Origin: Bacteroidota bacterium
GTDB taxonomy: Bacteria; Bacteroidota; Bacteroidia; AKYH767-A; OLB10
DNA: 46,079 nt
Assembly (NCBI GenBank): GCA_025352785.1
Contig: JANXSD010000061.1
Coordinates: 1 to 46,079 of the forward strand
Direction of reading: 5' to 3'
Position numbers and translations under genes: made by a program. The notes under the pieces are model-generated. The model worked only from the letters and a program-made list of their open reading frames with translations. It did no database searches and had not been told where the DNA came from. Below are positions 1-46,079 of the stretch, in pieces (the stretch's first letter is position 1; the number at the start of each line of letters is the position of its first letter).

Positions 1-496
1 GTGTTTTTGATTTTGTACTACGTCCTTGTGTACCACCTTCTTTTTTGCTGTTATGTTTATTCTTTTCTTTGCCACCCACATACGACTCATCAATTTCTAT
101 TGGCTCACTACCAACAATAGACTTGAAATTTTCATGTTCAAAAGCATAGCGTAAACGGTGCAAAAGAAACCACGCTGATTTTTGCGTTACATCAATATCC
201 TTTGCTAACTGGTGCGAACTAATGCCCTTCTTATGGCTAGAGAATACATACAATGCCATGAACCACTTTTGCAATGGAATCTTAGTATTATCAAAAATAG
301 TTCCTGTACGGACGTTAAAATACTTTCCCGACTCTTTGCATTTGTACTTATTGCCCGCACATTTATATATCTTTGATTCAGCATTAAAAGGAGATACAAT
401 TTCACCATTCCAACGTAATCTCTCTAAGTGAGAAATACAAGACTGTTCGTCAGGAAATGCCTTAATTAAATCGAGTATGCTTTTGAATTCCGTCAT
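1..496 (-). CDS. IS1595-family (ISXO2-like) transposase, partial
   Basis: The reading frame starts at an ATG at 496 and runs off the left edge of the window, so only the N-terminal ~165 residues are visible. The order fits IS1595-family DDE-type transposases: an N-terminal DNA-binding/zinc-ribbon-like part with Cys residues (CAGNKYKCKES), then the family-typical stretch FNVRTGTIFDNTKIPLQKW, an HTH-like segment (SSHQLAKDIDVTQKSAWFLL), and the start of the catalytic domain with IEIDESYVGGKEKNKH, which holds the first catalytic Asp. The frame is intact as far as it can be seen. Whether the element is complete cannot be judged because its other end lies outside. IS1595 assignment rests on motif recognition; the family is confident, the subgroup is not. 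Confidence 0.88.
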   Translation of the reverse strand, partial: MTEFKSILDLIKAFPDEQSCISHLERLRWNGEIVSPFNAESKIYKCAGNKYKCKESGKYFNVRTGTIFDNTKIPLQKWFMALYVFSSHKKGISSHQLAKDIDVTQKSAWFLLHRLRYAFEHENFKSIVGSEPIEIDESYVGGKEKNKHNSKKEGGTQGRSTKSKT

Positions 497-533
497 AGTA
501 GTAATTGTTTGACGGGACAAATATAAGCACTAC

Positions 534-563
534 TTTACACTAATCCAAATTATTTAGTGTAAA
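534..563. repeat. inverted repeat upstream of the IS1595 transposase, probable IS end
   Basis: TTTACACTA (534-542) and TAGTGTAAA (555-563) form a perfect 9-bp inverted repeat with a 12-nt spacer just outside the transposase start. Its place between the transposase and the next gene makes it a reasonable candidate for the outer end of the insertion sequence, or a stem at that end. The matching right end is outside the window, so this cannot be confirmed here. Confidence 0.45.
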
Positions 564-603
564 ATTGTATATCATTGCCTTAATTATTTATAGTCGCTTG
601 AAA

Positions 604-632
604 TTGCTTTGAAACCCTTTTAAGTACATTTG
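604..632 (+). promoter_or_regulatory. Bacteroidota-type promoter of the cystathionine enzyme gene
   Basis: TTG at 604-606, an 18-nt spacer, then TACATTTG at 625-632, a full match to the Bacteroidota -7 consensus TAnnTTTG. The start codon is 18 nt beyond the box, giving a very short leader. Confidence 0.7.
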
Positions 633-650
633 TACGGTTAAATAATAATC

Positions 651-1805
651 ATGTCGAACGAACATCAACATTTCGCAACCAAAGCAATCCACGCTGGTCA
701 AGAGCCTGATCCTACTACAGGTGCAATCATGACCCCGATTTATCAAACCTCTACGTATGTACAGGAATGGCCAGGGAAGCATAAGGGTTATGCTTATGCA
801 AGAGGGAAAAATCCAACGCGCTCAGCACTCGAGAATTGTATTGCCGCTTTAGAAAATGCAGAATTCGGTTTGTGTTTCAGTAGCGGACAAGGTGCTAGTG
901 ATGCTATCATAAAAATGTTACGACCTGGTGATGAGGTTATAGCTACCAATGATTTGTATGGTGGAAGCTATCGCATGTTTACAAAAATTTACGAACCTTT
1001 TGGAATCAAATTTCATTTTGTAAATATGTATGATTCAAAAAACATCAACAACTTTATCAATGCAAATACAAAAATGCTTTGGGTGGAAACGCCAACGAAT
1101 CCAACCATGCAGATTATTGATATCAAAGCATGTGCTGCAATTGCAAAAGAAAAGAATTTAATTTTTGTTGTTGATAATACATTTGCGTCTCCTTACTTAC
1201 AAAACCCACTCGATCTTGGTGCAGATATCGTGATGCATTCCGTTACGAAATATTTAGGCGGTCATAGTGATGTTGTGATGGGAGCAACTTGCACTAATAA
1301 TAAAGTATATCACGATCAACTCGCTTTCATCCATAATTCTTGCGGCGCAACACCCGGACCAATGGATAGCTTTCTTGTATTGCGTGGAATAAAAACATTA
1401 CATATTCGAATGGATCGTCATTGTGAGAATGGACGTGCCATTGCAGAATATTTGAAGTCGCATCCTAAAGTGGATAAAATTTATTGGCCAGGATTTCCTG
1501 ATCATCCAAATCATGCTATTGCAAAAACACAAATGCGTGACTTTGGCGGAATGATTTCTTTCACTTTAAAAAATGCTACTGTTGAAGAAACATTTCAGAT
1601 GGCATCGAAAGTAAAAGTGTTTTCTCTTGCCGAATCATTAGGTGGCGTTGAATCACTTTTAAATCATCCGGCAACAATGACACACGCATCTATCCCTAAA
1701 GAAGAACGTGAGAAGGCTGGAGTTACTGATACACTAATCAGATTAAGTGTTGGTATTGAAGATATCAGTGATCTTATCGCAGATTTAAAACAAGCTATTG
1801 GTTAA
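651..1805 (+). CDS. cystathionine gamma-synthase / gamma-lyase family PLP enzyme
   Basis: A 384-residue member of the Cys/Met-metabolism PLP-dependent family (fold type I). It opens with FATKAIHAGQEPDPTTGA, followed by the family-typical PIYQTSTYVQ, the cofactor-stacking region FSSGQGASDAI, the VVDNTFASPYLQNPL motif carrying the PLP-contacting Asp, and the Schiff-base lysine in HSVTKYLGGHSD (Lys200). Length and motifs fit cystathionine gamma-synthase or gamma-lyase of the transsulfuration pathway in the cytoplasm; O-succinyl/acetylhomoserine sulfhydrylases are usually longer. Sequence alone does not separate synthase from lyase, so no symbol is given. It stands alone, with its own promoter upstream and a strong terminator just downstream, and converges on the minus-strand genes that follow. 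The start has a close upstream TAnnTTTG box, which supports the ATG at 651. Confidence 0.93.
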   Translation: MSNEHQHFATKAIHAGQEPDPTTGAIMTPIYQTSTYVQEWPGKHKGYAYARGKNPTRSALENCIAALENAEFGLCFSSGQGASDAIIKMLRPGDEVIATNDLYGGSYRMFTKIYEPFGIKFHFVNMYDSKNINNFINANTKMLWVETPTNPTMQIIDIKACAAIAKEKNLIFVVDNTFASPYLQNPLDLGADIVMHSVTKYLGGHSDVVMGATCTNNKVYHDQLAFIHNSCGATPGPMDSFLVLRGIKTLHIRMDRHCENGRAIAEYLKSHPKVDKIYWPGFPDHPNHAIAKTQMRDFGGMISFTLKNATVEETFQMASKVKVFSLAESLGGVESLLNHPATMTHASIPKEEREKAGVTDTLIRLSVGIEDISDLIADLKQAIG

Positions 1806-1840
1806 ACATTATTGAAGCAAATAATTTACAGATAAAAAAA

Positions 1841-1871
1841 ACCTGAAGTAATTAGACTTCAGGTTTTTTAT
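1841..1871 (+). terminator. Rho-independent terminator of the cystathionine enzyme gene
   Basis: ACCTGAAGT (1841-1849) pairs with ACTTCAGGT (1856-1864) across a 6-nt loop and is followed by a T run. A run of A on the other side makes it potentially bidirectional, so it could also have ended the ancestral nrdA transcript coming from the right. Confidence 0.88.
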
Positions 1872-1887
1872 TTATACGATTTTTATC

Positions 1888-1920
1888 TTACGATCCACAC
1901 ATCTCACATCCTTCAGATAA
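1888..1920 (-). pseudogene. orphan C-terminal fragment of nrdA
   Basis: Read on the minus strand this stretch encodes [10 protein letters not shown] followed by TAA. That matches the end of the intact nrdA product ([10 protein letters not shown], stop at 3827), including the C-terminal redox Cys pair of class Ia ribonucleotide reductase. Positions 1895-1914 are identical to 3834-3853 over 20 bp. The last two codons differ (GGA TCG here, GGT AGT in nrdA) but encode the same Gly-Ser, so this is a diverged allele's tail rather than a fresh local copy. Homology ends upstream of the Glu codon, and no full gene precedes it. It lies between the module gene at 1929 and the terminator at 1841-1864. 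Confidence 0.8.
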
Positions 1921-1928
1921 AATTCGAT

Positions 1929-2399
1929 TTAACTATCAATAAAATTTTTCAATTCATCAAAAACAGGAATTGATTTTTGCTTTAAAGTATTCAATAAATT
2001 TTTGAAATTAAGATCATAATCCACTTTCATTGATTTAAGTATATTCCCTAGTAATTTTCGATCGTTAGGCAAATTATACAACTTTAAATCAATCTTGATA
2101 TCTTTACATAGATCTATTAAAAATATTTCTAGCCCATTTTCCAAGTAAATAATTTTTTTACCAGTTTCATGTTTACGTAACTGAACTCCTAAAGATAAGG
2201 TTTTTACTAGCGTACAATCATAAAAATAATCAGCTAAAGTTTTTGATTTGTCTATTAATGCAATAGTTTTATTTTCTTTGGTTTCCCTTAATCTTTTTAA
2301 TGCTGCACCATGTCCAGCTGCATGATTCGTATCACAATTCGAAAATAGAGTTTTTGAAAGTTGTGTGTCGGCATGACATTCCGCAAAAATTTTTGTCAT
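1929..2399 (-). CDS. small partner protein of an OLD-like ATPase, possibly TOPRIM-like
   Basis: A 156-residue protein of unrecognised family, starting 4 nt after the stop of the ATPase gene at 2404 and therefore almost certainly cotranslated with it. There is no signal peptide or membrane segment. Visible features are an N-terminal FAECHADTQLSKTL segment (an acidic residue after a predicted first strand), a GHGAALKRL segment, TIALIDKSK (hydrophobic strand followed by Asp), and a later IIYLENGLEIFLID with a conserved-looking Glu. This pattern recalls small TOPRIM-type proteins that pair with ABC/OLD-type ATPases, but the canonical DxD is not clear (DKS here), so nuclease function is inference. 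It could equally be a dedicated toxin or sensor. Composition is strongly AT-rich, like its partner. Confidence 0.7.
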   Translation of the reverse strand: MTKIFAECHADTQLSKTLFSNCDTNHAAGHGAALKRLRETKENKTIALIDKSKTLADYFYDCTLVKTLSLGVQLRKHETGKKIIYLENGLEIFLIDLCKDIKIDLKLYNLPNDRKLLGNILKSMKVDYDLNFKNLLNTLKQKSIPVFDELKNFIDS

Positions 2400-2403
2400 A
2401 AAA

Positions 2404-3504
2404 TTAAAATTTCTTTAAATCAAAAAAGAAACTGCTTCCCATATCCATTACTTCACCAAACTTTTCTCCAGGAATTTCTTTTATAATTGTCTCATGATTT
2501 TCATAATCTAAAACAAATATGCCTAATGTTTCTTCATCGTTATATTTCAATATTTCATCAAGTAAATATGGACTATGTGTTGAAATAAAAAATTGATTTG
2601 TATCGGAATCACTTATTATTTTTGCTAATTCATTTACATAAGGCGGAAAGGAATGTGCCTCTGGCTCTTCAAGAAGAATTATACTGTTTTCATTTGATTG
2701 TATTGCAGCAAAAAGAAAAATAAGTCTTTGGAGTGTATCAGCAATTAACGAATAGTTTATTCTGAAGACTACATCATTTTCACGCCTTTGAATTTCAAAT
2801 TTTTTAGAGGTAGCATCCATTAAAAAGTCCAATTTGTATTCTTTAAAATATCCTCCAACTGCTTGTCGTATTATTGGATTACTATTTAAAATTGAAAATA
2901 TGTTGTCTCCATAAGGAGGATTTAAATAGGCAGAAAATGGGCTGTTGTATTTACCATCAAGAATAAAGTCTTTGTTGAATGTGTATTTTTTTACTGGAGA
3001 ATAAAATGACTCTTGGGATTTGTTTGCCATTTGGTTCTTAGTAAAGGTGCTGAAAAATCCCCGATGATTTATGTTGTATTGATCTTTGCTATAAATGTTT
3101 TGAAGAGTTATTATGTTATAGTTATTTATGTTCGTCAATTCATCTATGAGGTTTTTGTCGTCATGAATTAGCAACTCATAATGGTCTATTGAATTTGCAT
3201 GGTATCTAAGCCTTGCATAACCAATATTTGAATCAATCATTATGGAATCTTTTATATTTTGAAAATAAAATAAATCAGAATAGGAGCCGAAACGTACAAG
3301 ATCACTAAGAAAATTAAATTCATTTCTTAAATCATATTCTTTGCTATAACCTCCACCTAAAAGTGATAATGATTCTAAAAAATTTGATTTCCCAACATTC
3401 GGTTTCCCAATAATCAAATTAATTTTTTTTGGTGAAAGACTAATAGATTTTATTGTTTTATAGTTCTTTATTGATAGCGTATCAATATGGTAATGATTTT
3501 TCAT
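2404..3504 (-). CDS. OLD/RloA-type AAA family ATPase
   Basis: A 366-residue ABC-type ATPase of the AAA_15/AAA_21 (OLD-like) group. It begins with the typical YHIDTLSIKNYKTIKSI strand, then Walker A GKPNVGKS (residues 33-40). A long variable middle follows, then Walker B IILLEEPEAHSFPP with the catalytic Glu, and the H-loop FFISTHSPYLLDEIL. Length is that of the ATPase alone; the C-terminal TOPRIM nuclease domain of full OLD proteins is missing, and the small protein at 1929-2399 may supply the effector. Such ATPases are commonly found in phage-defence systems (OLD, Gabija GajA, PARIS AriA). The pair sits between nrdA and a fragment of nrdA, suggesting acquisition. Codon use is very AT-rich compared with the neighbouring nrdA. 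The family is clear; the biological role is inferred. Confidence 0.88.
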   Translation of the reverse strand: MKNHYHIDTLSIKNYKTIKSISLSPKKINLIIGKPNVGKSNFLESLSLLGGGYSKEYDLRNEFNFLSDLVRFGSYSDLFYFQNIKDSIMIDSNIGYARLRYHANSIDHYELLIHDDKNLIDELTNINNYNIITLQNIYSKDQYNINHRGFFSTFTKNQMANKSQESFYSPVKKYTFNKDFILDGKYNSPFSAYLNPPYGDNIFSILNSNPIIRQAVGGYFKEYKLDFLMDATSKKFEIQRRENDVVFRINYSLIADTLQRLIFLFAAIQSNENSIILLEEPEAHSFPPYVNELAKIISDSDTNQFFISTHSPYLLDEILKYNDEETLGIFVLDYENHETIIKEIPGEKFGEVMDMGSSFFFDLKKF

Positions 3505-3680
3505 TTTAGAAAGGTATAATTAATTCAAAATTAATTTAATAATTTGATTTATGTACAGCAAAGTAAATTTAGTATACCACCAGTAATAATATTTTCCTGA
3601 CTTTTAACGTTTTAACTATGACATGTTAGTAATTTGATGAATTTATTAATTTATCATTGTTTGAAGTTGTAAATTAGCAC

Positions 3681-3712
3681 AAAATAAAAAACCCCGCATT
3701 GGGTTGCGAGGT
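3681..3712 (-). terminator. Rho-independent terminator downstream of nrdA
   Basis: On the minus strand ACCTCGCA (3712-3705) pairs with TGCGGGGT (3698-3691, one G-U pair) around a 6-nt loop, followed by TTTTTATTTT. This would end transcripts from nrdA, or from a short RNA between the two hairpins, before the ATPase module. Confidence 0.8.
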
Positions 3713-3732
3713 CAAAAGATCCAGTTTTTACC

Positions 3733-3759
3733 AAATTACCCTTTTGGAAGGGGTAATTT
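3733..3759. other. hairpin in the nrdA 3' region
   Basis: AAATTACCC (3733-3741) and GGGTAATTT (3751-3759) form a 9-bp stem with a 9-nt loop. It lies between the stem at 3787-3814 and the terminator at 3691-3712. An outer CCAG/CTGG pairing (3721-3724 with 3775-3778) could enclose it. Confidence 0.55.
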
Positions 3760-3786
3760 CTCAGTGATAAGATTCTGGAATAAATT

Positions 3787-3820
3787 AAGTGAGGCAGTTA
3801 AAACTGCCTCACTTTTTTGT
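3787..3820. terminator. strong hairpin directly after nrdA
   Basis: AAGTGAGGCAGTT (3787-3799) pairs perfectly with AACTGCCTCACTT (3802-3814), a 13-bp stem with only two unpaired bases. The T run (TTTTTTG) lies on the plus-strand side, while the minus-strand side is only AT-rich. As an nrdA terminator it is imperfect; it may mainly protect the nrdA mRNA 3' end. Confidence 0.6.
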
Positions 3821-3826
3821 TTTGTT

Positions 3827-6286
3827 TTAACTACCACACATCTCACATCCTTCCGGATTATCTAATGAACATGAAATCTGATCTCCCGCACCTTGAACTT
3901 CATCAAGGAAGCTAGTAGTAACATCATTACTTATAATTGTATTTCCAGAAATCTCTGTAACAGAAGTGTTGATATCAGATGTAGTTGCTGTTACCGCTTC
4001 CGCCATTTGTGGAATGGTATCGTATTGTTTTTCTACTGTAAATTTTATCGCAGAAGCAGCAGGTCTCGTACGTAAATAATACATTCCTGTTTTTAACCCT
4101 TTCTCCCATGCATAAAAATGCATCGACGTAAGTTTCGCAAAATTCGGTTCTGCAATAAATAAATTCAACGACTGACTTTGGCAAATAAAAGCTCCACGAT
4201 CAGCAGCCATATCAATGACGGTACGTTGTTTAATTTCCCAAACTGTTTTGTACAAATCTTTAATGTCTTGTGGTATTTCAGGAATATGTTGAATAGAACC
4301 ATTCGATGCGATCACTTTGTTTTTCATGTCGTTGTTCCAAAGATTCATCTTTACTAAATCCATCAATAAATGTTTGTTCACAACAATGAACTCACCACTC
4401 AACACACGACGATTATAAATATTCGTTGTATAAGGCTCGAAACATTCGTTGTTTCCTAATATCTGTGATGTACTTGCTGTTGGCATTGGAGCAAGTAATA
4501 ATGAATTACGTACTCCATGTTTTTTTACTTCTTCACGTAAAACATCCCACTCCCAACGATCACTAGGTTTTACTCCCCACATATCAAATTGAAAAATGCC
4601 TTTCGATATTGGTGAACCTTCATAAGTTGAATACGGCCCTTCTTTAATTGCAAGATCTTTCGAAGCAGTCATCGCTGCATAATAAATCGTTTCGAAAATA
4701 TCACGATTCAATTGACGCGCTTCTTCACTCTCAAATGGATAACGCATCAAAATAAATGCATCCGCTAATCCTTGTACACCAATTCCAATTGGGCGATGGC
4801 GCATATTACTATTCTTTGCTTCTACAACAGGATAATAGTTTACATCAATAATGCGATTTAGATTTTTTGTAACTGTATAAGTGACGTCAAATAATCGCTT
4901 GTGATCAAATTTTCCATTGATAACAAATCGTGGTAATGCAATAGAAGCCAGATTGCAAACAGCAACTTCGTCTTTCGCTGTATATTCAACAATCTCTGTA
5001 CAAAGGTTGGAACTTTTTATTGTCCCAAGATTTTTCTGATTGCTCTTTTCATTGCAAGCATCTTTATATAAAATGTAAGGTGTTCCTGTTTCAATTTGAG
5101 ATTCAAGAATGGCAGTCCATAATTCACGTGCAGGAATACTCTTACGAGCACGACCTTCTGCTTCATACTTCGTGTACAATAATTCAAATTCCATTCCATA
5201 GCAATCGCTAAGCCCTGGCGCTTCGTTCGGACAGAAAAGACTCCATTGCCCTTCTTCTTTAACACGTCTCATAAATAAATCGCAAATCCACATTGCATAA
5301 AATAAATCACGCGCACGATTTTCTTCTTTACCATGATTCTTTTTCAAATCAAGAAAATCAAAAATATCAGCATGCCATGGTTCGATATAAATTGCAAATG
5401 ATCCTTTGCGTTTTCCACCACCTTGATCAACATATCGAGCAGTATCATTAAACACACGCAACATCGGCACAATTCCATTACTCGTTCCGTTCGTTCCACG
5501 AATATATGAACCAGTAGCACGAATGTTATGAATGCTCAATCCAATTCCACCAGCCGATTGTGAAATTTCAGCGCATTGCTTTAGTGTATTATAAATTCCA
5601 TCAATACTATCATCTTGCATCTGAAGTAAAAAACAAGAGCTAAGTTGTGGCTTCGGTGTTCCTGCGTTGAACAAAGTAGGAGTGGCATGCGTGAACCAAC
5701 GCTCACTCATATAGTTGTATGTCTCAATAACTGAATCAATATCCGTTTTGTGAATCCCAACAGAAACACGCATTAACATATGTTGCGGTCGCTCAACCAC
5801 TTTGCCATTAATCTTTAATAAATATGACTTCTCTAATGTTTTGAATCCAAAGAAATCATACCCAAAGTCACGATCATAGATAATTGTAGAATCTAATAAA
5901 TCACTATGCTGCTCAATAACTGCCATTACATCATCAGCTATTAGAGATGCTTTCTTATTCGTTTTAGGATCAATGAATTGATAAAGATCACGCATCGTTT
6001 CTGAAAACAACTTTTTCGTGTTTTTATGAAGATTGGAAATTGCAATTCGAGAGGCTAATTGTGCAAAATCAGGATGACGCGTTGTTAAGGAGGCAGCAGT
6101 TTCCGCAGCTAGATTATCTAGTTCTGTAGTAGTTACGCCATCATAAACGCCTTCTATTACTTTTTGAGCAACCAAAGCAGGACTAACATGCTCTGGCGAA
6201 AGTCCATAACATAGTTTCTGGATACGCGCTGTAATTTTGTCAAACTTTACGGTTTCATTTTTCCCGTCTCTCTTTATTACATTCAT
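3827..6286 (-). CDS. nrdA: class Ia ribonucleoside-diphosphate reductase, alpha subunit
   Basis: The 819-residue large subunit reduces ribonucleoside diphosphates to deoxyribonucleotides with the radical-carrying beta subunit. An ATP-cone allosteric domain occupies about residues 1-95 (starting [18 protein letters not shown]). The barrel carries the redox Cys in LSSCFLLQM, the active-site triad in [11 protein letters not shown] (Asn, Cys, Glu), the second redox Cys in [11 protein letters not shown], the phosphate-binding [13 protein letters not shown], and radical-transfer tyrosines near the C-terminus. The flexible tail ends in CEMCGS, the Cys pair that rereduces the active site. The partner nrdB is not adjacent but at 27366-28346. 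The 3' end is unusual: a second, diverged copy of the last codons lies beyond the ATPase module at 1888-1920. The ATG at 6286 is preceded by a leader rich in GGTTA-type repeats. Confidence 0.97.
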
Positions 6287-6751
6287 GTGGCGTTAGGTTA
6301 AATACTGGGTTAAAAGGGTAGGTTAGGTTAAGGTACTCTCAATTTTTACTGGCAATTAGTGATGAATATGCATCCAATGCGAATTTGTTGCTTTCATTAC
6401 TATACGTAGGATTTTCGATGAAGATGAAAACCAGCGTTTTGTGATTTGATCAGCTTGCTGTGTGGCTGGATACAAATCACGTTAAAGATAACCTTAACCC
6501 CAAGGGTTAATTTTTAACAATTGCTATCACTTTTCAACAAAATCTGAGTTGAAAAAATTATTTTGCTTTTTTACTTTGAAAGACAAAAAAAAAGGTTAAA
6601 TAGTGAAGATATAGAGTTTTACCAAAAAATTTATTGAAATGGATGATGTATTCGATTAAAACAAATTACATTTTTTTGCATTTATTTTTGAATGAATACT
6701 AATTAAAAACGAATTAAAATTACGATACCATCCATATTTTTAAATTTAAAA
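6287..6751. promoter_or_regulatory. nrdA upstream region with GGTTAA repeats and two dyads
   Basis: These 465 bases hold no gene. Close to the nrdA start the motif GGTTAA recurs at 6296-6301, 6308-6313 and 6326-6331 (plus GGTTA at 6321). Further up, TTAACCC (6494-6500) and GGGTTAA (6504-6510) form a perfect dyad with a 3-nt centre, and TTTTCAAC (6531-6538) with GTTGAAAA (6548-6555) forms an 8-bp dyad. These are candidate operator sites for nrdA; no typical NrdR box was recognised and no clear TTG-N19-TAnnTTTG promoter was found. The rest, up to 6751, is AT-rich without visible features. Confidence 0.5.
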
Positions 6752-9265
6752 CTATCTGATAATGTTAAATTTTCCTGAAATTATTTTTCCATTTTTTGTT
6801 TTGAGTTCATATAAATAAATTCCTTCTTGCTTTATTAATAACGGAATTTCTTTTGTTGCTATTGCCTCTTCTGACAAAATTATTTTACCATCAATAGTTA
6901 AAATTCGATAGGCAGAAATATTTTCATCACTTCGAATTGTTATTAATCCTTGTGAAGGATTAGGAAATATTTTCACTGTTGAATTTGTATTTTCTTTTAT
7001 ACCCGTTGTGCTTGAAGTTCCGCGAAATAATCCTCCACCAAATGTTGTTACCCAAAATTCATTTGTTTGATATGGATTGAAAAATATTCTTTCAGGTTGA
7101 CGAAAAGGAAAGGTGTTTTCACGAATAAAAATTGGAAATAAAGTATTCATTGTTGTACTATGCCATAGTCCATCAGTTTCAGTACTTAACCAAACTTCAT
7201 TGGTGGTTTGCGGTTTAAAGGTAATGGAACTAACCCTGTCAACAGCATTAAATATTCTGATCCAGCTCTGACCTCTATTCGTAGTTTTATACAATCCTCC
7301 TAATCCGTTGGGCGCACCTCCCCATCCACTCCATACGCCAACATACCAAGTATTTTGTGTTGCATCGGATGGATCAATCACTAAATCTTTTGTGTAATAA
7401 AGCATTCCTGCATCAGACCGATCGATCCAATTTGTAGTTCCTACAGGTAAAATAAATACGCCTGAGGAAGCTGTAAATGTTCCTGATGAATTTCTTCGAG
7501 CGCAATAACTCGCTACCAGTGTTCCATCATTTAATGCGATTATGGTTAGTGGATGTCCTTCAGTTCGTGGAGGATTATTTGTTTTAATCCAAACACTAGC
7601 ATTCCCAAGTTGAATATTATCGCATTTCCAAATACCACCTTCACCAACTCCATTTGCATAATGAATCACACTTGCAAACATGCGATTTGTATTTGTTGGA
7701 TCAATAGCCATCCATACAACTGGATGGTTGAAGTCGTGCAATGTTTGCCATGTGCTACCAATATTATTGCTGTAACGAATTCCTCCGGCGCCAGGATCTA
7801 ATGTCGCATCTGTTAACCGAGTTGTTTGATAAATATCATGTACACTCGAGGTACTCGCATAAATAATATTATTCGATGGATGCTTTAAAATAAAATAGGT
7901 GGAATTTAAGGTTGTTGCCCCAAGCATATTCCAACTCGTTCCACCATCAGCACTTTTAATTCCATTAATATCAGAGAACGCAGCAGTTAAATGATTCGCA
8001 TCGCCCCATCCCATACTCCAACAAGTTGTGTTTTCTAAACCAACGCTATGATACTCTTTAAAACAAGGTGTATTAATGTTCGCAATGTTTTCGTCATTTT
8101 TTAAAACATACGTTTGTTCCCATGATGATCCACCATTTGTACTTACATGTGCAAAACCAAGATCAGTAAAAACTAAATGATCCGCATTTAATGGATCAAC
8201 TGCTAATCCTAAAAGATATTCTGCATAACCCCATCCTCTATCACCACCATCACCACACCATCCTGTAATAATATTTGCATTTTGAGTTGTATTTAAAACT
8301 GATGACCAATTTATTCCACCGTTAATGCTTTTATAAATTGTAGGAATTCCATATTGTGTATCACCACCACCAACATATACTTTATTAATATCATTAGAAG
8401 CAGATGCAACGAAGAATGATTTTTGTGTACTTACAATTCCATTTGAAATATTTGTCCATGATGAAGTGGTTCCCGTGCATGAATAAACTCCCGTCGAAAA
8501 ACTAAAATCAGCGCCCGTGATTCCTCCATACAAATCAGATTGAACCATGGCAACTGCATATAATTTTATTTGTGTTCCTTGTTTTGATCCACAAAATGAA
8601 CTCATTCCCTCTCCTGTTGGCCACCCTAATAAGTTCATGAGAAAAAAAGTATTTCCATTATTGATGGATACAATTAAGCCTGCAGATGTTCCAATATAAA
8701 TTGTAGAACCATCAAAAAACGCCCCCGCTACATGCAATCCATTTCCATTATTATTAAAACTATAAATGGATTGAAAACTCGTACCTCCATTTGAAGAAAA
8801 GTACAGATCAGAATAGGAGGATAACAAGACTCGATTAGTTGAATTGGGATCAGCTAAAATCGTAAACGAATTGTCGTTTGTTGGATCGTCAATTAAATTA
8901 CTCCATGTATTACCAGCATCATTACTGATAACCGGCCTGCTTCTGTCGTTTCCGTTTAAAGGAGTATGGTCAATGGTGTAACATATTTGTGGATTACTTG
9001 TAAATTGAATACTCGTATTGTGACTTCCTTGAAGAGCTGATGCATTTAGTAAACTCCAATTTGTTCCGAAATTAGTACTTCGGTAAACACCACTCATATC
9101 ACTACTCATCCAAATCTCCTGACTATTGTGTAAACTAATCACAGGACTATAAATGGCCCCACCAGCCCCAACTCCTTTAGATACCCAGTTTATGGATTGT
9201 GCATTGGAATTTACATTTCCGCAAATAAGCATTGCGGCTAGAATTGATAAGATCTTCGATCGCAT
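6752..9265 (-). CDS. T9SS-exported BNR/VPS10-type beta-propeller protein (GH74-like)
   Basis: I take the ATG at 9265 as start because it is followed directly by a good signal peptide (MRSKILSILAAMLICGNVNS, then NAQS); a longer frame begins upstream but adds an untypical N-terminus. The mature part is built from repeated WxxxSxDxGxSW-like units (STNGGSSWEQ, SINGGINWSS, TTNRGQSWIR), typical of BNR/sortilin (VPS10) and glycosyl-hydrolase family 74 propellers. The last ~75 residues begin with IFPNPSQGLITI and end ISGKFNIIR, a type A T9SS sorting domain. Total length is 838 residues. The protein is therefore exported to the cell surface or medium. GH74-like enzymes act on xyloglucan, but many such Bacteroidota proteins are uncharacterised adhesins or sialidase-like propellers, so no enzymatic activity is claimed. 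Confidence 0.87.
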   Translation of the reverse strand: MRSKILSILAAMLICGNVNSNAQSINWVSKGVGAGGAIYSPVISLHNSQEIWMSSDMSGVYRSTNFGTNWSLLNASALQGSHNTSIQFTSNPQICYTIDHTPLNGNDRSRPVISNDAGNTWSNLIDDPTNDNSFTILADPNSTNRVLLSSYSDLYFSSNGGTSFQSIYSFNNNGNGLHVAGAFFDGSTIYIGTSAGLIVSINNGNTFFLMNLLGWPTGEGMSSFCGSKQGTQIKLYAVAMVQSDLYGGITGADFSFSTGVYSCTGTTSSWTNISNGIVSTQKSFFVASASNDINKVYVGGGDTQYGIPTIYKSINGGINWSSVLNTTQNANIITGWCGDGGDRGWGYAEYLLGLAVDPLNADHLVFTDLGFAHVSTNGGSSWEQTYVLKNDENIANINTPCFKEYHSVGLENTTCWSMGWGDANHLTAAFSDINGIKSADGGTSWNMLGATTLNSTYFILKHPSNNIIYASTSSVHDIYQTTRLTDATLDPGAGGIRYSNNIGSTWQTLHDFNHPVVWMAIDPTNTNRMFASVIHYANGVGEGGIWKCDNIQLGNASVWIKTNNPPRTEGHPLTIIALNDGTLVASYCARRNSSGTFTASSGVFILPVGTTNWIDRSDAGMLYYTKDLVIDPSDATQNTWYVGVWSGWGGAPNGLGGLYKTTNRGQSWIRIFNAVDRVSSITFKPQTTNEVWLSTETDGLWHSTTMNTLFPIFIRENTFPFRQPERIFFNPYQTNEFWVTTFGGGLFRGTSSTTGIKENTNSTVKIFPNPSQGLITIRSDENISAYRILTIDGKIILSEEAIATKEIPLLIKQEGIYLYELKTKNGKIISGKFNIIR

Positions 9266-9367
9266 GGCAGCAAGATAATTGCTAAAGCAATTAAAAAGAA
9301 AATTAATTATGTAAGATCTTACAACAATATTATGCAACTTTGAATATCAATGTTATTTTCTCTTCAA

Positions 9368-10351
9368 CTAAAAATCAGCAAGCACTGGTTTATTTTGCAT
9401 GATTGTTTCAATTCGTTCCATCACATCAGGAGTTAATAATGAAATACTTGCAATTGCTTCAAAATTTTCTTTGAGCTGAAATTCTTTACTTGCGCCTAAT
9501 ATTACAGTACTCACATTTGGATTTTTTAGACACCATGCTAATGCGAATTTAGGAAGAGAAAGCCCAATTTCATCTGCCAAATTTTTTAGCGACTTTACCT
9601 TCTCTAATTTTTCAACTGTAAGATTTCGTTCTTTCAACCATTCTAAACCTTCAATACCAAATCGTGTATCTGATGGCATATCATTCAAATATTTACCACT
9701 TAAAACACCTGATGCTAATGGTGACCAAATAGTTGTTCCCATTCCTTGATATTTGAAAAGATGTAAATAGTCGTCTTCTAATTTTTTACGCTCAAATAAA
9801 TTATACTGCGGTTGTTCCATTATTGGCCCCATTAAATTATGGCGAACTGCTTCAAGATGTGCTTGTAAAATTTCTTGAGCACTCCATTCAGATGTTCCCC
9901 AGTACAAAACTTTACCTTGTTGAATTAAGGTGTTCATTGCTTGTACCGTTTCTGATATCGGTGTTTGTTTATCCGGACGGTGGCAGAAATATAAATCAAT
10001 ATAATCAACTTGTAAACGTTTCATCGCTGCTTCACATCCTTCAATGATATGCTTTCTGCTTAACCCACGTTGAGTCGGTTTGTTGTCTTCGAAGCCGAAA
10101 AACACTTTGCTCGAAACCATATATGAACTGCGTGACCAATTAAACTTTTTTAGCGCCGCTCCCATTACTAACTCACTTTTTCCTCTTGCATAGATTTCTG
10201 CATTGTCAAAGAAATTAACACCGGCTTCATAAGCTACTTCCATTAATTTTTCTGCAACCGAATCATCAATTTGTTTCCCAAAAGTTAACCATGAACCCAG
10301 TGAAAGTGCACTAATTTGAATTCCTGTATTGCCTAGTTTCCGATATTCCAT
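9368..10351 (-). CDS. aldo/keto reductase, potassium-channel beta-subunit-like
   Basis: A 327-residue NADPH-dependent oxidoreductase of the aldo/keto reductase superfamily, Kv-beta/YghZ-like subgroup, starting MEYRKLGNTGIQISALSLGS. The catalytic tetrad is visible: Asp49 and Tyr54 in FFDNAEIYARGKSE, Lys82 in VSSKVFFG and His124 in YFCHRPD. The cofactor-binding end includes STVILGASKEFQLKEN. The natural substrate cannot be predicted; relatives reduce methylglyoxal and other aldehydes. The gene stands alone on the minus strand behind the exported propeller gene, with a -7-like TATCTTTG at 10394-10387 about 35 nt before the ATG. Length and all catalytic residues are normal. Confidence 0.93.
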   Translation of the reverse strand: MEYRKLGNTGIQISALSLGSWLTFGKQIDDSVAEKLMEVAYEAGVNFFDNAEIYARGKSELVMGAALKKFNWSRSSYMVSSKVFFGFEDNKPTQRGLSRKHIIEGCEAAMKRLQVDYIDLYFCHRPDKQTPISETVQAMNTLIQQGKVLYWGTSEWSAQEILQAHLEAVRHNLMGPIMEQPQYNLFERKKLEDDYLHLFKYQGMGTTIWSPLASGVLSGKYLNDMPSDTRFGIEGLEWLKERNLTVEKLEKVKSLKNLADEIGLSLPKFALAWCLKNPNVSTVILGASKEFQLKENFEAIASISLLTPDVMERIETIMQNKPVLADF

Positions 10352-10494
10352 TCTGGATATTTTTTTAAGATTGAAATGATTTCATACAAAGATAGTTTAC
10401 CTTTTTATAAATTCTAACATAAAGAATAAAGTAGTTGAAATTTATACATTTGGTACATTGCGACTAAATATTATTACCTAAAACTAGTTTTAAT

Positions 10495-11067
10495 TCAATC
10501 AATTTCTAATTCGTATTTTGCTAATAATCCAACAATACCTATCAATGAGAATTTAGCTTTTTTTATACGATTTATTTCAGGATCGATTACATAGTTATTG
10601 GAGGTGCGAAAATCTGCTTTTTCTAAAATAGAATTTTGAAATATCGCCAGCATAAAATCACAATTTTCAAAATGTGAACTTGTTAAATTTGTTTCCGTAA
10701 AATCAACTTCGTGCAAAGTGCAATTTTTAAAATGTGATTTTTTTATAATCAGCTTATAGAAGGAAGAAAGATTCAAGATGCAATCTTCAAACATTATGGA
10801 AAAAAGAAAGGCATTACAATTTTCAAAATGGCAGCCCAATAGTTTGCATTTATTGAATTTTACATCACGAAAGCTGGTATTCAATATCTTTACTAAGCTT
10901 AGATTGCAATCACTAAACATACATCCTGAAAAAGTGTAATTGGATAAATCTGCGTTGGCGAAATCGCAACATATAAATTTGCAACTTTCATATTCCCCTT
11001 CAGGAACGTCGTTATTTGCAAAATTTATCTTCTCAAATTTTTTGTCAACTATATAACTTTTGCTCAT
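10495..11067 (-). CDS. pentapeptide-repeat protein
   Basis: A 190-residue protein made largely of consecutive A(D/N)LXX/F-type pentapeptides (for example CDFANADLSNYTFSGCMFSDCNL broken over several turns, and SHFENCDFMLAIFQNSILEKADF), which fold into a right-handed quadrilateral beta-helix. There is no signal peptide, so it should be cytoplasmic. Cys and Asn are frequent at the stacking positions. Size and architecture resemble the Qnr/McbG group, whose members mimic DNA and protect gyrase, but many pentapeptide proteins have unrelated roles and resistance is not implied. A TACATTTG box on the minus strand (11095-11088) lies about 20 nt upstream of the ATG. It is followed by 140 bases of spacer before the aldo/keto reductase gene. 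Confidence 0.85.
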   Translation of the reverse strand: MSKSYIVDKKFEKINFANNDVPEGEYESCKFICCDFANADLSNYTFSGCMFSDCNLSLVKILNTSFRDVKFNKCKLLGCHFENCNAFLFSIMFEDCILNLSSFYKLIIKKSHFKNCTLHEVDFTETNLTSSHFENCDFMLAIFQNSILEKADFRTSNNYVIDPEINRIKKAKFSLIGIVGLLAKYELEID

Positions 11068-11127
11068 TGTCTTTACAAAAATAATTTCAAATGTAAAGAT
11101 CGACTTTATGTAATATTACTTCCAAAT

Positions 11128-11859
11128 TTAATGCGTCATTCCTCCATTTGTTATGCTAATAAATTTCACTAAGGATCTTTTTGCTAAGGGAAGTAACGTT
11201 TCTTCGATTGGTAAAATTAATTCCGTTTCAATAGCATACGTTGCTGGATTAGGCAAATTTCGATTGAAGAGAAGTAGTTCATGCTTAATATTCTCATACG
11301 TATTCCCTAATGATTTTTCATAAGAAGTAACATATTGCAAGCTAATTGCACGGTAACGCTCCTCTGATCCTTCAAAAATAGTAAGTTGATATTCATAAAC
11401 TCTTGTCTCGCGACCCTTGCCACTCTTAAGAAATAAATAGCCAGCATCATAATGTATAGGCATAATCCCTACTGGAAAAATGTTGATTTTAGATTCTATT
11501 AGATCATAAATTTTCTTGCCTTCCGACAAATAATGTTGAAATTGAGGGATACTGAATTCAATTATTGATTCAATTTCTAACATAAGGTTATCATCTTGGC
11601 TCAATTTTTCATAAACTAGCTTGAACTGATTCAGATCTGCTTGCGTTAATTTTTCAGGAAAGCTATCGAAAAGATTTTTTTTCTGATCTCTCAAAGAGAC
11701 CAAATTGCGATAATGTTGAACTAACTCTCCTAATGCTGGATATAATTTTGTTTCTGTAAATCGCTCACTAACATGTTGCAAATAAGCCAATAACAGATAT
11801 TTTTTATACTCAAAATCAATATGGTTTTCGGTAATCCAGTTTTCGTTTAACCTTTCCAT
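11128..11859 (-). CDS. conserved-looking hypothetical protein
   Basis: A 243-residue protein I do not recognise. It has no signal peptide and no membrane segment. The N-terminal half is helical and rich in Leu, Gln and Tyr (YLLLAYLQHVSERF), with a probable coiled-coil stretch around residues 50-110; the C-terminal half looks like an alpha/beta domain (VYEYQLTIFEGSEERYRAISLQYV). The style is that of Bacteroidota-restricted conserved proteins encoded next to envelope genes. It is transcribed away from the OmpA-lipoprotein cluster at 12022 and shares a 162-bp divergent promoter region with it. No function is proposed. Confidence 0.8.
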   Translation of the reverse strand: MERLNENWITENHIDFEYKKYLLLAYLQHVSERFTETKLYPALGELVQHYRNLVSLRDQKKNLFDSFPEKLTQADLNQFKLVYEKLSQDDNLMLEIESIIEFSIPQFQHYLSEGKKIYDLIESKINIFPVGIMPIHYDAGYLFLKSGKGRETRVYEYQLTIFEGSEERYRAISLQYVTSYEKSLGNTYENIKHELLLFNRNLPNPATYAIETELILPIEETLLPLAKRSLVKFISITNGGMTH

Positions 11860-12021
11860 CTAGTGTGCTTTATTGTTTTAGTTTTTCACAAAAATGATAC
11901 CTTAATTATAGCATGATTCTTTATAATTGTTTCAACAAATTTCTGTTGAATATTACATGGTCTTCTCGCTTATTGTTGCCTTTGCCTCACTAATTTAGAC
12001 GAATTATTCCAAATCAATTGT

Positions 12022-13020
12022 ATGAAACGTATCCTAATATTTATCCCATTGCTCGCCATTCTACTTGTTTCGTGTGTATCACCAAGGATGTACGATGAAT
12101 TAAAGTCTAAAAAGGAAGCGAGCGATAAGCAAAATGAGGAGTTAAAATCCCAAAACCTTGCATTAACAACTCGTGATCAGGAGTTATCTTCTTCGTTGGA
12201 GGATCTTAGGTCGCAAGTTAAGTCGCTTAGTGCAGATACTGCAAAGATGGGTGTCGAGTTGCGTGAACTGCAATCGCAGTACGCATCATTAAATGCGACC
12301 TATCAAACTTTATTAAAAGACGGACCAACGTCTGCCGCTAATTCTGAAGCAACGAAGAAGCTAATTCGTGACTTACAAAAAACGCAAGAAAATCTGCAAA
12401 AGAAAGAAGATGAATTGCGAATTAAAGAAGCCGCACTTAAAACGAAGAAGGAGTCACTCGATGCAATGAGTTCTGAATTGCATGAAAAGGATAAACGGTT
12501 AGCGGAACTAGAGCAAATTCTTGCAAGTAAAGATTCTTCAGTGAAGGCATTGCGTAATACTGTTTCAAATGCGCTCATCGGATTTAAAGATAAAGGCCTA
12601 ACTGTTGAAATGAAGAATGGTAAAGTGTACGTAATGTTAGAAGAACGATTGTTATTCGCGACTGGAAGTATTATCGTTGATCCAAAAGGAGTTGAGGCAC
12701 TAAAGGAATTGGGAAAAGTATTGGAAAAAAATCAAGACATTAATGTACTTATTGAGGGTCATACTGATAATGTTCCTATGCGTGGAGCGGGTGATATCAA
12801 GGATAATTGGGATCTTAGTGCGATTCGAGCAACATCAGTTGTAAAGATATTATTGACCAATCCTAAAGTTGTACCTTCACATCTTACCGCAGCAGGACGA
12901 AGTGAATTTGCACCAATTGATAAATCTAATTCTGTGGATGGAAGAAAAAAGAATCGACGTATTGAAGTGATTCTAACTCCTAAATTAGATGAGATTTTTA
13001 AAGTGCTTGAAACAAATTAA
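12022..13020 (+). CDS. OmpA-family peptidoglycan-associated lipoprotein
   Basis: A 332-residue outer-membrane lipoprotein. Residues 1-18 are a lipoprotein signal (lipobox LVSC, lipidated Cys18). Residues ~25-185 form a long Glu/Lys/Ser/Leu-rich coiled coil. Residues ~195-330 are an OmpA C-terminal domain (VLIEGHTDNVPM, NWDLSAIRATSVVKIL, AAGRSEFAPI and KNRRIEVIL), which binds peptidoglycan through the Asp and Arg in these motifs. The architecture tethers the outer membrane to the wall through a spacer rod. It is the first gene of a cluster with the exported proteins at 13033 and 14163, spaced by 12 nt and an overlap-scale distance, so the three probably form one operon. Confidence 0.92.
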   Translation: MKRILIFIPLLAILLVSCVSPRMYDELKSKKEASDKQNEELKSQNLALTTRDQELSSSLEDLRSQVKSLSADTAKMGVELRELQSQYASLNATYQTLLKDGPTSAANSEATKKLIRDLQKTQENLQKKEDELRIKEAALKTKKESLDAMSSELHEKDKRLAELEQILASKDSSVKALRNTVSNALIGFKDKGLTVEMKNGKVYVMLEERLLFATGSIIVDPKGVEALKELGKVLEKNQDINVLIEGHTDNVPMRGAGDIKDNWDLSAIRATSVVKILLTNPKVVPSHLTAAGRSEFAPIDKSNSVDGRKKNRRIEVILTPKLDEIFKVLETN

Positions 13021-13032
13021 TATTTCTATTGA

Positions 13033-14160
13033 ATGTTCGAACTATTAAATAGTGTATTTAAAACAAAATTCAAGCTAAGAATTCTTGTTATACTTTTCTC
13101 GTTTCATTCAATAGTGATGTATGCGCAAGAGACGAATGATAATTTCGGAATGGCATATCAAGATTACCGTAATTACTTATACTTCTTTAAAGATGGAATG
13201 CCACAGCAACTGGAATCACAAGTGGTACGAAACTTTAGCTCAAAGGGTGAAATCGCAGGTTATGTAAATAGTGCTAACAATCTAATTGCGTATTACAATG
13301 GTGAAAAAACTGATTTGGGAGATGCAACTAATACAACATTTAACCTCACCAATCATTTACTAATATATCAACGTGACCAAGTACTTGGGGTTTTTGATAA
13401 AGGAAAATTAACTCGGCTTACTTATTTTGTGCGTGATTATAAAATTAATGATGAACTAATCGCTTTTCGTGACCAAAATATTGATATTTTGAAATTGTAT
13501 TACAACGGTAAAGTACAAGATTTAGAATACACACTAATTGGCTCTTTAGGAGCATATAAAGTTGGCAAGAATACGGTCGCATTTATGAGCAGTTCTGGAT
13601 ATTTTAAAATATTTGATGACGGTCAGGTTTTTGAGATTGATAATATTGCTCCACTGCAATTTGATGCTGGGAAAAATATTGTTGGTTATGTGGATGGATC
13701 ACAACAATCGTTAAATGTTTTTTACAATACAAAAGTTTTAACACTTGAGCCAATCAAACCTTTATCTTTCCAGGTAGGTGATGATCTGATGGCTTATGTA
13801 TCAGATGAAGGATATTTTAAAATATTTACACAAGGAAAATTACTTAAAGCGGAATCGTATGCTCCAGATTTTTACCAAGTATTAAATTCATCCGTCTTGT
13901 TTTTTGCCGATAACAAATTGCAAGTATTGCAAAATGGCATTCGTTACGAGCTAGATGATTTTAAACCCTTGAGTTATAAGATGAGTGAGAACGCCATAGC
14001 ATGGCAAGACCCTGCAAAACGTCTTCATGTTTTTGTTAATGGGCATGTTAAATCAGTAACTTCCGAAATATTTGTTGGATACGAATTAAATGGTGACATT
14101 CTCCGATATCAATTGGAAGATGGGACATCGCATATTTATTTTAATGGCAAGAATTATTGA
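13033..14160 (+). CDS. exported hypothetical protein, repeat-containing, operon with RemB-like gene
   Basis: A 375-residue protein with an N-terminal hydrophobic signal (residues ~15-31, ending VMYAQE). The mature part has a repeated pattern of about 45-50 residues of beta-strand type with YNGK/FDKGK/YFKIFDDG/YFKIFTQGK turns (for example NTVAFMSSSGYFKIFDDGQ and DLMAYVSDEGYFKIFTQGK), suggesting a beta-propeller-like fold. No catalytic motif is evident. It lies 12 nt after the OmpA lipoprotein and its stop (TGA at 14158-14160) is 2 nt before the ATG of the next gene, so the three are probably translated from one mRNA. It is known to me only as a type of Bacteroidota periplasmic/surface protein seen near RemB-like genes; function unknown. 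Confidence 0.82.
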   Translation: MFELLNSVFKTKFKLRILVILFSFHSIVMYAQETNDNFGMAYQDYRNYLYFFKDGMPQQLESQVVRNFSSKGEIAGYVNSANNLIAYYNGEKTDLGDATNTTFNLTNHLLIYQRDQVLGVFDKGKLTRLTYFVRDYKINDELIAFRDQNIDILKLYYNGKVQDLEYTLIGSLGAYKVGKNTVAFMSSSGYFKIFDDGQVFEIDNIAPLQFDAGKNIVGYVDGSQQSLNVFYNTKVLTLEPIKPLSFQVGDDLMAYVSDEGYFKIFTQGKLLKAESYAPDFYQVLNSSVLFFADNKLQVLQNGIRYELDDFKPLSYKMSENAIAWQDPAKRLHVFVNGHVKSVTSEIFVGYELNGDILRYQLEDGTSHIYFNGKNY

Positions 14161-14162
14161 CA

Positions 14163-15809
14163 ATGAAAAACAATAACGTAGTAAAATTTTTACAATTTAA
14201 TATTTCTCTTAAAGGCATCTCTATGCTCTTAATGAGTTTACTTATGATCAATAAAATGGCGATAGCGCAAAATGCTTTTTTGCCTTTGAGCAATCCAGTT
14301 GAAGGACTTTATGAACCATACATAAATGCTGTAGGCTCTACTGTTCATACTTCTGGTAAACCGCTATTATTAAAAGATGTGGAATCTTCCACTCCTTTTG
14401 ATAGTTTGAATACCTCCAGAGTAAAGGATAATAAATTTACAAGAACATTAGTAGGAAGAAAATTATTTAAAGAACATCTTTTAAAAGTGGAAGAAGATGA
14501 TGTGAAAATATTTCTTGATCCAGTGTTGGAATTTTCTGGTGGACAAGATCAAGAAAACAATAAAAATTTCACTACGAATACTAGAGGTTTATGGATAAGT
14601 GGATCTGTAGGAAAGCGGTTTTCATTCAGTACTACTTTTTATGAAAATCAATCAAGCTTTCCTACCTATTTAGATAGTGTGGTACGAAAAACAAGAGTTG
14701 TTCCTGGGCAAGGAAGAGTAAAGAATTTCGAAAATAATTCATTCGATTATGCTGCTGCATCAGGAACAATTAGTTTTCAATTGAATAAACACTTTACTTT
14801 TCAATTTGGGCATGATAAAGTTTTTTTTGGTGATGGATATCGTTCTTTGTTGTTGTCAGATAATGCATTTAATTATCCTTTCGTTAAGATTGTTACCGAC
14901 ATTTGGAAAGTCCGCTATACAAATGTTTTTGCGGAGATGCGTGATCTTGATACATTATCACATAATGACGACAAACCTTTTCGCAAAAAATATGCATCAT
15001 TTCATTATTTAGATGTGAATTTGGGAAAACGTGCTACTGTTGGAATATTCGAAGCTGTGGTTTGGCATTCGGATTCTACAGGAGCAAGAGGATTCGATTT
15101 CGGTTACATGAATCCATTAATTTTTTTCCGACCAGTAGAATTTTCAATTGGATCACCTGATAATGTATTGTTAGGAATAAATTGGAAATATAAATTAAGT
15201 AGTAGTGTTCAACTTTATGGACAAATTATGCTTGATGAATTTGTATTAAAAGAAGTTAAATCAGGAAATGGATGGTGGGCTAATAAGCAAGGGTTGCAAG
15301 GTGGGTTTAAATCATTCAATACGTTTGGTGTGAAAAATTTAAAGTTACAAGGTGAAGTAAATTATGTTCGCCCGTATTCCTATCAGCATAGAGAAGTAAT
15401 TGGAAATTATGGGCATTATCGCCAAGCGTTAGCGCATCCACTAGGCGCAAATTTCTGGGAAGCTATTGGCTTTATAAACTACGCTTGGAAAGGGTTTGAT
15501 ATTTCTGCACGATTAAGTTATGCAGAAGTTGGATACGATACTGCTGGATTAAATTTGGGACAAAATATTTATTTGTCATATGATTCACTTAAGGTTAATG
15601 ACTATGGAAACAGAGTTGGACAAGGAGATAAACATCAAATTTTGTGGGCAGATCTCACCATTCATTATCTTATAAATCCGGCAACGCGATTGAGTTTGTT
15701 TGCAGAAGTATCACTACGTGATGTTAAAAATCCTTATGAAACTAAGGGAACCGTACTGGTGCAAGCTGGTATTCGTACAAGATTATTCAATAGATATTAT
15801 GATTTTTAA
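14163..15809 (+). CDS. RemB-like outer-membrane protein (gliding/capsule-assembly type)
   Basis: A 548-residue protein. The ATG at 14163 is preferred over an in-frame TTG six bases earlier that overlaps the preceding stop. A signal-type hydrophobic segment covers residues ~18-36 (ending MAIAQN). The body contains the beta-barrel-like features of RemB/Wzi-type proteins, notably FTFQFGHDKVFFGDGYRSLLLSDNAFNYPF, given here in parts: QFGHDKVFFGDGYRSLLLSD and AFNYPFVKIVTD, plus alternating amphipathic strands to a C-terminal aromatic residue (RLFNRYYDF). RemB contributes to gliding motility in Flavobacterium, and Wzi binds capsule at the surface. Here the role is inferred only from similarity of motif and from location beside an OmpA lipoprotein. 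The final Phe is typical of outer-membrane proteins. Confidence 0.78.
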   Translation: MKNNNVVKFLQFNISLKGISMLLMSLLMINKMAIAQNAFLPLSNPVEGLYEPYINAVGSTVHTSGKPLLLKDVESSTPFDSLNTSRVKDNKFTRTLVGRKLFKEHLLKVEEDDVKIFLDPVLEFSGGQDQENNKNFTTNTRGLWISGSVGKRFSFSTTFYENQSSFPTYLDSVVRKTRVVPGQGRVKNFENNSFDYAAASGTISFQLNKHFTFQFGHDKVFFGDGYRSLLLSDNAFNYPFVKIVTDIWKVRYTNVFAEMRDLDTLSHNDDKPFRKKYASFHYLDVNLGKRATVGIFEAVVWHSDSTGARGFDFGYMNPLIFFRPVEFSIGSPDNVLLGINWKYKLSSSVQLYGQIMLDEFVLKEVKSGNGWWANKQGLQGGFKSFNTFGVKNLKLQGEVNYVRPYSYQHREVIGNYGHYRQALAHPLGANFWEAIGFINYAWKGFDISARLSYAEVGYDTAGLNLGQNIYLSYDSLKVNDYGNRVGQGDKHQILWADLTIHYLINPATRLSLFAEVSLRDVKNPYETKGTVLVQAGIRTRLFNRYYDF

Positions 15810-15819
15810 TTTTTTGCCT

Positions 15820-15876
15820 CCCTTCTTTATTTTATACCAAACGGTATTATACCATTTGGTATAAAATAAAGAAGGG
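15820..15876. repeat. 22-bp inverted repeat with two ATACC-N4-GGTAT dyads (downstream of ATPase)
   Basis: Positions 15820-15841 and 15855-15876 are perfect 22-bp inverted complements with a 13-nt centre. Inside are two 14-bp dyads, ATACCAAACGGTAT (15834-15847) and ATACCATTTGGTAT (15849-15862), one base apart. It lies between the 3' ends of the RemB-like gene and the ATPase gene and could terminate both. A 22-bp stretch (15843-15864) is repeated exactly at 17172-17193 on the other side of the ATPase. Confidence 0.85.
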
Positions 15877-15920
15877 AAAATTTATGTTTTTTATCTCAGC
15901 TAACACTATTCATTTTAGCA

Positions 15921-15963
15921 ACATTGCAATTTCAGATTTTTAGTAAGTGACATCTTGCAATGT
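15921..15963. repeat. short inverted repeat in the ATPase 3' flank
   Basis: ACATTGCAA (15921-15929) and TTGCAATGT (15955-15963) are perfect 9-bp inverted complements separated by 25 nt. Function unknown; it lies between the large inverted repeat and the ATPase stop. Confidence 0.45.
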
Positions 15964-16000
15964 TTGATATTTATGCATAGAATACACTTTGTGAAGTCGA

Positions 16001-17149
16001 TCAAATTGAATATGACTGATTAAAATATTGTTTTTTAAACCAAAGTTCAAATGCGGGATCAACAAATTCAAATTTGTTATTAATCTCGTGAATTATATCA
16101 TTGTTAATTAAAACAGTTTTATTTTTAATTACATTATTGGGGGTACCTAGTTGATGCTTCTGCATAACTGTATTACTTGTAAATTGTGTTTCCCCTTTAG
16201 CTACCGCTTTTAATAAATTAAGTTGTGTTGTACTAATGCTTTCCGTTTCTTTTTGATATAAGGGTGAATTCGCATTAATTAGTTCGTTTAAAGCATTTCC
16301 TACTGTCGTTAATGTTGCCTTTCTGTGTGTTAAATTCCAAGTATAGTGTGAAAGTTGCTGAACATACCAAGAGTGATTTTTCATCATCAAAGGAATAAGT
16401 AATGCCGTTTTTTCATCAATTTGCTTTCCTGCTTTTATAAAGCTTTTCGTAATAAATGTAACCCATTTTTTCTGCTCTATTTTTTTTAGTAATATGATGT
16501 CACCAAAGCGATAAAATGGTTTGGATGGGTTGTTGAAGATGTCCGTCATCATGTGACGCTTACTTCCATAAAGACAATAAGTCACCGATTTCTGTCGTTG
16601 CCAACAAGCTCTCAGTTTTTTTTCAAAAGCAATATAGTTACTAAACGATGAAAGATTCTGAAATTCATCTAAACATATTATGAATTTAATTCCTCTCTTT
16701 TTTGCAATTATTTCAGGTAGATTTAAAACTTCATCACTATTTTTCTTTAATTCTTTCCAATCAAAACTTAAACTAAAATCTGATTGGGGTTCAATTCCTA
16801 AACTTAATGTAGGAATTAATTTTTTGAAAAACTCTCTCCCACTTAGCATCCATTCTTGCCATTTACTTGAAGAGGACTTAATAACTTCGCGAGCAAATGT
16901 CTCTAAAAACTCTTCTTCACTACCTATTGAAAATAAATCAATAATTACGGTTTTTGTTTTTTTTTCTTTTCGATTAATATCATGAATAACCTTTTCTACT
17001 AATGATGATTTCCCCCATCTCCTAGGAGATATTATTGTTGTATTTATGCCGTTTAATAGATTACTTCTGAGTTTCGCAGATTCATCTTCTCTATTAGTGA
17101 AGGAGTGAATGCTAACTGTAGTTCCGTAAATAAAGGGCGAATCTTTCAT
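16001..17149 (-). CDS. AAA ATPase of the archaeal-type/STAND-like group
   Basis: A 382-residue single-gene ATPase. It starts with the family-typical FIYGTTVSIHSFTNREDE, followed by Walker A SPRRWGKS (residues 41-48), Walker B FIICLDEFQNL and a sensor segment YCLYGSKRHMM. The C-terminal ~80 residues form a winged-helix-like domain (STTQLNLLKAVAKGE) and end VDPAFELWFKKQYF, the typical tail of this group. These ATPases occur in variable copy number in archaea and Bacteroidota; their targets are largely unknown, and some are thought to be selfish or defence-related. Arrays of ATACC-N4-GGTAT dyads lie immediately upstream (12 nt before the ATG) and downstream, and no partner gene is present. A TACCTTTG box on the minus strand (17205-17198) falls inside the upstream dyads, so they may act as operator. 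Confidence 0.87.
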   Translation of the reverse strand: MKDSPFIYGTTVSIHSFTNREDESAKLRSNLLNGINTTIISPRRWGKSSLVEKVIHDINRKEKKTKTVIIDLFSIGSEEEFLETFAREVIKSSSSKWQEWMLSGREFFKKLIPTLSLGIEPQSDFSLSFDWKELKKNSDEVLNLPEIIAKKRGIKFIICLDEFQNLSSFSNYIAFEKKLRACWQRQKSVTYCLYGSKRHMMTDIFNNPSKPFYRFGDIILLKKIEQKKWVTFITKSFIKAGKQIDEKTALLIPLMMKNHSWYVQQLSHYTWNLTHRKATLTTVGNALNELINANSPLYQKETESISTTQLNLLKAVAKGETQFTSNTVMQKHQLGTPNNVIKNKTVLINNDIIHEINNKFEFVDPAFELWFKKQYFNQSYSI

Positions 17150-17160
17150 AGTTTAATCAA

Positions 17161-17208
17161 TTATACCTTTGGGTATTATACCATTTGGTATAATACCCAA
17201 AGGTATAA
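17161..17208. repeat. 48-bp near-perfect palindrome of three ATACC-N4-GGTAT dyads (upstream of ATPase)
   Basis: The arms 17161-17182 and 17187-17208 are perfect complements around a 4-nt ATTT centre. The palindrome resolves into three 14-bp dyads with one-base spacers: ATACCTTTGGGTAT (17163-17176), ATACCATTTGGTAT (17178-17191) and ATACCCAAAGGTAT (17193-17206), a 15-bp period. It lies directly upstream of the ATPase start and shares 22 bp exactly, in direct orientation, with 15843-15864 on the other side of the gene. Confidence 0.9.
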
Positions 17209-17329
17209 AATTTCCCAATCCAACTACCCATCATATTTAGGTTTATTAATCGGATAAAATAACATAAGCTATATGCAAAATAAATATCTCTTCTATTTCA
17301 TTTTTAAAAATGGGAATTCATACAATAGT

Positions 17330-17905
17330 TTAAAGCTTGTATAGAAGATCTTCTACAACCCTTGGCAAATGTATTTGCTCAAGCACATGAATTTTTTCTG
17401 CAATTTTTATTGGGGTATCCTCTTTATCAATCGTCGTTTTTGCTTGAAAAAGAATATCACCTTTATCATAATGCGCATTTACATAATGGATACTAATGCC
17501 TGTTTCTTTTTCTCCCGAATCACCAACTGCTTGATGTACTTTCATGCCATACATTCCCTTTCCTCCAAACTTTGGTAAGAGTGCTGGATGTATATTAATC
17601 ATTCGCATTGGAAAGGCTTCTATTATCTCGATAGGCATTAGTTTGAGGTATCCTGCCAATACTATAAAGTCGATTTTGTGCTCATGAACTATTTTTAAAA
17701 TGGAGGAAGGATTTTCTAATAATAAAGACGATAAATAAACAGAAGCTATAGAATGTGTTGTTGCAACTTCAAATACCCCAGCTTGTTTACGATCACTAAG
17801 AATTAAATTAACTCTTGCAAGTGGATGATTATTTAAATTAAAATATCGTACAAGATTAGCTGCATTACTTCCTTTCCCAGAAGCAAAAATGGCGATGTTT
17901 AACAT
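17330..17905 (-). CDS. purN: phosphoribosylglycinamide formyltransferase
   Basis: PurN transfers a formyl group from 10-formyltetrahydrofolate to GAR in de novo purine synthesis. The 191-residue frame starts at the ATG at 17905 (MLNIAIFASGKGSNAANL); an upstream TTG in frame adds four untypical residues and is rejected. Visible motifs are the phosphate-binding ASGKGSNA, LAGYLKLMPIEII, the catalytic-site NIHPALLPKFGG (Asn and His), and the family signature ISIHYVNAHYDKGDIL with the catalytic Asp. Length is standard. The other purine genes are not in the window. It is transcribed away from the small exported-protein genes at 18170. Confidence 0.95.
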   Translation of the reverse strand: MLNIAIFASGKGSNAANLVRYFNLNNHPLARVNLILSDRKQAGVFEVATTHSIASVYLSSLLLENPSSILKIVHEHKIDFIVLAGYLKLMPIEIIEAFPMRMINIHPALLPKFGGKGMYGMKVHQAVGDSGEKETGISIHYVNAHYDKGDILFQAKTTIDKEDTPIKIAEKIHVLEQIHLPRVVEDLLYKL

Positions 17906-18169
17906 TCTGCGAAGCAACCAAAAATGTAAATAGAATCAAAGTATAGATTGAGAAAATTTATGTATAAAATGATAATTTTAATAGCCCAATCTGTTTTTAT
18001 TGCACTGCTTTATAAAGAAGTGATTAAGTTTGTAACTTAACGAAGAATTTCAATCTTCTCCAACATGATGCTTTTATGAACGATGTTGATCCTTTTCGCA
18101 ATAATTCACATTGCCATCATGATAATGATTGCACATTTGCCGAGCATAAACGCTTAAAAAAAAACAATC

Positions 18170-18433
18170 ATGAAAAAGGTAATGTTAGTAATCGCTCTTG
18201 CAGGTCTTGCAATTGCTCAAGTAAATGCTCAAACTGAACCAGCTAAAACAGCTGCTCCTGCTAAGAAAGCTACTACTGAGCATCATGCTTCTCACAAATC
18301 AGCAAAAGCGACTCATCAAGTAAAGAAAGAAGAAAAATCAACAACTACTATGGCTCCAGCAACAGCTCCAGCTAAAGCAGCTCCAGCTAAAGCGGCTCCT
18401 GCTCCTGCTAAAGCAGCTCCAGCTACAAAGTAA
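18170..18433 (+). CDS. small exported Ala/Pro/Lys-rich protein
   Basis: An 87-residue low-complexity protein with a clean signal peptide (MKKVMLVIALAGLAIAQVNA, cleavage before QTEP). The mature part has a His/Lys-rich section (TTEHHASHKSAKATHQVKK) and then repeated APAKA units, in which nearly every triplet is Ala, Pro or Lys. It is strongly basic and probably unfolded or wall-associated in the periplasm. A Rho-independent terminator follows 20 nt after the stop, and a paralogue starts at 18544. No family name is recognised, although Bacteroidota genomes often contain such short PAKA proteins. Coding status is supported by the signal peptide, the paralogue and the terminator. Confidence 0.8.
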   Translation: MKKVMLVIALAGLAIAQVNAQTEPAKTAAPAKKATTEHHASHKSAKATHQVKKEEKSTTTMAPATAPAKAAPAKAAPAPAKAAPATK

Positions 18434-18453
18434 TTTGATTTGCTGAAAAGATA

Positions 18454-18485
18454 AAGGGGACTTAATTGTCCCCTTATTTTTTACT
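18454..18485 (+). terminator. Rho-independent terminator
   Basis: AAGGGGAC (18454-18461) pairs with GTCCCCTT (18468-18475) over a 6-nt loop and is followed by a T run. It separates the two small paralogous genes, so they are probably independent transcripts. Confidence 0.9.
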
Positions 18486-18543
18486 ACTATCAATTAATGA
18501 GTATTCATACTAATTAAGTAACCAACAAGATAAAACAAATAAC

Positions 18544-18888
18544 ATGAAAAAATTATTATTGGCGTTTGCGTTTGCTGGATTCAGCTTCGCAACATTAAAT
18601 GCACAAACTGCAGCTCCAGCTTCTGCTCCAGCTAAAATGGAACAAAAAGCAAAACCTGCTGCTAAAACTACTGAAGTTAAACCTGCTGCTGCAAAAACAC
18701 AAGATGCAACTAGCACAAAAGCAACTCCAGCTGCAAAACCAGCAAGTTCAGGAACAGTAATGAAAAAAGATGGAACACCTGATAAACGTTATTCTGCAAA
18801 CAAAAAAATGAAGAAAGACGGAACACCAGATAAACGTTATTCTTCAAATAAGGATAAAAAAGTAGTTCCTGCTGATACAAAAAAGTAA
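18544..18888 (+). CDS. small exported protein with duplicated KKDGTPDKRYS motif
   Basis: A 114-residue paralogue of the preceding gene. The signal peptide (MKKLLLAFAFAGFSFATLNA, cleavage before QTAAP) is followed by an Ala/Lys/Pro/Thr-rich linker. The C-terminus carries two near-identical copies of MKKDGTPDKRYSxNK, separated by a few residues. This KDGTPDKRY repeat occurs in short exported proteins of Bacteroidota that I cannot assign to a function. The protein is very basic and lacks Cys. The second copy of the motif and the signal peptide argue that it is a real gene. It is followed by its own 12-bp-stem terminator. Confidence 0.82.
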   Translation: MKKLLLAFAFAGFSFATLNAQTAAPASAPAKMEQKAKPAAKTTEVKPAAAKTQDATSTKATPAAKPASSGTVMKKDGTPDKRYSANKKMKKDGTPDKRYSSNKDKKVVPADTKK

Positions 18889-18908
18889 TACCATTCATTT
18901 ATGATGAT

Positions 18909-18944
18909 GGCTATCTTCCAATTTATGGAAGATAGCCTTTTTTA
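18909..18944 (+). terminator. Rho-independent terminator
   Basis: GGCTATCTTCCA (18909-18920) pairs perfectly with TGGAAGATAGCC (18926-18937) across a 5-nt loop, followed by six T's. Confidence 0.93.
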
Positions 18945-19154
18945 TACCCGATTATTTATCTAGTTCCTCCAAATTCTAAAAATAAGTGTGGTTTTAAGCG
19001 CAATTCTTTGATAAAAAGAATTTCTAAATTGTATTTATTGGGGAAAATCAAAAATTATTGACAATTCTCATGGGGCTAAAAATTTGATTATCAATTAAAA
19101 TCTCTTCAGAAAGAAGCAATCCTGATTTTTACGCCTTACCAATTCATTTTTTTT

Positions 19155-19162
19155 TACTTTTG
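19155..19162 (+). promoter_or_regulatory. -7 promoter element of acpP operon
   Basis: TACTTTTG matches TAnnTTTG exactly, 29 nt before the acpP start codon. A clear TTG at -33 was not found at the standard 19-nt distance, so the assignment rests on the -7 box and its place. Confidence 0.55.
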
Positions 19163-19191
19163 CGCCCTATCTAAACCAAATCATAACTACA

Positions 19192-19428
19192 ATGTCAGAC
19201 ATTGCAGCACGCGTAAAAGCGATTATCGTTGATAAATTAGGCGTTGACGAAAACGAAATCACCAATGAGTCAAGTTTTACTAATGACTTAGGTGCAGACT
19301 CTCTGGATACTGTTGAGCTAATTATGGAATTCGAAAAAGAATTCAATATCGCTATCCCAGATGATCAAGCAGAAAAAATTGCTACTGTTGGTCAAGCAGT
19401 TGATTACATTTCGGCAAACGTTAAGTAA
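19192..19428 (+). CDS. acpP: acyl carrier protein
   Basis: The 78-residue carrier holds growing fatty acyl chains as thioesters on 4'-phosphopantetheine. The attachment Ser37 is in the classic [15 protein letters not shown] motif, preceded by the four-helix opening [19 protein letters not shown]. It is acidic, of standard length and without insertions. It is the first gene of acpP-fabF-rnc, a common Bacteroidota arrangement, with fabF starting 22 nt after its stop. Confidence 0.98.
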
Positions 19429-19450
19429 GATTTACTAATTCCAGGTTTTA

Positions 19451-20704
19451 ATGGAACTCAAAAGAGTAGTAATTACAGGTCTTGGAGCATTAACTCCATT
19501 AGGTAATTCCGTTGCTGAATATTGGCAAGGATTACTCGGTGGAGTTTCCGGAGCTGGACCTATTACCTTATTTGATGCTTCTAAATACAAAACTAGGTTT
19601 GCCTGTGAAGTAAAAAACTTTGATCCAATAGTTTATCTAGACCGTAAAGAGGCCCGGAAACTTGATCGTTTCTCACAGCTGGCAATAGCCAGTAGTGAAG
19701 AGGCAGTGAAAGACTCCGGGCTTTTAGGCTCTGGCTTTAATCCCGATCGCGTAGGTGTGATATGGGGCTCTGGAATTGGTGGATTGCGTACCTTTCTAGA
19801 TGAAGTAATGACATATGCAAAAGGTGATGGAACACCACGCTTCAATCCATTTTTTATTCCTAAAATGATTGCCGATATTGCATCCGGACATATTTCCATG
19901 CGATACGGCTTTAGAGGGCCCAACTTTACAACAGTTTCAGCATGTGCCTCTGGTACGAATGCGATGATTGATGCATTCAACTATATCCGACTGGGTAAAG
20001 CTGATGCTTTCGTCGCTGGTGGATCCGAAGCAGCAGTGAATGAAGCAGGGATTGGTGGTTTTAATGCGATGCATGCGCTCTCAGAAAGAAATGATTCACC
20101 AGAAACTGCTTCGAGGCCTTTCGATTTAGATCGCGACGGCTTTGTATTGGGCGAAGGAACTGGCTGTATCATTTTGGAAGAATATGAACATGCAAAAGCA
20201 AGAGGTGCTAAAATTTATGCGGAGTTAGCTGGCGGTGGAATGAGTGCAGATGCCCATCATCTTACTGCCCCTCATCCAGAAGGGTTGGGAGCCATCAATG
20301 TGATGAAGAATGCCCTTTCTGATGCAGGATTAGACATAACTGATATCGATTATATCAATGTTCATGGAACTTCAACTCCATTAGGAGATATCAGTGAAAC
20401 AAAAGCAATAATGCATGTGTTCGGGGATAATGCTTTCAACTTAAATATCAGTTCCACAAAATCAATGACAGGTCACCTTTTAGGTGCAGCAGGTGCAATC
20501 GAAGCTATCGCAACAATTTTATCTGTAGTAAATGATATCGTTCCACCAACGATTAACCACTTTACTGATGATCCTAGTTTTGACAGTAGACTAAACTTTA
20601 CTTTTAATAAAGCACAAAAACGTATTGTTCGTGCAGCTATCAGTAACACCTTTGGATTTGGAGGGCATAATGCCTCCGTTGTTATCAAAAAATATATCGC
20701 TTAA
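19451..20704 (+). CDS. fabF: 3-oxoacyl-[acyl-carrier-protein] synthase II
   Basis: FabF (417 residues) condenses malonyl-ACP with acyl-ACP in fatty-acid elongation. The thiolase-fold Cys-His-His triad is seen as Cys165 in VSACASGTNAM, His305 in NVHGTSTPLGD and His342 in MTGHLLGAAGAIE. The glycine-rich end SNTFGFGGHNASVV is typical. It starts with MELKRVVITGLGALTPLG and has normal length. It follows acpP by 22 nt, and its TAA stop (20702-20704) is in the same frame as the downstream rnc gene, separated from it by one codon. Confidence 0.98.
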   Translation: MELKRVVITGLGALTPLGNSVAEYWQGLLGGVSGAGPITLFDASKYKTRFACEVKNFDPIVYLDRKEARKLDRFSQLAIASSEEAVKDSGLLGSGFNPDRVGVIWGSGIGGLRTFLDEVMTYAKGDGTPRFNPFFIPKMIADIASGHISMRYGFRGPNFTTVSACASGTNAMIDAFNYIRLGKADAFVAGGSEAAVNEAGIGGFNAMHALSERNDSPETASRPFDLDRDGFVLGEGTGCIILEEYEHAKARGAKIYAELAGGGMSADAHHLTAPHPEGLGAINVMKNALSDAGLDITDIDYINVHGTSTPLGDISETKAIMHVFGDNAFNLNISSTKSMTGHLLGAAGAIEAIATILSVVNDIVPPTINHFTDDPSFDSRLNFTFNKAQKRIVRAAISNTFGFGGHNASVVIKKYIA

Positions 20705-20707
20705 CAC

Positions 20708-21430
20708 TTGTTTTTAGGTACCCTGTTCAGACGATTTCTATCTAATGATGCGCAGGAAAAATCACTCATCCGCGCACTTCGAAATTTACTTGGCTTTTAT
20801 CCAGGTAATCTTTCAGTTTATAAACTTGCATTTAGTCATCGGTCACTAGCACTCGAAACGGTTCATGGAATTCGTTTAAGTAACGAACGTTTAGAATACC
20901 TAGGAGATGCAGTTTTAGGTGCCGTCGTTGCTGATTTACTTTTTAAAAGATTCCCAACGCGCGACGAAGGATTTCTAACGGAAATGCGCTCACGAATTGT
21001 GAGTAGAGAAAATCTTAAGCAAGTAGCAGTAAAGATTGGTATCGATCAATTGTTGCAACGTGATGCCGTTCCTGGAAGTTATCGTTCCATGTATGGTGAT
21101 GCTTTTGAAGCATTGATTGGCGCCATCTATCTTGATAAAGGGTATAAAACTACTCATTCATTTATTGTTGATCGCATTGTTAAGCATCATGTAGATTTAC
21201 AGGAGATAGAACAAACAGAAAATAATTTCAAAAGCAGAATTTTAAATTGGGGACAAAAGGAAAAGCACTCCGTTGTTTTTGAAGTGTTAGAAGAAGATTC
21301 AAAATCGCGATTGATTAAAGTACGATTATTAATTGATGAACAAGAAGTTGCAACAGGAACGGATTTCATTAAGAAGAAAGCAGAACAAATTGCAGCAGAA
21401 ATTGCGTGTAAACAATTGGAACTTTTATAG
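20708..21430 (+). CDS. rnc: ribonuclease III
   Basis: The 240-residue protein cleaves double-stranded RNA in rRNA and mRNA processing. The endonuclease domain (about residues 15-150) carries the signature NERLEYLGDA (residues 59-68) and the second metal-site segment YGDAFEALIGAIYLDKG. A dsRNA-binding domain occupies ~170-240 (NFKSRILNWGQKEKHSVVFE, ending AAEIACKQLELL). No ATG lies between the in-frame fabF stop and the conserved part, so initiation must use the TTG at 20708, two codons after the fabF stop, or another non-ATG codon. This suggests translational coupling to fabF. The gene is followed closely by the convergent permease gene at 21444. Confidence 0.94.
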   Translation: MFLGTLFRRFLSNDAQEKSLIRALRNLLGFYPGNLSVYKLAFSHRSLALETVHGIRLSNERLEYLGDAVLGAVVADLLFKRFPTRDEGFLTEMRSRIVSRENLKQVAVKIGIDQLLQRDAVPGSYRSMYGDAFEALIGAIYLDKGYKTTHSFIVDRIVKHHVDLQEIEQTENNFKSRILNWGQKEKHSVVFEVLEEDSKSRLIKVRLLIDEQEVATGTDFIKKKAEQIAAEIACKQLELL

Positions 21431-21443
21431 GCGATTTATTTTT

Positions 21444-22919
21444 TTATTTTTCGTCAGCTGTAAAACTATTTTTCTTCTTTGTAAGATAATAAAAGGGAAT
21501 CCCTAACGATACAATAAATAATCCACTCCAAGTATTTTGTGGTTTTGTGATTAATAAAATAATACAAATAATAAGTGCAATTACGATGTATAAAAATGGA
21601 AGTATTGGATAAGCTATTACCTTGTAAGGACGATCTGCATTTGGTTCTCTTTTGCGTAAGATAAATAACCCAACTATTGTTACAATATAAAAGAGGAGAG
21701 ATGCAAATGTTACATAATCTAATAAATCACCATAGGTCCCTGATAAGCATAATATACTAGCCCATATAGCTTGAATCACTAATGCAAAACCTGGAACATC
21801 ATTTTTATTGAGCGTTGCAGCACGTTTAAAAAACAAACCCTCTTTTGCCATCGCATAATAAACACGGGCACCTGAAAGAATAATTCCATTGTTACATCCA
21901 AATGTAGAAATCATTATCAAGATCGCCATAAAATAAACAGAACTATTACCAAGAATTCCTGATGCGGCAGCTGTTGCAACACGATCATTATTTGCAAATT
22001 GAATTCCTTGTCCGATAATATCATGTGCAGCTGCATGACCTTGAAGAGGTAATAAGCCGAGATACGCAACATTTACTAAACAATATAACACAGTTACTAT
22101 TGATGTTCCAATCAATAAACTTAATGGAATATTTCTCTTTGGATCGCGAATTTCTCCTGCAATAAATGTTACGTTATTCCATGCATCACTAGAAAATAGT
22201 GAACCGATAACTGCAGTTCCTAAAGCTAGGATTAATGCAACACCATAAACAGGTTGTGATGTCCATTCTCCAGAAGTAGTTTTGCTAATTTGAATGGCAT
22301 CCCATGGATGAGCGAAATTTAATGAAAACCAATTTTGATTTAAGCCAACATAAATTCCAGCAGTAATCAATAATAACAGTGATAATAATTTCGCTGTTGT
22401 AAAAACTGTTTGAATACGTTTTCCATTATTGATTCCTTTACCATTGATCCATGTAAGTAAAATGATACTTGTGATTGCAAAAATTTGTGCTGTTGAAATT
22501 TTAAAATTTCCAAGATGAATTGCAATAACATCCACACTAATAAATGGAAAAAAAACGCCAGTATATTTAGCAAAAGCAACTGCAACAGCAGCTATTACTC
22601 CAGTTTGAATTACGGTGAAAACAGTCCATCCATAAAGAAAAGAAACTAAGTCGCCCCATGCTCTTTGAATGTAAACAAATTGCCCCCCCGCTTTAGGCAT
22701 CATCCCTGCTAGTTCGCCAAAACTTAGTGCCGCCATCACAGTAATTAATCCACTAAGAACCCATAGGAAAAGTAGCCATCCCGTGCTTCCTACATTCCGA
22801 CTCATATCCGCACTCACTATAAAAATACCAGAGCCGATCATAGAACCAGCAACAAGCATGGTAGCATCCCATAAACCTAGTCGTCGTTGAAGCTGATGTG
22901 CAGTTTCTGATTCCTGCAT
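21444..22919 (-). CDS. APC-family amino acid permease
   Basis: A 491-residue, 12-helix inner-membrane transporter of the amino acid-polyamine-organocation superfamily (LAT/CAT-like). The start is placed at the ATG at 22919, which follows the upstream permease's stop by a single base; a longer GTG start would overlap that gene. The first helix carries the substrate-binding MLVAGSMIGSGIFIVSADM segment, with the unwound GSGIF motif. Later features include LAGMMPKAGGQFVYIQRAWG and a typical ILRKREPNADRPYKV loop before the last helices. It probably exchanges or imports amino acids; the substrate is not predictable. It forms an operon with the related permease upstream and shares about the same fold but only distant sequence similarity. 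Confidence 0.92.
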   Translation of the reverse strand: MQESETAHQLQRRLGLWDATMLVAGSMIGSGIFIVSADMSRNVGSTGWLLFLWVLSGLITVMAALSFGELAGMMPKAGGQFVYIQRAWGDLVSFLYGWTVFTVIQTGVIAAVAVAFAKYTGVFFPFISVDVIAIHLGNFKISTAQIFAITSIILLTWINGKGINNGKRIQTVFTTAKLLSLLLLITAGIYVGLNQNWFSLNFAHPWDAIQISKTTSGEWTSQPVYGVALILALGTAVIGSLFSSDAWNNVTFIAGEIRDPKRNIPLSLLIGTSIVTVLYCLVNVAYLGLLPLQGHAAAHDIIGQGIQFANNDRVATAAASGILGNSSVYFMAILIMISTFGCNNGIILSGARVYYAMAKEGLFFKRAATLNKNDVPGFALVIQAIWASILCLSGTYGDLLDYVTFASLLFYIVTIVGLFILRKREPNADRPYKVIAYPILPFLYIVIALIICIILLITKPQNTWSGLFIVSLGIPFYYLTKKKNSFTADEK

Positions 22920-22920
22920 A

Positions 22921-24381
22921 TTAGGAAGGATTGTTGATCTTGCTATTCTTAACACTATAAGTGAAGTAAATAATTATTCCGATGATCATCCAAACAATTA
23001 ATCGAATCCACGTATCGCCAGGCAAGAAACACATCAAATAAAGTGAACTTATTACACCAAGTATTGGAACGATAGGGAACAAAGGAGTTTTAAATGGTCG
23101 TTTTAATTCTGGTCGTTTATATCGTAATACAAGAATGCCCCCACAAACAATGACAAAAGCGAGCAAGGTTCCAATTGAAACTAACTCTCCTAATAATCCG
23201 ATTGGAAATAGACCTGCAACAACCATTGCAACACTACCTGTTAAAATAGTAGTGATATAAGGTGTTTTATATTTCTTATGAACTTTACTAAATGAAGCTG
23301 GTAAAAGGCCATCTCTTGACATAGAATAAAAAATTCGTGGCTGACCCATTAACATTACCAGAATTACAGAACTTAAACCTGCAATTGCTCCAGTTTTAAT
23401 TAATGGTCGTAACCACATTAAACCAGCACCTGCAGTATTCACGGCGACAGCAATTGGTGCCGGATCATTTAACATGGGATAAGAAACAATACCAGTCATT
23501 ACTAAGCCCACAAGTATATAAATTACAGTACATACTAATAATGATCCTAAGATTCCCCATGGCATATCTTTTTGCGGATTTTTTGCTTCTTGAGCAGCAG
23601 TAGAAACGGCATCAAAACCGATATAGGCAAAAAAGATAATTCCTGCAGCGCGAACGATACCACTCCATCCAAATTCACCGAATGTACCTGTGTTTTCAGG
23701 GATAAATGGCTTCCAATTATCATAGTTAATATAATGCCATCCAAAAATTACAAAGAGAAGAATTACGATTACTTTTATGATTACAATAACATTATTAAAA
23801 TTTGCTGATTCACGAATTCCAATAACAAGTAAGGTTGTCATCATGGCGATAATAAACATCGCTGGAACATTAATAAAAGCGCCTGTTGCAGTATAAGTAT
23901 GTGCAGCGGCATCGTATGCTATTGGTGCACCAGAAAATGCAGGAGGGATGACGATGTTAAAATCTTTTAGAAAACTAACAACGTAGCCTGACCAACCAAC
24001 TGCAACGGTACTCGCCCCAAAAAGATATTCAAGGATTAGATCCCAACCAATAATCCAAGCAATAAATTCACCGAGAGTGGCATAAGCGTAAGTATAAGCA
24101 CTTCCAGCAATTGGAATCATAGAGGCGAATTCGGAATAACACAAACCTGCGAAACCACATGCCACACCTGCAACAATAAAGGAAATCACAACTGCTGGCC
24201 CCGCATGTTGTGAGGCCGCAGCTCCAGTAAGTACAAATATTCCAGCACCAATTATAGCACCAATACCCAACATTATTAAATTGGTTTTCCCTAAAGTGCG
24301 CCTTAAGCTGTGCTCCCCTTCTTGCGTTGATTCAGATACTAATCGGTCAATAGATTTTATTGAAAACAGTTTGTTGGACAT
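22921..24381 (-). CDS. APC-family cationic amino acid transporter-like permease
   Basis: A 486-residue transporter of the APC superfamily, YfnA/CAT-like. A cytoplasmic N-terminus is followed by RRTLGKTNLIMLGIGAIIG, the first helix with the GAGIFVLTG binding motif, then SEFASMIPIAGSAYTYAY, the FFAYIGFDAVSTAAQEAKNP signature of the CAT group, and ~12 helices ending in a short basic tail (YSVKNSKINNPS). It lies just upstream of the second permease (stop and next start one base apart), so both come from the promoter at 24404-24433. The CAT group usually transports cationic or branched amino acids; the true substrate is not known. Confidence 0.93.
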   Translation of the reverse strand: MSNKLFSIKSIDRLVSESTQEGEHSLRRTLGKTNLIMLGIGAIIGAGIFVLTGAAASQHAGPAVVISFIVAGVACGFAGLCYSEFASMIPIAGSAYTYAYATLGEFIAWIIGWDLILEYLFGASTVAVGWSGYVVSFLKDFNIVIPPAFSGAPIAYDAAAHTYTATGAFINVPAMFIIAMMTTLLVIGIRESANFNNVIVIIKVIVILLFVIFGWHYINYDNWKPFIPENTGTFGEFGWSGIVRAAGIIFFAYIGFDAVSTAAQEAKNPQKDMPWGILGSLLVCTVIYILVGLVMTGIVSYPMLNDPAPIAVAVNTAGAGLMWLRPLIKTGAIAGLSSVILVMLMGQPRIFYSMSRDGLLPASFSKVHKKYKTPYITTILTGSVAMVVAGLFPIGLLGELVSIGTLLAFVIVCGGILVLRYKRPELKRPFKTPLFPIVPILGVISSLYLMCFLPGDTWIRLIVWMIIGIIIYFTYSVKNSKINNPS

Positions 24382-24692
24382 AGATTTGTTTTATAGTAAT
24401 AAACAAACCTAGTAAAAAAAACGAGTGGAGCAATTAATCAATCAAAATCATTTGCACATTTTTTTGAAAATATATAGAATATGAAAAACGGATACTTTAT
24501 TTTTTATAATTGGAAATCCTTTTACATATAAATGGTTTTAGAATTTTTAAGGTCTTAATTATGCTTCATTTGTAAATAAAAACAATTTCGAACCCCATTC
24601 ATTTTGCTATGATGATTTTAAGTTTATTTCGTTAAAGAGACTTATCATCAATAACGTAAAATGTTGATTTTAATTCTGAAGTTTTGCTTTAT
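24382..24692. other. intergenic region between permease operon and Hpt gene
   Basis: These 311 bases contain the permease promoter at 24404-24433. The remainder (24434-24692) is AT-rich and holds no gene or repeat that I can see. Confidence 0.6.
24404..24433 (-). promoter_or_regulatory. Bacteroidota-type promoter of the permease operon
   Basis: On the minus strand TTG (24433-24431), a 19-nt spacer and TAGGTTTG (24411-24404) give an exact match to TTG-N19-TAnnTTTG. The start codon is 22 nt beyond the box. Confidence 0.8.
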
Positions 24693-25055
24693 TTAATTAC
24701 CCAGGTCATGCAATGCTTTTTCGAGTTCGGTATTGATTTGCTCGAATTGTTTTCGAAAATTTTCTATATGTGCAGGAAGACGATCTAAATCAACTTGTTC
24801 GCTAGCCATCCTTTCAATTTCTTTGATAAGCTGCTCAGCTCCTTTCGCGCCAAAATTCTCAAGTTGTGGCTTTAATGCATGAGCAGTTTGTTTTACCCCC
24901 GACCAATCTTTACTCAAGGTATATAAATCCATTTGTTGAATACTTATAGGAGTGCCTGTAAGAAACATACGAATGTATTTCGCCATTTTATCATTTGCTC
25001 CACCAGTTAAACTATGAAGATAGCTAAGGTCGGTGATTGTTGTTGATTCGTTCAT
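24693..25055 (-). CDS. Hpt-domain phosphotransfer protein
   Basis: A 120-residue single-domain protein with the histidine-phosphotransfer helix QTAHALKPQLENFGA; the phosphoacceptor is His59 within the HxxK pattern (His59, Lys62). It has the expected all-helical composition and length of stand-alone Hpt proteins, which shuttle phosphoryl groups between receiver domains in multistep phosphorelays. No histidine kinase or response regulator is adjacent, so its partners are elsewhere. A TATATTTG box lies upstream on the minus strand (25079-25072), 17 nt before the ATG. Confidence 0.88.
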   Translation of the reverse strand: MNESTTITDLSYLHSLTGGANDKMAKYIRMFLTGTPISIQQMDLYTLSKDWSGVKQTAHALKPQLENFGAKGAEQLIKEIERMASEQVDLDRLPAHIENFRKQFEQINTELEKALHDLGN

Positions 25056-25267
25056 GTTTTTTATCCTACTTCAAATATAAAATATTTAATAGGAGTAATG
25101 TTTTTTCTTTTGAAAATATTTTCATTTTTATTTTGGATAAATTTTAATGCTAAAAGTAAAAGTAGAACATGTCTAAGCTGATATCGATTCTTTCAAAGCG
25201 AGAGTTAAAATAAAATTTGGTGAATGTTTAATCTTGGATGAGTTTTGGGTTCATTAAAAATAAATAA

Positions 25268-25295
25268 GAGTGTAAATTAAATGGTGCTATTTTAT
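25268..25295. repeat. 28-nt repeat shared with 45392-45419
   Basis: Begins GAGTGTAAATTAAATGGTGC and continues for eight more bases; 26 of 28 positions match 45392-45419. Similarity stops where MITE copy A begins, so copy A appears inserted beside or into this older repeat. The GAGTGTAAATTAAA start recalls ends of some insertion sequences, which is only a suggestion. Confidence 0.7.
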
Positions 25296-25458
25296 ATCAA
25301 AGGTATAAATGTTGTTTAAGCCTAAACACGTGTACTTTTTCATCAATACTTTTATAAAATAAAGTTCATAAGGCAAGGCTGTACAACGCTTTTTTAAAAT
25401 CGACTTACTAAAAAAATACTTTGTATTTTAAAATTAATCATCAATACATTTGGTATAA
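25291..25458. repeat. MITE-like repeat, copy A
   Basis: About 168 bp. The right end is ATTTGGTATAA (25448-25458) and the left end (from 25291) is its imperfect inverted complement. The interior shares the segment TTTTTCATCAATACTT and the GGCAAGGCTGTACAACGCTT to ATCGACTTAC hairpin region with copies B and C. No coding capacity. Confidence 0.75.
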
Positions 25459-25638
25459 TGTTCGAAGAGAAAATAGCATTACAAAAAAAGCATGGTGTAT
25501 TTTATTATAGGGAAAAATCAATGGTTTAGGTACAATACTCGCTAAATGCATTCGGTTAAAATACAGTGTAACGATAAAATTTCAAAAGGACAAGTGTGAT
25601 AAAAAACAACGAGGTACTTTGGAAAAATTAGAAAATAA

Positions 25639-25887
25639 TTAACGATGTGTATCAACTTTTTCTTTTTTCTTAGCAACTTTTGAGCGTTCAAACAATTCTT
25701 GACGGCTTTGATTTTGAGAAAACACTTTTTGACGGTCTTTATCGCTCAAATTGATACCATCAAAACTGAAAATGTTTCTCAAAACAGATTTCATATTCAA
25801 ATCATTCTTGATAGAAAGCTGTTCGATTTGTGAATAGGAAGAATCAATTTTCTTTAATTCTTTCTGTTGATCCTTGGTAGTTTTCAT
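25639..25887 (-). CDS. small hypothetical protein
   Basis: An 82-residue, highly charged protein (MKTTKDQQKELKKIDSSYSQ at the start; basic KKKEKVDTHR at the end). It has no signal peptide, membrane segment or recognised motif. The predicted structure is helical in the first half, with a FSFDGINLSDKDRQK segment in the middle. It is solitary, with the MITE-rich spacer on one side and the sigma-factor promoter region on the other. Coding is plausible because of its uniform amino acid use and lone position, but not proven. Confidence 0.55.
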   Translation of the reverse strand: MKTTKDQQKELKKIDSSYSQIEQLSIKNDLNMKSVLRNIFSFDGINLSDKDRQKVFSQNQSRQELFERSKVAKKKEKVDTHR

Positions 25888-26230
25888 GATATTTTAGCTT
25901 TATAGATTGACTATTGTAAAGATAAATGACGATTTCATCATTTACTATCTCTTCAATAACGTGTTATCAACAGTGTTTCGTGTACTAACTAAAAAAATGT
26001 GCCTTCTATATCTTGTTTAAAGTAGTTTTCAAAAAAAATATTTTTTTGATCTGGAAATTGGCTGAAACCCGCTGCTAGTCAGCATAATTTGATTGTTAGG
26101 TTATGCCAACATTACCTCAACATAAAAAAATAGCTTGACAAGGCGAATTTTATGTGTAACTTGCGCCCTTCTAAAAACACCGTTCTCGCCGAGGAATATC
26201 AAGGTGTAGTGTTATAACAATCAACAAGAT
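25888..26230. other. upstream region of the sigma factor gene
   Basis: These 343 bases contain no gene. The only feature seen is the promoter at 26135-26164; the part from 25888 to 26100 is AT-rich without recognisable sites. Confidence 0.55.
26135..26164 (+). promoter_or_regulatory. Bacteroidota-type promoter of the sigma factor gene
   Basis: TTG (26135-26137) is followed by exactly 19 nt and then TAACTTGC (26157-26164), one mismatch from TAnnTTTG. The leader to the ATG would be about 60 nt. Confidence 0.7.
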
Positions 26231-27094
26231 ATGCGCCAACTAAAGATCACCAAATCCATTACCAACCGCGAAAGCGCGTCGTTTGAAAAGTATCTCCAGG
26301 AAATTGGGAAAGAAGAATTAATCACGGCACAAGTTGAAGTTGAACTTGCACGCCTGATAAGAGCAGGAGACCAAAGAGCCCTAGAAAAACTCGTGAGAGC
26401 CAATTTAAGATTTGTTGTATCAGTAGCGAAACAGTATCAAACGCAGGGACTTAGCCTTCCGGATTTAATTAATGAAGGAAATTTAGGCCTTATAAAGGCA
26501 GCAAAGAAATTTGACGAAACACGAGGTTTCAAGTTCATTTCTTATGCCGTTTGGTGGATTCGCCAATCAATTATGCAAGCATTAGCAGAACAAGCTCGTA
26601 TTGTTCGTTTGCCACTTAATCAGTTAGGTGCAGCTAATAAAGTGAAAAAAGCTTTTTCTGAATTAGAGCAGAAATTTGAACGTGAGCCTAGTCCTGAAGA
26701 GTTGAGTGAAGTGCTTGACTTACCCATGGACAAAGTTGCAAATACGATGAAAATGCCAGGAAAGCATGTTTCAATGGATGCGCCTTTGGTTCAAGGGGAA
26801 GATAGTACATTGCTTGATGTACTAGAAAACGGAGATAGCCCAGGTGCTGACTTCGCGTTAATTAACGAATCATTACAAAAAGAAATTAATCGTTCATTGG
26901 CAACATTGTCGGAACGTGAGCAAGATGTGATAAAGATGTTTTATGGCATTGGCATTCAACATGGATTATCATTAGAAGAGATTGGTGAAAAATTTGATTT
27001 AACGAGCGAACGTGTTCGTCAGATTAAAGAAAAAGCAATTAAGACTCTTCGTCAGAATTCGCGTAACAAATTATTAAAAGCATATTTAGGATAA
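26231..27094 (+). CDS. rpoD: RNA polymerase primary sigma factor (sigma-70 family)
   Basis: The 287-residue housekeeping sigma factor of Bacteroidota lacks the long region 1.1 and spacer of E. coli RpoD. It begins [20 protein letters not shown], the conserved N-terminus of this group. Region 2 spans about residues 40-115 ([20 protein letters not shown], then the -10-recognising [14 protein letters not shown]). Region 3 follows ([16 protein letters not shown]), and region 4 ends the protein ([20 protein letters not shown], then the [21 protein letters not shown]). This factor recognises the TTG-N19-TAnnTTTG promoters found elsewhere in the window. It is monocistronic with its own terminator. 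Confidence 0.96.
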
Positions 27095-27114
27095 GAATAC
27101 TCTTTCTGTAAAAA

Positions 27115-27146
27115 GCCCTGAAGATAATATACTTCAGGGCTTTTTG
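27115..27146 (+). terminator. Rho-independent terminator of the sigma factor gene
   Basis: GCCCTGAAG (27115-27123) pairs with CTTCAGGGC (27132-27140) across an 8-nt loop, preceded by A's and followed by TTTTTG. Confidence 0.93.
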
Positions 27147-27365
27147 TTTCTATAAGTATTAAAATTTTTATTGCACTTTTATTTTTTTTGATTAACAAAA
27201 AGTATTGAATGTTCATAACAATAGATGCTTTTTTGATAAAAGAGGGCATTAACATTTGTTAATCTATTCTGCTTATTGTTTATTTGTAGAACAGAAATGC
27301 AGAAATGAATTTTAATCTCTTTTCGTTTATTTCATTAGTTTATTAATAGCAACAACTAAAATTAT

Positions 27366-28346
27366 ATGGCAAACGATTACTCACACGACGAAATTCTTTT
27401 AAAGGAAAATAAAGATCGATTCGTACTTTTTCCAATTAAGTATGACAGAATTTGGGAGATGTATAAAAAGGCAGAAAACAGTTTTTGGACTGCCGAAGAA
27501 GTTGATCTTTCGGCTGATCAAAAGGATTGGGAACGATTGAGTAATGGTGAACGACATTTTATCACCAATGTTCTTGCATTTTTTGCTGCTAGTGATGGTA
27601 TCGTAAATGAAAATCTTGCAGTGAACATGATGAGTGCTGTTCAACTTCCTGAAGCAAGATGTTTTTATGGATTTCAAATTATGATGGAAAATATCCATTC
27701 TGAAATGTATTCTTTACTTATCGATACGTATGTGAAAGATAACAATGAAAAACATCGTTTGTTAAATGCAATTGATACAGTTCCATGTGTAACAAAAAAA
27801 GCAGATTGGGCTCTACGTTGGATTGAAAACGGAACTTTCGCAGAACGATTAATTGCCTTCGCTGCAGTAGAAGGAATTTTCTTTAGTGGCTCATTTTGTT
27901 CTATCTTCTGGTTGAAAAAACGTGGCTTGATGCCAGGACTTGCAACTTCCAATGAATTCATCTCACGCGACGAAGGTTTACATTGTGATTTTGCCTGTTT
28001 GCTTTACGGAATGCTGAAAAACAGATTATCGCAACAACAAGTTTTCGAAATGATAACGGGTGCAGTTACTATTGAACAAGAATTTGTTTCTGACGCATTG
28101 CCAGTGGATTTAATTGGAATGAACTCTAAATTGATGTGTCAGTACATCGAATTTGTTGCAGATCGTTTGTTAAGTGAATTAGGCTATCCTAAAATTTATA
28201 ATAGTACAAATCCTTTTGATTTCATGGAAACAATTTCTTTAGAAGGAAAAACAAATTTCTTCGAAAAGAGAGTTTCAGAATACACTAAAGCAGGTGTTGG
28301 AAAATCACGCGAAGAACAAGAAATTAAATTTGATGATGAGTTTTAA
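27366..28346 (+). CDS. nrdB: class Ia ribonucleoside-diphosphate reductase, beta subunit
   Basis: The 326-residue ferritin-like subunit houses the di-iron site and tyrosyl radical that drive NrdA. Metal and radical residues are visible: Asp77 in [12 protein letters not shown], Glu108, His111 and Tyr115 in [15 protein letters not shown], and later Glu and His ligands in [18 protein letters not shown] and [14 protein letters not shown]. The C-terminal tail is acidic ([10 protein letters not shown]), as needed for docking to the large subunit. The radical Tyr is present, so this is the canonical rather than a Tyr-less type. It is about 21 kb from nrdA and on the opposite strand. Confidence 0.97.
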
Positions 28347-28393
28347 AAAGCTCTAAATTCTTAAAGTATTAACTTGGGAAAAAATTAATGCTT

Positions 28394-28428
28394 AAATGGA
28401 GTGAAGCAATTCACTCCATTTTTTTTCT
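28394..28428 (+). terminator. Rho-independent terminator between nrdB and cysteine desulfurase
   Basis: AAATGGAGTGAA (28394-28405) pairs with TTCACTCCATTT (28410-28421) across a 4-nt loop, followed by a T run. It ends nrdB and, with the flanking A/T tracts, may serve the convergent gene as well. Confidence 0.92.
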
Positions 28429-28445
28429 CATTCGTTCCTGAAAAA

Positions 28446-29591
28446 CTATTCATTTCGAATTCTCTCAACAAGAGAAATAATTTTTTCAATCACATAATTG
28501 ATTTCAGTATCAGTTGTTGTTTTTCCTAAGCTTAAACGAATGCTGCAAAATGATTCTTGTTCTGTTAAACCCATTGCAATTAATACATGCGACGGTTCTA
28601 TCAATGCAGAACTACACGCAGATCCACTGCTAATTGCGATGTCATGCAAATCTTTTATCAATTTATCGGCTCTTACTCCTTCAACTTGTAAGTTGGTAGT
28701 ATTAGGTAAACGAAATCTAGTACTTCCATTGATTCTAATATTTCCCAGCTCTTCAATTCCTTGCTCTAATTTAGTTCGGAGTTTGGAAGTATGCACAGCA
28801 TAATTCCAAATTTCTGACTGTGCTAGTTCTGCCGCTGCTCCTATTCCAACAATTGCAGGAACATTCAATGTTCCTGAACGTAATCCCTTTTCATGTCCAC
28901 CACCAGTAATTTGTGGCGTGACAATTACACGAGGTTTTTTTCTACTGATATACAAAGCACCAATTCCTTTTGGCCCATAAAATTTATGTGCAGAAATACA
29001 TGCGATGGAAATTCCTAATTCATGAACATTGATATTTACTTTTCCAGCAGCTTGCGTCAAATCACTGAAAAAGATGATCCCTTTTTCATTACAAATTTGA
29101 GCAATGACTTCCACATCCTGCATTACACCCGTCTCATTATTACCCATCATCACTGCAACCATAACCGTTTCTTTTTGGATTACTTTTTTCAATTCATCCA
29201 AATCAATTCTGCCATCACGGTTCACCGATAAGTAGGAAATTTTTTTTCCGTAATTTGATAAAGCAACCGCTGTGTCTAGCACCGCTTTATGTTCGGTGGT
29301 GCATACTATGAGATGATTTCCTTTATCCGAATAGGCATCCATAACACCACGAAGTGCAAGATTTATTGCTTCTGTAGCTCCCGATGTAAAAATTATTTCG
29401 TTGGGTTCAGCACCAATGAGCGATGCCACTTTTTCACGAGCGTGAGTTACCGCTGCATCAGCTTCCCAACCGAAAAGATGAGTTTTGCTAGCCGCATTCC
29501 CGAACTTCTCTGAAAACCAAGGGAGCATTTGCGCTAACACTTGCTGATCGACTGGGCTTGTGCTATTAAAATCAAGGTAAATATTCGACAT
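28446..29591 (-). CDS. cysteine desulfurase (IscS/NifS family)
   Basis: A 381-residue PLP enzyme that removes sulfur from L-cysteine for Fe-S cluster and thio-cofactor synthesis. It begins MSNIYLDFNSTSPVDQQVLA, followed by FTSGATEAINLALRG, the PLP-lysine segment CISAHKFYGPKGIGALY and the catalytic Cys loop SGSACSSALIEPSHVL, which is of the short, NifS/IscS group I type. The end, SIRLSLGKTTTDTEINYV, is typical. No iscU or suf genes are nearby, so the acceptor cannot be inferred. A TACCTTTG -7 box (29603-29596) ends only 4 nt before the ATG, suggesting a leaderless or nearly leaderless mRNA. Confidence 0.93.
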   Translation of the reverse strand: MSNIYLDFNSTSPVDQQVLAQMLPWFSEKFGNAASKTHLFGWEADAAVTHAREKVASLIGAEPNEIIFTSGATEAINLALRGVMDAYSDKGNHLIVCTTEHKAVLDTAVALSNYGKKISYLSVNRDGRIDLDELKKVIQKETVMVAVMMGNNETGVMQDVEVIAQICNEKGIIFFSDLTQAAGKVNINVHELGISIACISAHKFYGPKGIGALYISRKKPRVIVTPQITGGGHEKGLRSGTLNVPAIVGIGAAAELAQSEIWNYAVHTSKLRTKLEQGIEELGNIRINGSTRFRLPNTTNLQVEGVRADKLIKDLHDIAISSGSACSSALIEPSHVLIAMGLTEQESFCSIRLSLGKTTTDTEINYVIEKIISLVERIRNE

Positions 29592-29595
29592 GTCG

Positions 29596-29603
29596 CAAAG
29601 GTA
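29596..29603 (-). promoter_or_regulatory. -7 box of the cysteine desulfurase gene, start-proximal
   Basis: TACCTTTG on the minus strand, an exact TAnnTTTG match, ends 4 nt before the start codon at 29591. No TTG at the standard spacing is evident. Confidence 0.5.
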
Positions 29604-29694
29604 GGATGAATCGATCTATTAATTTGTGGAGGCAATTAAGAATCAATTGTAGTTAAATAAATCTATTGATCATTTATGATTACCTGCTTTCGCT

Positions 29695-29702
29695 TATTTT
29701 TG
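29695..29702 (+). promoter_or_regulatory. -7 box of glycyl-tRNA synthetase gene, start-proximal
   Basis: TATTTTTG, an exact TAnnTTTG match, ends 4 nt before the ATG at 29707. The arrangement mirrors those at 29596 and 40097. No standard-spaced TTG was found. Confidence 0.5.
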
Positions 29703-29706
29703 CGCC

Positions 29707-31272
29707 ATGAGTACAACTACAACAAAGAAATTAAGCTCAGAAGAGCTCTTTAAAAATATCATTTCACATGCGAAGGAGTATGGTTATGTTTTTCAGTCAA
29801 GTGAAATTTATGATGGACTAAGTGCTGTTTATGATTATGGTCAACAAGGTGTTGAGTTGAAAAAAAATTTACGTGATTATTGGTGGAGAGCAATGGTTCA
29901 ATTGAATGAAAATATTGTTGGCATAGATACTGCCATTTTTATGCATCCAACTATTTGGAAAGCTTCAGGACACGTTGATGCATTTAATGATCCTTTGGTA
30001 GATAATAAAGATTCTAAAAAGCGTTATCGTGCAGATGTTTTAATTGAAGATTATCTTGCAAAGATAGAAGCGAAGATTGAGAAAGAAGTTTCGAAATCGC
30101 GTGAACGTTTTGGAGAAACATTTGATGAAGCATTGTTTAGAAGTACCAATCCTCGTGTACTTGAAAATCAAAAAAAAATTGATGAGATTAATGATCGATT
30201 CAAAGCTGCGTTAAATGCAAATGATTTAGTAGATGTAAAACAAATAATTCTTGACTTAGAAATTGTTTGTCCTATAAGTGGTACACGCAACTGGACTGAC
30301 GTTCGTCAATTTAATTTGATGTTTAGCACACAAGTTGGTTCCGTGAGTGAAGAAGCAAATACTATTTACCTACGACCAGAAACAGCACAAGGAATTTTTG
30401 TTAATTTTTTAAATGTGCAGAAAACTGGAAGGATGAAAATTCCTTTTGGGATAGCACAAACTGGTAAAGCATTTCGTAATGAAATTGTAGCGCGACAATT
30501 TATTTTTCGTATGAGAGAATTTGAGCAGATGGAGATGCAATATTTTGTTAAGCCGGGAACAGAAATGGAATGGTATCATTTATGGAAAGAGAAACGGTTG
30601 AATTGGCACCATAGTTTAGGATTTGGCACTGATAAATATCGTTTCCATGATCATTTAAAATTAGCACATTATGCAAATGCTGCTGCAGATATTGAATTTG
30701 AATTTCCATTCGGTTTTAAAGAGTTAGAAGGTATTCATTCCCGCACTGATTTTGATTTGAGTAGTCATGAAAAATTTTCCGGAAAGAAGTTACAATATTT
30801 TGATTCAGAAGAAAATAAAAATTATGTTCCTTATGTTGTAGAAACTTCTGTAGGATTAGATCGATTATTTCTGTCGGTACTTTCACAAGCGTATGCAGAA
30901 GAAATTTTAGAAGATGGCAGCACAAGGGTCGTGATGAGGATTCCCGCATTTTTAGCACCTTATAAAGTTGCAGTACTTCCATTAATGCGTAAGGATGGGT
31001 TGCCAGAAAAAGGTCGTGAGATCATGGATATTTTAAAGTTGGAACACTTGTGTATTTATGAAGAGAAAGATGCGATAGGAAAGCGTTATAGGAGAATGGA
31101 TGCTATTGGAGTGCCATATTGCATCACGATCGATCATCAATCATTAGAAGACAATACTGTGACTTTACGTGACAGAGATACGATGGAGCAAGAGCGAGTA
31201 AATATTGATCAGCTTGAAAAAATTATTGATGATAAAGTAAGCTTAAAAAAACAATTGAAGAAGTTGATGTAA
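29707..31272 (+). CDS. glyS: glycyl-tRNA synthetase, dimeric (eukaryote/archaeal-type) form
   Basis: A 521-residue class II synthetase that charges tRNA-Gly. It is the homodimeric form, not the bacterial alpha2-beta2 one, as is usual in Bacteroidota. Motif 1 to 3 features are seen: an N-terminal ISHAKEYGYVFQSSEIYDGL, GVELKKNLRDYWWRAMV, the glycine-enzyme segment FVNFLNVQKTGRMKIPFGIA, motif 2 around FRNEIVARQFIFRMREFEQM and motif 3 in VVETSVGLDRLFLSVL. An anticodon-binding domain follows (APYKVAVLPLMRKDGLPEKG). Length is near the family norm. It diverges from the cysteine desulfurase gene with 115 bases between start codons. Confidence 0.96.
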   Translation: MSTTTTKKLSSEELFKNIISHAKEYGYVFQSSEIYDGLSAVYDYGQQGVELKKNLRDYWWRAMVQLNENIVGIDTAIFMHPTIWKASGHVDAFNDPLVDNKDSKKRYRADVLIEDYLAKIEAKIEKEVSKSRERFGETFDEALFRSTNPRVLENQKKIDEINDRFKAALNANDLVDVKQIILDLEIVCPISGTRNWTDVRQFNLMFSTQVGSVSEEANTIYLRPETAQGIFVNFLNVQKTGRMKIPFGIAQTGKAFRNEIVARQFIFRMREFEQMEMQYFVKPGTEMEWYHLWKEKRLNWHHSLGFGTDKYRFHDHLKLAHYANAAADIEFEFPFGFKELEGIHSRTDFDLSSHEKFSGKKLQYFDSEENKNYVPYVVETSVGLDRLFLSVLSQAYAEEILEDGSTRVVMRIPAFLAPYKVAVLPLMRKDGLPEKGREIMDILKLEHLCIYEEKDAIGKRYRRMDAIGVPYCITIDHQSLEDNTVTLRDRDTMEQERVNIDQLEKIIDDKVSLKKQLKKLM

Positions 31273-31664
31273 TTATACAAGGGTTTCTATTTGTTGGAAT
31301 GGTTTTCAGGATGGGATTGAATTCTATTTAAAAGATAACTAGCAGTATTAATATTTTTCAATATACAAAATCGACAGCCAATTTCGTAATCAATAAGTGT
31401 AAATTGAACATGGGGAAGGAGTAAAAATAAATTTTGTACCCGTTGATAGTATAGTGCCTCCTCAACATTATAATACCAACTGCCAATATGTTTTAGTCTA
31501 ATCTACTTGTCCTTTTTCATCAATACTTCTTAAAAAAAATAATTCTGTAGGCAAAGGCTATGCAACGATTTTTTAAAATCGTCTTGATAAAAAATTACAT
31601 CGCATCTTTGGACTAAAACATATTTGCAATTGGTATAAAAAGTAATTACAATACTGTAAAATAA
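31273..31664. other. intergenic region with MITE-like repeat copy B
   Basis: No gene is seen in these 392 bases. Copy B of the repeat occupies 31473-31637. A partial match to the GAGTGTAAATTAAA repeat (AGTGTAAATTGAACA near 31398) may be another decayed end. The rest has no recognised feature. Confidence 0.55.
31473..31637. repeat. MITE-like repeat, copy B (best preserved)
   Basis: About 165 bp with terminal inverted repeats of about 26 bp: ATACCAACTGCCAATATGTT and on to 31498 at the left, and its complement at 31611-31636 with few mismatches. In the middle, ACGATTTT (31565-31572) and AAAATCGT (31575-31582) make an 8-bp stem with a 2-nt centre. No coding capacity, so any movement would need a transposase in trans. 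Confidence 0.82.
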
Positions 31665-32399
31665 TTATTTCAACCTAGAATTATAATAAGAGCAGCGATC
31701 TTTTATAAAAATTGCCAAGTCATATTGCGACATATTTTTTAGTGCTTCATCATTCAGTGCAATGAAATTGATAAAGCTCTCTATTTGATCATCAGCTAAT
31801 TCAATCATTTTATTTTTGATGTAGATATGAATGATTTCCATTAATAGCGATTTTCTTAGATCATCATTCATCAGTTCGGCAACTTTTCTTTTGCTCCGTT
31901 CTTTTCTACTGAATGCTTGATACAATGCGGTAACTGGACTCTGCCAAGCTTCAACACCCGTTAATTTATAATCAGATTCTTTATAACCTAAGGTCTGTAA
32001 ATCATTCTCAATAGCTTTCCATTCACGCTGTTGAAAAATTGTAACTTCTTTTAGTTGTACTGACAATCGTTTCATTGATATCGTAAAAATTTTACCTTGA
32101 CTTTGTACCGAGTCGCGAAAGCAAACACGTTTTAACGAATAGCCAGTTGCGGATATTATCAAGGTGTCATTTCGTTCAATATTTATGGTGAAAGAATTAT
32201 TATTTCCTGCAAAAACACCTTGCTGTGTTCTTAAGTTGATGATCATAATATTTTCAAGATATAAATCTTGATATTGAGTATCCTGAACTCTTCCTTGTAA
32301 TGGAATTATTTCTTGCGCACTTAAGTGGGTAGCAGGTATGAATAGTTGTATTAAAAAAGCAATAGTAATAAAACGAATTAAACGGAATAATTGAATCAT
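31665..32399 (-). CDS. exported protein with carboxypeptidase-regulatory-like domain
   Basis: A 244-residue protein with an N-terminal signal sequence (hydrophobic residues ~8-20, ending HLSAQE). Residues ~30-110 resemble a CarboxypepD_reg-like beta-sandwich (IPLQGRVQDTQYQDLYLENI, FTINIERNDTLIISATGYSL), a domain common at the N-terminus of TonB-dependent receptors and of stand-alone Bacteroidota periplasmic proteins. The C-terminal half is helical and charged (SRKERSKRKVAELMNDDLRK) and not recognised. It has no lipobox and no T9SS tail. It lies between two MITE-like repeats and has no obvious operon partner; function unknown. Confidence 0.82.
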   Translation of the reverse strand: MIQLFRLIRFITIAFLIQLFIPATHLSAQEIIPLQGRVQDTQYQDLYLENIMIINLRTQQGVFAGNNNSFTINIERNDTLIISATGYSLKRVCFRDSVQSQGKIFTISMKRLSVQLKEVTIFQQREWKAIENDLQTLGYKESDYKLTGVEAWQSPVTALYQAFSRKERSKRKVAELMNDDLRKSLLMEIIHIYIKNKMIELADDQIESFINFIALNDEALKNMSQYDLAIFIKDRCSYYNSRLK

Positions 32400-32548
32400 T
32401 ATAGTGGAGCTATTATGTTGAATGGCGATTAGAAATCTTTTGTTTTCTGCGTTGAAAGATAGAATTTTTAGATCTAAAGTTAACTTAAAGCCTTTTTAAT
32501 TAACGTGAACTTAACCTAATACATTTTAAACGTTGCACTAACTAAATT

Positions 32549-32697
32549 TATAATTTAATCCAATATGAGTGTTCCCTTTCTTCGCTACTTCTTTTTAAAA
32601 TTGTTCCTTAAGCAAGGCTTTCCAACGATTATAAAAATTGTCTTGCTAAAAAATTACTGTGTATTTTTGGACTAAACCCTAGTTAAATTTGGTATAA
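32549..32697. repeat. MITE-like repeat, copy C
   Basis: About 149 bp, shorter at the left than copies A and B. The right end is ATTTGGTATAA (32687-32697). The interior matches B in GGCTTTCCAACGATT, TTGTCTTGCTAAAAAATTAC and TTTGGACTAAA, and has AGCAAGGC paired with a downstream GTCTTGCT in the central stem. The left terminal repeat is degraded. Confidence 0.7.
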
Positions 32698-32794
32698 TTC
32701 GGCATTTATATTTATTGACATCACAAAAATCCATGATTATACGAACTGTGCATAATTTTGCACCTTAAATTATTGAAATCTATGCTAGGAACAC

Positions 32795-32825
32795 TTGCGC
32801 TAGGCATCTTTTTGCCTTACATTTG
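32795..32825 (+). promoter_or_regulatory. promoter of the DUF349 gene
   Basis: TTG (32795-32797), a 20-nt spacer and TACATTTG (32818-32825), an exact -7 match. A second possible -7 (TAATTTTG, 32753-32760) lies upstream. Confidence 0.6.
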
Positions 32826-32953
32826 TGTAATGGCTTGCATATTTATGTTTGTCCTATTCGTTTATTGCATCTAGTATAAACTCAATTTCTAACGTATCGT
32901 TCCCCAGGCCGGGTTCATTCAATAGTCCGGACGATCTAACTATTTTAAAAAGC

Positions 32954-35116
32954 ATGGAAAGCACAAAAGAAACATCCGGAAAAGCGGAAAATCTAGTAAA
33001 CGATCCCACTGAAAGCAGTACAAGTCACGTGGAAGCGCCTGTAAATTCACAGGTAGAGAAAAAGGCAGCTGTTGAAAATATTTCGACTAAGAACAACGAT
33101 GTTGAAGCAGAAGTCTCGTCATCAGAAAACCATGCTGAACATGTTGCTCAGGAGCTAACAGTTGTTGCACAACACGAAGAGAAAAAGCAATTTTCAGAAA
33201 TGGAAGCTGTTGAAAATAATTCGGCAGAGAACAACCTTGTTGAATCTGAAGTTACGCCACCAATGAATCATTCTGAACATATTGCCGACGAACGAATTGC
33301 TGTTGCGCATCCCGAAGAGGAAAAGCATCTTACAGAAATTGCGGCGCATCCTGAGGAAATTGAAGCCGAACCGCTCGAGGATTTTGGTACGCTAAGCAAG
33401 GAGCATTTACTTGATCGTATGACTACTTTAAGTGTAGAAGTTGATGTAAACCATGTAAAAAATCGTGTTGCAGCTGCTAAAGATGCCTTTCAACTTATTG
33501 TGAACCAGGAACGCGATGCTGCCCTGACGAAATTCACTGAGGAAGGCGGAATAAAAGAAGAATTTGATTATAAAGATGCATTAGAAGAACCATTCTTCGA
33601 TGCTTATAAAAGTTTCCAGAAACGACGTTCAGATTTTGTGTTAGGACAGGAGAAAATCCGTCAGCAGAATTTGAAGGCCAAGAATGATATACTTCAGAGT
33701 ATGAAGAATATTTTGCAGCAGGAAGAAGATATGTCCAAAGCATTTAATGAGTTTCATGATTTGCAAGCGAAGTGGAGGGCTATAGGTCCTGTGCCGCCTC
33801 AAAGTATGAATGATTTATGGATGACGTATAAATTATACTGTGATCGTTTCTATGAGTTCATAAAAATAAATCGTGAGTTGCAGGAGTTAGAGATGAAGAA
33901 AAATCTCGAAATGAAAATGCATCTAAGTGAGCGAGCGGAAGAATTATTGCTGGAGCCATCACTCAATAAGGCATTAAATGAAATTCAATCACTTCAACAT
34001 AAGTGGAGAGAAATTGGTGCCGTACCTCGTGAAAATCGCACAGAAATTTGGGTGCGTTTTAAGGCTGCTGTTGATAAAATCTACGAGAATAAACGTGGAT
34101 ATCTCGATTCCATGAAAACACAGTTTGAAGCGAATCTAGTAGCAAAAACTGAGTTGATTGAAAAAACAGAAACGCTATTAAAGGAAACTTTTGAAAAACA
34201 TTCGCAGTGGCAAGATGGCTTGAAAAATCTTCTTGAATTGCAGGCAGAGTGGAGAAAAATTGGACCAACAGGCAAAGAGCAAAATGATACCATTTGGCAG
34301 AAGTTTAAAGTCACTTGTGATCAGTTTTTTAAGAATAAGGATGCGTTTTACAAAAATAAGAAGCAGGAATATTCGAACAATCTTCAAGCAAAAACAGAAT
34401 TGTGTATTCAGGCTGAAGCCCTTAAGGAAAGTAGTGATTGGAAGTCGACGGGGAGTGAATTAATTCGATTACAACAAGAATGGAAAAAGATTGGTCCTTC
34501 AGGAGATAAAAATGAAAAGATATGGCAACGATTTAAAGTTGCTTGCGACGAATTTTTTCATCGTAAAACGGCTCATTTTGCAGATCAAGATCAGGCTCAA
34601 GCTGGTAATCTAATCAGAAAAAACGAATTGATTACTGCTGTTGAAGGGTACGTTGTTCCAGAAGATGCGAATGCTGCTTTGGATAAGTTGAAAGCGTTCC
34701 AACGTGAATATACGGAAATCGGGTTGGTTCCTCTTGCTAACAAAGAAGATATTCAATCGCGTTTCCGTAAGGCAATACAAGCACATTTCGAAGCGCTTAA
34801 ATCAAATCCGCAATACCGTCAATCATACCATTCGCGGCCCGAACATTCTGACCGTCAAGATAGAGCTCCTCGTCAGGATAGGGGCGAACGTTCGTCAGCG
34901 GGTTCTGGTGGCGGACATGATGATGAGCAACGTAACTTATTGCATCGAGTAAATAAACTGACAAGCGAGGTACAAACTCTTGAAAACAATCTTGGGTTCT
35001 TTGCCAAATCAAAAAATGCAAATGCTCTAAAGGAAGAATATGAGCAAAAGATTCAAGAGGCAAAGGAGGAAATGAATAAGTTAAAGGTCAAATTGAAGGA
35101 ATTGCGAAACGTATAA
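32954..35116 (+). CDS. DUF349-repeat protein with acidic N-terminus
   Basis: A 720-residue cytoplasmic protein. I start it at the ATG at 32954; the open frame continues upstream to a TTG but without a typical N-terminus. Residues ~40-131 are an acidic, low-complexity section of two tandem 46-residue units (33071-33208 and 33209-33346). The body holds five or so DUF349 repeats, each with a LQxxWRxIGPxP/xxxxxxxWxxFKxxxDxFFxxK pattern (for example QAEWRKIGPTGKEQNDTIWQ). A basic Arg/Asp-rich linker (DRQDRAPRQDRGERSS) and a C-terminal coiled coil (LTSEVQTLENNLGFFAKS to the end) follow. DUF349 proteins have no firmly assigned role in Bacteroidota; a ribosome or RNA-related role is only a guess. Confidence 0.88.
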   Translation: MESTKETSGKAENLVNDPTESSTSHVEAPVNSQVEKKAAVENISTKNNDVEAEVSSSENHAEHVAQELTVVAQHEEKKQFSEMEAVENNSAENNLVESEVTPPMNHSEHIADERIAVAHPEEEKHLTEIAAHPEEIEAEPLEDFGTLSKEHLLDRMTTLSVEVDVNHVKNRVAAAKDAFQLIVNQERDAALTKFTEEGGIKEEFDYKDALEEPFFDAYKSFQKRRSDFVLGQEKIRQQNLKAKNDILQSMKNILQQEEDMSKAFNEFHDLQAKWRAIGPVPPQSMNDLWMTYKLYCDRFYEFIKINRELQELEMKKNLEMKMHLSERAEELLLEPSLNKALNEIQSLQHKWREIGAVPRENRTEIWVRFKAAVDKIYENKRGYLDSMKTQFEANLVAKTELIEKTETLLKETFEKHSQWQDGLKNLLELQAEWRKIGPTGKEQNDTIWQKFKVTCDQFFKNKDAFYKNKKQEYSNNLQAKTELCIQAEALKESSDWKSTGSELIRLQQEWKKIGPSGDKNEKIWQRFKVACDEFFHRKTAHFADQDQAQAGNLIRKNELITAVEGYVVPEDANAALDKLKAFQREYTEIGLVPLANKEDIQSRFRKAIQAHFEALKSNPQYRQSYHSRPEHSDRQDRAPRQDRGERSSAGSGGGHDDEQRNLLHRVNKLTSEVQTLENNLGFFAKSKNANALKEEYEQKIQEAKEEMNKLKVKLKELRNV

Positions 35117-35148
35117 CCAGTGATGTAACTTTGTTGTAAAAATTATTG

Positions 35149-35177
35149 CCCTCTGCTAAATACAGAGGGTTTTTTTA
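35149..35177 (+). terminator. Rho-independent terminator of the DUF349 gene
   Basis: CCCTCTG (35149-35155) pairs with CAGAGGG (35163-35169) across a 7-nt loop, followed by seven T's. Confidence 0.92.
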
Positions 35178-35249
35178 TGAAAGAACCAGAGGAATTCGTA
35201 TTTTTATAGCTTCAAAACAATCCCTCATTTATTCGTAATTAATTCTACA

Positions 35250-37367
35250 ATGAAAAAATTATTGGCTATTGCCATGATCAGCATGTTAGCCCTTACACAC
35301 ACGGCGTATGCGCAAGAAAAATGCCTTTCTGAAATTATGTTTCAGAATGATGCCAAAAATAATCCGCAGTTACTTCAAAATCGTGAAGCATTAGATAAAT
35401 GGATTCGGAATTTTTCTGCCCAGAAACATGCGAGTGGAAATAAAAAAGCTACTCCTGGTCCGGCAACATATATTATTCCAACAGTAGTTCATGTTGTTCA
35501 TTATGGTGGAGTGGAGAATATCAGTAAAGCACAAATTGATGATCAAATACGAATACTGAATGAAGATTACCGAAGATTAAATGCGGATACTGTAAATACA
35601 CCTTCTGCATTTCAACCTTTAGGTGCTGATGCTCAAGTTGAATTTCGGTTAGCGCAAATTGATCCGAACGGAAATTGTACAAACGGTGTAACACGTCATT
35701 ATTCACCATTATCATTTGGCGCAAGAAATAATGTTAAGGTATTTGGTTATTGGCCTAATGATAAATATTTTAATGTATGGGTCGTAGGCAGTATTGCAAA
35801 CACAAATGGTTCTCCTGGTGACGTAATTGGCTTTGCTCAATTTCCTGGTGGTGGTTCAGATACAACAGATGGAGTTGTAGTTAAGAGTTCTTATTTTGGA
35901 AGTATCGGAACTGCTGCTTCCTCAAATGAAAATGGCAGAACTTTAACGCATGAAGCGGGTCATTGGTTAAGCCTACGACATATTTGGGGAGACGATGCTG
36001 GTGCATGTTCTGGTACTGATAATATACTTGATACTCCTAATCAAGCGGATTGGAATTTAAGTACTTGTCCAACCTTTCCTGAATTAGACGCATGCACTAC
36101 TACATCTCCAGGAATATTATTTTCAGATTACATGGATTATACAAATGGTAATTGCATGAATATTTTTACTACTGGACAGGCTGATGCAATGGAAGGAACA
36201 TTATTCTCATCTGTATCTCATAGAGATAATTTGTGGAGTCAGGCTAATTTAATTGCTACTGGAACAGATGGAACTCCAGCAGTTTTATGTTCTCCAAAAG
36301 CTGATTTTAATCCTCGTCCGAAATTTGTTTGCGCAGGAAGCACTCTTACATTTACGGATGTTTCATGGAATGGTCAATCTACCTCTCGTTTGTGGACATT
36401 TCAAGGAGGCATACCTGCTACAGATACTTCTGCAAATCCCGTTGTGACGTATCCTAATTCGGGAGTTTATGATGTGACATTAACCGAGACAAATAGCGCA
36501 GGAACGGATACAAAAACATTAACAGGATTGGTAACGGTTTCCTCGAGTACTGCACCTTCATTGATTCCTTTTTCTCAAGGATTTGAAACGGGAACTTTTC
36601 CCTATAATGATTGGTATCTGTTAAATTCAAATGGACTAGCTACATGGGCGATTACTTCTAATGCAGCAAAAACTGGAACAAAATCATTGTACATACATAA
36701 CTATGCGAACTATAATGATAAAGGTCCTGATGAATTTATTTTGCCAGCAATGAACCTATCAAATGTAATTGCAACCTCCATGACTTTTGATTTAGCATTT
36801 GCTTATAAAAGTTCTACAGGATCAAATGCTGATAAACTTGTTGTTTACTTCTCTACTGATTGTGGAAAATCATGGTCGGCACGTAAAACAATATCAGGAA
36901 CAACATTCCCTACAACTGTTTCAGCAGTTGCATTCGACTTCGCACCAGTTTCTAGTCAATGGAGAAATGAAATAGTAAGTCTTTCACCACTTACAATTTC
37001 TTCCCAACCAAATGTTCGTCTCCGCTTTGAATTTACTCATGATGTAGGAAATAATATTTATATCGATAATATAAATATTAATGGGACAATAACAGGTGTT
37101 GATGAATTAAATATTCAAAATGCAAATATTAATATTTATCCGAACCCTTCATCGTCTAATACATTTGTTGATTTTAGTACTATAAGATCAGGACATGTTA
37201 AGGTAGAAATTATGGATGCAAGAGGTAGATTAATTGATACGTATGAAAATGAAATGTCATCAGGGGATCATCAATATCAAATGAATGAAGGACTTGAGAA
37301 AGGAGTATATCTTGTTCGTCTTACATTTGGAGAGCATGCAGTAACTAAAAAAGTAGTTATTGAATAA
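35250..37367 (+). CDS. secreted M43-type zinc metalloprotease with PKD domain and T9SS tail (first copy)
   Basis: A 705-residue exported protease. The signal peptide (MKKLLAIAMISMLALTHTAY, cleaved after AQ) leads a propeptide-like region of about 50 residues. The catalytic domain carries HEAGHWLSLRH (residues 234-244), a metzincin zinc motif of the pappalysin/cytophagalysin type (M43), and the Met-turn segment SDYMDYTNGNCMNIFT. A PKD domain follows (CAGSTLTFTDVSWNG to TLTGLVTV), then a jelly-roll module starting FSQGFETGTFPYNDW, and a T9SS type A sorting domain from NINIYPNPSSSNTF to the end (TKKVVIE). It should act outside the cell on protein substrates. The paralogue at 37442 has the same order of domains. 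Confidence 0.93.
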   Translation: MKKLLAIAMISMLALTHTAYAQEKCLSEIMFQNDAKNNPQLLQNREALDKWIRNFSAQKHASGNKKATPGPATYIIPTVVHVVHYGGVENISKAQIDDQIRILNEDYRRLNADTVNTPSAFQPLGADAQVEFRLAQIDPNGNCTNGVTRHYSPLSFGARNNVKVFGYWPNDKYFNVWVVGSIANTNGSPGDVIGFAQFPGGGSDTTDGVVVKSSYFGSIGTAASSNENGRTLTHEAGHWLSLRHIWGDDAGACSGTDNILDTPNQADWNLSTCPTFPELDACTTTSPGILFSDYMDYTNGNCMNIFTTGQADAMEGTLFSSVSHRDNLWSQANLIATGTDGTPAVLCSPKADFNPRPKFVCAGSTLTFTDVSWNGQSTSRLWTFQGGIPATDTSANPVVTYPNSGVYDVTLTETNSAGTDTKTLTGLVTVSSSTAPSLIPFSQGFETGTFPYNDWYLLNSNGLATWAITSNAAKTGTKSLYIHNYANYNDKGPDEFILPAMNLSNVIATSMTFDLAFAYKSSTGSNADKLVVYFSTDCGKSWSARKTISGTTFPTTVSAVAFDFAPVSSQWRNEIVSLSPLTISSQPNVRLRFEFTHDVGNNIYIDNININGTITGVDELNIQNANINIYPNPSSSNTFVDFSTIRSGHVKVEIMDARGRLIDTYENEMSSGDHQYQMNEGLEKGVYLVRLTFGEHAVTKKVVIE

Positions 37368-37387
37368 TAGAATTTAATCAATCAAAT

Positions 37388-37430
37388 GAATGCCTCTGTA
37401 GTTTATCTATAGGGGCATTCCACTGATTTT
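37388..37430 (+). terminator. hairpin between the two metalloprotease genes
   Basis: GAATGCCTCT (37388-37397) pairs with AGGGGCATTC (37411-37420), one G-U pair, around a 13-nt loop. The T tract after it is weak, so termination may be partial. Confidence 0.6.
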
Positions 37431-37441
37431 ATCAAATCAAA

Positions 37442-39523
37442 ATGAAATATTTATTAATCCTTTCTCTTTGCATTTTCAGTCTATCGTTATCAGCTCAAAA
37501 TAATGATTGGCCGAAATTTTGTGGAACCGATAGTTTATGGAAAGAAGCTGTAAAGGTAGATCCAACGATTGCACAAAAGAGGAAACAACTTCAAGATTAT
37601 ACTAAGCTCTTTATAAATAGTCAACACAAAAACATTTTAACAGATACGGTACTTTATTCAATTCCTGTTGTGTTTCATGTGATTCATACTTATGGAAATG
37701 AAAACATAAGTAAAGATCAAATTGTAGATGCTGTGAATATTTTGAATTTAAGTTTTCAAAAATTAAATGATGATACAAACGATGTAATCCCTCTCTTTCA
37801 ACCCATCTTCGCAAATTGCCAAATTAGATTTCGTTTAGCAAATATAGATCCTCAAGGAAATTGTACTGATGGAATTACAAGAACGTTTTCTCCTCTAACA
37901 GCAATTGCTAGTGATAATGTAAAGGCACTTGTCGATTGGCCATCGGATCAATATTTAAATATTTGGGTTGTTAAAAATATTGCGAGTGGTGCTGCTGGAT
38001 ACGCATATTATCCAGGGATTAGTGCTTCAGCTGATGGTGTTGTAATTTTGCATGACTATGTTGGAAGTATTGGAACTTCTAATGGGTCAAATTATTCTTC
38101 TCGTTCACTTACACATGAAGTTGGTCATTGGTTAAATCTCCCTCATACATGGGGAGGAACTAATACTCCCGGACTCCCATCCAACTGCGGAATCGATGAT
38201 GGAATATCTGATACACCCAATACAATTGGTGTAAATAATTTTACCTGTAATACTGCACAAAATACTTGCGGACAAATTGATAATGTGCAAAATTATATGG
38301 ATTATGCAAGCTGTCATAAGATGTTTACTGAAGAACAAAAGTATACGATGCATGCTGCATTAAATTCTTCAATTGGTAATCGTGATGTTTTATGGGATGT
38401 ATCAACATTAACGGCAACTGGTACTGAAGATGGACACGTTAATAATCCATGTGCTCCAGTTGCGGATTTAACAAATAATAATTCGTATATCTGTGAAGGG
38501 GGATCAATCAATTTCAAAGATTTTTCCTGGAATGGTGATATAACTTCTAGAGTATGGAATTTTCCAGGAGGCATTCCAGCAACTGATACCGCAGCAAGTC
38601 CAACTATTGTATATCCTACATCAGGTACTTTTAACGTTACATTAACAGTAACAAATTCATTGGGAATATCATCTATCACTCGAACGGGTGCGGTAAATGT
38701 AACTCCTCCTATTGCGAATATCACGGTCCCTACAACCGAAAGTTTTGAATCACTTATCATACCTGGTAATGATTGGGTGATTCAAAATCCTGGGAATAAT
38801 AATACATGGGAAGTAACAAATCTTGCTGCGGTTACCGGGAGTAAATCAGCACGAATTCTTAACTATAATGGAAATGTTGCTGGTATTGATGAACTAATTA
38901 CGGCTCCTTATAATCTTACAAATATTACAGGAGTACAACTAACATTTAAGCTAGCATTTGCACCAAAAAGTTCAGTTGATAATTCATCGTTGATTATTTT
39001 CGCAAGTAATGATTGCGGAAATACTTGGATACAACGTTATACGAAATCTGGAACCACATTGCAAACAACAGCAAATCCAATATTCCCATCCTTTGTTCCG
39101 AATGCTACACAATGGAGAGCAGAAACGATATCATTAGCTAATGCAACTTTTGGAGGAAGACCATCCATAAGATTTAAATTTCAGTATAAAAATGATAATG
39201 GAAATAATATTTATATCGACGATATAAATATTAGTGGACTTGTTGGCGTTAATGAAATATTAGCAAGTAAATTTAACTTTATTGCTTGGCCAAATCCTGC
39301 AAATTCCGTTTTAAATATTAAATTAGATCGCCAAGAACCTATCAGTATTTCTTTAGAGTTATTCGATGCTTTAGGAAGAAAAATTTCTGCATCTGAACCA
39401 TCATCAATTTCTAAAGGAATATTCGAATATAGTTTTGTGAATAAAAATTATTCTGGAGTTTATACGTTAAAAGTAAAAGCAGGCGACAAAGTATTCCAAC
39501 AAAAAGTGATGTTCGTTGATTAA
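37442..39523 (+). CDS. secreted M43-type zinc metalloprotease with PKD domain and T9SS tail (second copy)
   Basis: A 693-residue paralogue of the preceding protease, in tandem. Signal peptide MKYLLILSLCIFSLSLSAQN. The zinc motif is HEVGHWLNLPH (residues 225-235), followed by cysteine-rich loops (NCGIDDGISDTPN, CNTAQNTCGQ) that the first copy has in different form, and the Met-turn NYMDYASCHKMFT. The PKD domain (ICEGGSINFKDFSWNGD), the jelly-roll module (TTESFESLIIPGNDW) and the T9SS domain (NFIAWPNPANSVLNIK to KVMFVD) keep the same order. The two copies are diverged (roughly half identical in the catalytic part by eye), so the duplication is old. Cysteine content and loop differences suggest altered specificity. 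Confidence 0.93.
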   Translation: MKYLLILSLCIFSLSLSAQNNDWPKFCGTDSLWKEAVKVDPTIAQKRKQLQDYTKLFINSQHKNILTDTVLYSIPVVFHVIHTYGNENISKDQIVDAVNILNLSFQKLNDDTNDVIPLFQPIFANCQIRFRLANIDPQGNCTDGITRTFSPLTAIASDNVKALVDWPSDQYLNIWVVKNIASGAAGYAYYPGISASADGVVILHDYVGSIGTSNGSNYSSRSLTHEVGHWLNLPHTWGGTNTPGLPSNCGIDDGISDTPNTIGVNNFTCNTAQNTCGQIDNVQNYMDYASCHKMFTEEQKYTMHAALNSSIGNRDVLWDVSTLTATGTEDGHVNNPCAPVADLTNNNSYICEGGSINFKDFSWNGDITSRVWNFPGGIPATDTAASPTIVYPTSGTFNVTLTVTNSLGISSITRTGAVNVTPPIANITVPTTESFESLIIPGNDWVIQNPGNNNTWEVTNLAAVTGSKSARILNYNGNVAGIDELITAPYNLTNITGVQLTFKLAFAPKSSVDNSSLIIFASNDCGNTWIQRYTKSGTTLQTTANPIFPSFVPNATQWRAETISLANATFGGRPSIRFKFQYKNDNGNNIYIDDINISGLVGVNEILASKFNFIAWPNPANSVLNIKLDRQEPISISLELFDALGRKISASEPSSISKGIFEYSFVNKNYSGVYTLKVKAGDKVFQQKVMFVD

Positions 39524-39555
39524 TAAATTAATATTCATTAAAAGTAAAATGTATC

Positions 39556-39981
39556 ATGGCAACTAAATTTTCATTTAAAGCGGATTATGTCGTTTATGCA
39601 AATCCCGATCAAGTATTTGAAGCATTAACAAATCCTGGAATTATTTCATCATGGGGTGGAGGTCTTTCGGTCGTTGAAGAAAAAATTGGTGGCGTATTTG
39701 AACTCTTTGATGGATGGGTAAAGGGACAAGTTACTGCCTATGTTCCGGGAAAGGAATTAGGCTTTACATGGCGGCCAGAGGAGTGGAATAAAAATACGAA
39801 ACCATCATTAGTAAATATTCAATTAAAGAAGCATGATGCCGGTACTGCAGTAATAATTACACATACCGATTTCCCCTCGCAAGAGGAGGCTGATAAACAT
39901 GGTAGCGGATGGATCGATTATGTGATGGATCCAATGAACGATTATTTTGTGATGCATAAAGAAGAAAAAACAAGTAAATAA
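39556..39981 (+). CDS. SRPBCC (AHSA1/START-like) domain protein
   Basis: A 141-residue single-domain protein of the START/Bet v1-like AHSA1 family. Typical parts are VVYANPDQVFEALTNPGIIS at the start, the WGGGLSVVEEKIGGVFELFD strand pair, GQVTAYVPGKELGFTWRPEE and a C-terminal helix (GWIDYVMDPMNDYFVMHKEE). Such proteins form a hydrophobic cavity, and their ligands are mostly unknown; some stimulate Hsp90. The gene starts 32 nt after the protease stop and is followed by a 13-bp-stem hairpin. It is cytoplasmic, with no signal peptide, and of normal length. Confidence 0.88.
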   Translation: MATKFSFKADYVVYANPDQVFEALTNPGIISSWGGGLSVVEEKIGGVFELFDGWVKGQVTAYVPGKELGFTWRPEEWNKNTKPSLVNIQLKKHDAGTAVIITHTDFPSQEEADKHGSGWIDYVMDPMNDYFVMHKEEKTSK

Positions 39982-39999
39982 AATTTGTTATTGCATCTA

Positions 40000-40035
40000 T
40001 TTATGACTGATCTAATTGTATTGATCAGTCATAAA
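40000..40035. terminator. hairpin between the SRPBCC gene and ispG
   Basis: TTTATGACTGATC (40000-40012) and GATCAGTCATAAA (40023-40035) form a perfect 13-bp stem with a 10-nt loop. T runs are short, so it may act as a modest terminator. Confidence 0.65.
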
Positions 40036-40096
40036 TAAATTATTCTGTTTTGATTTTCAACTATTAATTTTGAGCGTGTAACACCTGTTTTCCCCT

Positions 40097-40104
40097 TATC
40101 TTTG
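40097..40104 (+). promoter_or_regulatory. -7 box of ispG, start-proximal
   Basis: TATCTTTG, an exact TAnnTTTG match, ends 4 nt before the ATG at 40109, as in the glyS and cysteine desulfurase genes. A TTG at the standard distance is not seen. Confidence 0.5.
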
Positions 40105-40108
40105 CCTT

Positions 40109-42082
40109 ATGGAAACGATCACCCATCAAGGGCTTTATTGCAATAGCCTTACTCGATATAGTCGTCTGGTTACACGCGAAGTTTTTATTGGTGATGTTCC
40201 TATGGGTGCACAAAACCCGATTCGTATTCAAAGCATGACAACTACGGATACGATGGACACTAAAGCAACTGTTGAGCAATCAATAAGAATGATTGAAGCA
40301 GGATGTGAATATGTACGTATAACGGCACCAAGTATTAAGGAAGCACACAATCTTGAGAATATAAAAAAGGAATTGAGAGTTCGCGGTTACACTACACCGT
40401 TAATTGCTGATATTCATTTTACGCCGAATGCCGCTGAGGTTGCTGCAAGAATTGTAGAGAAGGTTCGTGTGAATCCTGGAAACTTTGCAGATAAAAAGAA
40501 ATTTGAATTTATCGAGTATACAAATGCTGATTATGATGCTGAACTTTCGCGTATTCGTGAACGATTTATTCCGCTTGTAAGAATTTGTAAAGAGTACGGA
40601 ACGGCAATGCGCATCGGCACGAATCATGGCTCGTTGAGCGATCGTATTATGAGTCGCTATGGTGATACCGCTTTTGGAATGGTTGAATCTGCACTTGAGT
40701 TTTTACGTATCTGTGAAGAAGAGAATTATCATAACATTGTCCTCAGTATGAAATCAAGCAATACACAAGTGATGGTAGAAGCCTATCGTCATTTGATTGT
40801 GAAGATGAATGCTGAACAAATGAATTACCCTTTACATCTTGGCGTAACAGAAGCTGGTGAAGGCGAAGATGGAAGAATAAAATCAGCAGTAGGAATAGGA
40901 ACTTTGCTTGAAGATGGTATTGGAGATACTGTTCGAGTTTCATTAACAGAAGATCCAGAGTTTGAAATTCCTGTCGCAAAAGCACTTGTTGATCGTTATC
41001 ATAATAGAATTGGTCATGCAACTATTATTGATTTACCTATTAATGAAAAAAAGAATGTTGGTGGATTACCTTATGATCCATTTGTTTATTCGCGAAGAGT
41101 AAGTAATGCTATAAAAAATATCGGCGGAGAAAATGTTCCTCGTGTGATTGCCGATTTTTCGAAGAATGAAAAAATTTCTTCAGCGAATTTATTTGCGGTA
41201 GGATATAATTATTCGGTACCTCTTGATAAATGGAATCTTAGCGATCAAGCATGTGATTATATTTATGTAGGGAAAAATAAAATTGATTTCGCAATTCCAG
41301 GAACTCTAAGTTTAATTGCTGACGCTGCTGCTTGGGAAAAAACTGACGAAGCAGAAAATATTTTTCCTTACTTTACGATTGAAGAATTTCTTTCAACAAA
41401 AAATAAATCATCACAACTTAATTTTATAGCAATTACACAAAATGATTTTTTTAAAAATCAAGATGCAATTTTAAATGCTATTGAGAACTCTTGTGTAATT
41501 GTTTTGGAAACTTCCAACATGCATGCAATGGCTGAACTTCGTCGTCTAGCAATTGAGCTCATGAATAAGGGAGTAACCAATCCGATAATAATCAAACGAT
41601 CTTATTCTTCACTATCATCTGACACATTGCAACTTCATTCAAGCACTGATTTCGGCGCCTTACTTTTAGATGGTTTTCCTGATGCTATTTGGATCGATGC
41701 AAATGGAATCGCATCCCCACAAATGATAAATAGCTTAGGATTCGGAATCTTACAAGCTGCTCGTACACGTATCTCAAAAACGGAATATATTTCTTGTCCT
41801 AGTTGTGGAAGAACATTATTTGATCTACAAGAAACGACAGCAAAAATTCGTTCTCGTACGGATCATCTCAAAGGAATTAAAATTGGAATTATGGGATGCA
41901 TTGTAAATGGCCCTGGTGAAATGGCCGATGCTGATTATGGATATGTTGGATCTGGACCGGGGAAAATTACGCTTTATAAAGGTAAAATAGTTGTGGAGCG
42001 TAGCATAAAAGCAGAGATGGCTGTAGATGCGTTAATAGATCTCATCAAAGAACATGGTGATTGGGTGGAGAAAGAAGTTTAA
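40109..42082 (+). CDS. ispG: (E)-4-hydroxy-3-methylbut-2-enyl-diphosphate synthase, long form
   Basis: IspG (GcpE) converts MEcPP to HMBPP in the MEP isoprenoid pathway with a [4Fe-4S] cluster. The 657-residue length is that of the long form found in Bacteroidota, Chlamydiae and plants, with an extra domain (about residues 290-540) inserted between the barrel and the cluster domain. The barrel begins with VFIGDVPMGAQNPIRIQSMT and includes IADIHFTPNAAEVAARIVEK and RIGTNHGSLSDRIMSRYGDT. The C-terminal cluster domain has the cysteines in ISCPSCGRTLFDLQ and IGIMGCIVNGPGEMADADYG. The MEP pathway therefore operates here. lipB follows 23 nt downstream. Confidence 0.97.
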   Translation: METITHQGLYCNSLTRYSRLVTREVFIGDVPMGAQNPIRIQSMTTTDTMDTKATVEQSIRMIEAGCEYVRITAPSIKEAHNLENIKKELRVRGYTTPLIADIHFTPNAAEVAARIVEKVRVNPGNFADKKKFEFIEYTNADYDAELSRIRERFIPLVRICKEYGTAMRIGTNHGSLSDRIMSRYGDTAFGMVESALEFLRICEEENYHNIVLSMKSSNTQVMVEAYRHLIVKMNAEQMNYPLHLGVTEAGEGEDGRIKSAVGIGTLLEDGIGDTVRVSLTEDPEFEIPVAKALVDRYHNRIGHATIIDLPINEKKNVGGLPYDPFVYSRRVSNAIKNIGGENVPRVIADFSKNEKISSANLFAVGYNYSVPLDKWNLSDQACDYIYVGKNKIDFAIPGTLSLIADAAAWEKTDEAENIFPYFTIEEFLSTKNKSSQLNFIAITQNDFFKNQDAILNAIENSCVIVLETSNMHAMAELRRLAIELMNKGVTNPIIIKRSYSSLSSDTLQLHSSTDFGALLLDGFPDAIWIDANGIASPQMINSLGFGILQAARTRISKTEYISCPSCGRTLFDLQETTAKIRSRTDHLKGIKIGIMGCIVNGPGEMADADYGYVGSGPGKITLYKGKIVVERSIKAEMAVDALIDLIKEHGDWVEKEV

Positions 42083-42105
42083 TAAAAAAAACATTTAATA
42101 TTTTG

Positions 42106-42852
42106 ATGCAACAAGTAGTATTTCATGATTTAGGCAGTATTGATTTCAAAGAATGTTGGGAACTGCAAGAAGCAATTCTCGATGCAACTGTTCGTCAGAA
42201 AATGGAAAATAGAAATCTCAATGCTGAAGAACAATTTCCATCGCATCATTTTTTATTATTCTGTGAACATCCTCATGTTTTTACACTTGGAAAAAGTGGA
42301 ACCGAAAATCATTTGCTAGTAAATGCAAACTGGCTAACAGAAAATAATGCTACTTACTATAAAATAAATCGTGGTGGTGATATAACTTATCATGGTCCCG
42401 GACAACTAGTTGGTTATCCAATTTTTGATTTGGATTTTTTCTTTAATGATATTCATAAATACCTGCGTTTTTTAGAGGAAGCAATCATTCTAACATGTAA
42501 GGATTACGGATTAAATGCAGGACGCATTGTAGGATTAACAGGTGTTTGGTTAGACATCGAAGATCCAATAAAAGCAAGAAAAATTTGTGCTTTTGGTGTA
42601 CGATGTAGTCGCTGGGTGACAATGCACGGTTTTGCTTTTAATGTAAATACCAATTTAAGTTATTTCAGGAAAATCATTCCTTGTGGTATTGAAGACAAAG
42701 GTGTAACATCATTAGAAAAAGAATTAGGAAGATCACTAGATTTAGAAGAAGTAAAAAGCAAAGTACTCTTGCATCTTCAGGAATTATTTCAATTTGCTAT
42801 TCGTATGGAATCAAACGAACTTTTACCTTGGACAAATCGTATAAACGCATAA
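42106..42852 (+). CDS. lipB: octanoyl-[acyl-carrier-protein]:protein N-octanoyltransferase
   Basis: LipB (248 residues) moves the octanoyl chain from ACP to lipoyl domains of 2-oxoacid dehydrogenases and the glycine cleavage H protein. I start it at the ATG at 42106 (MQQVVFHDLGSIDFKECWEL); a longer frame overlaps ispG and is not needed. Motifs visible are FCEHPHVFTLGKSGTENHLL, the active-site RGGDITYHGPGQLVGYPIFD, the lysine region KARKICAFGVRCSRWVTMHG and the catalytic-Cys segment KIIPCGIEDKGVTSLEKELG. Length and motifs are normal. It lies in a short plus-strand group behind ispG, and is followed 10 nt later by the serine hydrolase gene. Confidence 0.95.
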   Translation: MQQVVFHDLGSIDFKECWELQEAILDATVRQKMENRNLNAEEQFPSHHFLLFCEHPHVFTLGKSGTENHLLVNANWLTENNATYYKINRGGDITYHGPGQLVGYPIFDLDFFFNDIHKYLRFLEEAIILTCKDYGLNAGRIVGLTGVWLDIEDPIKARKICAFGVRCSRWVTMHGFAFNVNTNLSYFRKIIPCGIEDKGVTSLEKELGRSLDLEEVKSKVLLHLQELFQFAIRMESNELLPWTNRINA

Positions 42853-42862
42853 CTTAATTCAC

Positions 42863-44005
42863 ATGAAAAAAGCATTTCGCTTTATTGGAATCTTTTTAAT
42901 TAGTGCCATTGCATTATTTGTAATTTATGCATTTGGTTCAGGTAAGACGTATATGTTTAAAGCATTAATCTATAACTATGTTGACATCGACGATAATGCA
43001 CTTTTTAATAATCGAAAAATTGCCGCAACCAGTGGAGTAGAGTGGCCCTTTGCAAAGGAATACAATAAGAAACCTATGCCTTCCACATTAAAAAAAGAAT
43101 TGGAAGATCTCAAGAGTGTTGCATTTATTGTCATCAAAAACGATTCATTACTTTATGAAAATTATTGGGAACAATACAATGACTCCTCTTTATCGAATTC
43201 TTTTTCGATGGCAAAGAGTTTTGTGAGTGTAATGATTGGAATGGCTATACAAGATGGAAAAATAAAATCAATCGATCAGCATGTTGGTGATTTTATTCCA
43301 GAATATAAAACAGGAACCCGAACACAATTAACTATTCGCCATCTTTTAACGATGTCGGCGGCATTGAGTTGGGATGAAGGATATTCAAGTTTATTTAGCC
43401 CCGTTACTGAAGCCTATTATGGAACTGATTTACATAAATTAGTTGCTAATTTAGAAGTAGTAGGAACACCGGGGAAAGATTTTAACTATCAAAGTTCGGC
43501 AACACAATTGCTAGGATTAGTTCTCGAAAGTGCAACAAGAAAATCATTAAGTGAAAACGCTTCTGAGAAATTATGGCAACCCTTGCAAGCAATGCATGCT
43601 GCTGATTGGAGTCTCGATCATGCAAATGGAAGAGAGAAAGCATATTGTTGTTTTTATTCTAATGCTCGTGATTTTGCACGTGTAGGTTCATTGTATTTGC
43701 ACGATGGAAATTGGAAAGGCAAACAACTAATTGATACTGCTTGGGTTGTTGCAAGTACTACACCCGCACCAACCTTAGATGATGGAAAACCTAATAAAGT
43801 GTATGGCTACCAGTGGTGGACTGACGATTATGGTGGCAAACATGTTTTTTATTGCCGCGGAATTCTCGGACAATATATCGTCGTAATTCCTGATGAACAT
43901 ATTGTATTTGTACGGCTCGGACATAAGCGTGCAGAGAAAGCATCCGATGGTGGATTGATGGACATGCCTGTATATGTTAAAGGCGTGATGGATTGGATTA
44001 AATAA
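42863..44005 (+). CDS. serine hydrolase, class C beta-lactamase/DD-peptidase family
   Basis: A 380-residue protein with an N-terminal membrane or signal helix (FIGIFLISAIALFVIYAFG). The SxxK motif is in NSFSMAKSFVSVMIGMAI, with the nucleophilic Ser and general-base Lys. The second element FNYQSSATQLLGLV supplies the Tyr, and GKHVFYCRGILGQYIVVIPD lies at the place of the KTG-like third motif, with no clear KTG. It belongs to the broad AmpC/EstB-like family, which includes esterases, D-aminopeptidases and penicillin-binding homologues; beta-lactamase activity is not implied. It probably sits anchored in the inner membrane facing the periplasm. It starts 10 nt after lipB. Confidence 0.88.
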   Translation: MKKAFRFIGIFLISAIALFVIYAFGSGKTYMFKALIYNYVDIDDNALFNNRKIAATSGVEWPFAKEYNKKPMPSTLKKELEDLKSVAFIVIKNDSLLYENYWEQYNDSSLSNSFSMAKSFVSVMIGMAIQDGKIKSIDQHVGDFIPEYKTGTRTQLTIRHLLTMSAALSWDEGYSSLFSPVTEAYYGTDLHKLVANLEVVGTPGKDFNYQSSATQLLGLVLESATRKSLSENASEKLWQPLQAMHAADWSLDHANGREKAYCCFYSNARDFARVGSLYLHDGNWKGKQLIDTAWVVASTTPAPTLDDGKPNKVYGYQWWTDDYGGKHVFYCRGILGQYIVVIPDEHIVFVRLGHKRAEKASDGGLMDMPVYVKGVMDWIK

Positions 44006-44022
44006 ATTTATTAAAATATTTC

Positions 44023-44433
44023 ATGTTAAAAGATATTCCACGTATTGCAGTTGAAGACATTGCTATTGCAATTATACCTAAAGAAGTTTATGGCGAAAAT
44101 AATGAATCGCTTTGGGAAGTGTACATCATAAATTTCAAAAGTGAAAGTATCGAAAACGTTTTAGTCTCAAGCAAAGGGTATGGCACGTATAAAGGCGAGA
44201 CTGTTAAAACATCAACGTTACGTCACTTTCTAGGCGAAATAAAAGAGTTGTCATATATGCTCATTGAACCCATTCAAAACGACATCTTCGGACTTAACAA
44301 CGAGTACTGGGTGAGTTTTTATATCAACAATGAAGTCTTTGATAAGAAATACATTTTTTTGCCAGAGAGCATCAAAGAAGAATATTTCACAACCATTCCA
44401 CTACTAGAAAAACGTGGTGTGATGATTCGATAA
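44023..44433 (+). CDS. conserved-looking hypothetical protein
   Basis: A 136-residue cytoplasmic protein that I do not recognise by family name. It is beta-rich, with a VEDIAIAIIPKEV opening, then LWEVYIINFKSESIENVLVS and YWVSFYINNEVFDKKYIFLP segments, and a C-terminal ending KRGVMIR. The style is that of short proteins conserved across Chitinophaga-like Bacteroidota. It lies 17 nt after the serine hydrolase gene and is followed by a small hairpin with T tract. No function is proposed. Confidence 0.8.
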   Translation: MLKDIPRIAVEDIAIAIIPKEVYGENNESLWEVYIINFKSESIENVLVSSKGYGTYKGETVKTSTLRHFLGEIKELSYMLIEPIQNDIFGLNNEYWVSFYINNEVFDKKYIFLPESIKEEYFTTIPLLEKRGVMIR

Positions 44434-44442
44434 ATTATTTTT

Positions 44443-44469
44443 TGGGGCATGACCCCATAGATTTTTTTA
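44443..44469 (+). terminator. weak Rho-independent terminator
   Basis: TGGGG (44443-44447) pairs with CCCCA (44453-44457) around a 5-nt loop, with a T run (TTTTTTT) starting 6 nt later. A short stem but well placed after the preceding gene. Confidence 0.55.
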
Positions 44470-44557
44470 AGTATAGACCCCTACAGTGTAAGTGAAACGT
44501 CTACTTTCTGGTCTCCTCATGCCAAATTTAGTCTTCAACTTACAATTCTATTTTTTG

Positions 44558-44565
44558 TAAATTTG
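44558..44565 (+). promoter_or_regulatory. -7 box before the nucleotidyltransferase module
   Basis: TAAATTTG, an exact TAnnTTTG match, 18 nt before the ATG at 44584. No TTG at the standard spacing was seen. Confidence 0.45.
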
Positions 44566-44583
44566 TTAAGCAAAACTCATCTC

Positions 44584-44826
44584 ATGAATACTCCCGACGA
44601 AGAAAAAGATAAATTTAAAGAGCCTGAAATGGATTATAGTAAGCGGGTGATTATTACTACTCTTTTCGATCTTGAAGAACGCGATAGAGAACTTACTCGC
44701 AACATGACACACGAAGAGCGAATGATTTATTTGCAAAAGATAATAAGCATTACCTATGGTGCAGATCTTTCCGCTTATGAAAAAATATTTCATGAATCAC
44801 GAATTAAGATAAGAACATTAGAATGA
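44584..44826 (+). CDS. small protein, putative antitoxin or partner of nucleotidyltransferase
   Basis: An 80-residue acidic and basic mixed protein (start at the ATG at 44584; an in-frame TTG 21 nt upstream is less likely). It is helical and charged throughout (EEKDKFKEPEMDYSKRV, LEERDRELTRNMTHEERM). No DNA-binding motif is obvious. Its stop overlaps the start of the next gene by 4 nt (ATGA at 44823-44826), which fits tightly coupled translation of a two-gene module such as a toxin-antitoxin pair. The assignment as antitoxin is from context only; the family is unrecognised. Confidence 0.65.
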   Translation: MNTPDEEKDKFKEPEMDYSKRVIITTLFDLEERDRELTRNMTHEERMIYLQKIISITYGADLSAYEKIFHESRIKIRTLE

Positions 44827-45302
44827 AAATATTTCAACCACTGTTTATAAATGCAATAAAAAAATTAATTAAAAATGATGTTGAATTTTTATTGATTGGA
44901 GGTTATGCAGTAAATTATTATGGTTATGGAAGATATACAGGTGATATTGATTTTTGGATCAGACCAACAAGCGAAAATAAAATATTGTTTTTAAAAGCAC
45001 TTGAGGATTTGGAGAGAAACAAAGAGGATATTTATGAAATTGGTAAATTAGATTTTTCAAAAGCACAAGTTTTTACAATTGGAGAAGAGCCCTTACGAAT
45101 TGATTTTTTGACCAAAGTAAATATGGTCAACTTTGATGAAGCTTGGCAAAAAAGAAAATATATGCCATTGGAAGATCTTCAATTGCCAGTTGTAGGTTAT
45201 GATCATCTTATTCTTACGAAAATTTCAACAGGAAGAACAAAAGATCTTTTAGATCTCGAAGAGTTGCAAAAGATAAATCAGAATAAAAGCAAGTCTGAGT
45301 AA
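44823..45302 (+). CDS. nucleotidyltransferase-fold protein (AbiEii/DUF6036-like)
   Basis: A 159-residue protein with the nucleotidyltransferase signature. LLIGGYAVNYYGYGRYTGDI carries Gly26-Gly27 and Asp41, and Asp43 follows in DFW; the third acidic residue is in LRIDFLTKV. The rest matches the DUF6036/AbiEii-like style (LPVVGYDHLILTKISTGRTK and DLLDLEELQ). Such enzymes transfer nucleotides to tRNA or proteins and often act as toxins in two-gene modules, but many small members have unknown targets. The catalytic residues look complete. It overlaps the upstream gene by 4 nt. A repeat-rich spacer follows, so it may have been acquired. Confidence 0.8.
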   Translation: MKIFQPLFINAIKKLIKNDVEFLLIGGYAVNYYGYGRYTGDIDFWIRPTSENKILFLKALEDLERNKEDIYEIGKLDFSKAQVFTIGEEPLRIDFLTKVNMVNFDEAWQKRKYMPLEDLQLPVVGYDHLILTKISTGRTKDLLDLEELQKINQNKSKSE

Positions 45303-45320
45303 TTATTATTATTTAATATA

Positions 45321-45388
45321 ATCGCTGTCTTGAATTTGCTACTGAAGACAATTGCGAATGTCCTGAGTTGTAAACTCAAGACAGCGAT
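45321..45388. repeat. 13-bp inverted repeat with nested stem
   Basis: ATCGCTGTCTTGA (45321-45333) and TCAAGACAGCGAT (45376-45388) are perfect complements, 42 nt apart. Inside them GAGTT (45365-45369) and AACTC (45373-45377) form a smaller stem. The structure lies right after the nucleotidyltransferase gene and could end its transcript. Confidence 0.75.
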
Positions 45389-45391
45389 GGG

Positions 45392-45419
45392 GAGTGTAAA
45401 TTAAACTGTGCTATTTTAT
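45392..45419. repeat. 28-nt repeat shared with 25268-25295
   Basis: Starts GAGTGTAAATTAAACTGTGC and runs eight bases further; 26 of 28 positions agree with 25268-25295. It may be a fragment of an insertion-sequence end; its origin is unknown. Confidence 0.7.
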
Positions 45420-45464
45420 TTAATGCTAACAATTTTGATAGTTTTTTATTTTAAGACTCATGAG

Positions 45465-45524
45465 AAAATGTTGACTTTGTATGTGGTTTGATTTGTATAT
45501 ATTGAGTGATAAAGTCAACATTTT
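45465..45524. repeat. 14-bp inverted repeat
   Basis: AAAATGTTGACTTT (45465-45478) and AAAGTCAACATTTT (45511-45524) are perfect complements with a 32-nt spacer. No gene adjoins it directly, so it could be a mobile-element end or a large regulatory stem. Confidence 0.7.
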
Positions 45525-45908
45525 TGAATGAGTTGCCCCTGGCAGGGCTAAAAGTCTATTACTACTTCACTCAAAAAAATTAAATTGAGTAGGTGCCAAT
45601 TTTTAGGTAATTCTTTCATAATTATCTTTAGTTTTTAAAATAGAATACATAAAATGATTTATGATTTTCAAAGATTATCAATAAAAGCGTAATTACCATA
45701 AGTTTTTTAAAATATTTATTGAAGATAATTTCAATCCTAACAAGTCATAACTATCTCACCCTTTCACCAACTAATAATACCAAGCTCTAAATTTTTTTAC
45801 AAGACTCCTAAGTGCACGTTATTCCCAAACCTTATTGCGTTTTATATTGGAATTTTAATCTCTTAGGGTAAATTCCCGGCTCCTTGGGTCGAATGCTTAA
45901 ATTTGTAA

Positions 45909-46079
45909 ATGTCAGAAAGCAAATATATTCATAAGTCGCATCATGTATCAGTTTTATTATATCATTTCGTTTGTCCAGCAAACTATAGAAGAATTGTATT
46001 TAGTGAAGATGTAGATAAAACAATGAAAGAAATATGTATAGAAATAAGTAAACGCTACGCAGTCCATTTTTTATAAATA
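45909..46079 (+). pseudogene. IS200/IS605-type transposase (TnpA), interrupted by a stop codon, partial
   Basis: The frame starts at the ATG at 45909 and encodes 55 residues of a Y1-type transposase. KYIHKSHHVSVLLYHFVCPA, NYRRIVFSEDVDKTMKEICI and EISKRYAVHF are the family-typical N-terminal segments; the HUH motif and catalytic Tyr would lie downstream of the window. In homologues the next residue after HFL is Glu (GAA/GAG); here TAA (46074-46076) stands in that place, followed by ATA for Ile as in the family. A single G-to-T change would turn GAA into this stop. The copy is therefore probably dead, unless it is a sequencing error. The window ends three bases later, so the remainder cannot be checked. 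Confidence 0.8.

Follow-up and report, generated by a model that had tools for sequence, protein, structure and literature searches.

The window, by which we mean the whole stretch of 46,079 nucleotides of Bacteroidota DNA that was analysed here, carries an AAA+ ATPase gene with short palindromes arranged in tandem on both sides of it. The features are collected in Table 1. There are exactly five dyads of the form ATACC-N4-GGTAT, each of 14 bp, with a gap of 1 bp between neighbours in the same array. The original prediction had described these five dyads, their placement and their 1-base spacing, and all of this was borne out both by the sequence and by a pattern scan of the host genome (3,456,483 bases, 3.46 Mb), which found no copies of ATACCN4GGTAT beyond these five. 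A single dyad of this type is not improbable by chance, the reversed control pattern likewise having five occurrences in the same genome. When the search is made with a double dyad, allowing up to two mismatches, there are three matches in the host genome and none for the control. It is the tandem 15-bp arrangement, rather than the single dyad, that exceeds chance.

Table 1. Features of the ATPase locus; nucleotide positions are those of the window, and residue numbers are those of the ATPase.
Feature	Position	Strand	Description
AAA+ ATPase gene	16001-17149	minus	ORF of 382 aa
P-loop	residues 41-49		SPRRWGKSS
Walker B	residues 159-164		CLDEFQ
Predicted C-terminal winged helix	residues about 307-376		AlphaFold2 model; recognition helix 337-349
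Upstream array	17163-17176, 17178-17191, 17193-17206		three dyads, 15-bp pitch, 5' of the ATPase gene
48-bp palindrome	17161-17208		three upstream dyads and their edges
Presumed -7 box	17205-17198	minus	TACCTTTG, within the dyad farthest from the ATG
Downstream array	15834-15847, 15849-15862		two dyads, 138 nt past the ATPase stop
59-bp near-perfect palindrome	15819-15877		arms 97% complementary; encloses the downstream dyads

The two arrays have 22 bp in common exactly and in direct orientation (15843-15864 and 17172-17193), as had been proposed, at an offset of 1329. They also match in inverted orientation over 36 nt (83%), and because the units are palindromic, the 'direct' orientation of the match carries little information. 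The gap from the upstream array to the ATG is 13 nt and not, as first given, 12 nt. The overlap of this array with a -7 box was also part of the original prediction, and it could be placed inside the outermost dyad, where TACCTTTG is presumably a -7 box of the Bacteroidota type, judged against the consensus of Bacteroidota promoters. The 59-bp palindrome around the downstream dyads is an addition to the earlier description; it sits between the ATPase gene and a convergent ORF on the plus strand (14157-15809).

The ATPase scores 28.7 bits against Pfam AAA_14, just over the cut-off of 27, and 22.2 bits against Pfam ATPase_2 (PF01637), under the curated cut-off of 33.2. A search of NCBIfam gave no name for it, and the Pfam domain search found no nuclease, transposase or recombinase domain in it. 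PADLOC returned only a weak partial match, and therefore no role in defence is claimed. An AlphaFold2 model, based on an alignment of 49 sequences, has a mean pLDDT of 87.5. In this model the winged helix is made up of helices 307-317, 326-332 and 337-349, strands 353-356 and 359-362, and a last helix 365-376, with a confidence of 85-95 per block over residues 307-376. The modelled fold has the AAA+ core first and the winged helix after it, the same order as in the ATPase_2 or SSO1545-like ATPases. The top structures found by Foldseek are 2qen (E 4.6e-13) and 2fna, which is SSO1545 (E 2.2e-12), and the next are Orc1/Cdc6 initiators, DNA-bound ones among them. On the basis of the model, the flanked gene is predicted to encode an AAA+ ATPase that resembles Orc1/Cdc6 and SSO1545 and has a winged helix at its C-terminus, a putative DNA-binding domain.

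The dyads recur beside related genes. One scan covered 57 related loci, mostly full-length homologues with 41-84% identity, and nearly all of them have an upstream array. For scoring of the arrays, a set of 92 homologues in total was used, after removal of near-duplicates. A geometry scan of these 92 loci found tandem 14-bp dyads to be enriched at the 15-bp pitch only: at this pitch 47 of the 92 have at most one mismatch in 10 arm pairs, compared to 1-3 of 92 after dinucleotide shuffling and, in five draws at random from other parts of these loci, 0 of 92. With up to two mismatches in 10 arm pairs allowed, 54 of the 55 nearest homologues, which have 41-100% identity, carry an array 5' of the gene. 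Near homologues lacking such dyads would have spoken against the original prediction. Some homologues have more units, there being four or more in L051, L052 and L008; by eye, L008 and L010 (about 27% identity) have a similar series of units. Among the most distant homologues, with about 25-31% identity, many have no clear array in the geometry scan. Conserved palindromic sites are thus found across homologues in the ATPase gene's own promoter region, and the upstream array is, by these comparisons, a conserved part of the gene. It is worth adding that three loci (L098, L105 and L061) have in-frame stops or broken-looking genes, which suggests decay of the ATPase gene; L098 and L061 retain dyads close to it.

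The half-sites differ between protein clades. ATACC is found in the clade of the window, while elsewhere there are TTACT/TTACC, TTACA, ATACA, ACACA, TAACC, TAAGA and others. In all of these types the dyads are 14 bp with a 1-bp spacer, so that the pitch stays constant while the letters change. Single columns of the protein were scored against half-site change, given overall divergence, and out of 332 variable columns the best predictor was residue 337, the first residue of the recognition helix (partial r 0.68). Proline at this position goes with ATACC, serine with TTACT/TAACC/TAAGA, and alanine or glycine with TTACA/ATACA. Two individual loci offer a contrast: L098 has 41% identity to the window protein, yet retains both GTP-NV and ATACC, and L063, which is related to the TTACA group, has GNGQT for GNANT in its helix and ATACA as its half-site, both being changed. 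The half-site classes are largely clades, and part of the co-variation is phylogeny; the distance between AAA domains correlates with the distance between half-sites (r 0.77). A sliding-window scan of co-variation did not pick out the recognition helix alone, windows in the P-loop region being equally high, and for this reason the claim of co-variation is based on the single-column result together with the contrasts seen in L098 and L063.

The arrays are found almost exclusively beside this gene. In 32 genomes, picked for carrying close homologues of the ATPase, a tandem array is present in all 32, and all matches adjoin the ATPase except one weak match with two mismatches. Across 396 genomes of the phylum the strong array matches adjoin an ATPase, with a single exception in genome G330. 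The genomes that lack the ATPase have only isolated single matches with two mismatches, and the two of these that were inspected both lie inside coding sequence. Strong arrays at unrelated loci in ATPase-negative genomes, a case that the original prediction had raised, were not found among the 396. Given that nearly all array matches adjoin an ATPase, the array is a private site of the ATPase gene and not a regulon motif. The exception in G330, which does carry an ATPase elsewhere, is an exact tandem dyad pair with 0 mismatches (L085, G330:C20:134952-134980). It lies in the early region of a Mu-like prophage, near a transposase gene, and is possibly a captured operator or due to chance.

The overlap of array and -7 box seen in the window is found also in most homologues of the ATACC clade. 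Where an array could be recognised, its position relative to the closest TAnnTTTG box varies among the homologues: box and array overlap in 25, the box is between the array and the ATG in 21 and ahead of the array in 7, and in a further 18 the scanned stretch contains no box of this kind. This distribution is as expected for steric repression, and since the array can be anywhere around the promoter, a repressor would suit better than an activator.

In 12 of 89 homologues, the window being counted, there is another array no more than 250 nt past the stop. These downstream arrays have the half-site type of their own locus and are mostly without a -7 box. The bracketing of the gene by two arrays, as originally described, therefore holds for a subset that includes the window, but not for the family, of which 77 of 89 have no downstream array, and this array is an optional feature.

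The ATPase gene itself is horizontally mobile, as judged from its distribution. The best match in the host's family, among 23 other family genomes, has 27% identity, as against up to 84% for homologues outside it, and the ATPase is more similar than the conserved enzyme FabF from the same genomes (84 vs 76, 82 vs 71, 81 vs 66 and 81 vs 63). No neighbouring gene is conserved throughout the loci. Host sequence is duplicated on the two flanks of the ATPase in 12 of 71 loci, compared to 2 of 95 within-flank control pairs (p = 0.001), in a test from which the arrays were excluded. The repeats are 26-391 bp long, 77-95% identical, and often consist of one end of a neighbouring gene. Loci with such duplications are L020 (2790-2943 and 4167-4320), L021, L043, L054, L059, L135, L140, L068/L069 and L034. 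The duplicated ends, named by eye, include an HsdR-like end in L020, an Mfd-like end in L054 and a peptidase end in L140; in L068/L069 and L034 the duplicated piece comes from the beginning of the gene that follows. The peptidase locus of L140 is present in eleven relatives of its genome (G163), there with no adjoining ATPase. For the window itself neither a close strain pair nor an empty site was found: purN is present in most genomes of the family, but the neighbour from the far side of the ATPase was not found next to it in them. In homology-facilitated illegitimate recombination, one end is joined by homology and the other is not (PMC3240628); by analogy, entry of the ATPase gene looks like a process of this kind, in which it came in with a piece of a homologous donor gene.

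Searches of plasmids and phages returned ATPase relatives all below 45% identity, and viral contigs and phage records contain more distant relatives. One viral contig (L148) has a 39% relative near terminase-like and tyrosine recombinase-like genes (by eye), on which basis members of the family may be present in phages or prophages. We note also that the ATPase lies beside type I restriction-modification genes in L020, L024, L035 and L042, and that an aroE-like gene (by eye) is directly 3' of it in L029, L032, L036, L040, L053 and L056.

We consider it likely that the dyads form an operator with several sites, to which the ATPase binds so as to control its own transcription, and that this operator is probably autorepressive. 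The reading is well supported because the array is conserved, its half-site tracks the recognition helix and it is found near-exclusively beside the gene, and to this extent the original prediction that the ATPase might bind an operator through a winged-helix domain of its own has held up in sequence comparisons. From this evidence we infer a mechanism in which the winged helix would read the 5-bp half-site, with a dimer of the ATPase on each 14-bp palindrome. Two to four or more palindromes would be filled side by side at the 15-bp pitch over the gene's own promoter, and the filled array would shut down transcription of the ATPase, tuning up being less likely. The ATP or ADP state may switch the occupancy of the operator or its effect. 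In the minority of loci with a downstream array, the window among them, this could be one more site at which the ATPase binds, acting by DNA looping or as a roadblock. Counting against an operator are that nothing in the present work identifies the nearest relatives of solved structure as transcription factors, that part of the co-variation is phylogeny, that the exact dyad pair in G330:C20 is unlinked to the ATPase, and that many of the most distant homologues have no clear array.

Two other explanations would leave the ATPase out of the binding, and both are very unlikely. The palindromes could act as hairpins in the mRNA, as an attenuator, a terminator or an RNA-binding site. The predicted hairpins are indeed very stable, the 59-bp palindrome being, if transcribed, a strong one on either strand (z -8.5 to -11.5), and in the ATACC clade the units past the -7 box would be transcribed. 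However, in the 21 homologues with the array 5' of the nearest -7 box it would be outside the mRNA, separate 14-bp dyads at a constant pitch fit protein dimers and not a single hairpin, there is no U-run immediately 3' of the stems (that of the 59-bp palindrome included), and Rfam gave no match at the gathering score. Weak Rfam matches to miRNAs were dismissed, as they reflect the hairpins. It is just as improbable that the array belongs to an unrelated transcription factor of the host. This idea draws on the ATPase being a predicted binder of the array, but the ATPase gene takes the array, with its half-site type, along into distant hosts and unrelated neighbourhoods, virtually no other gene of these genomes carries the array, and there is no other conserved neighbour that would go with it.

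The remaining alternatives keep the ATPase as the binder and give the array another purpose; we regard each of them as unlikely. In one, the ATPase would polymerise on the array, much as initiators do on iterons, for replication or remodelling of DNA, any operator effects being secondary. Archaeal origins beside orc1/cdc6 genes and plasmid iterons have evenly pitched tandem sites beside the gene of their binder, which the ATPase arrays recall; the Orc1/Cdc6 neighbours found by Foldseek, some of them on origin DNA, and the homologues with four or more units point the same way. Nevertheless, the ATPase copies are chromosomal and at unrelated places, no replicon genes were seen with them, no supporting context for an Orc1/Cdc6-type origin function was found at the ATPase loci, and the array is always tied to a promoter region, for which an operator is the simpler account. 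In the other, the two arrays would be the ends of a single-gene mobile cassette, as the original prediction had also suggested, and recombination would take place there, with DNA cut or joined at the dyads by the ATPase, perhaps aided by host factors. The arrays on both sides in the window and 11 other homologues, the clear transfer of the gene and the duplicated host sequence to either side of it could all be read in this way, and in L020 the duplicated sequence directly abuts the array. Most other loci with duplications have no such contact, the duplications being usually outside and away from the dyads, and their variable length and identity are unlike a fixed target-site duplication. Furthermore, the Pfam search found in the protein none of the domains expected of a nuclease, transposase or recombinase, scars of dyads without the gene were not seen, and a downstream array that most homologues do without is not needed, so that cassette ends are not supported.

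An operator of this kind has partial parallels. SSO1545 (PDB 2fna) and PAB2304 (PDB 2qen), both of them AAA+ ATPases from archaea and of the type described by Pfam ATPase_2, are the closest solved folds, with the same AAA+ core and C-terminal winged helix (TM 0.66-0.67, 17% identity), although the window protein falls short of the ATPase_2 cut-off; no operator array is described for either of them in the literature searched. The Orc1/Cdc6 initiators (PDB 2qby, 2v1u) also combine AAA+ with a winged helix, and their repeated binding sites, the origin recognition boxes, adjoin the binder's own gene. They differ from the present case in that identity is about 9-13%, and that the sites in the window are 14-bp palindromes at a 15-bp pitch over a promoter. 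Antitoxins, repressors and plasmid partition proteins that are autorepressors bind several palindromes over their own promoter, and the operator travels with the gene. The ATPase arrays resemble these in having several palindromes over the gene's own promoter and in travelling with it, with self-binding as proposed above, but here an AAA+ ATPase would act as regulator, encoded by a single gene with no partner, and the 15-bp pitch is kept while the half-sites diverge completely. A further comparison is with IniR of mycobacteria, a signal transduction ATPase regulator of 818 aa, which has an SSO1545-like AAA+ domain, a MalT-like domain and an SdiA-like DNA-binding domain, and is needed for induction of iniBAC (PMC5760070). 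It is like the window ATPase in joining an SSO1545-like AAA+ domain to a DNA-binding domain (a predicted one in the window protein), and unlike it in that an autoregulatory palindrome array is not reported there (PMC5760070).

The Orc/SSO1545-like ATPase group is widespread, and no assigned function for it was found in the literature. Nothing on arrays beside such ATPases was found in the literature searched, which was mostly that of open-access journals. As a wider and rather doubtful proposal, the genes described here could be a selfish or semi-selfish single-gene family of the Bacteroidota. Its product would be an ATP-controlled ATPase oligomer on its own array, with half-sites private to each clade that avoid cross-regulation, and the gene would enter new hosts with a flanking piece of a host gene, leaving duplicated gene ends. 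For the ATPase group, a target site of its own, next to the gene, would be a direct handle on binding specificity, on the role of ATP and on regulation, requiring one protein and one 60-bp DNA, and the natural series of half-sites, together with the variants of the recognition helix, would be a ready data set for the recognition code of winged helices.
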